Below the pieces are notes generated by a model. It was given only the letters and a program-made list of their open reading frames with translations, did not search any database and had not been told where the DNA came from. From Bdellovibrionales bacterium (GTDB lineage: Bacteria > Bdellovibrionota > UBA1018 > CAIMNF01), in contig JAGWXK010000006.1 of NCBI GenBank assembly GCA_018969905.1, positions 1 through 49,443 on the forward strand: a stretch of DNA of 49,443 nt. Reading direction: 5' to 3'. This document shows, in pieces, positions 1 to 49,443 of the stretch. Positions within the stretch are counted from its first letter, which is position 1. Every line of letters begins with the position of its first letter. Both the position numbers and the translations under genes were made by a program.

Positions 1-8
1 AAATTGTC

Positions 9-42
9 GAACCCTCGGCATGCTTCGCATGCGCGATGGTTC
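9..42 (-). repeat. Hairpin 3' of tRNA-Asp terminator; possible edge of a structured repeat related to the one after tmRNA
   Basis: Reverse strand GAACCATCGCGCATGC-GAA-GCATGCCGAGGGTTC folds into a near-complete hairpin; GCCGAGGGTTCGA (13 nt) duplicates the tRNA-Asp T-arm region (TCGAACCCTCGGC at 7-19 and about 123-135 on +). Confidence 0.45.
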
Positions 43-65
43 TCGTCCCATCATCCCCGAAAACT

Positions 66-103
66 AAAAAGGCCCGCCGACCAAACGGTCAGCGAGCCTT
101 TTT
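66..103 (-). terminator. Rho-independent terminator of tRNA-Asp
   Basis: AAAAAGGCTCGCTGACC-GTTT-GGTCGGCGGGCCTTTTT hairpin directly 3' of the tRNA. Confidence 0.8.
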
Positions 104-107
104 AATG

Positions 108-184
108 GCGGGAGTGAAGGGACTCGAACCCTCGGCCTTCGCCGTGACAGGGCGACGTTGTAACCAACTCAACTACACCCCCGC
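108..184 (-). tRNA. tRNA-Asp (anticodon GTC)
   Basis: Reverse complement GCGGGGGTGTAGTTGAGTTGGTTACAACGTCGCCCTGTCACGGCGAAGGCCGAGGGTTCGAGTCCCTTCACTCCCGC; cloverleaf arms, T-loop GGTTCGAGTCC, anticodon loop CTGTCAC. Confidence 0.93.
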
Positions 185-239
185 TATATGAGATGTAGAG
201 GGGAGGGTATCGAAACCCTGCGGTTTTGTAAAGAAGGTT

Positions 240-1049
240 TTACTTGAGCCCGAATCCGCACTTTTTCAACAAAAGTACGTTGAATTCTTCATCCGTCGGG
301 AACAAAAAGTTCACATCAGAATTTGGATTTTGGTCAAACAGGAGCGATGAGGGGATTTTGCAGGTTTTTTTGCCTTGGGTGACCACCGCTGTGGTTCCAA
401 GTCTCGGGTCGCCTCCGCGACGGTTCACTCGAATCAGGGTTCCGGATCCTGTGTATTCAAGCGTGGCAAACTTGCGTTTGAAGCGATCCGGATTCTGATC
501 CAAAGGTGCGATCTCGCGGAAAACCCCACGCAGAATCTCTTTGGTTTTTGCATCAAACGCCATCTCTTCCCCGTTTTGGAGCGTGACCTTGAGTTCCTCG
601 CCCTTCGCTCCGTTTTCGATCAATTCAATTGCAGGAATGTTGTGGCGTGGAAACAGGTAAAGATAGCTCTCCATGCGATTGGAGAGGAACTCATCCGGAG
701 TGTCTGTGACCGAAAAATAAATGTCCTGCCGCGCCCGGCTCTGAAAGCGGAATTGATATTCCCGATCAGGCCCCGATCCGATCTCGGTTGCGGGCACCGG
801 GATGATCCGGTTTGGGCCGATATTGTTGAAACTGAACCCTAGAATGTGGCCCGTGGTTTCGGATTCCGTGATAATGAAATCGCCAAAGGGGCTTGAGCGC
901 ATGACCTGGTCCCCGGCCACCACCGGGGATACGCGATCTGTGATCGGGGGGAGAACTCTGGAAAGGTCCGCAATTGTCTGGCCGAAGGAAGCTTTCGGGG
1001 CCAGGGGGATCAGGAGGATTCCTAAAAGGGTGAGGGAGAGAGGGTTCAT
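240..1049 (-). CDS. Hypothetical secreted protein
   Basis: 269-aa ORF with signal-peptide-like N-terminus (MNPLSLTLLGILLIPLAPKASFGQ). Confidence 0.75.
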   Translation of the reverse strand: MNPLSLTLLGILLIPLAPKASFGQTIADLSRVLPPITDRVSPVVAGDQVMRSSPFGDFIITESETTGHILGFSFNNIGPNRIIPVPATEIGSGPDREYQFRFQSRARQDIYFSVTDTPDEFLSNRMESYLYLFPRHNIPAIELIENGAKGEELKVTLQNGEEMAFDAKTKEILRGVFREIAPLDQNPDRFKRKFATLEYTGSGTLIRVNRRGGDPRLGTTAVVTQGKKTCKIPSSLLFDQNPNSDVNFLFPTDEEFNVLLLKKCGFGLK

Positions 1050-1158
1050 GGTGGGGCTCCTTTTCTAAACGAGATTGGTTTAATCGGAGCAGGTGTTTTT
1101 ATCAAGGATTTATTTAAAAAAGTTGCGAAGGCTCTGCCCTCGTCGCTAGACTCCCGAA

Positions 1159-2385
1159 ATGCTTAGGAAAGTGAAACTCACGACCTGGATCTTTGTCGCC
1201 CTGATTGCGGGCCTGATGCTTGGGCATTTTGCCCCCGAGTTCGCGCACTCGCTGAAATCCCTACGCACCCTCTTTTTGAATGGAGTGAAGTGCATCATTG
1301 CGCCGCTGATTTTTGCCTCGATCGTTCTTGGGATCAATTCGGCGGGGTCGGTGAAGGGGCTTGGGCGGACCGGAGTGCGTGCAATCCTCTATTTCGAGCT
1401 TGCGACCACGCTTGCGCTTGTGGTGGGTCTTTTCATGGTCAATTGGTTAAGGCCTGGAGATGGGATCTCTCTTAGCGTTCAGGTGTCGGATCTGGTGAAC
1501 AAGGCGCAGGAAACCAAGCTTTCGTTTTCTGGGTTTTTCGAGCATCTGCTTCCCACGAATTTTGCCGAAGCCGTGGTGAAGGGGGATGTTCTTCAGATTG
1601 TGATTTTCTCGACGATCTTCGGGGTGGCAACTTTGCTTGCAGGCGAGAAAGGTAAGCCAATGGTGACTTTCGCGGAATCGATGAATGAAGTCATGTTCAA
1701 ATTTACCGGCATCATCATGGGGCTTGCGCCGATCGGAGTCGGAGCTGCGGCAGCAACCGGAGTTGCCGAGCATGGAATTGGAGTGGTGATTCCGCTCTTG
1801 AAACTTGTGGGAACGCTCTATCTTGCGCTCCTCATTTTTGTGATTCTGGTGCTGGTGCCTGCCATGATCTATGCGCGCGTGAACATGATGAGTTTCTTGC
1901 GTGAAATCAGGCCCGCTCTATTGCTTGCGTTTGCCACAACCTCAAGTGAGAGCGCGTTTCCCCATGCGCTTGAGTCTCTTGAAAAGATGGGAGTAAAAAA
2001 ACGAATTTCCAGTTTTGTGCTGCCGCTTGGGTATTCCTTCAATCTCGACGGATCAACCCTCTATCTCGCATTGGCTTCCGTTTTTGTTGCCCAAGCAGCC
2101 GGGATCGAGCTTTCGCTTTGGACTCAAGTGACCATGATGCTGACCCTGATGCTGACCACAAAGGGAGTTGCAGCCGTTCCTCGTGCAAGCCTTGTGGTGC
2201 TCTCAGGTACGCTTACGGCTTTTGGTTTGCCGCTTGAGGGAATCACCCTCATTCTGGGTGTGGATGAGTTCATGGACATGGCTCGCACCACGGTGAACCT
2301 TCTTGGAAACTGTGTCGCGACCTTGGTGGTATCGCGCTGGGAGGGCGAGGCGCTTTCTCCTGAATTCAGCAGTGTTGAGCCCTGA
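1159..2385 (+). CDS. Dicarboxylate/amino acid:cation symporter (DAACS family)
   Basis: 408 aa; multi-TM, motifs such as ATTSSESAFPHALESLEKMG, FNLDGSTLYLA and VDEFMDMARTTVNLLGN typical of GltP/DctA. Confidence 0.93.
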   Translation: MLRKVKLTTWIFVALIAGLMLGHFAPEFAHSLKSLRTLFLNGVKCIIAPLIFASIVLGINSAGSVKGLGRTGVRAILYFELATTLALVVGLFMVNWLRPGDGISLSVQVSDLVNKAQETKLSFSGFFEHLLPTNFAEAVVKGDVLQIVIFSTIFGVATLLAGEKGKPMVTFAESMNEVMFKFTGIIMGLAPIGVGAAAATGVAEHGIGVVIPLLKLVGTLYLALLIFVILVLVPAMIYARVNMMSFLREIRPALLLAFATTSSESAFPHALESLEKMGVKKRISSFVLPLGYSFNLDGSTLYLALASVFVAQAAGIELSLWTQVTMMLTLMLTTKGVAAVPRASLVVLSGTLTAFGLPLEGITLILGVDEFMDMARTTVNLLGNCVATLVVSRWEGEALSPEFSSVEP

Positions 2386-2421
2386 TGGTTTTAGAAAAGC
2401 CGGGATGGAGCTAAGGCTCGC

Positions 2422-2889
2422 TTACGCGGGCTTCGGCGCATGAATCAGAGTTTTGAGATCCATCCGGAACAGCACTTCCATTTTATTCGGGAAAATGTGC
2501 TTCTGAATGATGCCCTCGCCAAAGGTCGGATGCGAGATCCGATCGCCCACCAGAAAATGCTCGTTTGCAGCATATTGGCGGATGGCCTTGGTATTGGAAT
2601 TCAGTTGCTTCATCCATTCAAGCTCCACGGGTACTGTTTTTTCGGCCTTCGACTCGCGGGGAGCGCGGGTGGTAGTCCCGGGTGAGCCACGGGATGCGGC
2701 AATGGCGCCCGGCTCTTTTACGCCTTTTTTGGGCTTGTAGTTGTGTTCGCTTTTGCAAGTTCTGCAAATCACACGAGCGGGCATGCCCCCCATCATGGAC
2801 ATGATGGTGTGGCCTAGGTCCATTTTGCAGCGGGTGCAGAAACAGACGAGTTCTTTTCCAACGGTGAGAGCGGTGCCGGGGGTGTTCAT
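2422..2889 (-). CDS. Zinc-ribbon protein with C-terminal UvrD/PcrA-CTD-like (Tudor-like) motif
   Basis: CFCTRC...CRTC cysteine pairs; C-terminal LVGDRISHPTFGEGIIQKHIFPNKMEVLFRMDLKTLIHAP resembles VGxRVxHPKFGEGxV of the UvrD/PcrA C-terminal domain. Confidence 0.7.
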   Translation of the reverse strand: MNTPGTALTVGKELVCFCTRCKMDLGHTIMSMMGGMPARVICRTCKSEHNYKPKKGVKEPGAIAASRGSPGTTTRAPRESKAEKTVPVELEWMKQLNSNTKAIRQYAANEHFLVGDRISHPTFGEGIIQKHIFPNKMEVLFRMDLKTLIHAPKPA

Positions 2890-2929
2890 ACGCTGTCAGA
2901 TAAGATAGCCTAAAAGCACAAAACTGAGT

Positions 2930-4642
2930 ATGGAAAAAAGGTCCGATAAGAAAACCGCATTGCTCGATCAGGCAAAGGCTTTGGCCACATCTCCCGGCGT
3001 GTACCTGATGAAAAACCCGGACGGTCAGATCCTCTATGTGGGAAAGGCCAAGAGCCTTCGTGCACGCGTAAGCTCCTATTTTCAGCCCATTGTGCATGAG
3101 CATCCTCGTACCGAGCTCATGCTTTCCGAGGTCATTGCATTTGAGGTGATTCACACCGAGACCGAAAACGAGGCGCTGGTGCTGGAGTGCACGCTGATCA
3201 AGCGCTACAAGCCGCGCTTTAACATCAGGCTTAAAGACGACAAACATTATCCCTATCTATCCGTTTCATTGAGTGAGGAGTTTCCGCGAATCGAGTGGAC
3301 GAGAAAGGTAAATCGCGAGGATGCGCGTTATTTTGGTCCTTTTCCTTCCAGTTTTGCGGCCCGCATCGTGATGAGACTTTTGACTGAAGCCTTTCAACTT
3401 CGGGATTGTGATTCAAATACCTTTGCCCACAGGTCGCGTGCCTGCATTCTGCACCAGATGGGGAAGTGTTCCGCGCCTTGTGTTGCGAAAGTCACCCGTG
3501 AGGAGTATCGCGAACAGCTGGCGCGCGCGATCGGAGTGATGGAGGGAAAGAGCAAGAGTTTCATCAAAGACCTGAAGAAAGAAATGAAACTTGCCGCAGA
3601 AGAGGAGCGCTATGAGGATGCGGCCCGGATTCGCGATCAGATTCAAGCGGTGCAAATCGTATCCCAGACCCAGTCGGTGGTGGATGCCGACCAACGCCTT
3701 GACCTTGATGTGTTTTCGATTGCGGAAAAAGAGGGAATTGCCCACGGAGTGGTGCTGCAAGTTCGGGGCGGAAAGCTTTTGTCGGTGAAGCACTATGATG
3801 TGCTGAATTTTGATGGGACGCTCTCGAAGGGCGATATCCTGCATGATTTCCTGACCCAGCACGTGCTGTTGATGGAAGAGGGGAATGAACTTGTTCATGC
3901 CAAGGCGTTTTTGATGAGAGAGTTACCGCTTGATCATGAGTTTTTGGAAGGGGCGCTCAAGATCACGATTGAAACCCCGAAGTCGGCCGCACAAAAGCAG
4001 CTGGTCTCGGTTGCTGAGACGAACGCACGGTTTGCGGTCGAGAATGCCAAGCGCGAGAACGCGGGACACGGGATTCAGGCGCTGGAGGAGATTCGCGAGA
4101 AGCTCGGGCTTGAGCGGGTACCCCGCCGGATTGAATGTTATGACATTTCAAACACGCAAGGAGAGGACTCGGTGGCATCGCGCGTGGTGTTCATGGATGG
4201 CGCGCCCGAGAAAACGCTTTATCGGCGCTACAAGATCAAGACCGTGCGGGGAGCGGATGATTTCGCCTCAATGCGGGAGATCTTCGAGCGCAGGTTTTCC
4301 AAAATGGACATGGGGCCCGGAAACGAGAAGCCCGATCTTGTGGTGGTGGACGGGGGCAAGGGTCAGCTTGCGCAGGCGCGGGCGATTTTTGAAGATCTCG
4401 GGATTCAGGGAGTGGATTTGGTGGGGCTTGCAAAAGCTCGCACGGAATCGAATTTTCAATCAAAGGAAGTTGAGAGCTCGATGGAGCGGATTTTCATTCC
4501 GAACCGGGTAAACCCGATTCCTCTTTATCCACACACCAGAGCTTATAAATTACTGACCCATATACGGGATGAAGCCCATCGCTTTGCGATTACCTTTCAT
4601 CGCAAGCTACGGGACAAACGGAGCCTTCAGTCACGAGAGTGA
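2930..4642 (+). CDS. uvrC: Excinuclease ABC subunit C (appears to lack the C-terminal HhH region)
   Basis: GIY-YIG N-terminus (SPGVYLMKNPDGQILYVGKAKSLRARVSSYF), UVR motif, RNaseH-like VVDGGKGQLAQA; ends at AITFHRKLRDKRSLQSRE. Confidence 0.95.
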   Translation: MEKRSDKKTALLDQAKALATSPGVYLMKNPDGQILYVGKAKSLRARVSSYFQPIVHEHPRTELMLSEVIAFEVIHTETENEALVLECTLIKRYKPRFNIRLKDDKHYPYLSVSLSEEFPRIEWTRKVNREDARYFGPFPSSFAARIVMRLLTEAFQLRDCDSNTFAHRSRACILHQMGKCSAPCVAKVTREEYREQLARAIGVMEGKSKSFIKDLKKEMKLAAEEERYEDAARIRDQIQAVQIVSQTQSVVDADQRLDLDVFSIAEKEGIAHGVVLQVRGGKLLSVKHYDVLNFDGTLSKGDILHDFLTQHVLLMEEGNELVHAKAFLMRELPLDHEFLEGALKITIETPKSAAQKQLVSVAETNARFAVENAKRENAGHGIQALEEIREKLGLERVPRRIECYDISNTQGEDSVASRVVFMDGAPEKTLYRRYKIKTVRGADDFASMREIFERRFSKMDMGPGNEKPDLVVVDGGKGQLAQARAIFEDLGIQGVDLVGLAKARTESNFQSKEVESSMERIFIPNRVNPIPLYPHTRAYKLLTHIRDEAHRFAITFHRKLRDKRSLQSRE

Positions 4643-4808
4643 TCGTGATTTAGGCTAAAAGAATACGGCCTTGGCCGGCCAGCAGTTGCTGGATCAATCG
4701 CTTCAATTGTCGCATACGCCGAACGTATCAAGGATTAACCGATCAGACAAGGTGGATTTTTCCAACTGGCATCGTTCACTGTTGATGCATGATAAAGACA
4801 AAGCGGCA

Positions 4809-4915
4809 CACCTTTTTAAAAACAGGAGCTTACTCCTCGAACATCCTGTTCTTTTCGCTTCCGCCCATCATGGGCTCGCTCAGAAAGTCGTAACCTCCTG
4901 TTTTCAAAAAGGTGT
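4809..4915. repeat. Inverted-repeat element with 21-nt arms around a REP-like core
   Basis: ACACCTTTTTAAAAACAGGAG (4809-4829) versus CTCCTGTTTTCAAAAAGGTGT (4895-4915), 20/21 complementary; loop contains CATCCTGTTCTTTTCGCTTCCGCCCATCATGGGC. Confidence 0.7.
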
Positions 4916-4961
4916 TTGAGCTTCCTCGAGCCAATCATCCACAGGGATCGATGCCAGTCAA

Positions 4962-6122
4962 TTAGGAAAGCGCCTGGGTCAGGTCTGCGATGAGATCCTT
5001 CACGTCTTCGATGCCGACGCTGATCCGAATCAGGGAGTCCGAGATTCCAAGAGCTTTGCGGTTTTCTACCGGTACCGAGGCATGGGTCATGATCGCAGGA
5101 TGCTCGATCAGGGACTCGACCCCGCCAAGACTCTCAGCGAGTGTGAAGAGCTTGGTTTTTTCAAGAACCCGGGTGGCTTCACTGAGCCCGCCCTTCACTT
5201 CAAACGAGATCATCCCGCCAAACCCATGCATCTGGGCGCGGGCAAGCTCATGCTGGGGATGAGAGGGGAGGCCCGGGTAGAGGACCTTTGTGACCTTGGG
5301 GTGGGCTTCCAAAAATTTCGCGATCTCAAAAGCGTTCCGCTCGTGTTCCTTCATTCGGACGTGTAGGGTCTTAAGCCCCCGCATCACCAAAAAGCAATCC
5401 TGCGGGCCGGGTACCGCGCCGACCGAATTTTGCAGGAATTTTACCGATTGGTACAGATCATCGCGGCTTGTGATGAAGACGCCACCGACCACATCGCTGT
5501 GACCGTTCATGTATTTCGTGACCGAGTGAATGACGGCATCGGCACCCAGATCAAGAGGTCGCTGAAAATACGGGCTCATGAAGGTGTTGTCGACGATGCT
5601 GAGTACGTCCTTCTCGCGCGCGAGAGTCGCAAGAGCCTTGATGTCGAAGATTTTCAGCATCGGGTTTGTGGGGCTTTCAATCCAGAGCATGCGAGTGTTT
5701 GGACGGAAGGCCGCCTTTACTTTTGAGAGATCGGTCAGATCCATGAAAGTGAAATCAAGACCGAAACGGCGAAGAACCTTGTCGAACAATCGGAAAGTTC
5801 CACCGTACACATCATCACTGCAGATTACATGATCGCCCGATTTCAGCGTGTGAAGGAGGGTGTCGATCGTGGCGAGGCCCGATGAAAAAGCGAGTGCGTA
5901 CTTTCCGTTTTCAAGGCTTGCCACACAAGCCTCATACGCCGTTCGGGTTGGATTGCCGGTGCGGGCGTACTCGTAGCCCGTGTGTTTGCCAGGAGAGCTT
6001 TGGGCAAAGGTGCTCGTCTGATAGATCGGTACCATCACGGCACCGGTCCTAGGATCGGGCTCCTGACCCGCATGAATGGCTTTGGTTCCAAATCCTGAAG
6101 TAGAAATCTTGATCTCGCTCAT
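4962..6122 (-). CDS. Trans-sulfuration PLP-dependent enzyme (cystathionine gamma-synthase / gamma-lyase family)
   Basis: 386 aa; GFGTKAIHAGQEPDPRTGAVMVPIYQTSTFAQ, YARTGNPTR, HSVTKYMNGHSDVVGG (PLP lysine). Confidence 0.93.
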   Translation of the reverse strand: MSEIKISTSGFGTKAIHAGQEPDPRTGAVMVPIYQTSTFAQSSPGKHTGYEYARTGNPTRTAYEACVASLENGKYALAFSSGLATIDTLLHTLKSGDHVICSDDVYGGTFRLFDKVLRRFGLDFTFMDLTDLSKVKAAFRPNTRMLWIESPTNPMLKIFDIKALATLAREKDVLSIVDNTFMSPYFQRPLDLGADAVIHSVTKYMNGHSDVVGGVFITSRDDLYQSVKFLQNSVGAVPGPQDCFLVMRGLKTLHVRMKEHERNAFEIAKFLEAHPKVTKVLYPGLPSHPQHELARAQMHGFGGMISFEVKGGLSEATRVLEKTKLFTLAESLGGVESLIEHPAIMTHASVPVENRKALGISDSLIRISVGIEDVKDLIADLTQALS

Positions 6123-7390
6123 GGGGCGAGAGTTTGCCTGATCTCGCGGGCCGCAGCAAGAGCAGAAAGTCGGCCAATGACTCCGTAGACTGCCTCCAAG
6201 AGGGGCAGTTCATCGAATTCCTTGGTTTTAATGCAATCACTCAAGTCCTTAAAACACAGCTTTTTGAAAAACATGCCCTGGCTGTTCAGGTTGTCCATTT
6301 CATCCCGCTCTTTATTGGCCCGGATGAATCCCCCGATCAAATGCCCGTTCATCAGGTAAATCACGGGCTCGGAGGTGGATCCTTCCGTCACCATCTGGGT
6401 CGGAATCCCTTCCTGCACCAGGACCTGTTCGATCTGGGTTTTTCCTTTACCCATGCTCATTTTATTCTTGGTCCTGCGATTCATTGAAATCAGTTCATCC
6501 ACCGAGTGAATCACCATGATTCCCATCCCGTAGGTGCCTGAATCATTCTTGATGAAAAGCGCGGGCTTTCGATCGATCGAATGGAGCTGGTACTGATCCT
6601 CGATGCTTTTCAGCATTCTCCCTGCGGTCTCTGCTACCCGGTCCACTCCGAGCCCGTCGTTGAAATTCACAGGTCCAACGGCCTCGCTTTCTATCGAGAT
6701 GAGCCAAGGGTCAATGCCAACGAGTGCCGCAAACTCTGTTGCAAGCTCATTGTAGAATTTGAAGTGTGTGCTTTTCCTGCGGCTATGCCAACCCATGCGA
6801 TGCGAGGGGAGTACGGGTTGGGAAATCTCATCCAGCATCTTCGGATAGCCTGCGGAATAATCGTGATTCAAAATCAGCCAGTCAGGAGTGAATCCGCCCG
6901 GGGTGCGTAGCTTTCCGTTTTCCACCCGGGCCGGATGTTGCACGATGCTCTTTTCGCTTGCAGTGGTCAGCGTGAGTTTTTCGGGAATCCCGTCGATTCG
7001 GATGATTTCGACTTCGAATCCCGCTTCTTCGATGATGGAGCGAAGTTGATGGAGATTTTCGAGGTAGAATTTATTTTCAGTGTGGTTTTCCGGAATGACT
7101 CCAATTCTCGAGGGTGGAGCTGATTGACCCGCGATCTTCGCGATTTGGTCTTTAAAGATTCCAACTGCTTGCTCGAGATCGATTTCGCAGATGTTGTTGA
7201 AACCCGCCGGATACAGGTTGCAATCCACAGGCGCGACCTTTTCGCCCGAGTCGCGGATGTCAACGGAGCAGTAGAAGGGAGCCGGAAACTCGGAGAATTT
7301 TTTAAAAAACCAGGCATCAATCTTATCGTGATGATCGACGATGACCTTTGCGAGAACGCTTTTTGGGTTTCGGGGGCTGATAGGGGGCAT
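6119..7390 (-). CDS. gshA: Glutamate-cysteine ligase, ATP-grasp-like type (TIGR02049-like)
   Basis: 423 aa; FYCSVDIRDSGEKVAPVDCNLYPAGFNNICE, FIKNDSGTYGMGIMVIHS, PVIYLMNGHLIGGFIRAN; 4-nt overlap with the downstream PLP enzyme gene. Confidence 0.85.
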   Translation of the reverse strand: MPPISPRNPKSVLAKVIVDHHDKIDAWFFKKFSEFPAPFYCSVDIRDSGEKVAPVDCNLYPAGFNNICEIDLEQAVGIFKDQIAKIAGQSAPPSRIGVIPENHTENKFYLENLHQLRSIIEEAGFEVEIIRIDGIPEKLTLTTASEKSIVQHPARVENGKLRTPGGFTPDWLILNHDYSAGYPKMLDEISQPVLPSHRMGWHSRRKSTHFKFYNELATEFAALVGIDPWLISIESEAVGPVNFNDGLGVDRVAETAGRMLKSIEDQYQLHSIDRKPALFIKNDSGTYGMGIMVIHSVDELISMNRRTKNKMSMGKGKTQIEQVLVQEGIPTQMVTEGSTSEPVIYLMNGHLIGGFIRANKERDEMDNLNSQGMFFKKLCFKDLSDCIKTKEFDELPLLEAVYGVIGRLSALAAAREIRQTLAP

Positions 7391-8273
7391 AGCACTTCAC
7401 CAGGTCTTCCTGGAGTCCTTTTGCAAAGTCGAAAGTCGCCTTCAGATCCTTGCCGATTTTTTCTTTCAGGTAGGAGTCGATCTTGAGCTTTTGGAGTTCA
7501 TGATCAAAAAACGTGAACGACTCGCACCAGTCTTGAATGATAGTGGGGTTCAAAACGGTTTGGGCAAGGGGGAGGGCGGATTTAAAACAAAGATTCTTTT
7601 TGGAGAAGTACTCCAGGGTTTCCTCTTCGGTCACCGATTTGTCTTTCAGGAGGTGGCTGGTGATGCACTGGCGGGTGATCAGGCTCATTTTGAAGCCCGG
7701 GATCATTTTCTGAAAGGATTCAATGGGTTCCTGCTCCAAGTATTCACGCAAAAGGTCCAGCTCCGCAGTCGCTCCCTCGTATTGCTTCTCTTCCAAAAGA
7801 GTCTGAAAGCGAACGGAATAGGCGAGAGCCTTTTGCTTTGAGTCAGGCTCGTGATCAAGCAATTCCGTAGCAAGGGTTCGAGCATTCAAGTATTGCTTGA
7901 GCCCCAGAGCCGCTTCCGCCATGAATGCCCGCGCTTGGTTTACGACCTTGGGATCTGGGCGGCGTAACACCAGTTCTTGCCCGTATTTTAAGACTTCAGA
8001 GAATTGCTGGTCCGAAACAAGAGCAGTGAGGAGGTTCAGATAGGAGGCCTCTGTTTTAGGAAGGCTCGGGTAGCGATCGACTCTTCGTTTCAGGTCACGG
8101 GCAGCTTGTTTGAAATCCTTTTTTGCCAAGGACTCGGATCCTTGCTGGTCCAGGAATCGAGCCTCTTCACTCGATCTCGGTCCAGGATTCGGAATCTCTT
8201 CTTGCGCCGAAACAGGCATGCCAAGTGCCAGAAAAAGCGGGAGCAAGAAAACCGGTGAGATTTTTAGGCCCAT
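7323..8273 (-). CDS. Hypothetical secreted protein, helical/TPR-like
   Basis: 316 aa with signal peptide MGLKISPVFLLPLFLALGMPVSAQ; helical repeats; 3' end overlaps the gshA start. Confidence 0.7.
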   Translation of the reverse strand: MGLKISPVFLLPLFLALGMPVSAQEEIPNPGPRSSEEARFLDQQGSESLAKKDFKQAARDLKRRVDRYPSLPKTEASYLNLLTALVSDQQFSEVLKYGQELVLRRPDPKVVNQARAFMAEAALGLKQYLNARTLATELLDHEPDSKQKALAYSVRFQTLLEEKQYEGATAELDLLREYLEQEPIESFQKMIPGFKMSLITRQCITSHLLKDKSVTEEETLEYFSKKNLCFKSALPLAQTVLNPTIIQDWCESFTFFDHELQKLKIDSYLKEKIGKDLKATFDFAKGLQEDLVKCYAPYQPPKPKKRSRKGHRRSSR

Positions 8274-8292
8274 AGATTACCTTCAGCCTATC

Positions 8293-9588
8293 ATGAAGCC
8301 GAATCGCCACGCACTGATTTTCAGCACGGTTTGGCCCGAACCGGACTCCTCCGCGGCCGGGGTCCGCCAAATGCATTGGATTGAGCTTCTCCTTCAGGAT
8401 TTCAAGAGGGTTTCTTTGATCTCGCCTGCAAAACCAAAACAAGAGCAGGATTGGGGCCGGGTGGAGATTCCGGATCGGGTCGAGTTTTTGCCGATGCCCC
8501 TTAATGATTGGTCGCTGCAGGAGCAACTCAAGGAGTGGAATCCTGAGATCGTTCTATTTGATCGATTCATTCTGGAAGAACAATATGGAGCGATGGTGTA
8601 TGAGGCGCTTCCTCATGCGCTCGTGTTGATGGAAACCCAAGACCTTCATTTTGTGAGACGGGCCCGCGAACCCTTGCGCGAAACTTGGCTCACCTCTCAG
8701 AATGAACCCCAAAGGTACCGAACTGAAACTGCAATTCGTGAAACCGCTTCGATCGAGCGGGTGGATTACTCTTTTGTCGTGTCTTCCTATGAGGAACGAT
8801 TGCTCCGCGAAGAGTTTGGGATTGGAGCTGATCAGCAAGGGTGGGTTCCATTTTTTTATGATCCCCCAGTGCATGCAGGGTTCAATTCTGATTTTTCAGA
8901 ACGTGCTGATTTTGTTTGGATTGGAAATTTTAGGCACGCTCCCAATGCGGATGGCCTTCGGTGGTTTCGAGCAAGCATTTGGCCCGAAATTCGGAAGAAC
9001 CTGAAAAACGCAAGACTTCGTGTCTATGGAGCCTATCCGTCTGCGGAGTTCATGGCGTGGAATGAGAATCCGGGCTTGGGAATAGAGGTGAAGGGACCGG
9101 TACGGGCTCTCTCAGAGGTGTTTCAGGACGCACGGGTGAATCTTGCGCCTCTTCGATTTGGGGCGGGAGTGAAGGGGAAGATCCTGGAGGGCTTCCGCTT
9201 TGGAGTTCCTGCCATTACGACTCCAGTGGGTGCGGAGGGGTTGCTGCCCGAAGGATCGGATCTTGCGATGTTCCCAGGCGGAATCGAGACGGATCCCAAG
9301 CGGTTTGCGGAAGCGGCGGTTCGAATGCACTCGGACTCCGGTGTCTGGAGAAGTGCGCATGATCGAGCAAAATCCCTTATGGAAAATCAGTTTGCGCGCG
9401 CTAAGATCGAGCCTGCGCTTCGGGCGCGCATCGGGGAGTTATTGCAGCAGAAACGAGCAGGGGATTTGCCCCGGTGGAGAAGCAGGATTCTGAGGCACGA
9501 GCTTTCGCAGTCCCGAAAATATTTTTCAAAATGGATTGAGGCAAAGGAACGATTGCTCGCTATTCAAGAACGGGAAGAGAATCCATAA
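8293..9588 (+). CDS. Glycosyltransferase (GT-B, family 4/1-like)
   Basis: Start likely at MKPNRHALIFSTVWPEPDSSAAGVRQ; C-terminal APLRFGAGVKGKILEGFRFGVPAITTPVGAEGL. Confidence 0.85.
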   Translation: MKPNRHALIFSTVWPEPDSSAAGVRQMHWIELLLQDFKRVSLISPAKPKQEQDWGRVEIPDRVEFLPMPLNDWSLQEQLKEWNPEIVLFDRFILEEQYGAMVYEALPHALVLMETQDLHFVRRAREPLRETWLTSQNEPQRYRTETAIRETASIERVDYSFVVSSYEERLLREEFGIGADQQGWVPFFYDPPVHAGFNSDFSERADFVWIGNFRHAPNADGLRWFRASIWPEIRKNLKNARLRVYGAYPSAEFMAWNENPGLGIEVKGPVRALSEVFQDARVNLAPLRFGAGVKGKILEGFRFGVPAITTPVGAEGLLPEGSDLAMFPGGIETDPKRFAEAAVRMHSDSGVWRSAHDRAKSLMENQFARAKIEPALRARIGELLQQKRAGDLPRWRSRILRHELSQSRKYFSKWIEAKERLLAIQEREENP

Positions 9589-9763
9589 ACTCTGAAACCT
9601 GCGTTTCAGAGCTGGGGGAGCGGGCCGGAGTGGTGGATTCGATACTCGGAGTGCTGAAGATCGCAAGCCCCACGATGATGGCGCAAATGCCGCCCAAAAA
9701 GGTGAAGAGGAGATTTTCGGCAAGATTTTCCTGAAATTCAAATTCATCCATACCCAAAGGCAT
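9560..9763 (-). CDS. Small single-TM hypothetical protein
   Basis: 67 aa, central hydrophobic segment LLFTFLGGICAIIVGLAIF; fills the gap between neighbours. Confidence 0.5.
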   Translation of the reverse strand: MPLGMDEFEFQENLAENLLFTFLGGICAIIVGLAIFSTPSIESTTPARSPSSETQVSEFMDSLPVLE

Positions 9764-9814
9764 ATCGGCTGAGCGTCAATAAAACTTGAGCACAAAAATC
9801 AGGAATTAAAGCTG

Positions 9815-10549
9815 CTAGCTTTTCCTGCGGACTTTCACCGAGTGAATGGGGAGCCCGTCCTTGATGAAAAGACGCTCAAAAAGGGTCACAGTGGGGATGG
9901 TGAGGAGTTTTGCCTGCGGGTTTCCGGCATGCAGGTCGCGGGTCATCTCAAGGATCTCGAAGGTGTCGGAGAGGGAGTGAAGGTTTTCGAGAATGAATTC
10001 GAAGTACTCTGCGTGATCAGTCTTCAAATGGAACACGCCCGTATCGCTCAATAGGGGAGCGATCGAGAGGAGCCATTCGCGGTCCGCAGTCCGGTTTTTC
10101 TTCTGGGCCTTTTTGGGCCAGGGATCCGGGAAAAACATGTGCAGAAAATCGATCTCACCCGCCGCAAACATGAAGGGGAGCCGATCTGCGTTCGCCCGGA
10201 ACGCCAGGAGATTTCGGACCTGGAACTTCTTTGATTTTTCGGCCAATCGGTAGATCTGTTTGAACTTCCAATCGATTCCGACGTAAAGCGCATTGGGATT
10301 CTGGCGCGCCCATTCCAGGCACACGTGTCCCGCATTGCAGCCGATTTCGACATGCAAGGGGATTCCAGATCCGGAAGCTTTCGAGGATGAGATGGGGAAG
10401 CGAGTTCTCCATTCTCCCTTGTGGGTTTCCGTATCGTGGTCTGTGTACGCAAGTCCCCTGAGGTCTTCTGGGAGGTTTTTCAACTTTTCCCAATAGATGT
10501 TCTTGGAGGGGGCGTACCTGAAATCGGGGCTAGACACCGAGCGAGACAT
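9815..10549 (-). CDS. trmB: tRNA (guanine-N7-)-methyltransferase
   Basis: VEIGCNAGHVCLEWA, YVGIDWKFKQIYR, DFLHMFFPDPWPKKAQKKNR. Confidence 0.92.
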   Translation of the reverse strand: MSRSVSSPDFRYAPSKNIYWEKLKNLPEDLRGLAYTDHDTETHKGEWRTRFPISSSKASGSGIPLHVEIGCNAGHVCLEWARQNPNALYVGIDWKFKQIYRLAEKSKKFQVRNLLAFRANADRLPFMFAAGEIDFLHMFFPDPWPKKAQKKNRTADREWLLSIAPLLSDTGVFHLKTDHAEYFEFILENLHSLSDTFEILEMTRDLHAGNPQAKLLTIPTVTLFERLFIKDGLPIHSVKVRRKS

Positions 10550-10648
10550 AAATAGGACGAATGTAATAACTCGAATGATATCGCTTTGTAAAGACTTCGG
10601 GTCTTTTCACTGCCGACCCGGCGGGATATGCACTCTCGTTTTCAGGGA

Positions 10649-10676
10649 GCGCACACCCCGCCAGGCGGAGTGTGCG
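10649..10676 (-). terminator. Stem-loop downstream of flagellin gene, possible terminator
   Basis: GCGCACACCCCGCC-AG-GCGGAGTGTGCG strong hairpin; no clear T-tract, so termination is uncertain. Confidence 0.4.
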
Positions 10677-10725
10677 TATCATGAGTCATCCAGACTCAAT
10701 CCCATGTTGTCTATCGCTCGGGGTC

Positions 10726-11559
10726 TTAGCCGAGAAGTTTTAGAACTTGTTGCGGATTCGCATTGGCTTGGCCAAGGACCGAGATTCCGGCTTGAGCAAG
10801 AATGTTGTTCTTGGTCAATTCAGAGGTCTCAGACGCCATGTCAGTGTCGCGGATCCGGGAGCGTGCGGCTTCCAAGTTCTCGCGGTAGGTCCCGATGTTG
10901 TTGATCGTGGACTGTAGGCGGTTTTGGAGAGCGCCGAGAGCCGAGCGGTTCTCATTCAAGCGGGTGAGTGCTGAATCGAGTTTCGCAAGGTTCACTTGTG
11001 AGGATTCTTTGTTTGCAGTCGAAATGCCTTCGATTCCGAGGGCTTCGGTGCCAACGTTCTGTTGTTGAGCGTCGAACACGAGGCGATCTTGGGCTGCGTT
11101 GTTGTTAATTCCGACCTGGATTTCGAGCTTGTTGCCCGAACCGTTCAGGAGTTTTGTCCCGTTGAACTCGGTCGTGGAAGCGATCCGGTCGATTTCGGAT
11201 CGCAATTGCTGAACTTCCTTATCGATAAAGCTTCTTTCCTTATCACCGATGGTGTCGGAAGCAGCCTGGATCGAAAGTTCTCTCATCCGTACAAGGATGT
11301 TTGAAATTTCATTGGTTCCGCCTTCGGCTACTTGAATCATCGAGATCCCGTCCTGGGCATTTCTTCCTGCCTGGGAGAGGGAGCGGGTCGATGCACGGAT
11401 TCGCTCAGAAATCGCGAGTCCTGCAGCATCATCGCCTGCACGGTTGATTCGGTTACCAGAAGAGAGGCGCTCAAGTGAGCTCTCTTGTGCCCTACGGTTT
11501 TGATCCAAGTTACGCTGGGCGATCATCGCTTGGAGGTTAGTATTGATACGCAAACCCAT
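10726..11559 (-). CDS. fliC: Flagellin
   Basis: 277 aa; MGLRINTNLQAMIAQRNLDQNRRAQESSLERLSSGNRINRAGDDAAGLAISERIRAS and C-terminal NILAQAGISVLGQANANPQQVLKLLG. Confidence 0.97.
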   Translation of the reverse strand: MGLRINTNLQAMIAQRNLDQNRRAQESSLERLSSGNRINRAGDDAAGLAISERIRASTRSLSQAGRNAQDGISMIQVAEGGTNEISNILVRMRELSIQAASDTIGDKERSFIDKEVQQLRSEIDRIASTTEFNGTKLLNGSGNKLEIQVGINNNAAQDRLVFDAQQQNVGTEALGIEGISTANKESSQVNLAKLDSALTRLNENRSALGALQNRLQSTINNIGTYRENLEAARSRIRDTDMASETSELTKNNILAQAGISVLGQANANPQQVLKLLG

Positions 11560-11652
11560 GGTTAGTCTCCTTTTTCAACATAGGTATTCTTCCATGAGTT
11601 ACTCGTGATCCTTCACGAGATCAGGCAGTCCGAGAATCGCCCGACAATCTGC

Positions 11653-11679
11653 ATATCGGCGGTGTCCTTTTTGACTTGA
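11653..11679 (-). promoter_or_regulatory. Putative sigma28 (FliA) promoter of fliC
   Basis: Reverse strand TCAAGTCA-N11-GCCGATAT versus consensus TAAAGTTT-N11-GCCGATAA; exact 11-nt spacer, about 90 nt upstream of the ATG. Confidence 0.78.
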
Positions 11680-11928
11680 GAAAAAAATGCAGTAATATCA
11701 GGAACTTATATCCGACAAGGAAAATCAGGTATTATTAAATTGCTGATATTTAAATAAAATTCGCCATCATAGGGGAATGCCGGAGCTCGGAAAAAAATGC
11801 ACACCGCCCCCAAGGAGTGGGTCTGTTCTTCGGGTTTTGAGGGAAAAGAATCTTCCGGCCAACCCCAATCTTCGCGGTAATTTTGAACCTTCCTTCCGGT
11901 TTGGGCGCTTTTCTGCTATAAATCCCGC

Positions 11929-12183
11929 ATGACTCCCGAACAATTGAAGGCCCGAATCAAACAACTTCACACGGAAACCCATGTGGAAGTGACCGATCTC
12001 ACCGGAACCATGGACCACTACCAGGTTCTTGTGGTGAGTCCTGCGTTTGAAGGCAAGATGATGATCGATCAGCAAAAGATGATCATGGCCTTGCTGAAAG
12101 CCGAAATCGACACCGAGGAAGTTCACGCGCTCACGATGAAAACCTATACGCCAGCGCAATACCAAAAATTTGGAGGAAAATGA
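11929..12183 (+). CDS. BolA family protein
   Basis: 84 aa; VEVTDLTGTMDHYQVLVVSPAFEGKMMIDQQKMIMALL...VHALTMKTYTP. Confidence 0.92.
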   Translation: MTPEQLKARIKQLHTETHVEVTDLTGTMDHYQVLVVSPAFEGKMMIDQQKMIMALLKAEIDTEEVHALTMKTYTPAQYQKFGGK

Positions 12184-12500
12184 TCATGTCTCATCCCCTG
12201 ACTACTGAAGTGGAAAAACTCGTAAAACAAAATGAAGTGGTGATCTACATGAAGGGTTCACCCGAATTCCCAATGTGTGGATTCTCCGCGCGTGCGGTTG
12301 CAGTGTTGAAGGCCGCAGGCGTTGCAAAAATCGCATCTTTTGACGTGTTGTCGGATGATGACATGTGGACCGCTCTTGAAGAGTTCACCCAGTGGCCAAC
12401 TGTTCCCCAGATCTTCATTAAGGGAAAATTCATCGGTGGATGCGACATCGTAACCGAGATGTTTGAGCGCGGTGAGCTTCAGGAAACCTTAAAAGGCTGA
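12180..12500 (+). CDS. grxD: Monothiol glutaredoxin (Grx4/GrxD type)
   Basis: VVIYMKGSPEFPMCGFSARAV (CGFS active site), WPTVPQIFIKGKFIGGCDIV; overlaps the bolA stop. Confidence 0.95.
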   Translation: MIMSHPLTTEVEKLVKQNEVVIYMKGSPEFPMCGFSARAVAVLKAAGVAKIASFDVLSDDDMWTALEEFTQWPTVPQIFIKGKFIGGCDIVTEMFERGELQETLKG

Positions 12501-13496
12501 TTAAAAGCTTTTTAAGAACAGTACCTCGTCGATGACTTTTGCGCCAAGCAGGATCATGATCAGGCGATCCAGCCCGATTGCGATTCCTGATGTGGGAGGC
12601 ATGCGTTCGATCGCGGCAAGCAATTCTTCGTCGATCGGGGATGTTGGCCACTCTGTACCATAGGTTTCGCTCCGGATTCGTTGGTCCTTCTCGAAGTTCT
12701 TTCTTTGCTGAAACGGATCCCTAAGTTCATCGAATGCATTTCCGAGTTCCGTTCGTCCCACATAAACCTCAAAGCGATTGGCCCAGTTGAAACCGGTTTC
12801 ATCACGGACTTGATTGCAGAGTGAGGATTGGCTCAAAGGATAGTGTGTGACGAAAAAGGCTTCTGCAGTTGGGAGTCTTGGTTCAATCAGATTGAGCCAG
12901 AGCTTGAAATAAAGATCATCCCAAGGTTCTTGAGCGCTTGCTTCAAGTCCGTTTTTTTTGCAAAGCGCGGCCAGTGATGCAGGATCTGTGTGTGTTCTGA
13001 GGTCGAATCCAAGAAAGGTTTGAAACAGGTCGACCACGCGGAATCGCTTCCAGGGGCCCTGAAAAGAAATGGTCTGATCGCAACTTTGAAACTGAAGCTT
13101 TCCGTGGATGAGGTTTGCAAGCGTACAAAAAAGTTCCTCAACCCGGGTCTGAAGGCCTTCAAGCGTAAGGTTCGTTTCATAAAACTCGAGCATCGTGAAT
13201 TCCGGATGATGCTCGGGGGAAGTGGGCTCATTTCGAAAAGAAGAGCAAATTTGAAAAATCCTGGGCAAACCTTGTGCGAGCAATTTTTTCATTCCAAATT
13301 CAGGAGAGGTTGGCAGAAATCGGGGTGGGGCACTCGGAGGAGATTCGACCTGGAAGGGGCGGATGTGAGGCTCCATTCCGGGGCTTTGGACTAAAACCGG
13401 TGTCCTGATCTCTTCGTAGTCGAGCTTCCAGAAATATTCTCGGACGGCCCGCTCTATTGCGCAGCGTTTTTTTAAAATTTCAAGACGATTGGTCAT
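12501..13496 (-). CDS. epmA: EF-P lysine aminoacylase (EpmA/GenX/PoxA)
   Basis: Start MTNRLEILKKRCAIERAVREYFWKLDYEEIRTPVLVQSPGMEPHIRPFQVE; class II aaRS core without an anticodon-binding domain. Confidence 0.9.
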   Translation of the reverse strand: MTNRLEILKKRCAIERAVREYFWKLDYEEIRTPVLVQSPGMEPHIRPFQVESPPSAPPRFLPTSPEFGMKKLLAQGLPRIFQICSSFRNEPTSPEHHPEFTMLEFYETNLTLEGLQTRVEELFCTLANLIHGKLQFQSCDQTISFQGPWKRFRVVDLFQTFLGFDLRTHTDPASLAALCKKNGLEASAQEPWDDLYFKLWLNLIEPRLPTAEAFFVTHYPLSQSSLCNQVRDETGFNWANRFEVYVGRTELGNAFDELRDPFQQRKNFEKDQRIRSETYGTEWPTSPIDEELLAAIERMPPTSGIAIGLDRLIMILLGAKVIDEVLFLKSF

Positions 13497-13511
13497 TGGG
13501 TACTCTATATC

Positions 13512-13577
13512 ATGATTCGGTCTTTGATTGTTTTTGCTTTTGTTTCCTGCCTGATGGGGGGTAGCCTTGGGGGATGA
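13512..13577 (+). CDS. Putative 21-aa leader peptide/micro-ORF coupled to the NUDIX gene
   Basis: ATG..TGA encoding MIRSLIVFAFVSCLMGGSLGG; its stop overlaps the next ATG in ATGA. Confidence 0.35.
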   Translation: MIRSLIVFAFVSCLMGGSLGG

Positions 13578-14170
13578 GTCCACTCCATCATATGTTGAAA
13601 AGAATTCAAGAAATGGAGAGTCCGGGGTTTCCCTTTGAGATCCCAAAACAGCGACAGGGCCCCCAAGCGGCTGTGTTGGTGCTTTTTTCAGGTGAGTCGT
13701 TCTTGCAGGCAGAGATGCTCCTGATGAAGCGTTCTTCCACCGTGATCACTCATCCGGATCAGATCGCATTTCCTGGTGGGGGCGTAGAGGATCGAGATCA
13801 GGGGAGTTTGATCGAGACTGCTCTACGAGAAACTCAGGAGGAGGTTGGGTTAGGCCGAGAGGGAATCATGCCCATTGGGTTACTCCCTGAATTGCCCACT
13901 GTCAGTGGAGGGGTTTGGGTGACTCCCGTAGTCGCGTATGCTTCCGAGAAAGCTCGAAGAAGCATCCTAAAATTAGATTCTTCTGAGGTTGCTCATTCTG
14001 ACTGGGATTTGATTTCTAACCTTCTTTCCACCCGAAAAGAGGAATCGCGCTCGGTCAGAGGGGTTTCGGTGAACCTTCCAGAGTTTCAATGGAAGGGAGA
14101 GCGAATGTGGGGCATGACAGCCTTGATTTTTGATCTCATTTTACAGCGGTATGCTAGGATCGGAAAATGA
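13574..14170 (+). CDS. NUDIX hydrolase (CoA pyrophosphatase-like)
   Basis: Nudix box GGGVEDRDQGSLIETALRETQEEVGLG. Confidence 0.92.
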   Translation: MSPLHHMLKRIQEMESPGFPFEIPKQRQGPQAAVLVLFSGESFLQAEMLLMKRSSTVITHPDQIAFPGGGVEDRDQGSLIETALRETQEEVGLGREGIMPIGLLPELPTVSGGVWVTPVVAYASEKARRSILKLDSSEVAHSDWDLISNLLSTRKEESRSVRGVSVNLPEFQWKGERMWGMTALIFDLILQRYARIGK

Positions 14171-14688
14171 TGAAAATTTTAAAACTTCTTGCTTTGGTAG
14201 CCTTATTCTTTCAAGTCACCTCTCCCCAAGTTCATGCAGCAGGCGAGCCCTGGAAAGGAAAAACAGAGGTGAGTCCCGTTGAACTTGGTTTGATGGCTGG
14301 AGCCGCAATTTATGGAAAAGATATAAATTGGAGTTCCCTTGCGAGCATGGCTTATTTGCTGAAGGATCAAGGTTTCTTGGACGAGATTGATGATCGCCTC
14401 TGGATTGAAATGGAGTTGGGACCAACTTTTTTCTCGACTCGAAATTCAAATGAAACTGGGCTTCAATATAGCACTCATCTGCGTTGGGATTTTACCTACA
14501 ATGAATTTTGGACTTTGTATGCTTTGGGGGGATTGTCTGGATTTGGTTTGCCTTCAAGCTATGATTCCTCCTTTACGATTCACCCGAGATTTGGAGCAGG
14601 AGTTCAATATTTAACCAAAGCAGCCCTTTCCTTTCGAGGCGAGGTTTCAGCAGAGTTCATTGGTCTTGGCATTGCACTCAATTTCTAG
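14167..14688 (+). CDS. Hypothetical secreted / outer-membrane beta-barrel-like protein
   Basis: 173 aa, signal peptide, alternating pattern ending GEVSAEFIGLGIALNF. Confidence 0.65.
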   Translation: MMKILKLLALVALFFQVTSPQVHAAGEPWKGKTEVSPVELGLMAGAAIYGKDINWSSLASMAYLLKDQGFLDEIDDRLWIEMELGPTFFSTRNSNETGLQYSTHLRWDFTYNEFWTLYALGGLSGFGLPSSYDSSFTIHPRFGAGVQYLTKAALSFRGEVSAEFIGLGIALNF

Positions 14689-14708
14689 GGCAATTCAGGG
14701 GATTTAGA

Positions 14709-15275
14709 ATGAGAATGGCAGCCCTTCATCCTTATCCTGGAAGCGAGACCGAAGAGTCCCGGAGAGTTCGGATCGAAGCCGGGGCTGCTTTTGAGGCGGA
14801 TCATCTGGATTTGATGTTTCAGATTACCGGAATCGGGGGAAATGGCTTGCCAGAGGGGTTTTCAAGTCTACCTGAAGTTAGGGGCGAAAGAAAAACAGAG
14901 CTCTGGAAGGAGATTTGTTTTGAAGCCTTCCTTCCGGTGCAGAATTCGGAAAACTACTTTGAATTTAACGGTGCTTTGAACGGAGATTGGGATCTCTATC
15001 AGTTTGATTCCTATCGATCCGGAATGAGGCAGCTTGCCTGTGAATCAAAGAATTCACCAACCATTACCTCACGAGAGCAAAGCGGCTCCGTTTTTCGAGT
15101 GGGGTTCCGAATCCCGCGCGCGCTATTTCCTGATGCGGTGACCTTTGCTTTGATCGGACTTACTTTGGTACTCAAAACAAAATCGGGGACCACGTATTGG
15201 GCCCTAACCCATGCAGGGGCGAAACCCGACTTTCACCTGCGAGAGAGCTTCATCTATGATCCAATTCGGAATTGA
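14709..15275 (+). CDS. DOMON-like domain protein (MurB-associated type)
   Basis: 188 aa; ELWKEICFEAFLPVQNSENYFEFNGALNGDWDLYQFDSYRSGMR. Confidence 0.65.
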   Translation: MRMAALHPYPGSETEESRRVRIEAGAAFEADHLDLMFQITGIGGNGLPEGFSSLPEVRGERKTELWKEICFEAFLPVQNSENYFEFNGALNGDWDLYQFDSYRSGMRQLACESKNSPTITSREQSGSVFRVGFRIPRALFPDAVTFALIGLTLVLKTKSGTTYWALTHAGAKPDFHLRESFIYDPIRN

Positions 15276-16461
15276 CCGGCTTTTGCACGAACCTGAACTT
15301 CGAAAACCATTGCAAGGCTTGCGCCTTGGGCTTCTGGCTCATCCGGCATCCGTTACTGAAACGCTTTCGCATTCCATGGATGCGATCCTGCAAACGCCAG
15401 AGCTGAAGCTGACCTGTGCCTTTGGTCCGCAGCATGGAATGCGGGGCGAAAAACAGTACAACATGATCGAGTCGGACGATTATGTCGATCCCATCCACAA
15501 GATTCCGGTGTTCAGTCTTTATGGTAAGACCAGAAGGCCAACGGACGAGATGCTTTCCCATTGCGATCTGGTCCTTGTTGATCTTCAGGACCTTGGGTGC
15601 AGGATTTATACTTACCTTACAACCCTCATTTACATGATGGAAGCTTGCGCAAAGCTCGGAAAGTCCGTTTGGCTGCTCGATCGACCAAATCCTGCAGGGC
15701 GCGCGATCGAGGGAAGCATCTTAAAGCCCGGTGCTGAGAGTTTTGTCGGAGTGGGCCCTGTGATCATGAGGCATGGGCTTACGCTTGGTGAGATTGCGCT
15801 TTATGCAAAAGAGGCGTTCAAAATTTCGGTCGATCTCAAGGTGATCGAAATGAAGGGCTATGAGATCAACGAAGCCCCGGGCTACGGCTGGCCGCTTGAG
15901 AAGCGCGCGTGGGTGAACCCAAGCCCCAATGCGCCAACCCTTTCGATGGCGCGCTGCTATTCGGGGACCGTGATGCTCGAAGGAACGACGCTTTCTGAAG
16001 GCCGCGGCACCACGCGGCCGCTTGAGGGATTTGGAGCGCCTGATCTCGATGGCGCAAAGATATTAGGGGAAATGGAGCGCCTTGCGCCGGAGTGGCTCGG
16101 GGGCTGCTTGCTTCGTCCGTTTTATTTTGAGCCGACCTTTTACAAGCATCAGGGAAAACTCTGCAGTGGGGTTCAGATTCATGTAGATCATTCCCACTAT
16201 GATCCGAATTCATTTAAGCCCTATCGGATTCAGAGTCTTGCCTTCAAGGCGATCCGGAATTTGCATCCTGAGTATGATCTGTTTCGGGATTTCCCGTATG
16301 AATATGTGTTTGATCGCCTGGCCATTGATGTGATCACGGGGGGCGAGGAGTTGCGCTTGTGGGTCGATGACAAAGCCGCTCGCGTTTCTGACCTTGAAGC
16401 GATGCTCGCTCGTGATGAAAAACTCTGGAAGGAGAAGACCGCTCATGTTCACCTTTACTGA
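15256..16461 (+). CDS. DUF1343 / exo-beta-N-acetylmuramidase NamZ-like
   Basis: Start MIQFGIDRLLHEPELRKPLQGLRLGLLAHPASV; VLVDLQDLGCRIYTYLTTLIYMMEAC, WLLDRPNPAGRAIEG. Confidence 0.9.
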   Translation: MIQFGIDRLLHEPELRKPLQGLRLGLLAHPASVTETLSHSMDAILQTPELKLTCAFGPQHGMRGEKQYNMIESDDYVDPIHKIPVFSLYGKTRRPTDEMLSHCDLVLVDLQDLGCRIYTYLTTLIYMMEACAKLGKSVWLLDRPNPAGRAIEGSILKPGAESFVGVGPVIMRHGLTLGEIALYAKEAFKISVDLKVIEMKGYEINEAPGYGWPLEKRAWVNPSPNAPTLSMARCYSGTVMLEGTTLSEGRGTTRPLEGFGAPDLDGAKILGEMERLAPEWLGGCLLRPFYFEPTFYKHQGKLCSGVQIHVDHSHYDPNSFKPYRIQSLAFKAIRNLHPEYDLFRDFPYEYVFDRLAIDVITGGEELRLWVDDKAARVSDLEAMLARDEKLWKEKTAHVHLY

Positions 16462-17842
16462 TCTCCGGGGCCTGCGATTTACTTCGCCGTTTCTTGCGTT
16501 CGTGGGCGTCATGCTCTCAGGACAGGCATTTGCCAAAAAAGAGCCTCTTGAGATTGCGCTCAAAAGCATGGCGCAAAAGGGGGGCTTAAGTGCCCAGATC
16601 GTGAATCTCACGCAAAACCGCGAGCTCCTTAAGGTAAATCCGGATCAGCCCTTGAATCCGGCATCAAGCATCAAGCTCTTTACCGCCTATTCCGCACTTT
16701 CAAGACTTGGAATCAATTACCAGTTCAAGACACGCATTCAAAAATCCGCAGATGGATCACTTTGCGTAAAGGGCGGCGGCGATCCCTCCTTTGTGATGGA
16801 GGACATGTATCTGGTGGTGGAGGGTTTGAAGCGGAAGGGGCTTGAGAGCTATTCTGGAAAAATCACCCTTGATAGCTCCGCCTATGACGAGGAATTTTAC
16901 CCCGAGGATCGCTCGGATCAGGATTCCGAGCGGGCTTACAATGCGCCCATTTCGGGGCTTAACTTCAATTACAATACGCTTACGGCCTTTGTGAGTCCGA
17001 CCGAGAAGGGAAAGCCTGCGCGCTTCGGCCTGGATTTCCCTTTTGATTTTGTGCGGATCGAAGGCCGGGTCATGACCGGAACCTCGACCGATGTGACTTG
17101 GGACAAAAAAGGAAAAGGCGAGCTTGAGGTGGTGACGCTCGGAGGGAAGATCGCAGAAGATGCCGATGAGTGGCACAAGCCTTTTCGGGTCAGGAATCCG
17201 TCGAAAGCCTTTGGCGAGGCTCTTTCAAAAATGCTTGCCACTGCCGGAGTGACTTCTGAAAAAAAGCCAAGCTTTGTGGAAGGTGTGTGCCCTGTGGAGG
17301 GTGCGGTTTTATTTGAGCATCAAAGCAAGCCGCTTTCCTTCATTGTGGGGCTCATGAACAAGTATTCGAACAACTTCATCGCGGATTCGTTGGTCAAGGC
17401 GCTTGATCATGAGGTGAATCGAAGGTCCGGCTCTGCGGCTGGCGGTTTGGCTTTCATTCGCACTGAGATGGAAAAAATCGGAATCGATGCAGGTAAGCGG
17501 GGGCGGGTGATGGTGTCGGGGTCAGGCCTCTCGCTTGACAACCGGATGTCGGCAAGTGACTTCATCAAGCTCCTGAAACACGTTCATAAGGAGAAGGTGT
17601 ACCTTCCCGAGATGTTTTCCTCGCTCCCGATTGCCGGGATGGATGGGACTCTGCGCCGCAAATACAAGGATTCAGCGGTTACGAATCTCCTTCGCGGAAA
17701 AACAGGAAGCCTAAGCGGTGTGCAATCGCTGGTTGGGGTTTATCCGAATCGCTCGGGCGAGTGGATCGGAGTTTCGATCATCGTGAATGGCGGGCGCTCG
17801 ATTCCGGAAGCAGAGCTTGCGCGGTTTTTGGATTCGAATTGA
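16445..17842 (+). CDS. dacB: D-alanyl-D-alanine carboxypeptidase/endopeptidase (PBP4)
   Basis: NPASSIKLFTAYSALSRLG (SxxK), KYSNNFIADSLVKAL (SxN), LRGKTGSLSGVQSLVG (KTG). Confidence 0.93.
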   Translation: MFTFTDLRGLRFTSPFLAFVGVMLSGQAFAKKEPLEIALKSMAQKGGLSAQIVNLTQNRELLKVNPDQPLNPASSIKLFTAYSALSRLGINYQFKTRIQKSADGSLCVKGGGDPSFVMEDMYLVVEGLKRKGLESYSGKITLDSSAYDEEFYPEDRSDQDSERAYNAPISGLNFNYNTLTAFVSPTEKGKPARFGLDFPFDFVRIEGRVMTGTSTDVTWDKKGKGELEVVTLGGKIAEDADEWHKPFRVRNPSKAFGEALSKMLATAGVTSEKKPSFVEGVCPVEGAVLFEHQSKPLSFIVGLMNKYSNNFIADSLVKALDHEVNRRSGSAAGGLAFIRTEMEKIGIDAGKRGRVMVSGSGLSLDNRMSASDFIKLLKHVHKEKVYLPEMFSSLPIAGMDGTLRRKYKDSAVTNLLRGKTGSLSGVQSLVGVYPNRSGEWIGVSIIVNGGRSIPEAELARFLDSN

Positions 17843-17863
17843 TAGAGGATGCGCGGGGTGTTC

Positions 17864-19117
17864 TTAGCCTTGCGTCTCAAGCCCTCGGACCGCATGGTCA
17901 AGCGGAGTGAGCGAACTCTCGGCACTTAGGTTTCCGCCAAGCTCGCGCGCCTTTTCAATCGACTTCTGAACGCTTTGGTTTCCGTACCAGGACTTGTCAA
18001 TCGCCTCGTTCCATGCACGAGTGGCCTGATCCAGGCCCGATTGCACGCGCGATAGGCGCTTCACAAAGGTTTCGATCCGGTCGCCAAGTTGACTTACCGC
18101 CTGAGACAGCTCAAGCGCCTTCTCAGAAAGTCTGAACTGCTTCCAGCCGTGGGCAATCAGCATGATGAGAGGCAGGATCGTTGCAGGGGAGGCCAAGAAA
18201 ACTTTTCGATCCATCGCCCATTTGAACAGGTCCTGATCCACATCAAAGGCAGCGCGGATCGCGGCTTCCGATGGCACAAAAAGCACCACGTAAGGGAGCG
18301 ATTGGTTAACGTGTTTTTGGTACTCTTTGCTGGAGAGGTCCAAAATCCGGGTGCGCAGGCGTTTTGCAAAATCCACATGAAGTGCGCGGCGCGAGCTTTC
18401 GGTTTCGATGGTTTCGCTCTCAAGATAGCTGTCAAAGATTGAGGCCTTTGAATCAATGACGAGGTGCTGGCCGCTTTGGGGAAGCCTGATCACAAAGTCG
18501 GGCTTCAGGGTGTTGCCATCACTGCCGGATGTCGTGCCTTGTTCCTCAAAATCAATTCCAGACACCAGATCACTTTGCGAGAGGATGTTCCTGAGTACGA
18601 GTTCTCCCCAGCGGCCCCGGACACTTTGCGAGGTGGTGAGGGCAGATTTTAAGCGCTCGGTTTCCTGGATGAGTTTTACTTCTTGTTGCGAGATCGTTTC
18701 GATCTGCTTTTGAAGGGATGCGTAGTGGTGGGTTCGCTCTTTTTCGAAGTTTTGGATCTGGTCGGTGGTGGCCTTTAACTGGGTTTTGATTTCCTCAAAG
18801 GATTGATTGAACTCGATCTTCTTTTTGTCGAGCTGGTGATGGTTTTCCTCTTGCAGTGCCTTCTTTTGGGATTCAAGATTTTGATTCAGGATTTCTTGGG
18901 CCACGAGTGAGAACTGGTCCTTTAGTTTTTGTGCGCTCAGTTCATGATCGCGGATCCGCTCCTCGAGCAGCTGCTTTTGCTGAATCAGGGTCTGATCGTG
19001 GGTGGACTTCAGGGTATCGATCTCACGTTTGAAGTTTTGCTCCCGTCCGCGGGTCATGAAATAAAGAAGCAAGGATCCGAACAAGGTTCCAAGGATGAAG
19101 GCAATGAGGGTTTCCAT
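17864..19117 (-). CDS. rmuC: DNA recombination protein RmuC
   Basis: Coiled coil plus RGRWGELVLRNILSQSDLVSGIDFEEQ, KPDFVIRLPQSGQHLVIDSKAS. Confidence 0.93.
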   Translation of the reverse strand: METLIAFILGTLFGSLLLYFMTRGREQNFKREIDTLKSTHDQTLIQQKQLLEERIRDHELSAQKLKDQFSLVAQEILNQNLESQKKALQEENHHQLDKKKIEFNQSFEEIKTQLKATTDQIQNFEKERTHHYASLQKQIETISQQEVKLIQETERLKSALTTSQSVRGRWGELVLRNILSQSDLVSGIDFEEQGTTSGSDGNTLKPDFVIRLPQSGQHLVIDSKASIFDSYLESETIETESSRRALHVDFAKRLRTRILDLSSKEYQKHVNQSLPYVVLFVPSEAAIRAAFDVDQDLFKWAMDRKVFLASPATILPLIMLIAHGWKQFRLSEKALELSQAVSQLGDRIETFVKRLSRVQSGLDQATRAWNEAIDKSWYGNQSVQKSIEKARELGGNLSAESSLTPLDHAVRGLETQG

Positions 19118-19135
19118 GATGATCTCCGCGCGGGT

Positions 19136-20821
19136 TTAAGGGTAGTTGATGGGCTCGACAAACTGTAGGTCAGGCTCGATTCTTTTACAAGAGTTCCAGG
19201 AAAACGGCCGATTGAGGCGCTTTTTTACCCGTGTGCCGAGGCGCTCATCCACATTCTTGAAGCCCAGGATCGTTTGGTAATCCTTGATTGCCGACTCGCG
19301 GCTCCCGAGCAAGTCGCTTGCGGCAGCTCTGAAGTAGAGAGCTACTTGGTAAAGATGTGCCGAGAGCGGTTCCTGAAGGGCCCGGTCAAAGCAGGCATGA
19401 GCCTCTTTTGCCTGATGATCCATCAGTTCAAAGTACCCTCTTTGCATCAAAAGATGCGGATCCTTCGGATGCACTTCGGTTGCCTGAATGAGATAAGCAT
19501 GCGCCACCTTCGGATCTTCGGATTTTACCTGATACGACACATAGGCCTGATGATACAGATGCAGGGCACGATGGAATGACTGCGAAAGCGGGAGATTCAA
19601 ATCCATCAATTCCGGATCCTTGATTTCGTCGAGCTTTGAAAAATCGCGCGGGATCTTCAGATAGGGCCCGATGCCAGTCGGGGTCTCCTGCCGGGTCGAA
19701 ATGTAGATGCAATCCTCTTTTGGATCAAACGCGCAGCTTTGGATCGTCGTGATGACGCTCGTGACGTTTCCATAAATCCTGAGTTCATTGGTGTTCGGCT
19801 CAAGGTGGGAGCCAAGGGTGGAAAGAGCGGAGCGCCAATGGAAGTCCACGGATAGGACTTTCGCGCTCTCATCCATGCGGGCTTTGCGAGCCTCGCTGTC
19901 CTCAAAAAATGCGCCCGAAAAATGCAGTTCGTGCTTTTGGAACTCCGGAGACTGAAAGAAGTTCGAGTGTGCGATGCCTCCGTCATGATCCGGGCTACGC
20001 ACATGGATCTCGCCGTGCACGAGCTCGACTGTGACCGAGCGGTTCTCTTTGAAGCTCGTGAGATTCAGTGCCCAGGCGCCGATCGGATTGAATGCGCGGC
20101 AGAGCTCGATTGCATGATCGAGCGTGCGGGCTTTTTCCAAAATCTCTTCTCCCAGGAAAAAGATCGGCACACCCTTGAGACTCACGTTTTTTGAGAAGTG
20201 GGCGTGAAGCGAAATCGCAATGCCGCTCTCATTCCAGCCGGTGAGGCCTGAGATCTGCATTCCAAGGCTTGAAACAGATGCGTATTTCTGTGAGCCGGCT
20301 TCGGTGGGCTCATGAAAGAAAACCGCTTGATGGGTGTCCCAGTAGGATGCGGCAGGGTAATCCAGGTTTCGCAAAAAGTAGGTGTTTTTGTCCGAGAAAA
20401 TTCTCACGGTGGAACAGCCCGGAAGACCCTGCAAAAAGCGGTTCCGAGTTTTTTGGGTTGCAGAGGCTGCGAGGACCATCAAAAGGTCCGGCTGATAAAG
20501 GGTGAGCCAGATTTTCTTGAGTGGAATCTTCGAGGCACGGGCAAAGGGCTCGATTCTCTCGCGATACACCTTTGGCAGTCGCAAAAAACGCTCGAGCACA
20601 AAGGCCTCATAAAGACCTCCCATGAGTTTTCCGACACCCGGAATGCGATGGGTGGCACGTTTGATCAGGGTTTGGTTTTTCTTGGATAGCGGAGTGAAAG
20701 CAAGTCGCTTTTGCTCCTCCTTGGGAAGGCTTGCGATCAGTCTTCCATGTTGTTCTGCTCGTTCCCGATGCGTGCCCGAGAGCCTCACGAGGTGAATGTT
20801 CTTGATCAGCTTGGTTTCCAT
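19136..20821 (-). CDS. C45-type Ntn-hydrolase (acyl-CoA:6-APA acyltransferase-like) with C-terminal TPR-like region
   Basis: GLPGCSTVRIFSDKNTYFLRNLDYP (Cys nucleophile region), GLTGWNESGIAISLHAH, C-terminal helical repeats. Confidence 0.75.
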   Translation of the reverse strand: METKLIKNIHLVRLSGTHRERAEQHGRLIASLPKEEQKRLAFTPLSKKNQTLIKRATHRIPGVGKLMGGLYEAFVLERFLRLPKVYRERIEPFARASKIPLKKIWLTLYQPDLLMVLAASATQKTRNRFLQGLPGCSTVRIFSDKNTYFLRNLDYPAASYWDTHQAVFFHEPTEAGSQKYASVSSLGMQISGLTGWNESGIAISLHAHFSKNVSLKGVPIFFLGEEILEKARTLDHAIELCRAFNPIGAWALNLTSFKENRSVTVELVHGEIHVRSPDHDGGIAHSNFFQSPEFQKHELHFSGAFFEDSEARKARMDESAKVLSVDFHWRSALSTLGSHLEPNTNELRIYGNVTSVITTIQSCAFDPKEDCIYISTRQETPTGIGPYLKIPRDFSKLDEIKDPELMDLNLPLSQSFHRALHLYHQAYVSYQVKSEDPKVAHAYLIQATEVHPKDPHLLMQRGYFELMDHQAKEAHACFDRALQEPLSAHLYQVALYFRAAASDLLGSRESAIKDYQTILGFKNVDERLGTRVKKRLNRPFSWNSCKRIEPDLQFVEPINYP

Positions 20822-22062
20822 AAACAGGCTCCTGCGATGAGTGTGGGGATCAGTGCGTAAAGAAAAAGGGTTTTGGTTTCGATTCCAGAGCTTCCGAAGC
20901 GGGTTCGCAAAATCGAATACCCCGCAGGGTTCGGGGCGTTTGCGATGAGTGTGAGGCCCCCTCCCGTAACTGCGCCTGCGACGATGAAGTACCGCGAGGA
21001 GAGCGATAGATCCGGTACCCGTGCCGCAAGCGAGGTGAGGGCTGCGTTGTCGGTGATTGCCGTGAGCGCGGTTGCGAGAGCAAAGAGCGGACCTTCGCTA
21101 AAGCTGGTGATCGAGGGAGTGAGCCACCAGGCCTGATCCGCGGTCAAAATGGCAAGTCCCGCAAGAAAGGCACCGACCATAAGACCGGATTTGATTTGGA
21201 TGAATCCCTGGTAGCGGCTTGTGAGCTTCAGGTACCCGAAGGCGACTCCAAAGATCAGGATCAAAAGTTTCGGATGATGAGCAGTAATTACAATTGCAAG
21301 AAGAAAAAGCAGGTTCAGTGCAAAGATCAGAATCGGGATCTTGGCCCGTGGGTTCGGCATTTCTTCTTTCTTTTGCAAAAGCTCTTTTCGGTTCAAAAGG
21401 CAAACGAGCCCGGCATTCGCGAGCACCGCGAGAATTGCACGGAGGCCAAAGTTTGAAAACATGAAGGGCGTGTCCCAGCCCCAAGGCTTTGTCACCATCA
21501 GCACCGGGGGAGCTGCAAACGCCGTAAGCACGCCACCAATGGAAATGTTCACAAAGAGCACCGCAATCGAAGAGTACAAGAGCCGTTTTGAGGGCTTTGG
21601 TCCCAGGACTTCATAATGCAGAAGGAGTGCGCAAACCGTCATCGCAGCAGGCTCGGTGATGAAGGAACCAAGAAGAGGTCCGATTCCGAGAACACTGAAG
21701 AGTGCCGGTAGCCTGCTTCGCGCAATCGACTTTGGGAGCGGTAGCACTCGTGGAATCCAATCAAGAACCGTGTCGGCAAGACTTAAGATCGGTTTGCTGG
21801 AGGCAATCACCATGATCGCGACCACAAAAAGGGGTTCAGTGAAGCTCAGGTTTTCAAGCCAGGCAAGGCTCTCGGAAAGCGGAGCAATCGCGAAATGGAG
21901 GAGCAGGTAGAGTGCACCCCAGGCCGCAAATACGATTTCCACCTCGGAGAGCAGGTGGAGGTAGGGGTTCTTGGAGCGTGCAAAGCGGGTTGCGTTGAAG
22001 GTGTGGAGAAGCGTCAGGCCAAGAAAAAGGCTTGCGATCCACTCCAAGGGGCTTGGGGTCAT
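20806..22062 (-). CDS. Putative Na+/H+ antiporter (Na_H_antiport_3-like)
   Basis: 418 aa multi-TM; GPLLGSFITEPAAMTVCALLLHYEVL, FVNISIGGVLTAFAAPPVLMV, ITDNAALTSLAARVP. Confidence 0.8.
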   Translation of the reverse strand: MTPSPLEWIASLFLGLTLLHTFNATRFARSKNPYLHLLSEVEIVFAAWGALYLLLHFAIAPLSESLAWLENLSFTEPLFVVAIMVIASSKPILSLADTVLDWIPRVLPLPKSIARSRLPALFSVLGIGPLLGSFITEPAAMTVCALLLHYEVLGPKPSKRLLYSSIAVLFVNISIGGVLTAFAAPPVLMVTKPWGWDTPFMFSNFGLRAILAVLANAGLVCLLNRKELLQKKEEMPNPRAKIPILIFALNLLFLLAIVITAHHPKLLILIFGVAFGYLKLTSRYQGFIQIKSGLMVGAFLAGLAILTADQAWWLTPSITSFSEGPLFALATALTAITDNAALTSLAARVPDLSLSSRYFIVAGAVTGGGLTLIANAPNPAGYSILRTRFGSSGIETKTLFLYALIPTLIAGACLWKPS

Positions 22063-22102
22063 GGGGGGAGACTACGGCAGGGAGGGGGTGCTTTCAAATA
22101 CT

Positions 22103-22297
22103 AACTGGCATCTTTGAGTGGGCACGGCTCACAAGGATTCTGGTTCTAACCTCGCAGCAATATAGGGGATTTGATCAGGAGCGGCATTTCTGAGACTTGT
22201 TTTCAAAAATTCGGTCGACGATATTAAGAAAAACATCATAATTACAGCGCCTTAATATCCTTAGGTCTAGGGCTGTGCCCACTCAAAAAAGCCAGTT
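22103..22297. mobile_element. MITE-like element with 28-bp imperfect terminal inverted repeats
   Basis: AACTGGCATCTTTGAGTGGGCACGGCTC (22103-22130) versus reverse complement of 22270-22297 AACTGGCTTTTTTGAGTGGGCACAGCCC (24/28); inner GATATTAAG/CTTAATATC; no ORF. Confidence 0.5.
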
Positions 22298-22386
22298 CAC
22301 AATGAATTCCGTTGATCTTCTCCGCCCCCTCGTGTCATGGTCTCAACGACTTTCGTTTACAGCTCGAGAGAGCGAGGAGAGACCGA

Positions 22387-23118
22387 ATGAAGATTCTGAC
22401 TGCACTTGTGATTGCATTGCTGACTTTCAGTTCCGCCCTGGCATCCACCCCGTCCGCCCGTGAGTTGCAGTTTGACCGCGATGTGGAGCCCGCGCTGAAA
22501 AAACAAATGACCGACGACCTCGCCTTCATCGGAAACGTAAAGGGCGAGAAGAGCACTCCGCTCCATCAAAAGATTTTCGGAAAAGTCGAGGGCGCAACCT
22601 ATTCTGAATGGTTTGGGTCCCGGATTTTTTCCGTGGGCAAGAACTCGTGCGGGAGTGCAAACGCCGTGGCCTGTGTGATTCCGTTCATGGACAGCAACAA
22701 GATGTGGGTGACCAAGAACTACACCCAGTTCGATCATCCTCAGATCGCGCGTGTTTCCGTGATTTTCCACGAAGCCCGCCACTCCGAGGTTCAAAACGGG
22801 AACTGGAGCCATGCCACATGTCCAAGACCATTTCAGGATGAAAACGGAAACGACATCAAGAGCATTTGGACCGGAGCGGTCCTTGCCGGCCAGCCGGCTT
22901 GTGATGTCACTCCGTATGGATCTTATGGTAGCGCCACAATTTTCCTGAAAAACATCGCGATGAATTGCCAGAATTGTACTGAAAAAGTGCGCGCGGATGC
23001 CGATCTTTTCGGCACAGATCAGCTTGGGCGCGTGATCGATGCGAAAGCAAAGGCCGCAATGAAGGCAGATTTTGGCACCAAACGAAGTGCGCGGATCCGC
23101 ACGGCCCAGCTTCAGTGA
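22387..23118 (+). CDS. Secreted protein with HExxH motif (putative metallopeptidase-like)
   Basis: Signal peptide MKILTALVIALLTFSSALAS; VIFHEARHSE matches HExxH. Confidence 0.65.
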   Translation: MKILTALVIALLTFSSALASTPSARELQFDRDVEPALKKQMTDDLAFIGNVKGEKSTPLHQKIFGKVEGATYSEWFGSRIFSVGKNSCGSANAVACVIPFMDSNKMWVTKNYTQFDHPQIARVSVIFHEARHSEVQNGNWSHATCPRPFQDENGNDIKSIWTGAVLAGQPACDVTPYGSYGSATIFLKNIAMNCQNCTEKVRADADLFGTDQLGRVIDAKAKAAMKADFGTKRSARIRTAQLQ

Positions 23119-23858
23119 AGAAAAAGCTCATCCTTGGTGTTTTAGGAGTGGGGATCGTATCAAGCCTGATCTGGATTCTGTCCAGGTCAGGCAACTCCCC
23201 GACCTCTACCGGCGAACCTGATGCGGGCTCCGGGGCTCGATCGGTTTTGAACCAGATTGTGGATGCGGTAAAAGGTACGGAATCAAAATCCACCGCGGCA
23301 GTTTCGCCGGCCGCCGCGTCTGAGCCGCAGGGCCTCTCGGCCGAAGAATCCCGAAAACTCTCGATTCTCTCGGAAATCATTGCCTCCAAAAATGACAATG
23401 ATCAAAGGTTTGATACCGAACTTCGGAACCTGAGCCCCGAGGCAAAACGCGCATTGGTCAGGAAGTATGCCGAAGTTCGACCCGAAAAACGAAACGAGCT
23501 TGGCACCTATGTGTTTTTGATCGGGCGTGAGATCAAGGACGAGGCGGATGTCGCGTTTTTGAAATCGGTGCTGATGGAAAAACCCTGCTTGAGTCTTGAG
23601 AACTGCGAGCGCCCACCCGAGGGCCAGTCCGGAGACGAGGAACATCTTGGCGCAATCAACGAAACTACTGCAAATTACCCGCAACTGGTTGCCATTCGGG
23701 CCATTCGCCACAAGTTGGACGAACTGAAAGAGCAGGGGCAGGAGTCTGGCGCTCTTTTTGCTAGTCTCCTTCAGGCACTTCGTGAGATCAGGGTTTCACC
23801 AAACCCAAGAGTGGTCGATGAGGCTACGAAGTCCCTAAAGGAGCTTGACCGTGAGTGA
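23115..23858 (+). CDS. Hypothetical membrane-anchored/periplasmic protein
   Basis: 247 aa; N-terminal TM LILGVLGVGIVSSLIWIL then low-complexity linker; 4-nt overlap with upstream gene. Confidence 0.65.
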   Translation: MKKKLILGVLGVGIVSSLIWILSRSGNSPTSTGEPDAGSGARSVLNQIVDAVKGTESKSTAAVSPAAASEPQGLSAEESRKLSILSEIIASKNDNDQRFDTELRNLSPEAKRALVRKYAEVRPEKRNELGTYVFLIGREIKDEADVAFLKSVLMEKPCLSLENCERPPEGQSGDEEHLGAINETTANYPQLVAIRAIRHKLDELKEQGQESGALFASLLQALREIRVSPNPRVVDEATKSLKELDRE

Positions 23859-24426
23859 AACCATTGCAACGTCCAAGGAATCAGACAAACCCCTTTGCTT
23901 TCGGATCTGGCACTGGGTGAACGGAAGCGTCCTTCTGCTTTCGATTCTGACCGTCGTACTCCGAAAGACCTTTTTGAATTCAAAGAAAATTGCTGCGACT
24001 CTTCAAGGTGAACTCGGAACGGCCGGAATCACGGTCAGTGAGGATCAGGCTCGAACTGCAGGTCGTGCGATCCGGGATGGCATGTGGGAGTGGCATTATC
24101 GTCTGGGATTTGTGCTCGCAGGGCTTCTTTTGATCCGGATTTTGTTCGTGAAGCGAAAGTTGCCGCGGCCAAAAGGTCTTAAGAACAGCATCCATGCCGC
24201 CTTTTTCGCGGCCATTGCCTTCATGGCGGTGACGGGTTTGGTGATGTATTTCTCAAGCTCCCTTGGAATCTCTGAAGAAGTGGTCGATGAGATTGTCGAG
24301 ATTCATGAGCTTGGGCAGTGGTTCTTTTTCGCGTTTGTTCCGCTTCATATTTTAGGCGTGATTCGCGCTGAGACCACGAATGAACCTGGAATCACATCAA
24401 GCATGATCCACGGCAAGGATTCTTAA
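23851..24426 (+). CDS. Cytochrome b561-like diheme membrane protein
   Basis: FRIWHWVNG, MWEWHYRLGFVLAG, HAAFFAAIAFMAVTGLVMYF, EIHELGQWFFFAFVPLHILGV. Confidence 0.85.
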   Translation: MSETIATSKESDKPLCFRIWHWVNGSVLLLSILTVVLRKTFLNSKKIAATLQGELGTAGITVSEDQARTAGRAIRDGMWEWHYRLGFVLAGLLLIRILFVKRKLPRPKGLKNSIHAAFFAAIAFMAVTGLVMYFSSSLGISEEVVDEIVEIHELGQWFFFAFVPLHILGVIRAETTNEPGITSSMIHGKDS

Positions 24427-24462
24427 CGCCGCGATTGCCCTGATCATCCGAGGCTAGATGCA

Positions 24463-24834
24463 ATGAGTGAAAAGAACACCCGCCTTGTGTATTCGTCCGA
24501 TCCAGAGCTCAATCGCAAGTGTCCGCGATGCAAAGAGGTTGTGTCCGAATGCACGTGCGTGCCCGAGGTGGATCCGAAATCCGTAAAGTACATTGCGGTT
24601 CTTCGAATCGAAAAGCAGGGCAGGGGCGGGAAAACGGTGACGGTGATCGATCGTCTGCCGAAAAATGAGATCTTTCTAAAAGAACTCTGCACCAAGCTCA
24701 AGAAGCAGTGCGGAGCGGGGGGCACCTATCTTACTTCCGGCAAGGACGGCGTGATCGAGATTCAGGGGGATCGCATCGAGCAGGTGCGGGCAATTCTTCA
24801 AAAAGAGTCCATTCCGGTCAAGGGCGGTCGTTAG
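24463..24834 (+). CDS. SUI1/YciH-like translation initiation factor
   Basis: RIEKQGRGGKTVTVIDRLP...LKELCTKLKKQCGAGGTYLTSGKDGVIEIQGDR. Confidence 0.93.
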   Translation: MSEKNTRLVYSSDPELNRKCPRCKEVVSECTCVPEVDPKSVKYIAVLRIEKQGRGGKTVTVIDRLPKNEIFLKELCTKLKKQCGAGGTYLTSGKDGVIEIQGDRIEQVRAILQKESIPVKGGR

Positions 24835-24837
24835 GAT

Positions 24838-25722
24838 ATGATGGAACGATTTCGAATGATCAGGAAGGACGGGAAACTCAACGTTGAAAGCAGCTCGCGG
24901 GGAGTGCGTTTCAGTGATCTCTATCATGACCTGATCGCGCTGAGCTGGCCAAGATTCACGATCTGGTTTGGAATGGTGTTCTTTGCGATCAATTGCATTT
25001 TTGGTTTCATCTATTTCAACATTCCGGCCGAGCAGTTTGATGGACTCAGGCATCCTTCCGGCTGGGATCGGTTTCTGGACAGTTTTTTCTTCAGCGTTCA
25101 AACCTTGGGAACCATCGGGTATGGCCATGTTTCGCCCACCGGCACCTTGGCGAACTTTGTAGTAACCCTCGAGTGTTATACGGGGTTGTTCGTGGTCGCC
25201 TTGATGACCGGTCTCATCTTCTCGCGGTTTTCAAAGCCCCATGTAAAGGTGGTGTTCAGTCAGAATGCGGTGATCAAGAAGTTCGGGGATTTGCCGTGCC
25301 TGATGTTTCGGATAGCAAACGAGCGGCAAAATCATATTACAGATGCATCGGTGAAGGTGCATTTGGTGATGGATGATCCGGATACCGGCTATCGTGAATT
25401 TTTGGAGTTGGTTCTTGAGCGCTCCGAGTCTCCGTTGTTTGCGCTCTCTTGGACGATTGCGCATGATCTTGATTCTCATAGTCCCATTGCGCGGCTTGGA
25501 CTTTCTGAGCTGAAGAATCGCTCGGCCGAACTCATTGTTTCGTTTCGGGGAGTGGATGCGAATCTCTCGCAGGAAATTCGAGCGAAATCATCCTACACGG
25601 TGGATGAGATTCTGCCGGATCATGATTTCGTGGACGTGATTGAGCGTACGGCAAGTGGCGCTGCACGGCTAAAAATGGAGGATTTCCACCGGGTGCGGCC
25701 GGTTTCGGCGCCTTCAACCTAA
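24838..25722 (+). CDS. Inward-rectifier-type K+ channel (KirBac-like)
   Basis: SVQTLGTIGYGHVSPTG selectivity filter, two TMs, C-terminal immunoglobulin-like rectifier domain. Confidence 0.88.
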   Translation: MMERFRMIRKDGKLNVESSSRGVRFSDLYHDLIALSWPRFTIWFGMVFFAINCIFGFIYFNIPAEQFDGLRHPSGWDRFLDSFFFSVQTLGTIGYGHVSPTGTLANFVVTLECYTGLFVVALMTGLIFSRFSKPHVKVVFSQNAVIKKFGDLPCLMFRIANERQNHITDASVKVHLVMDDPDTGYREFLELVLERSESPLFALSWTIAHDLDSHSPIARLGLSELKNRSAELIVSFRGVDANLSQEIRAKSSYTVDEILPDHDFVDVIERTASGAARLKMEDFHRVRPVSAPST

Positions 25723-25770
25723 CTTCTTGGATTCATTGAAGGAAGAAGGGGTGCCTTGGATTCCAATCTG

Positions 25771-25779
25771 TGGTATACT
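25771..25779 (+). promoter_or_regulatory. Extended -10 element of ssrA
   Basis: TGGTATACT ending 9 nt before the predicted tmRNA 5' end. Confidence 0.65.
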
Positions 25780-25788
25780 TGAGTTTGT

Positions 25789-26136
25789 GGGGCCGTCACG
25801 GTTTCGACGGGAGACGTGAAGTCCTTCATGCATGCCGAGGTGCGATCAGGCCTCGTTAAACAGGTCGCAAATAGTAATTGCTAACGATTACGCACTTGCC
25901 GCTTAAATAAAAGCGACACGTTTTCAGAGTCCAGGCCCTCGGGGCTTTGAAAACGACATTAGAGGGCTGGTCTAGCCGGGTTCGTTGACCCTAAGCCAAG
26001 ACAAGATCAACTCAACGGAGGATCCGGAGAGCCGGTCACAGGGCGCTTCGGGTTCAATCTAAAACTGTGGATAAGCATGTAGAGTGGGGAGATGGAGCTC
26101 TTTCGGACGTGGGTTCAATTCCCACCGGCTCCACCA
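25789..26136 (+). ncRNA. ssrA: tmRNA; predicted tag ANDYALAA (25880-25906)
   Basis: 5' GGGGCCGTCACGGTTTCGACGGG; 3' GGTTCAATTCCCACCGGCTCCACCA; internal GCT AAC GAT TAC GCA CTT GCC GCT TAA. Confidence 0.97.
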
Positions 26137-26154
26137 AATTTAGCAGTCTGTATT

Positions 26155-26260
26155 TATAAAAAAAGTCCGGTCTTTTTTAATAACAGCCATCCTGGCTTTT
26201 CACTTCCGCTCGGCATCCATGCCTGAAGTGAATATTAAAAAAGACCGGACTTTTTTTATA
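26155..26260. repeat. 28-bp perfect inverted repeat with nested REP-like palindrome downstream of tmRNA
   Basis: TATAAAAAAAGTCCGGTCTTTTTTAATA (26155-26182) and its exact reverse complement (26233-26260); inner TTCACTTC/GAAGTGAA. Confidence 0.85.
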
Positions 26261-26279
26261 GATACAAAATACTGAGTTT

Positions 26280-26513
26280 GGAGTGCCGGTGGGAATTGAA
26301 CGGGAGATCTCCGGGCAGACTGAATGTCTGCTTTGCGAGCGTGATGCGAGCAAAAGGAGATCGACCTGGGGCTGAGGGAGTTCGACCGGATGGAGAACGA
26401 CGGAAGCCCACAAAAATGCCAGGAGGGCATTTTTGCACGGCGGGAGCAAACGCGACTGCCGCCCATCGGGCGGAGGCCGGGAGGGCCGACGTGAATTCCC
26501 ACCGGCTCCACCA
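26280..26513 (+). ncRNA. Structured element bounded by copies of the tmRNA 3' end; ends in CTCC-A-CCA and is followed by a terminator
   Basis: CCGGTGGGAATT pairs with AATTCCCACCGG, GGAG with CTCC; AATTCCCACCGGCTCCACCA duplicates tmRNA 26117-26136 exactly; internal hairpins GCAGACtgaatGTCTGC, AAAAATGCCaggaGGGCATTTTT, CCGCCCatcGGGCGG. Confidence 0.45.
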
Positions 26514-26519
26514 TTTTCC

Positions 26520-26551
26520 GCCCGAGGGACACGGTCCTTCGGGCTTTTTTG
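26520..26551 (+). terminator. Rho-independent terminator
   Basis: GCCCGAGGGAC-ACG-GTCCTTCGGGC-TTTTTT. Confidence 0.85.
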
Positions 26552-26581
26552 TTTTCTCTCTATATTTCAATAAATTACCGA

Positions 26582-26636
26582 AAATTACGCCCAAATCCGA
26601 AACCGCCCCAAATCACCCAAAATCACGCGAAATCAC
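26582..26636 (+). repeat. Phased short direct repeats AAATYAC
   Basis: AAATTAC 26582, AAATCCG 26593, AAATCAC 26610, 26620 and 26630; the last three at exact 10-bp spacing. Confidence 0.6.
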
Positions 26637-26772
26637 CCCATGTGGGGGAATTTGTGGTGATCGGCTGTCGTTAATGGCTGCCAACTACGGCAAAGTCTAA
26701 GTATGTAGATAAGAAACCGGCTAAGTTAAATTGGCACCCATGAAAACCCGAAGCCAAAAGATCATCCTGACT

Positions 26773-26989
26773 GACGTTGCGTGAACTTGAAAAAGACGGA
26801 TTGGTCGAGCGGTTGGTTTATCCCGAGGTCCCTCCGCGCGTCGAATACCGATTGACGAAGATGGGTTACAGCCTGGGAGAAGCGGTATGCTGGATCTGGA
26901 AATGGGCCAAAAAAAACCACGAGGAAATTCATAAGGCTCGAATGAAGTTTGATCAAATGCAGAAAGTCAAATCACTACATAAAGGATAA
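26773..26989 (+). pseudogene. 5'-truncated duplicate of HxlR-family regulator
   Basis: Near-identical to 33113-33329 ([51 protein letters not shown]); DNA-binding N-terminus missing. Confidence 0.85.
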
Positions 26990-27035
26990 CGGAAATACCC
27001 ATTCGCCGCATTGATGACTGGATATGAGCCGATTT

Positions 27036-27856
27036 TTATTCATGGTTCGAAATCGTTCGAATACTCTCAGACGTCAGAAAAGGAATCACCCGTTTCAAAA
27101 ACACATCCGGGAGTTCAGCGAAAGGAGCATGACCACACGGAGGGTTGAAGGTCTCTGCATGCGGAATCGATCGAGCGGCGGTCGCACCGTCAAGCTTGGC
27201 TGAAATTACCGGATCCCTTTCGCCGAAAATCAAGAGCACGGGAGCTCGGATGGACTTCGCTACCTCCCGCAGATCGTTTTCTGCAAGAGCAAAGCTTCGC
27301 CAAAGGGCACGGTTGATCGCCAAACTCCCTCTCGCAGCCTGATGAGTCTTCGCTCGCATGAGCATATCGACCGTAACGCGTGTACGAACGTGGAGATACA
27401 AACGCGCAAACCAAGATGGCGGTACTGAAAATATGCTCCCCTGAAGCCTGCAAAAAAACCGAGTGAACACGCTCTGCGGAGTGAATCCCCCAGGCGAAAC
27501 CAAGACAACGCGCGCCACCCGCGCAGGATGATTCGCCGCAAGTCTTACCGCGATATTTCCCCCCCCACGGAATTTCCGATGATCGAGACATGATGCAGAT
27601 TCAACGCATCCAAGAATTCAACGAAGAGTCGATGAAAAAAGAAAACATCTACCTTCTCGGGGTCGGGCGGAGGAGCGGACTGCCCGTAGCCTGGCCAATC
27701 GAGCGCGATCACCCGGTAATGTTTTGCAAGCTCGGGGATCACCACATCAAAGTCGCGACTATCTCCCGGATTGGCGTGAAGCAGAAGAAGAGGTGCGCCT
27801 TTCCCCAATTCTCGGTAGTAAACCGATCCTCTAGTAAGCTGGATAGACTTCATCAT
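27036..27856 (-). pseudogene. Alpha/beta hydrolase, frameshifted at a G8 homopolymer
   Basis: ORFs 27545-27856 (PLLLLHANPGDSRDF...IIGNSVGG) and 27036-27518 (VARVVLVSPGG...PVLLIFGERDPVI...CGHAPFAELPDVF); removing one G from 27559-27566 restores GNSVGGNIAVRLAANHPARVARVV. Confidence 0.85.
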
Positions 27857-27889
27857 GAAAGGATCAATCCCGGCGCGAGGGGGTTCATT

Positions 27890-28492
27890 TCAACGCGAGT
27901 CCGCATCAGTTTTTTTATCGTTCATTGGTACAATGATCACGGGTACCTCGGAATGAATCGGCTCTTCCAGCTGCGCTTTATCATCAAACAAAAATGCATG
28001 AAAAGCCTTCCCGTTCCTCTCCTCTTCCAGAGTGAAAATCCCAACAACACCTGCCAGCTTTTGAAGTCTCGCATAAGTAGACTGATTCAGAGTCCCCTCA
28101 TTGAAGCTCAGCTGCCAACGACCCTGCCAAAAATCCTGGTGCTCTTCGTAACCCTGAACAGGATAGGCGCGAATCCAGGTTTGCCTCAGCCTAAGCCGTG
28201 TCACTTTCGGTTCGGCACCCCTTTTTCTCGTGATCTCAGCCACCCTCTCCTGCGTGTAGAATGCGTCCCTAGAGCCAGCATCCTTCCAAAAGTAAAGTCC
28301 ACCAAAAGTGCCATCATCGTTGATTGTGAAGTACTTCATCAAAAGCCCGGGAAGCCCCCTGTACTCTGCCGTGGCCGCCCTGATTTTATTTCGAATCAAG
28401 AATCGAGGGGCGTACCAAGGCGTCTTACTTTTCACCCACAGGGCGCAGGATTCCGCCGAGGCTTCGAAATGAATTTGCTTTGCTTTCAACAT
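27890..28492 (-). CDS. Hypothetical protein, YdhR-like mono-oxygenase/ABM-domain resemblance
   Basis: 200 aa; GLLMKYFTINDDGTFGGLYFWKDAGSRDAFYTQERVAEI. Confidence 0.6.
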   Translation of the reverse strand: MLKAKQIHFEASAESCALWVKSKTPWYAPRFLIRNKIRAATAEYRGLPGLLMKYFTINDDGTFGGLYFWKDAGSRDAFYTQERVAEITRKRGAEPKVTRLRLRQTWIRAYPVQGYEEHQDFWQGRWQLSFNEGTLNQSTYARLQKLAGVVGIFTLEEERNGKAFHAFLFDDKAQLEEPIHSEVPVIIVPMNDKKTDADSR

Positions 28493-28869
28493 GACTGGTC
28501 TTTCCTTTCTGAGACTGTCACTTCAATAGACTGGAACTGAACCCCTGGAGCTGTTCCAATATCCCGCGAAGCGCGTCGAGCTTGCTCTGATCGATATCGT
28601 GCCCTCCCGCCATGAACCTGTGCCCGGCGTCGCCGACACGGGGGCCGTCAAGCCTGAGCTTGAGCGCAACGACGCCTCCAGCATCGAGGAGTATATCACA
28701 TTCGGTGGCACACTGATCGAGCGCTTGCGTTGCGATATTCAAGACCGCGATTCCAAAGCTCTTTTCAATCGCCCTTGGTTTGGGCCAATGCGCGCACACG
28801 GGTGGATGGGGGTTTCGCCCTTCACACCCGGATTCATTTCGAGCAATTGCGAACAACTCGGAGGGGGCT

Positions 28870-29304
28870 CTAGCCCTCAGCTGTGCGGGCTAAGTTCTTC
28901 ACTACAGTAGGCAAACCGCGAGCGATATTCTTTCCGAGCAGGCGCGAGAACAGAAAGGTTAGTGGACCTCTCATTGTGACTTGGTGTTCAATCACGGTCT
29001 CGCCGTCCTCAGTCCGCAAGGTGTGGACGAAATCCAAGGTCGCAAGCGGCAAAGAGGACCGATTTGAGAAAGCCACTGGAGGCTCAACCCGAGTCAAAGT
29101 GAACCGAGTCATGGGCCCGCCGCGCGGCTTGAGAACCCCCTGCGCCCCGACGACAAAAGCCCCCTCCAGACTGCTTACCTCCACTTCGTGGTCCCACTGA
29201 CTCCAGGCCTGTACATCCGTCCAGAGCTTCCAAACCTGTTCGGGTCGTGCCCGAGTCTTTGCACTTGCACGAGTCGACCACTCACTCCACTTGCTCACCG
29301 CCAT
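28870..29304 (-). CDS. SRPBCC family protein
   Basis: ARPEQVWKLWTDVQAWSQWDHEVEVSSLEG...TRFTLTRVEPP. Confidence 0.78.
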   Translation of the reverse strand: MAVSKWSEWSTRASAKTRARPEQVWKLWTDVQAWSQWDHEVEVSSLEGAFVVGAQGVLKPRGGPMTRFTLTRVEPPVAFSNRSSLPLATLDFVHTLRTEDGETVIEHQVTMRGPLTFLFSRLLGKNIARGLPTVVKNLARTAEG

Positions 29305-29373
29305 GAATCCATCTCCTCAATACGAAATTCAAGTCATGCGCTCTCGCACCTAGAATCGAACTTCTATACTACG

Positions 29374-29392
29374 ATGTTGACGATGTAAACAT
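29374..29392. promoter_or_regulatory. Operator-like palindrome, similar to the one upstream of the TetR gene
   Basis: ATGTTGACGATGTAAACAT between divergent genes; reverse complement matches ATGTTATCATCGTTAACAT (38656-38674) at about 16/19 positions. Confidence 0.5.
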
Positions 29393-29446
29393 TTGATGTC
29401 ACCGTAAAAATGAATCATCCAAAAAAACAAAAGGCGAAAGATCCCC

Positions 29447-30127
29447 ATGAACACTCACCACCAAGACCAACGCCCCCTCGTCGTCATCGGTGCCACCCGC
29501 GGTACAGGGCTGATCGTCGCTCAAGAACTGATCCGGAGCGGGCGTCCGCTGCGTGTTGTGGCGCGCAATCGACTTAAAGCGCGCTCCCTGCTCGGTGAAG
29601 CCATCCCCATTTTCGAAGCCGACCTCGGCGTGCCGGGTACTGCTCGCGATTCGGCCTTGGACGAAGCCCTGCGAGGCTCCGCCGGAATCCTGTTCACAGC
29701 GGCCGTTCCTCCCGGACCGGCGCGCGAGTCCACGCTTCAAGCCGTGGATTACGGCGGAGTCGTCGCCACGATCGCAGCCGCGCAACGCGTGGGCTTCACA
29801 GGCCGTTTCGTGTACCTGACCACCATGGGCGTTCACCGCCGGAATTGGCTCATTCGCATATTGGACACGGTGAAATGGAATATCCTTCACTGGCGCAAGG
29901 AAGCGGAGCGAGCCCTTTCTGCGAGCGGGCTCGACACCGTGATCGTGCGCGCCGGGATCCTTACCGACGCCTCAGGAGGCGCAACCTTGAACATCGCCCC
30001 GGGCGATCGGCCCGTGGGACTATCGACGAAAATCGCGCGCGCGGATGTGGCCAAGGTGCTCTTGGGGGCGATCGAAGATCCAACTCCGAATCGGGATGTC
30101 TCGGTGTTCGCAGATTTACAAAAGTAG
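29447..30127 (+). CDS. NAD(P)-binding atypical SDR (NmrA-like)
   Basis: PLVVIGATRGTGLIVAQELIRSGRPLRVVARN. Confidence 0.85.
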   Translation: MNTHHQDQRPLVVIGATRGTGLIVAQELIRSGRPLRVVARNRLKARSLLGEAIPIFEADLGVPGTARDSALDEALRGSAGILFTAAVPPGPARESTLQAVDYGGVVATIAAAQRVGFTGRFVYLTTMGVHRRNWLIRILDTVKWNILHWRKEAERALSASGLDTVIVRAGILTDASGGATLNIAPGDRPVGLSTKIARADVAKVLLGAIEDPTPNRDVSVFADLQK

Positions 30128-30288
30128 GATCTGCATGCACCGGAGACCAAAAACCAAAAACTCTAGTGGAAACTCCCTGGGGCCCTCGTTCTTGAAGAAA
30201 TTCTCCTGAACGATCTAACAAAGGACGTGACGTTGCCCCCAAAAACCGTAGCACTAGGCTCTGTGGATACCGTTACCTGATGGGCTTT

Positions 30289-30329
30289 TAAGTAACAAAT
30301 ATTGACATTTTCGTTACTTATGGTAGATT
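30289..30329 (+). promoter_or_regulatory. Promoter with operator-like inverted repeat upstream of fic
   Basis: TAAGTAAC-N16-GTTACTTA flanks TTGACA (30302-30307); -10-like TAGATT at 30324-30329 (16-nt spacer). Confidence 0.6.
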
Positions 30330-30348
30330 TAAAGAGAGGTGACTGCCC

Positions 30349-31575
30349 TTGTCGTTACCTTCTAAAGGATCCAGTAACGCAATGAAAAGGCCCAAAGTAC
30401 CACTTCAGAACCCCAAGGAGGCCACCCGTTCGGGTCGCTTTGTGAAGCAACTCAAGGGCTATGTGGCATTTCAGCCCGCACCGCTGCCACCGGAACCACC
30501 CATTGTTCAGGATGAAGAGTTGACCTACCTGCTGGGGCAAGCCACTCATGCGGTCGGCAAGCTCAGTGGGCTTGCCGCGATCATTCCTGATCCTGATCTC
30601 TTCGTTTACTTGTTTGTCAGAAAGGAAGCTCTGCTCAGCTCGCAGATCGAGGGCACCCAGTGCTCTCTCGAAGATATCTTGAATCCCGAAGCCGAACCGA
30701 TTCCGGATGGGGCTCGCACCCAGGACATCGAGGAGGTCTCAAACTATGTGAAGGCCATGAATCAAGGCATCACTCGGATTGAGCGTATTCCGGTGAGTAC
30801 GAGACTCATCAAGGAGATCCATGCCACCCTCATGCAGGGTGTGCGTGGATCAGGAAAGACCCCGGGAGAGTTCCGAAGATCCCAAAACTGGATCGGCAGA
30901 CCCGGCGCGACTCTTATGTCGGCGGAGTTTGTGCCGCCGCCTCCCGACGATGTTGAACGTCTGATGTCGGAGCTGGAGAGGTTCGTTCACCACGCTGACA
31001 GGATGCCACCGCTCATCAAAGTGGCATTGATCCATGCACAGTTCGAGACGATCCATCCTTTCTTGGATGGCAACGGGCGGCTCGGGCGGCTGCTGATCAC
31101 TTACTTGCTTGTGCTTTGGCGGGTGCTCGACAAGCCTTTGCTCTATATCAGTTACTACTTCAAGGCCCATCGGACCGAATATTATGCGAGACTCATGGAC
31201 ATACGGATTCACGGTGACTGGGAGTCGTGGATCAAGTTCTTTCTGCGAGCGGTCTTTGAAAGCGCAGAAATGGGAGTTCAGAGTGCAGCGGAGATCCACA
31301 GGCTCATGTCGACGGATCGTGCCCGTGTTCAGGCCGGGGATGTTTCGCCCACGACCCTTCATGTGTATGATCAGTTCTGCCGTGAACCGATTCTTACGAA
31401 CCCGATTTTGGTCACGAGGCTCAATTCCTCGAAGCCCACGATTCAGCGGGCGCTTGAGCATTTGCAGAAGCTGGGAATCCTGCACGAGATCAGCGGCAAG
31501 CAGCGCCGACGCCGTTACGCGTATGGGGCGTATCTTGACATCCTGACCAGAGACACGACGACGCGAATGGGGTAG
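30349..31575 (+). CDS. Fic family protein with C-terminal winged-helix
   Basis: HPFLDGNGRLGRLL catalytic motif; SSQIEGTQCSLEDIL N-terminal inhibitory-type motif; C-terminal TRLNSSKPTIQRALEHLQKLGILHEISGKQRRRRYAY. Confidence 0.95.
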   Translation: MSLPSKGSSNAMKRPKVPLQNPKEATRSGRFVKQLKGYVAFQPAPLPPEPPIVQDEELTYLLGQATHAVGKLSGLAAIIPDPDLFVYLFVRKEALLSSQIEGTQCSLEDILNPEAEPIPDGARTQDIEEVSNYVKAMNQGITRIERIPVSTRLIKEIHATLMQGVRGSGKTPGEFRRSQNWIGRPGATLMSAEFVPPPPDDVERLMSELERFVHHADRMPPLIKVALIHAQFETIHPFLDGNGRLGRLLITYLLVLWRVLDKPLLYISYYFKAHRTEYYARLMDIRIHGDWESWIKFFLRAVFESAEMGVQSAAEIHRLMSTDRARVQAGDVSPTTLHVYDQFCREPILTNPILVTRLNSSKPTIQRALEHLQKLGILHEISGKQRRRRYAYGAYLDILTRDTTTRMG

Positions 31576-31674
31576 CGCTTGTTCGCGTCTGGAGGATCCC
31601 TGCTGCGCCCTGGTGATCGCGCCTCGCGATGTTTGAAATTACAGGCGAAATTCCGCGCGACGGCGTCTCCACCA

Positions 31675-31715
31675 AATTAAAAACCCACTGACCTGAGTCA
31701 GCGGGTTTTTAATTT
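31675..31715. terminator. Bidirectional Rho-independent terminator after a tRNA-like CTCCACCA end
   Basis: AAATTAAAAACCCACTGAC-CTGA-GTCAGCGGGTTTTTAATTT. Confidence 0.8.
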
Positions 31716-31734
31716 TGGTCGTGCTGCGTGGAGA

Positions 31735-31868
31735 TGTAGAAGCCACGCGCGAGCAGAGCGAGCTTACGAGGGTTCACAAAAATGCCAGGAGGACATTTTG
31801 CACAATTCGTCGGTTTGCCCGCAGCGCGGAGGCCGGGATGGCCGACGTGAATTCCCACTGGAGTTGCC
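31735..31868 (+). repeat. Second, degenerate copy of the structured element found after tmRNA
   Basis: Shares CACAAAAATGCCAGGAGGrCATTTT and GCGGAGGCCGGGAkGGCCGACGTGAATTCCCAC with 26413-26501. Confidence 0.7.
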
Positions 31869-31982
31869 AAGTCAATACCGGACCATCTAGCCGGGTCGTT
31901 TTTGTTCCATCGCCCGTGTGAACTGCCTCGGGAATAGCTTCTAGGGCCCCTTGTTAGGGCATTCGAGGTGGCATGGTCGGAC

Positions 31983-32852
31983 TCACTTCCTCACCTTCAA
32001 GAGGTGCCCGATGCCAAACGCGCTGTAGATGCCGCTCGTCACCTTGTCCAAGTGCTCGTTATATCCCACGATGTGCTCCCCCATGCCCATTTTGTCGACG
32101 ACTGTCCGGAAAGGGCGCTCTCCCCTTGGTTTTGAAATCAGCTCGGCGATGGCTGTAGCCACATTCTTCGGGTCCTGTGCTTTGTTCGAAGCAAGCGCCT
32201 TCTCAAATCCCTTGAGAAAGCCTTCGGGCATCTGACTCATCTCACCGTACGAAGCACTCCGTGAAGAGTCACTTGGTCTCACCAAATGATCGATGAATGT
32301 GGTGGGGTAACCGCCCGGCTCTACAATGCACGACTCAATGCCCAACTGTGATAGCTCCACACGATAGTTTTCCGCCATGGCCTCGACGGCCCACTTCGAG
32401 GCCTGATAGGGGCCATAAAAAGGAACAGCGATTCTCCCCAGAAGGCTTGAGATTTGAATGAGCAGTCCTTGGCTGCGTTCCTTCATGTGGGGAAGAATTG
32501 CGCGATTGACTCTCTGAACTCCGAACACGTTAATCTCGAAAATTCGGCGGAAATCCTCCGAGCTGAAGCATTCCTGAAACCCCAGCACTCCGATCCCGGC
32601 ATTGTTGATGACCACATCGATGACCCCGAGTTGGGCCAAAGCATGATCCACACCCCTTTGAACACTCTCATCCTTGGTCACATCGAGTTCAATGACCTTC
32701 GCGCCTTGGCGGGTAAGTTCCTCGCTGACTGCCTGGTTTCGTCCATGGATGTCTCGCATTGTGGCCGCAACACTGTGCCCTGCCTTAAGAAGAGCCTCTA
32801 CGGTGAGGTGTCCAAAACCGCCGCTTGCGCCGGTAATCAAAATAGTACTCAT
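31983..32852 (-). CDS. Classical SDR family oxidoreductase
   Basis: ILITGASGGFGHLTVEALLKAGH, VINNAGIGVLG, YQASKWAVE. Confidence 0.93.
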   Translation of the reverse strand: MSTILITGASGGFGHLTVEALLKAGHSVAATMRDIHGRNQAVSEELTRQGAKVIELDVTKDESVQRGVDHALAQLGVIDVVINNAGIGVLGFQECFSSEDFRRIFEINVFGVQRVNRAILPHMKERSQGLLIQISSLLGRIAVPFYGPYQASKWAVEAMAENYRVELSQLGIESCIVEPGGYPTTFIDHLVRPSDSSRSASYGEMSQMPEGFLKGFEKALASNKAQDPKNVATAIAELISKPRGERPFRTVVDKMGMGEHIVGYNEHLDKVTSGIYSAFGIGHLLKVRK

Positions 32853-32942
32853 ATGAAAACTCCTTTTTTTGTATGATCGTATTGATTACTTTCCAAAAAG
32901 GAAGTAGGCACCTTTTTGTTTGGTACTTACCCAAAGGAAACT

Positions 32943-33329
32943 ATGGAATCAAAAAAGAGCACGATTGATTTGGGCATTCTCGTTCGAGATCTGCTGGGCA
33001 GGATTGCCGATAAGTGGACTCTGGTCGTCATTGAGGAGTTGGGCGAGGAAACACTGCGCTTCTCACAGCTACAAAAGAAAATCGGCGGCATCAGCCAAAA
33101 AGTCCTGACTCAGACGTTGCGTGAACTTGAAAAAGACGGGCTGGTCGAGCGGTTGGTTTATCCAGAGGTCCCTCCGCGCGTCGAATACCGATTGACGAAG
33201 ATGGGTTACAGCCTGGGAGAAGCGGTATGCTGGATCTGGAAATGGGCCAAAAAAAACCACGAGGAAATCAATAGAGCTCGAATGAAGTTTGATCAGAAGC
33301 AGAAAGGTAAAACACACCCTAAAGGGTAG
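32943..33329 (+). CDS. HxlR-family transcriptional regulator
   Basis: [54 protein letters not shown]; divergent to the SDR gene. Confidence 0.92.
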   Translation: MESKKSTIDLGILVRDLLGRIADKWTLVVIEELGEETLRFSQLQKKIGGISQKVLTQTLRELEKDGLVERLVYPEVPPRVEYRLTKMGYSLGEAVCWIWKWAKKNHEEINRARMKFDQKQKGKTHPKG

Positions 33330-33412
33330 CGGAAATGACTCTGGGCGTTTGTGGTGATTTCCCATTGAACTGTGTCCAATCGCATGGACTTCTAACCTGA
33401 TGGATGGAAATC

Positions 33413-33793
33413 TTACGGTTTCCTGAAGGCAAAAAATCGAGCCAGCAGCCCGATGAAGATCATTCCAAGAGCGACGAGATCCGCCATGAATACGCGATGA
33501 AGTTCCTGGTTGAATTCTCCCGCCGACAATGCAAGTAGCATGAATGAGACCACACTAACGAATGCGGAAGTAAATGCCCAAAGGTGCCATGCCGGACGGA
33601 ACGCCGCGGTCATGAGGAAAACTCCGAAAATCCCAAAGAGCACTGCTCGATGCCGCATCAGAATCAAAATATTAGGATCTTGAAACTCGATCCCGTAGAG
33701 AGCGGAGAGCCTCTCCGCCCCAAAAACTCCAGAAAGCGGGAGCAGATGAATGATTCCGACTAGAATCAGTATGATTGTGGTTAGGTGCTTCAT
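33413..33793 (-). CDS. Small integral membrane protein
   Basis: 126 aa, about 4 predicted TM segments. Confidence 0.7.
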   Translation of the reverse strand: MKHLTTIILILVGIIHLLPLSGVFGAERLSALYGIEFQDPNILILMRHRAVLFGIFGVFLMTAAFRPAWHLWAFTSAFVSVVSFMLLALSAGEFNQELHRVFMADLVALGMIFIGLLARFFAFRKP

Positions 33794-33796
33794 GGT

Positions 33797-34192
33797 TCAA
33801 CTTTCTTCTGGTTTCGTTTCGCTGTCCAGTTGATTGGAGGGCGCAATCAACTGAAGAATGGATGTGAAAAAGATCGCGAGTAGAATCAGAAGAGAGCTGC
33901 CTTGAGTGAATTCTTTACGTCCCTGAAAAAGGTATACCATATGAATTCCGACCGTGAGCAGTCCGATGCTTCCGAGGATCAGCTCCGCAGATCTTGCGCG
34001 CTTGGTGTTATCAATAACGCTCCGATAAGCCAAAATTAGTGGCATGGATATCGCGAGGTTGAAGATGAGGAAGAACTCAATTCCACCTGGAACCCTCATC
34101 ATCTCCCATTCCCGCTGGTAGGCTGCATCCACTTGATGAGTGAGAAGGAGTGCGAGATTTATGGCGTAGAGTGTATCGCGTGGAAGTTTCAT
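33797..34192 (-). CDS. Small integral membrane protein
   Basis: 131 aa, about 4 predicted TM segments, tightly linked to 33413-33793. Confidence 0.7.
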   Translation of the reverse strand: MKLPRDTLYAINLALLLTHQVDAAYQREWEMMRVPGGIEFFLIFNLAISMPLILAYRSVIDNTKRARSAELILGSIGLLTVGIHMVYLFQGRKEFTQGSSLLILLAIFFTSILQLIAPSNQLDSETKPEES

Positions 34193-34201
34193 GGTTTCGA
34201 T

Positions 34202-35473
34202 TCAAAAGGTAGCACGGATCTCCGCAAATGCACTGCTGACATCACGCAGGCGCCCAAAGAAAGATTCAGATGGACCTGAATAGAACTCGGCACCCGCGAT
34301 CGCTTTGAAATGGTCGGTAATGGCGTAGGTGATTTTGGGCCTGAGCAGTTGCCCCCCTGTTGTGAGCCAGCCCACCCAAGCGAGCTCCATTTCAAGGGTT
34401 TCATTCATCATTTTCAGAGCGGGGCGAAGCGAGAAGCCGTGATTCATTCTGACTTGCTGTTGGGTGTTGATCGCCTGTGAGACGAGTAAAGGGCGATTCG
34501 TTGGGTCAGCGCCTTGAGTGATGTCTCTAAAATCATCGACCCACCGATTCAGGTACTGTGCGCTGATCGAGAGGCCTTCAGTGAGGGAGCGTTCCGCGCC
34601 GAGCACTGTAAAGACCCCCGCATTCTGGATCAAAGGATTCGATCCGCTTGGATCTTGAGTGATCATGTAGGCCGTCTCGCCCCGGATTCCCCAGCCGTCC
34701 AAAGTAGAAGCGAAATCGGCTCCGATCACCTGAACACGCCTGAATGCAAGCTCCAGATCGACGCCCGAGGGTCCTGCGCTCATGAGCTCAAGGTCCGGGG
34801 TCCTGCTGATGCCATCGAAGAAAGAGAGAGAAAAATCAAAGGACGAAGAAGAGCGGTCGTACTTCAGTGCCCACTGCCTCGAGGCGCCACTGGGCTGCAG
34901 GTTGCTGAGAGTGATCCCTTGCCCCAAGGGAGGAATGGGGAGGCCCGGCGCGCGCCATTCCGGTTGCCAGATCAATACCAAACGCGAGCCCTCGCTCAGG
35001 TTCCAAGCGGCGCTCAGGGTGGTGAGACCCAGTCGTTGCTCTTCATCGTCAGTGGTGAGCAGGCGGTAGTCTTTCACGCTTAGATTGTCGGTTGGGTTCA
35101 GTTTATCAGCGCGTCCCCAGACCAGCACTTGTCTGCCCGCCCGGATATCGAAAGCGCCGATGGAGGTTTCGACAAAGCCCTCCCGAAGGTCGCCAAGAAA
35201 GCGTGGCTTGCGGGTCACATTCTCAGCCATACCATAGCCCTCAAGCGAGAACCTGAGCCCTGCGACCTCCTTGGGTCGAAGGGTCAGCCACGCAGAGGTG
35301 ACGCCGATTCCTTCGTCTGACGTGAAGCGCTTGTCCTCGCCCCATGCGCCAGTGCGTGCCGAGAAGGTAGTCCCAAGCACCTCGCTCAGGCTCTCGGATG
35401 CACCCTCGGCTCGCGATGCTTGATTGAAGAGGAGACTGAGACTCAGAAGAAAGCCTATGGTGGTGCGAGGCAT
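34202..35473 (-). CDS. Outer-membrane beta-barrel protein (DUF1302-like)
   Basis: Signal peptide; DIRAGRQVLVWGRADKLNPTDNLSVKDYR typical of the family. Confidence 0.75.
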   Translation of the reverse strand: MPRTTIGFLLSLSLLFNQASRAEGASESLSEVLGTTFSARTGAWGEDKRFTSDEGIGVTSAWLTLRPKEVAGLRFSLEGYGMAENVTRKPRFLGDLREGFVETSIGAFDIRAGRQVLVWGRADKLNPTDNLSVKDYRLLTTDDEEQRLGLTTLSAAWNLSEGSRLVLIWQPEWRAPGLPIPPLGQGITLSNLQPSGASRQWALKYDRSSSSFDFSLSFFDGISRTPDLELMSAGPSGVDLELAFRRVQVIGADFASTLDGWGIRGETAYMITQDPSGSNPLIQNAGVFTVLGAERSLTEGLSISAQYLNRWVDDFRDITQGADPTNRPLLVSQAINTQQQVRMNHGFSLRPALKMMNETLEMELAWVGWLTTGGQLLRPKITYAITDHFKAIAGAEFYSGPSESFFGRLRDVSSAFAEIRATF

Positions 35474-35476
35474 CGC

Positions 35477-38400
35477 CTACTGCCTCTCTAAAGACCGAGA
35501 AGTAAAGAGATCGCTTTTGACGCCGACTCCTGCCTTGTAGTTCTTGAATTCCAAAATGGTTTTGTGCCCGCTCTGAACATTCTCGGCGATGAGTTCCATT
35601 GCTTGCCATTTCGAGTTCTTGGCATCGACTTTCTCGATGTTCCTTGCCGTGAACTTCTTCAAAAGCTGAGCGTTCAGGTCGTAGGACTCTCCCTTCAGCG
35701 CGACAAAGCTCTCTTGATCGATCCAGCCCACGCGCCTCGAGTACCCCGAGTTCGAAGCCACCTCGGGCCTTGTGGGTGTGGACTCCATGACCCAGCATTT
35801 TTTCCCGTCGATGACCTCTTCCTTGATGAGTTTGTGATTCCAGTCCTCCACCCGGTGTCCGATCACATCGCCGTATGAAAAGTCAGTCCCTACAAAACTG
35901 TCTTTTTTATTGGTAGCGACGAGCCTGCGCACCTTCTTCATGGCAGGGAGGTAGATCCACATGTCGTCGTCCCCCTTGGAGTGTTCGATCAGCAGGGTCT
36001 TGGTTCCTTTCACATCCGCTGGACTATCGAATATGACCAAACGCTGGTTGTCTGTCGTACCTGGCAAAAGCAAGGTAGATCCGTGCGTTTGCCGAACGCG
36101 CTCCTGGCCTGAAGCATTGATGAGCCGGAAGGTTGACTCCGAGGTGGAGTCGCTGACCTTTGAGGTTTCGAAGCTCTTCTTGGCGATTTGTTCGGGAGTA
36201 AGATTGACCGCGTAAGCATTGGAAGCGTACAGGGCGCTGGTGAGGCATGCGAAGGTGAGTACGGCTGGATTGGGTTGTTGCAGTTTCATCGGGTTTTTTC
36301 TCCTGTTTTGGAAAATGAATTGCGGACGAAGTGTGAAAATGAGTGCCGGGAATAGGGTCAAGGCCGTGATGGAACTGACCAGCATGGCCATGGCAATCAA
36401 GAAGCCCATCCAGAGATGGATCATGAATCCCAGAGAAAGCATCAGAACGCCGAAGCCCCCCGCAACCGCCGTCGAAACAAAAAGCGTGGCCTTGCCTGCG
36501 GATTTGAAGGCACGCATCAGTGCGTCCTGCTCGGGGTCGCCCTTCTTAAGCTCTTCTCGCATCCGGTAGCTCATGTAGATGCCGTAATCAGCACCGATGC
36601 CGACGGCCATGGCCGAGACCAGGGCTGTGGCGATTTGAAGCGGAATTCCGAGCAACCCCATGATCCCGAAGTTCACCGCTACTGCCGAGACCAGGGGAAC
36701 CAGGATCAGGAGTCCCGCCAGGAACGAGCGGAAAACCAAAACCGACACGAGGAAGACCGCGCCCATGATTTGAAGGATGTTGAGAACCTTCTCCCGAATC
36801 ATGATCTCATTCAGAGCAACACCGCCAAGCGATCCGCCTCCTGCCCGGGCTTTGACATCAGGCGGGAGCACCGTGCGAGCGTACTCGGTGGCGCGCTTCG
36901 AGAGTGAGGAGATGGTCCTTGAGCTGTCGGTCTTCATGAAGGCGGTGATGACCGCACGTTGGTAGCCGTAGTCCACATAGGAGTCGAAGTCTCCCGGCTC
37001 ACCCGAGTTCGAGTAAAGAAGCAAGTACTGGGCGACGAGTTCGCGGCTATCCGGAAGCTTGAACTGGGCTTCCGCGCCGGAGTTCATCGATCGATTCATC
37101 TGTTTCAGGAAGTCGACGAGCGAAAGAGTCTTTCCGACGGACGGATCCTCCTCGAGGAAGCGCTGGATTTTTTCCATGCCACTCAAGACTTCAGGTCGCT
37201 TGATCGAGTCCTCATCGGCGCCCTCGATCAGAAGATAGAAAGGGTTGGTTCCCGCCATCTTGTCATTCAGAACGTCATCGTCGATGCGCTCCTTGATTTT
37301 TCCATAAAAGTAGCCTTTTTGGCTATTGTCGATCTTTAAAAAAACTCCTCCGAGCGAGAGAATCGCCACCGCCGCAAACACCGCAGTGAAGATGGTCTTT
37401 CGACGATTCATGGCTAGATTATAGAACCGCTCCGTCAGGCGATCCCAGAAGCTGCGAGTCGCCTCGCGGCGGAGCTCGCGTTCGCCTGGGGGCGGAAGGA
37501 GAACTCGCAGGGCCGGGATGAAGGTGAGTTCCAGCATCAGTGCACTCAACACTCCAGCACCCGTGAAGATCCCGAAGGTTCGAATGGATTTGATGTCAAA
37601 GACCATGAGCGAGAAGAAGCCGAGAGCCGCCACCGTGCAGGCGACGATCATGACCGGGCCCACTTTCGTGAGTGAATCAAGAACCGCAATCCGGCTCAGC
37701 TCAGAAGCCGTGGCGGTAGGGTTTCGCTCCCTTGCGATTGCGAATTCCTCATAATAGCGTTTTAGGATTTGGACTGCGTGGCCTGCCGCAATGGCCAGGA
37801 TCAAAATGGGGGTGGAGGAATTAAATACATCAAAGGGTTCGCCGAGCAGGCCCAGGCAACCCATGGCCCAAGCAACAGACAAAAGAGCGGTCACCAATGG
37901 TAGTACCAGGGCTTGAACTGTCCGGAACGCCTCGTAGTGGATCAGGCCGATGATCAGGAGCGCGATCGGAAAAAGAAAACCCATGCGCGCGGAGTATTGC
38001 TCGAGGAGGGCAAGGAAGATCGTGATCCCGGAGACCTGAATGTCCACCGATGCGTCGAGCTCCGGGGCCACGGCCTCACGGACGGTTTTTTGAATGGCCT
38101 GGAAGCCGCCCTCGATCTTCTTGAATTCAGCGACGATCTGAGTGGTTTTCAGGTCTTTTGAAACCAAAAGGTTCGAGTAGGCCGGATTGGCCTCGACTGC
38201 CTTTCGCAATGCCTGCAATCCGGCATCATCCCTCGGAACCTGTTCCATCAAGGGTTTGACCACCATGCCATCGGGAGTCCCCGCGATATCTTTGGCCTTG
38301 CGTGCGGCAAGACTCATGATGTTCGTTTTGACCGAGGCGGGGGACATCTGGATCCGCTGAGTGATGCGGGAAACCTTTTCGAGAACGAGAGGCTGGTAGA

Positions 38401-38629
38401 TGGTTCCCTCTTTGGGGGTGACTCCGATGATGACCGTGAACTTATTGCCGAAGGTCTTTTCGATGAGGTTCCCGGTTGAGATGTAGGGATGGTTTTGGGG
38501 CAGGGTGCTGTCCGGGTCGATCACGACTTGCAAGGACCGGAGCTGTGCCAGAAGAGCGAGCGTAACGAGTGCCGTACCCACGATCACGAGTTTTGGGGAT
38601 TGAATGATGCGGGAGATGAATGAACGCAC
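35477..38629 (-). CDS. RND/MMPL-type transporter fused in frame to a LolA-like outer-membrane lipoprotein-sorting domain
   Basis: 1050 aa; N-terminal RND permease (two TM blocks, GADYGIYMSYRMREE); C-terminal QRLVIFDSPADVKGTKTLLIEHSKGDDDMWIYLPAMKKVRRLVATNKKDSFVGTDFSYGDV. Confidence 0.88.
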   Translation of the reverse strand: MRSFISRIIQSPKLVIVGTALVTLALLAQLRSLQVVIDPDSTLPQNHPYISTGNLIEKTFGNKFTVIIGVTPKEGTIYQPLVLEKVSRITQRIQMSPASVKTNIMSLAARKAKDIAGTPDGMVVKPLMEQVPRDDAGLQALRKAVEANPAYSNLLVSKDLKTTQIVAEFKKIEGGFQAIQKTVREAVAPELDASVDIQVSGITIFLALLEQYSARMGFLFPIALLIIGLIHYEAFRTVQALVLPLVTALLSVAWAMGCLGLLGEPFDVFNSSTPILILAIAAGHAVQILKRYYEEFAIARERNPTATASELSRIAVLDSLTKVGPVMIVACTVAALGFFSLMVFDIKSIRTFGIFTGAGVLSALMLELTFIPALRVLLPPPGERELRREATRSFWDRLTERFYNLAMNRRKTIFTAVFAAVAILSLGGVFLKIDNSQKGYFYGKIKERIDDDVLNDKMAGTNPFYLLIEGADEDSIKRPEVLSGMEKIQRFLEEDPSVGKTLSLVDFLKQMNRSMNSGAEAQFKLPDSRELVAQYLLLYSNSGEPGDFDSYVDYGYQRAVITAFMKTDSSRTISSLSKRATEYARTVLPPDVKARAGGGSLGGVALNEIMIREKVLNILQIMGAVFLVSVLVFRSFLAGLLILVPLVSAVAVNFGIMGLLGIPLQIATALVSAMAVGIGADYGIYMSYRMREELKKGDPEQDALMRAFKSAGKATLFVSTAVAGGFGVLMLSLGFMIHLWMGFLIAMAMLVSSITALTLFPALIFTLRPQFIFQNRRKNPMKLQQPNPAVLTFACLTSALYASNAYAVNLTPEQIAKKSFETSKVSDSTSESTFRLINASGQERVRQTHGSTLLLPGTTDNQRLVIFDSPADVKGTKTLLIEHSKGDDDMWIYLPAMKKVRRLVATNKKDSFVGTDFSYGDVIGHRVEDWNHKLIKEEVIDGKKCWVMESTPTRPEVASNSGYSRRVGWIDQESFVALKGESYDLNAQLLKKFTARNIEKVDAKNSKWQAMELIAENVQSGHKTILEFKNYKAGVGVKSDLFTSRSLERQ

Positions 38630-38655
38630 GAGGGACTCCTTTTCCGATACTGTTT

Positions 38656-38674
38656 ATGTTATCATCGTTAACAT
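38656..38674. promoter_or_regulatory. Operator-like palindrome between RND and TetR genes
   Basis: ATGTTA-TCATCGT-TAACAT. Confidence 0.6.
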
Positions 38675-38686
38675 TAGAGGGAATCC

Positions 38687-39490
38687 ATGTCTCCAAAAAA
38701 TGTAAACGGTGTTAATATGCGGAAATCACGAAGTTCTTTCAAGAAACCACTGAAGAAGAATCCGAGGAAGGCAGACGCTTATCACCACGGAGACCTGAAG
38801 CAGGGACTCTTGAAGGCGGCACTCAGGCACCTTGAGGCCTCCGGGCCCGAAACCCTTTCATTGCGGGAGTTGGCGCAGGAGTTGGGAGTGAGTCAGGCCG
38901 CGCCTTACCGGCATTTCAAGGATCGGGATGCGCTGATTGCGGCGATCAGCCAGGAAGGCTTTGAAATCAAGTATCAAAAAATGCGAGAGGCGATGCTCGC
39001 GACGATGGATCGTCCGGTCGAAATGTTCCATGCTTGTGCTCGTGCCTACCTTGATATGGCGCTCGAACATCCGCAGCATTTCAGGCTGATGATGAGTGGA
39101 ACCGTATGCCCGGATGAGGATCGCCCTGATCTGATGATTGCCGCCTGTAGGAGCTTTGTGCTCCTTAAGATCATGATCCAGCGGTGCCAGCGCGCGGGAG
39201 TGATTGCAGCAGGAGATCCAAACCACCGGGCCCTGCAATGCTGGGCTTTGGTGCACGGGTTTGCTTCTCTTTATAGTGCAGGACGATTGGAATGGACCGG
39301 CATCCATCGCGAGAACGCAGCAGCGGCGTTTGATTTGATGATCGAGCAGGTGCGCGCGGGAATCGGAAACGCTCCTTTGCCCTCCAAATTAGAGTTCGTC
39401 CCATTCGTGGAGGGGGAGTCGGCGAAGCGTGTTCAGCTGATGGAGGTGTTGGAACAGCAACTCCTGGGGGAAACGCCCGAGTTTCGGTGA
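38687..39490 (+). CDS. TetR/AcrR-family regulator
   Basis: LSLRELAQELGVSQAAPYRHFKDRDALIAAISQEGF. Confidence 0.93.
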   Translation: MSPKNVNGVNMRKSRSSFKKPLKKNPRKADAYHHGDLKQGLLKAALRHLEASGPETLSLRELAQELGVSQAAPYRHFKDRDALIAAISQEGFEIKYQKMREAMLATMDRPVEMFHACARAYLDMALEHPQHFRLMMSGTVCPDEDRPDLMIAACRSFVLLKIMIQRCQRAGVIAAGDPNHRALQCWALVHGFASLYSAGRLEWTGIHRENAAAAFDLMIEQVRAGIGNAPLPSKLEFVPFVEGESAKRVQLMEVLEQQLLGETPEFR

Positions 39491-39583
39491 AAGCGTTTTT
39501 GCAAGGATGTGCAACCCAATGGTTCGTCTGTAGGGGCTTAAGCAGTTTACTTGGGGGGATTGATGCAATTATTTAAAATATTT

Positions 39584-39622
39584 GATTGTATATGCAAATA
39601 ATGTAAGATTGCATATGCAATC
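39584..39622. promoter_or_regulatory. Tandem operator-like palindromes upstream of oxidoreductase/MarR operon
   Basis: GATTGTATATGCAAAT (39584-39599) and perfect palindrome GATTGCATATGCAATC (39607-39622), 23 bp apart. Confidence 0.65.
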
Positions 39623-39634
39623 AAGGAGAAAAAA

Positions 39635-40213
39635 ATGAAAGTGCTGTATCTCGTATTTCACCCCGATCTATCAAAATCAAAAGTCAATTCAGCCTGGACT
39701 CAAGCCGCCCATGAGGCTGGTTTCACCGTGAAGGACATGTACGCGCTCTATCCAAACTTCAAGTTTGATGTGGAAAGAGAGCAGAGAGATTTACTTGATC
39801 ATGATCGTATTGTTCTTCAATTCCCATTCTACTGGTATAGTTCTCCGGCACTGCTAAAGCAGTGGCTCGATGATGTTTTAACCTTTGGCTTTGCTTATGG
39901 TCCCAAAGAAATGCTCAAGCTTGCTGGTAAAGATATCGTTCTTTCCGTTTCGGTCGGCGGCCCACAGGATTCGTATGTTCCTGGTGGCTATAATAACTTT
40001 ACCGTTCCTGAACTCCTTAGGCCTTTTCAGCAGACGGCTTTTTTATGTCGATTGAATTACTGCACGCCCTTCTGGATGCATGGATCTGTCATTGCAACCC
40101 AAGAAATGGCGAAAGAGTATGGTAGAAAGATGGTTCAGCATTTAACAGATCCAAGTATTTCCGATATTTGGATTGTACAGAAAAGAATCTTTAAATCGAT
40201 GGGGATCAGTTGA
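39635..40213 (+). CDS. Flavodoxin-fold NAD(P)H-dependent oxidoreductase
   Basis: DLLDHDRIVLQFPFYWYSSPALLKQWLDDVLTFGFAYG. Confidence 0.92.
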   Translation: MKVLYLVFHPDLSKSKVNSAWTQAAHEAGFTVKDMYALYPNFKFDVEREQRDLLDHDRIVLQFPFYWYSSPALLKQWLDDVLTFGFAYGPKEMLKLAGKDIVLSVSVGGPQDSYVPGGYNNFTVPELLRPFQQTAFLCRLNYCTPFWMHGSVIATQEMAKEYGRKMVQHLTDPSISDIWIVQKRIFKSMGIS

Positions 40214-40635
40214 AACACAAGTTAAGCGCATATTTCAAAAATTGTTTATATTTTACTTCAGGGTCCCTTTTTCGAAGGATGGAGAGGATGGCGAGCTCCA
40301 TATTCTCGGAGATTGGAGTCGCACCAATCCATGCCTTTGTTTTAATGGCTCTCTCTGAAAGTAAAAGTCTGACTCCGTCAGAAATTGCCGGTGTGCTTGA
40401 GCTTGATCGATCGACTGTGACGAGGCATCTTGATGTCCTTCAAAAAAAGGGGTTTATTCACAAGGACAAAGAGGGAAAAATCGTCAATGTGACCTTGACG
40501 AAACCGGGCAAGGCACTGCTGTCAAAAATTGAGAAGGCCTGGGATGATCTTTATAAGAAGTACTGCAAAGAGTGGGGCAAATCCGAGTCAGATGGAATTA
40601 ACAATCAGATCTATTCATTTCTTAAGCATGGGTAG
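40210..40635 (+). CDS. MarR-family regulator
   Basis: LTPSEIAGVLELDRSTVTRHLDVLQKKGFIHKDKEGKIVNVTLTKPGKALL; TTGA overlap with upstream gene. Confidence 0.88.
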   Translation: MKHKLSAYFKNCLYFTSGSLFRRMERMASSIFSEIGVAPIHAFVLMALSESKSLTPSEIAGVLELDRSTVTRHLDVLQKKGFIHKDKEGKIVNVTLTKPGKALLSKIEKAWDDLYKKYCKEWGKSESDGINNQIYSFLKHG

Positions 40636-40867
40636 ATCTTTTTGAAACAATTCCAGATAGAATTCATTTTCTGGGCCCCGCTGCCTGCAGATCCCACGGA
40701 TCTCAATTCCTGACTGACTGCCTGGTGTGATTTGGTGAAAACCCCTGGGTGAGATTGTGAAAAGTGGGGCGGCAGTTCAGATGAAATCGGCGAGCGTCAA
40801 TCATGAGAAGGCAATCGTGGCGTCCGTTGAAGACACTGTGACTTGAATCGGACAACTGTGAAAGGTT

Positions 40868-41578
40868 TCAGACGCCACCGGTTTTCCTTCGATTCGAATC
40901 AAACCGCATTTGCAGAAGCTCGACGACCAAAGCAAATCCCATGGGCAGATAGATGTATCCCTTTTCAACTTCTTTGCCCATGCCCTCCAAAAACAGGGTC
41001 ACCCCGATGGTCACCAGAAATGAAAGTGCCAGAATCTTAAGGGCGGGATTTTGATTCACAAAATTCGCAACTGTGGTTGCAAACGCGAGCACCACCAGGA
41101 AAGACAAAACGACCGCCGTGATGATCACCCACAAATGCTCGGTAAGGCCAACGGCGGTTATCACGGAGTCGATCGAAAACACCATGTCAATCAACACCAA
41201 TTGGACAATCGCAGAAACGAAACTGATTTTTTTTGAACCGGCACCTTGCGTTTCCGCCAAAGGACTCTCGACCGTGTGATGGATCTCTTTCACCGCTTTG
41301 AAGAGCAAAAACGCACCACCTGAAAGCAGAATCAGGTTCTTGTACGAAAACTGCCCAAAAACGGGCTCTGTCATTTTTACCAACGATGCCGCACCCATGA
41401 CCAGGAGGAGTCGGAACATCAGGGCCAAAAACAATGCAAGCTTTCTCGCTTTTTCCTGTTCGTTTGATTTCAAACGGCCCGTGACAATCGAAATCAACAG
41501 AATGTTATCTATTCCGAGCACAAGCTCAAGACCGATCAATAAGCCGAGGGTCATGAAATCACTTAAATTTACTTCCAT
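40868..41578 (-). CDS. TerC family integral membrane protein
   Basis: LIGLELVLGIDNILLISIVTGRL...VLIDMVFSIDSVITAVGLTEHLWVI. Confidence 0.92.
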   Translation of the reverse strand: MEVNLSDFMTLGLLIGLELVLGIDNILLISIVTGRLKSNEQEKARKLALFLALMFRLLLVMGAASLVKMTEPVFGQFSYKNLILLSGGAFLLFKAVKEIHHTVESPLAETQGAGSKKISFVSAIVQLVLIDMVFSIDSVITAVGLTEHLWVIITAVVLSFLVVLAFATTVANFVNQNPALKILALSFLVTIGVTLFLEGMGKEVEKGYIYLPMGFALVVELLQMRFDSNRRKTGGV

Positions 41579-41921
41579 TGTGAGATCCTATCAGAAGTCA
41601 AAAGGGAAGGGTCATCGGAAAAATAGAATGGTTCAATTCAAAGAATGAAATTCATTCAACTTTCTTTTTTGAATCATAGATGGGGAGTTTATTGCGTAAG
41701 TTTTAAACTGAAAATCAGAGGGCATTCATAATGCTTTCAATTCACGTACTTTCTCTGCAAGAACCCCGACCACTGGAGACGGAAAGTCGCCAAGCGCGGC
41801 CGCGATGCTCTCCTAGTACCAAAGGATTTTCGAAGGGGTAGCGTTGAAGCGCATCCAGGTGCTTGGTCCGTGGAAATTAGGCTTGATGGATTAATGGCTC
41901 CGGCCTAGGGTGGGATCCATC

Positions 41922-42317
41922 ATGCTTTCCTATTTGCACACGATGATTCGGGTTTTGGATTTGGAGAAGTCGATTAGGTTTTATACCGAGGGGCTTGGGT
42001 TTGAACTACTTTCCAAAACCGATTATCCGGAAGGGCGTTTTACAATTGCCTTTTTAAAGTCAAAGTCAGACCAGGGGGCGTCTGCCCCGAAGCTTGAGCT
42101 TACCTATAACTGGGATACAAAGGATTATCAAAAGGGCGAGAATTACGGCCATATGGCTTACCGGGTGGAATCGATCGATGAGGTTCGCGAGCTCCTCAAA
42201 TCAAAAGGCTATGACTTGAGCTGGGGTCCGGGGCTTACTCCCAATGGCAAAACCAAAATGGCTTTTGTAGATGATCCGGATGGTTTTGAGATCGAGTTGC
42301 TTGAGTATCGGGGGTAG
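41922..42317 (+). CDS. gloA: Glyoxalase I (lactoylglutathione lyase)
   Basis: MLSYLHTMIRVLDLEKSIRFYTEGLGFELLSKTDYPEGRFTIAFL...AFVDDPDGFEIELLE. Confidence 0.92.
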   Translation: MLSYLHTMIRVLDLEKSIRFYTEGLGFELLSKTDYPEGRFTIAFLKSKSDQGASAPKLELTYNWDTKDYQKGENYGHMAYRVESIDEVRELLKSKGYDLSWGPGLTPNGKTKMAFVDDPDGFEIELLEYRG

Positions 42318-42416
42318 GCGGGTAGGAAATCCCGGATCCATCGTTGGTAGTCACGGATTAGCTCTATCAAATCGCCATTTTGGATAGGCTTTTTGTAGTG
42401 CTTCCCAGTGTCGATT

Positions 42417-42797
42417 TCAATCCTCAGGATTGAGCGGAGTGACCGCTTTGCCTTCCAGGTGTTCGAGATCTCCAGAAAATGTATAGCCCCAGCGAACGCC
42501 CACGAGAGGTTTGATTTGATTCTTAGAGATTGATACTGGAAAGAGAAGGGCCTCCCAATCAAGCCTGTCTCTTTTGGGAGGGCCGATATTGAATCCTGGT
42601 CGCTGATCTCCCTCGGGAGCAGGCTTGTGGAAGAGGACCACCTGCACCCAGTTGTCCGCGCGTGGCTCTTGGGTCTCGAGAACCGGAAAATGTGAATTGG
42701 CACAAGGTAGGCTCTCGGCATTAGCAATGGATCGTACGGACCAGTCGGGATTTTTATTTCCCCACAGACGAAGAGAAAGAGTTTTGAACTTTCCTGT
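42417..42797 (-). pseudogene. Possible 5'-truncated gene remnant
   Basis: Open frame without ATG at the expected start: KTLSLRLWGNKNPDWSVRSIANAESLPCANSHFPVLETQEPRADNWVQVVLFHKPAPEGDQRPGFNIGPPKRDRLDWEALLFPVS... Confidence 0.4.
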
Positions 42798-42876
42798 TTA
42801 GCTAGGCGCCTAATCTTTGACGCAAGGTTTGAGTCAGGATTAAAGGACCACTCTCATACTTCCGAAATGCAAATAG

Positions 42877-45699
42877 ATGAGGATGCTTTTTTTCATTTTT
42901 TTTCTCGTTTTCTTTGCCGGGCAAACGCCATCTTTTGCGGATCAAAATTGTGCAACTGCTCTTCGAGAGCTTTTTTCTCAGGAGATCTCGACCTCGGAGG
43001 CAAAGGAGTTTTTGAGTCTTCAGGCCAGACTCACGATTCATCGCTTGGCCTGGGTATATTTAAAGAAAAAGCAAAGTCTGGAGAGCGAGACCCCGAAGAA
43101 TATTGAAAGAGTGATTCTTCAGTTGCTTGAAGAAAAGTCGAAAAATAAAAACGCTGAATTCGTAAAAGCTCGGAATCTATTTCAGAGCCAACCCCTATCC
43201 AGAAACGCCCTCGCCGCGGTTGCTCCTTACCTGAAGGATATTTTACTCCATGAGTTTGATTCAGAAGACCGACCTTTTCTTTTGGATGAATCCGACGTTA
43301 AGTTGTTGAGCATCGCATCCAGTCTCGAGAGAAAAACGGAAAGCACTGGGCAGTATGATACCCGAATGCTCGATGAGGACTCGGCTCAGGGGGTTACGAA
43401 TTTCCTAAAACTCATCAATGCGTCTTATCGGGCCTCCATGGGGCCGGAGTTTTCGTCTATGGAGGTTGAAGTCAATTTAAAGGGCATTGAGAGAACGATA
43501 CAAGACATCAACGCCAAGATGATGAAAATTCTTGATCAGTTCAATGTCCCTCAAGAATGCACTCGGGGTGAAAAATGCCAATCCACGGTTTCAAATCTGC
43601 TCGCTCAAAATGAGGGTTTCAAATCGATCTTGATGGATGTGCTTCAGGAAAAACTTAGGCAAGAAAAAGATTTGATTGATAGTCTCCGTTTTAGGAAAGT
43701 ATGGCTTCGAGTATTTACCACTCCACCAAAAGTAAATTCAAATTCTTCTACGAGCGGGCAGGATGGGCAAGGGTGGAGCGCGATGCCAGAAAAATTGCAA
43801 CCCAAAACTGGAGAAACGAAAAATAGCAGTCTTCCCGATACTGGAGTGGTTCCTTTTGATCCCATTGCGACCCTAATCAAAGATAATCCGGTCCGAACAA
43901 AGGAGTTTCTATCCAATCTGCAGCCCGGATATGTTCGGTCCTGGGCAAAAGCCGTTGCCCAAAGTGAGAAGGTCTTCTCCTTTAACGGGAGATTGTACTC
44001 GAGAGACACAGGCAGAGCCTTGAGCGAAGCTGCATTTTTTGAGATGTTCCCGCCTGAAAAAAAACAATGGGTAAAGAGTAAAATTGCGAGCTGTGGTGCC
44101 CCCCTGCGACTTCTTGCGATGGCTGCGATTGGGAATAGAAGGGATGTTTTTGTTCATGGCGGACATTTATATGATGTAGGCTGCAATCAACTTGACCCAT
44201 CCGAACAAATTGCAAATAAAATAAGCAAAACCTTGGGTCAAAAGCGATCTAAAACGGACTACTCTGGGATGGAATCGGAATATTTGGTTGCGCGAGCAGA
44301 GGCGCTGATGAACGATAGCGCCTATTTTACTACGGTCGGGGTTGGTAACCAAGAGTTACGTTATGAGACCCTGTCTGGCAGGAGAATCAATCCAAATTTT
44401 AATCGGGCCAGTACGGTTAAGATTGATAGGAACAAATCGAATTATCTGAACAATCTTGATGATCACAGTTTGATTCGAGAATACTTCAGAATCAATCCGC
44501 CTACCTCGAGTCAGTGCCAACAATATACGGTCTTGGATAAGGAAAATGGCGTGATTCAGGTGTATCAGGCTTCGACCGGAGCCAGGCTTTATGAACAGAA
44601 TGTTTTAATTGGTGCTCAGGTGTCAGATGATAAAACCTACTGGGCGGGATACCAGGATGGGAATAAGGAGGGAAGCGGTACCACGGGCGCCGGGATTTTT
44701 ACGGTTCGTGATCCAAAAACCTTCAGTCAAGATGAGAAAAGTTATTATCAAAAAAACTACAACGGTAACCTGATCTCTTTTGGAGAAAGGGTGTTTGCTC
44801 TTCATCAGGTTCCAAATGGCATGGAGTATCGAAATGGTTTTTTTGATGACCCTCCATCTGGACGAAGGAAAACAGGCGGATGTGTGAACGTAAAAAAGCA
44901 GGATTTTGCAAAGGTCCAATCATTTTTGAAGCCAGGTTGTCAGCTTTTTGTTTTGCCTGAGACGGGCAAAGCCCGATTTAAAGTAGTAGATGGAAAAATC
45001 AATCTGGTTCAGTCAAAGGGTGTAAAACAAAGTGAGGTGGAGCGAATTGCTCTAAGTCAAGACCCCAAGGTTCCAACCCCGATCGAGGTTAAGATCACGA
45101 ATCGGGAGTATAAGAATTATCGCAGTTCTACATTTATGGACGCTATCCGGGATGAAAAGCCAAAGCTCATGAGTGCTCTCGGCGTTACGAACGAAGTGTA
45201 CAATCAACTCGCTCAGGTTGCCTTTGGAATCCTCGGTCAGGAGTCCGACTTTGGGAACAGCTTAAAATATAAAACTAAAGAGGAGCATCAGGGGCTGGTA
45301 ATTCTGGGGAAGATGAGAGAAAAAATCCTGGAGGGGGAGAATCCAATTACTGCAGAAGTGTTCAATACTTCAAGAGGTCTGACCCAAATTAAGATGCTTC
45401 CAGAAAAAGTGAACACGTATGATCCAAAAATCAAAAAGGAAACACTTGGGATTCCGAGGGATTCAGCGATCGCAACGATGTTTTACCTGGCTGAGGCGAG
45501 GAGAACGATTCTGAATTCAAAAGGCCCGAAGATTAAAGAATCCAATTGGATGGACTATATCCCATACGTCTACACAGGAAGAGTCAAAGCGTTAAGTGAT
45601 CCGAATCGTCCTGCCACACCTGATTTCAACGAGTATGTGCAGAATATGCGACGTTTTATGGATGGCGTAGAGATTCTGACTCTCCCTTCTAGCACCTAG
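42877..45699 (+). CDS. Large secreted protein with L,D-transpeptidase (YkuD)-like and C-terminal lysozyme/SLT-like regions
   Basis: Signal peptide; ALHQVPNGMEYRNGFFDDPPSGRRKTGGCVNVKKQDF (Cys motif); FGILGQESDFGNS...SRGLTQIKMLPE. Confidence 0.75.
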   Translation: MRMLFFIFFLVFFAGQTPSFADQNCATALRELFSQEISTSEAKEFLSLQARLTIHRLAWVYLKKKQSLESETPKNIERVILQLLEEKSKNKNAEFVKARNLFQSQPLSRNALAAVAPYLKDILLHEFDSEDRPFLLDESDVKLLSIASSLERKTESTGQYDTRMLDEDSAQGVTNFLKLINASYRASMGPEFSSMEVEVNLKGIERTIQDINAKMMKILDQFNVPQECTRGEKCQSTVSNLLAQNEGFKSILMDVLQEKLRQEKDLIDSLRFRKVWLRVFTTPPKVNSNSSTSGQDGQGWSAMPEKLQPKTGETKNSSLPDTGVVPFDPIATLIKDNPVRTKEFLSNLQPGYVRSWAKAVAQSEKVFSFNGRLYSRDTGRALSEAAFFEMFPPEKKQWVKSKIASCGAPLRLLAMAAIGNRRDVFVHGGHLYDVGCNQLDPSEQIANKISKTLGQKRSKTDYSGMESEYLVARAEALMNDSAYFTTVGVGNQELRYETLSGRRINPNFNRASTVKIDRNKSNYLNNLDDHSLIREYFRINPPTSSQCQQYTVLDKENGVIQVYQASTGARLYEQNVLIGAQVSDDKTYWAGYQDGNKEGSGTTGAGIFTVRDPKTFSQDEKSYYQKNYNGNLISFGERVFALHQVPNGMEYRNGFFDDPPSGRRKTGGCVNVKKQDFAKVQSFLKPGCQLFVLPETGKARFKVVDGKINLVQSKGVKQSEVERIALSQDPKVPTPIEVKITNREYKNYRSSTFMDAIRDEKPKLMSALGVTNEVYNQLAQVAFGILGQESDFGNSLKYKTKEEHQGLVILGKMREKILEGENPITAEVFNTSRGLTQIKMLPEKVNTYDPKIKKETLGIPRDSAIATMFYLAEARRTILNSKGPKIKESNWMDYIPYVYTGRVKALSDPNRPATPDFNEYVQNMRRFMDGVEILTLPSST

Positions 45700-45714
45700 T
45701 CGCAGGAACCTGCA

Positions 45715-46689
45715 TCAAATCCTCCACCAGAAATCAAGATAGACAAGGTACCCCTCGCTTCCGAATTCCAGATTCGTAAAATCCCGGGCCTGTAACGTGA
45801 GTGCGGAATGAAAATGATCCCACACCCATTGATAAGACAAAAGCCCTCCCAGGGTTTCTTCTTGGATGTCGATATTTGGACCAAAAATGATCCGGTTCCA
45901 GCGATTTGTAATGTACCCGTAATTCACGCTGAACTCTGCCGAGGTTCTTCGCTGATACAGCTCTGACTCGCCGGTCGTAATCCGGAGCTGGTTGTAGGTC
46001 AGGAATTTTGAATTCGAAAACGTATCCCAATAAACTGAAAAAGATCCGATTGCCCGCTTGTAATCCAGGTTGTAGCGGGACTCTGCCCCAAAACTTATCC
46101 GAAAATCCTCGTTTTCAATCGCCTGCCATTTCAATTGGAGATTTGTTTCTCCGAGAATGTTCAAAAAGGGCTGCGTGCTGATCTGAAGGGTTTCGCCAAG
46201 CCCATAGCCGAGAAGCGCAAGACCCACAAAAAACTCGCCCGACTCAAGCGTGGCCGCCGTCTGACCGGTCAGGGCTCCGAGATAGACTTGGGGTTTGTAT
46301 TTTGAGGAAATGAATCTCTTGCCGTGGATCACTAGATCATGGCGGCCCTGACTCATTTGATCCTTTGATTTTTCAAAATCAGATAAGTCAATCGACTCGA
46401 CCGCATCATCGACCCGAATCAGGCCATTATTGGAGTGCGAACGAACACGGGCAAGGATGTGGGGGGATTCCGGGCTTCGAGAGGTAACCTCGGCATAGCC
46501 AAGGATCTCATTTTGTACTTGGTCCCGAATCAGCAGCAGGTCCCCTGGTTGAAACGATCCTTGCGCCGTTTCAGAGATGCTGATTTCGTTTGCGGATGGG
46601 ATCGAGCGGATGGTTCCGCGGGCAGGCTCGGCTCGTGCGTGCAAAGGATTCAAAAGCACAAAGAGAAGCACGAAAATTGCGGGTCGCAT
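45715..46689 (-). CDS. Hypothetical outer-membrane/secreted protein
   Basis: 324 aa, signal peptide; C-terminal beta-rich region ending GYLVYLDFWWRI. Confidence 0.7.
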   Translation of the reverse strand: MRPAIFVLLFVLLNPLHARAEPARGTIRSIPSANEISISETAQGSFQPGDLLLIRDQVQNEILGYAEVTSRSPESPHILARVRSHSNNGLIRVDDAVESIDLSDFEKSKDQMSQGRHDLVIHGKRFISSKYKPQVYLGALTGQTAATLESGEFFVGLALLGYGLGETLQISTQPFLNILGETNLQLKWQAIENEDFRISFGAESRYNLDYKRAIGSFSVYWDTFSNSKFLTYNQLRITTGESELYQRRTSAEFSVNYGYITNRWNRIIFGPNIDIQEETLGGLLSYQWVWDHFHSALTLQARDFTNLEFGSEGYLVYLDFWWRI

Positions 46690-46832
46690 CGGAGGGCAGC
46701 CTATCGGGGGATGCTTTTGATGACAAGGGGGTAGGACTTGAAAGTCGGGTCTTTCGTCTTCTTTTTGGGCTCAAAAAACTTCAAGTGGAGGGTGGGATCG
46801 TGCTATGATCCCGAAACAATAGGAGACCCAAA

Positions 46833-47411
46833 ATGAAATCAACTTTGGTGGTGCTTGGCTCTGTTTTTGGAGTGATTGCGATTTGCGTGCTTTGGTTCAT
46901 CAGCGCGGGGAACGGCTTGATCGCGCTTGATGAAAAGGTGAACAGCTCCTGGTCCCAGGTTGAAAACGTCTATCAACGAAGAGCGGACCTGATTCCAAAC
47001 CTTGTGAACACCGTAAAGGGCTATGCCAAGCACGAAACCGAGCTTCTCACGGCCGTGACCGAGGCGCGTGCGTCCGTTGGCCAGATCAAAGTCAGCGCTC
47101 CAGGGGACCTCAAAAAGTTCGAAGCCGCTCAGGGGCAGCTTTCAAGTGCGCTCTCGAGGCTTATGGTCGTTGCCGAAAAATATCCTGATCTCAAGGCGAA
47201 CCAGAATTTTCTTGAACTTCAGAGTCAGCTCGAAGGAACAGAAAACCGCATCACGGTCGAGCGCCAGCGCTTCAACGAGTCTGCTCGTGAATTCAACACC
47301 GCCATTCGGCAGTTTCCGAAGTCGGTGGTAGCGGACTCCAAAGGGTTCAAGGCGCGCGAGTACTTTGAAGCAAAAAAAGGATCTGAAAACGCCCCCGAAG
47401 TGAAGTTCTGA
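46833..47411 (+). CDS. LemA family protein
   Basis: NGLIALDEKVNSSWSQVENVYQRRADLIPNLVNTVKGYAKHE. Confidence 0.95.
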   Translation: MKSTLVVLGSVFGVIAICVLWFISAGNGLIALDEKVNSSWSQVENVYQRRADLIPNLVNTVKGYAKHETELLTAVTEARASVGQIKVSAPGDLKKFEAAQGQLSSALSRLMVVAEKYPDLKANQNFLELQSQLEGTENRITVERQRFNESAREFNTAIRQFPKSVVADSKGFKAREYFEAKKGSENAPEVKF

Positions 47412-47415
47412 TCGG

Positions 47416-48213
47416 ATGCGGATATTTCGGGCATACCGGCGTTTGGTCGGGATTGGTCTTTCGCTCCTCCTTTGCACAGCCTCGGGGGCCCAGGCTTCTC
47501 TTTCGATTCCTCCGAGCCCAAGAGATTATGTGCATGATGGTGCGCAGATCCTTGACCCGGCAGCGCGTTCCCGATTGAGTGCGATTCTCTCAGCAGAGGA
47601 CAAGCGATCCGGAAACCAAGTGCTGGTCGCGACCTTCCCGGGCCTTCAAGGCGAGGACCATGTGGATTTCGTCACGCGGCTTTTTCAGGCTTGGAATCCC
47701 GGCACTAAAGACAAGAGCAATGGAGTGATCCTTGCCATATTCCAAGAGGACCGGAAGATCCGCATTGAGGTGGGCTATGGGCTTGAACCCCTGCTCACCG
47801 ATGCCAAAAGCAAAATGATCATTGAGCGCGCGATCAAGCCAAGATTTCGCGAGGGGCGGCAGGACATTGGGCTCATTGAGGGAGCGAAGGCAATCGTTGC
47901 TGTAGTGGCAGGGGAGCCGGTTCAGGTCACGAAAGAGAGTGGCCTTGCCTATCGGATGAAGAAGAATTTCTTCATTTTGCTTCCGATGTTCATTGTGTTT
48001 TGGATCATCGTTTTGGCTCGGAGCCGGAGGGGTTGGACGAGCCCTCAAGTCCGGAGACATTCAAGAAACTCATGGGACGGGCCTGATCATTGGGGTGGCT
48101 CCTCTGGTTGGGGCGGCTCTTCGGGGTGGGGTGGATCCTCTGGCGGAGGTTTTGGTGGGTTTTCAGGCGGTGGCGGAATGAGTGGTGGCGGAGGTGCCAG
48201 TGGTGATTGGTAA
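47416..48213 (+). CDS. TPM domain protein (YgcG-like) with Gly-rich tail
   Basis: YVHDGAQILDPAARSRLSAILSAEDKRSGNQVLVATFPG...GGFSGGGGMSGGGGASGDW. Confidence 0.92.
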   Translation: MRIFRAYRRLVGIGLSLLLCTASGAQASLSIPPSPRDYVHDGAQILDPAARSRLSAILSAEDKRSGNQVLVATFPGLQGEDHVDFVTRLFQAWNPGTKDKSNGVILAIFQEDRKIRIEVGYGLEPLLTDAKSKMIIERAIKPRFREGRQDIGLIEGAKAIVAVVAGEPVQVTKESGLAYRMKKNFFILLPMFIVFWIIVLARSRRGWTSPQVRRHSRNSWDGPDHWGGSSGWGGSSGWGGSSGGGFGGFSGGGGMSGGGGASGDW

Positions 48214-48631
48214 TCAGGCTCCTAACAAAAAACAGGTGATGAATGCTATTCGAATCGCTGAAGCCGGTACGAGTGGTGAGATCAGGGTTCATCTTTCCTA
48301 CAGTAAGAACGATCAGGATCTTTTGAAGTGTGCGGAGTCTTTGTTCCAAAAGCTCGGAATGCAGAACACGCGGCTTCGAAACAGTGTGCTTTTGTATTTG
48401 AATCCGAAACTCAAAAAATTCTCAATCTACGGGGATCAAGGGATTCACGAAAAGGTGGGTCCGGAATTTTGGACGAATCTTGCAAAAGAGGTGTCGATTC
48501 ACATTCGTGAAAAAGACATCACCGATGGAATAGTTTATGCGGTGGCGGCAATTGGTGCGGCGCTCAAGGAGCATTTTCCTGCGCTTGAAGAAAATCCAAA
48601 CGAAATCTCGGATGAGTTGACGGAGGACTGA
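48182..48631 (+). CDS. TPM domain protein
   Basis: MNAIRIAEAGTSGEIRVHLSY...LKKFSIYGDQGIHEKVG; overlaps the preceding TPM gene. Confidence 0.85.
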   Translation: MVAEVPVVIGNQAPNKKQVMNAIRIAEAGTSGEIRVHLSYSKNDQDLLKCAESLFQKLGMQNTRLRNSVLLYLNPKLKKFSIYGDQGIHEKVGPEFWTNLAKEVSIHIREKDITDGIVYAVAAIGAALKEHFPALEENPNEISDELTED

Positions 48632-48744
48632 GGGTTTTTTTGAGCTTGCAGGAAAGCGGTACGGTGAAATCCGTGCCGGAAGCCTTGTGGGAAGGGATGG
48701 CGGCATTCCGGCACGGATTCGACGGTTTTTCCTGAAGAGGGGAA

Positions 48745-49116
48745 TCAGGAAAAGGACACTTTTCTTACAAAACCTTCCAGGAATTTTCTTGCCTTTGATC
48801 GTTCGCGCACCCTGGTCCGGTCACCGTACCGGTTCAGTCGTTCCAGTGCGTGCTCGACAAGGTCTGCGAGTGCAAGGTGCAAAGTATCCGCGGATTTCTC
48901 CAGCCGCAAACCACGGTATTTGCCGCGCAGGATTTGCATTTTCACGGAGTAGAGATCCGGTCCCGGTTGTTCCGGTGCATTGTGCATTTCCAGGGTAACG
49001 CGAATTCGGGCGGTCTCCAGTCCCGGGAACTTAGAGACTAAAGGTAGAATTCTTTCGAGGACCGAAGCCCTCGTTAAATCGGACTTTTGAAGGTTCTTGA
49101 ATACAATCTGAATCAT
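48745..49116 (-). CDS. HPF/RaiA-like ribosome-associated protein
   Basis: Start MIQIVFKNLQKSDLTRASVLERILPLVSKFP; S30AE-like pattern. Confidence 0.65.
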   Translation of the reverse strand: MIQIVFKNLQKSDLTRASVLERILPLVSKFPGLETARIRVTLEMHNAPEQPGPDLYSVKMQILRGKYRGLRLEKSADTLHLALADLVEHALERLNRYGDRTRVRERSKARKFLEGFVRKVSFS

Positions 49117-49205
49117 GTTTGGTCTCCTCTTGTTCATGAGCAAATGCTAGGGGAGATCAAAACATTCATAAAATGGATAATAAAAATGATTACTATTGTA
49201 TAAAG

Positions 49206-49443
49206 TTATATTTTGAAGGATCGAAAAATCTTGTTTGCGAGCGGGTTCGGGATCTTTCGCGGAGAGGATATCAAAAACAGCTCCTCATGCACCCCTTGAA
49301 GCCTGCCAATCTCGATGAGATCTCCCCGGGATACTTGCATTCGTGCGGCATGAGCTGCGAGGGCCGCAATTCCGATGCCGTCTGATGCGAGGAGTTTCTT
49401 GATCGCAATGTCCTGGCTTTCCACGATGATCGACAATTCGACC
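49206..49443 (-). CDS. LysR-family regulator, C-terminal part (NhaR-like); N-terminus beyond window
   Basis: VELSIIVESQDIAIKKLLASDGIGIAALAAHAARMQVSRGDLIEIGRL, substrate-binding-domain-like; open to the window edge. Confidence 0.6.
   Translation of the reverse strand, partial: VELSIIVESQDIAIKKLLASDGIGIAALAAHAARMQVSRGDLIEIGRLQGVHEELFLISSPRKIPNPLANKIFRSFKI

Follow-up and report, generated by a model that had tools for sequence, protein, structure and literature searches.

In a Bdellovibrionales bacterium, the ssrA gene is directly followed by a short segment that is bounded by two partial copies of the tmRNA 3' end. The locus raises the question of what this segment is, how it acquired the end of its neighbouring gene, and whether it could give rise to an RNA molecule of its own. 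The window, i.e., the whole stretch of DNA analysed here, comprises 49,443 nucleotides of contig JAGWXK010000006.1 (assembly GCA_018969905.1). The source genome has a size of 2.7 Mb, is of the Bdellovibrionales type, and belongs to the same genus as G011, a genome to which the element is compared below.

Anatomy of the element downstream of ssrA

The element, its host gene, and a second copy of its 3' module are composed as follows.

25789–26136, + strand: tmRNA gene (ssrA), the host RNA gene, with tag ANDYALAA and an encoded CCA (ARAGORN; Rfam RF00023, 192.9 bits)
26117–26136, + strand: first (proximal) occurrence of the repeated end, within tmRNA (repeat comparison)
26137–26284, + strand: T1, a long hairpin or terminator-like spacer with arms 26134–26182 and 26233–26281; the positional counterpart of E. 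coli rrnB T1
26285–26301, + strand: inverted copy of the tmRNA 3' end (repeat comparison)
26302–26403, + strand: 5' half of the core, formed by hairpins that carry the GAGCGTGATGCGAGC motif, common to the tmRNA-linked repeats of G011 (92% identity to G011 C1:185617–185725)
26404–26500, + strand: 3' module of the core; its hairpins are capped by AGGAG and GGGAG loops, and it is a homologue of E. coli RrA/RrB (85 bits with covariance model R1, this copy being itself among the 13 used for building R1)
26494–26513, + strand: distal direct copy of the tmRNA 3' end, AATTCCCACCGGCTCCACCA (repeat comparison)
26520–26544, + strand: T2, an intrinsic terminator (stem-loop, then a T run)
31770–31856, + strand: additional 3' module, an orphan that ends in GACGTGAATTCCCACTGG and has no tRNA gene upstream (R1 75.8 bits, this copy also having been used for building R1)

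The anatomical claims of the initial annotation hold. The distal copy is exact, as positions 26494–26513 are identical to 26117–26136 (20/20), and the copy in inverse orientation that had been placed near 26285 is present (26285–26301 against 26113–26129, 17/17). The two ends of the element, which had been proposed to pair, show a 13/13 complementary match between the inverted and the distal copy. The RNA from 26278 to 26516 is highly structured, as had been suggested (folding z = -7.4; none of 200 shuffles was equally stable), and the terminator at 26520 is also there. The hairpin at 26137–26284, which precedes the inverted copy, reaches a folding z of -11.2. An observation that goes beyond the initial annotation is that a 49-nt inverted repeat (26134–26182 / 26233–26281) continues from its descending arm into the inverted copy. 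Because of this continuity with the T1 arm, the inverted copy can pair either with the 3' end of tmRNA itself or with the distal copy, and the two alternative partners may affect the folding of the tmRNA precursor. Judged by its similarities, the element is composite; its 5' half is of the type of the G011 tmRNA-linked unit (92%), and its 3' half is the module. No promoter of its own was seen when the sequence of the element was inspected. T2 is presumed to be the original ssrA terminator, a role suggested by the comparisons of filled and empty sites at other loci.

Own-end copies and insertion sites at other RNA genes

The initial annotation recommended a search for further copies and asked whether each carries the 3' end of its own neighbouring tRNA. 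Many copies were found in related genomes, and they do so. Long copies of the own tRNA or tmRNA 3' end were present in 22 of 170 downstream regions, while 20 foreign ends tried on each region gave none; this set consisted of tRNA and tmRNA loci with the DNA downstream of them, mainly from five related genomes, with single loci from others. In G000 and G011, the own 3' end was found downstream at a score of at least 16 in 13 of 63 regions, as opposed to none for foreign ends (about 32 tried per region). Besides tmRNA, tRNAs for Met, Leu, Ser, Cys, Arg, Pro, and Val serve as hosts. In every case (22/22), the copy begins at tRNA position 56, 57, or 58, and it ends at position 73–76, in 18 of the 22 at the CCA end.

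In general, these loci begin with the RNA gene and the T1 hairpin; an inverted gene end often comes next, and the core, the direct gene end, and T2 follow. The inverted copies are absent or weak in many elements. The tmRNA gene of G011 is followed by tandem units of about 250 bp each, which carry the same 20 nt. Three core types, distinguished by eye, occur at unrelated tRNAs. In one of them, a GGTTC-like sequence 5' of the 3' module pairs with the copied T stem, which indicates that the module occupies the T-loop position of a copied tRNA 3' half. A single genome can carry around ten elements, and their presence or absence differs between species. A search of contigs with the pattern AAAATGCCAGGAGGNCATTTT revealed two loci of the Bdellovibrionales type 3' of tRNA-Met; two further matches, in Treponema and gammaproteobacterial MAGs, lacked a tRNA and were rejected as chance. 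At the tRNA-Asp gene of G011, a partial downstream copy (CGAGTCCCTTCACTC) fits the tRNA-Asp of G000 and not the changed tRNA of G011 (CCCATCACTC), so it appears to be a relic keeping the older tRNA sequence.

Filled and empty sites can be compared directly. For tRNA-Ser(GCT), the filled site in G000 and the empty site in G007 have the terminator in common, and for tRNA-Leu(TAG), the filled site in G011 and the empty site in G000 share the flanking gene. The same holds for E. coli rRNA operons. In rrnG, which has no such repeat, the DNA that follows 5S, including the terminator, is the same as that which follows the second 5S-end copy of rrnA. The comparison of rrnB and rrnA with rrnG identifies the T1–T2 spacer, which for rrnB is part of many cloning vectors, as an insertion, and the single terminator of rrnG corresponds to T2. 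These comparisons show that at the sister loci, T1, the core, and the copied end are lodged between the gene and its terminator; the copied end may be a target-site duplication or a product of recombination.

Kinship with the tRNA-linked repeats of E. coli

tRNA-linked repeats (TLRs) have been known in E. coli since 1978, without an assigned function. There are 22 of them at ten loci, and the last 18–19 bp of each repeat those of the RNA gene upstream (Stenum et al. 2021, PMC8144298). RrA, RrB, and RrF are transcribed and processed and bind Hfq and CsrA, but no function has otherwise been established (PMC8144298). Homologues of rrB have been reported in Enterobacteriales only (PMC8144298). Membership of the window element in this family is a point that the initial annotation did not contain.

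For the comparison, the 3' module of the core was represented by a covariance model, R1, built from 13 modules that came from Bdellovibrionales only and included no E. coli sequence. R1 nevertheless matched the rrnA and rrnB T1–T2 spacers (RrA, RrB) of E. coli with 52.4 bits, at an E-value near 3e-14 for the set searched. It did not match at E. coli rrnC, rrnE, rrnG, or rrnH, and the match to the rtT repeats of tyrT was weak (about 11 bits). The Rfam model RtT (RF00391), at its gathering cut-off of 45 bits, gave no match in the window, and all matches in 55 genomes of the order were below that value. The best of them (28.2 bits, below the cut-off) lies directly 3' of a tRNA-Ser gene carrying a copy of its own end. 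Additionally, a tandem G-A motif has been reported for RtT (PMC7657543), and the CGA-stem-GAG ends of the elements described here agree with it.

With RrA, RrB, and RrF, which occupy the T1–T2 spacers of rrnA, rrnB, and rrnD, the window element shares the succession of gene end, T1, core, gene-end copy, and T2. In RrA and RrB, the two that were tested, the 3' module fits R1 at 52 bits, and GGA is found in loops. These repeats differ in that their host is 5S rRNA rather than tmRNA, their 18-nt copy extends 5 nt beyond mature 5S, they have no clear inverted copy, and their published range is limited to Enterobacteriales. The rtT repeats of tyrT (RttR; RF00391) likewise occur in tandem, and each unit closes with 19 nt from the 3' end of tRNA-Tyr (AATCCTTCCCCCACCACCA); a short inverted piece (GGGGAAGGAT) and a CCCGAAGGGCGA-stem-GAGT end are present as here. 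Their first hairpin is different, however, AGGA loops are absent, and the R1 score stays at about 11 bits.

In a TLR, the last ~18–19 nt are expected to repeat the end of the RNA gene immediately upstream, and homology to a known E. coli TLR is expected as well. The window element shows the first over 20/20 nt and the second by the 52.4-bit match of R1 to rrnA and rrnB. The published definition names tRNA and rRNA as hosts; the host in the window is tmRNA, which has a tRNA-like domain and a tRNA-like 3' end, and the sister elements lie at tRNAs. We take the tmRNA host as an extension of the definition. The window element is thus almost certainly a TLR, and it is quite probable that it is at once a TLR and the source of a processed RNA.

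The structure of the module is conserved. The initial annotation had named compensatory changes as a check, and the stems covary heavily; in the alignment of the 13 modules, 18 of 23 pairs changed on both sides while still paired, a result matched in none of 500 shuffles. In an alignment of about 33 distinct matches from the phylum, which was fitted to R1 and is hence biased toward pairing, 94% of cells are paired (0/500 shuffles), and double-changed cells number 177, compared with 50 expected. From these alignments, the structure of the module is judged to be under selection. Loop 1 reads NNGAN in 32 of 33 R1 matches and loop 4 in 29 of 33. GGA is present in loop 1 of 20 and in loop 4 of 28 of these matches, with CAGGATG as the commonest form. 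Across the hairpin loops of all elements, AGGA occurs 25 times versus 4.1 expected and GTGA 19 times versus 2.8 expected. Since GTGA is enriched about as strongly as AGGA, the role of the loops may lie in a fold and not in CsrA binding.

R1 matches occur in 62 of 286 Bdellovibrionota genomes, spread over 33 genera. Among the best 30 loci, 17 have a same-strand tRNA gene just upstream, and most of the others end in a tRNA-like 3' end, several of them being located at contig edges. Four weaker matches (L279 and L283–L285) were set aside as probably unrelated hairpins with no tRNA-like end. In the genus of the source genome, no R1 match was found in 4 of 12 genomes, so the element is dispensable.

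The sequence comparisons show the family to be far older and wider than reported. The TLR family itself is known; what is new is the tmRNA host, the phylum-wide range, the inverted copy, and the T-loop position of the module. For the tmRNA-linked member, the range, and the T-loop position, no description was found in the open-access literature, although earlier reports may exist, and open-access searches for work on non-coding RNAs of Bdellovibrio and for the paper that first described the repeats yielded nothing further. tmRNA joins the list of TLR host genes. With the shared module, two questions also become testable: which features are conserved (loops of the CAGGAUG type and helices), and by what route an element gains the 3' end of the RNA gene that happens to adjoin it.

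Proposed working and rival readings

For the window element, we infer read-through, processing, CsrA binding, and a regulatory purpose. The inserted unit would consist of the T1 hairpin, the structured core, and a duplicate of the final ~20 nt of the RNA gene. RNA polymerase coming from ssrA would partly read through T1, the core would fold, and the distal copy of the tmRNA end would be held in a helix resembling the acceptor/T arm of a tRNA. Cleavage and trimming of this second end by the 3'-maturation enzymes of tmRNA itself would then release a free, short, structured RNA of about 230 nt. Read-through and processing at the second gene end are proposed because the mapped E. coli RrB behaves in this way, and by the same analogy an RNA ending at the CCA is presumably expressed; RrB undergoes processing, has its 3' end 3 nt past the repeat, and binds CsrA via GGA motifs in gel shifts (PMC8144298). 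On balance, a processed small RNA appears somewhat probable.

CsrA, or a comparable protein that recognises loops, would bind to the CAGGAUG-type hairpin loops, and the free level of that regulator would thereby track the synthesis of stable RNA. A CsrA-binding small RNA is suggested by the conserved loops, by the gene for CsrA, which is present in all eight genomes searched, and by the published gel shifts of RrB. The CsrA-sequestering RNAs of the CsrB/RsmZ type also carry CAGGAUG-type motifs in hairpin loops; they have nine to eighteen such loops, whereas there are two to four here, and the present element differs from them in lacking its own promoter and in ending in the 3' end of an RNA gene. 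CsrA scores from the published predictor stay below 0.01 for the 19 TLRs that lie in tRNA operons of E. coli, and deletion of rrA, rrB, and rrF had modest effects (PMC8144298). A role related to CsrA is therefore put forward tentatively.

A different reading is that of a selfish mobile hairpin element with no regulatory task. Its core would insert at a fixed distance from the 3' ends of stable RNA genes, the 18–21 nt duplication would be a target-site duplication, and the element would persist as gene and terminator stay intact. The constant start of the copies at 56–58 (22/22) and their end at 73–76 fit this, as do the existence of filled and empty sites, the same core classes at unrelated tRNAs, the presence/absence differences between species, and the tandem modules and units. 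No autonomous partner is found, however. Neither Y1 transposase nor reverse transcriptase follows the elements (G002 has elements and neither enzyme), and a search of plasmids and phages gave no match. Moreover, loops and stems have been kept from E. coli to Bdellovibrionota, which suggests selection on the fold of RNA or DNA. We consider a purely selfish element rather unlikely.

Retroviral-type primer copying stops at position 58, and a primer-binding origin of the inverted copies was considered. It was dropped because copies start at 56–58 and reverse transcriptases do not co-occur with the elements; the E. coli 5S copy, which extends past the mature end, also contradicts it.

Replication slippage at the ssrA terminator hairpin, with template switching, could have made both the inverted and the direct copies, and the similarity between loci would then reflect later gene conversion. 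Together, the T1 arms, the inverted copy, and the 3' end of tmRNA do make up a single long, imperfect inverted repeat, and the arrangement is the same at tRNA-Val, tRNA-Ser, and tRNA-Met. This leaves the core shared by different tRNAs and the homology to E. coli RrB unexplained, and we find such an origin improbable for the element as a whole; fold-back copying may still be the source of the inverted copies alone. An attL/attR scar, left by integration of a phage or island into the 3' end of the tmRNA gene and an option of the initial annotation, would account for the exact 20-nt direct repeat at an RNA-gene 3' end, a classic attachment site that tRNA/tmRNA-integrating islands also duplicate, in a neighbourhood shown to be rearranged by a 224-nt repeat (26773–26996 / 33113–33336), but it is very improbable and mostly refuted by a core that recurs at many tRNAs with matching ends and has relatives at E. 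coli 5S genes, while the element itself is tiny, with only 357 nt between the repeats and no integrase. The element nevertheless resembles an insertion in which the end of the gene became duplicated.

Returning to the TLR reading, its broadest form can be offered with reserve. TLRs would be an ancient class of mobile structured elements, shared at least by Bdellovibrionota and Enterobacterales, which land ~20 nt from the 3' end of a tRNA, tmRNA, or 5S gene and duplicate this end so that the gene stays intact. They would mature via the processing of the host gene to the host's own 3' end and move by an undescribed mechanism.

Several observations concern the surroundings of the element. A gene for an inward-rectifier-type potassium channel (24838–25722, + strand) lies directly 5' of ssrA. 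The 224-nt direct repeat is 92% identical between its two copies. The one at 26773–26996 is a truncated copy of a gene for an HxlR-type regulator, just 3' of the tmRNA element, and the full gene lies 6.3 kb further on; the block between them may have been inserted or duplicated. An alpha/beta hydrolase on the - strand (27036–27856) is split into two reading frames (27545–27856 and 27036–27518) and is probably a frameshifted gene. At 31640–31870, an CTCCACCA-ended sequence and a terminator hairpin lie 5' of the orphan module, with no recognisable tRNA gene, and this module (31770–31856) is possibly the remnant of an RNA gene with its TLR. A protein with a Fic N-terminal and a Fic domain is encoded at 30349–31575 (+ strand).
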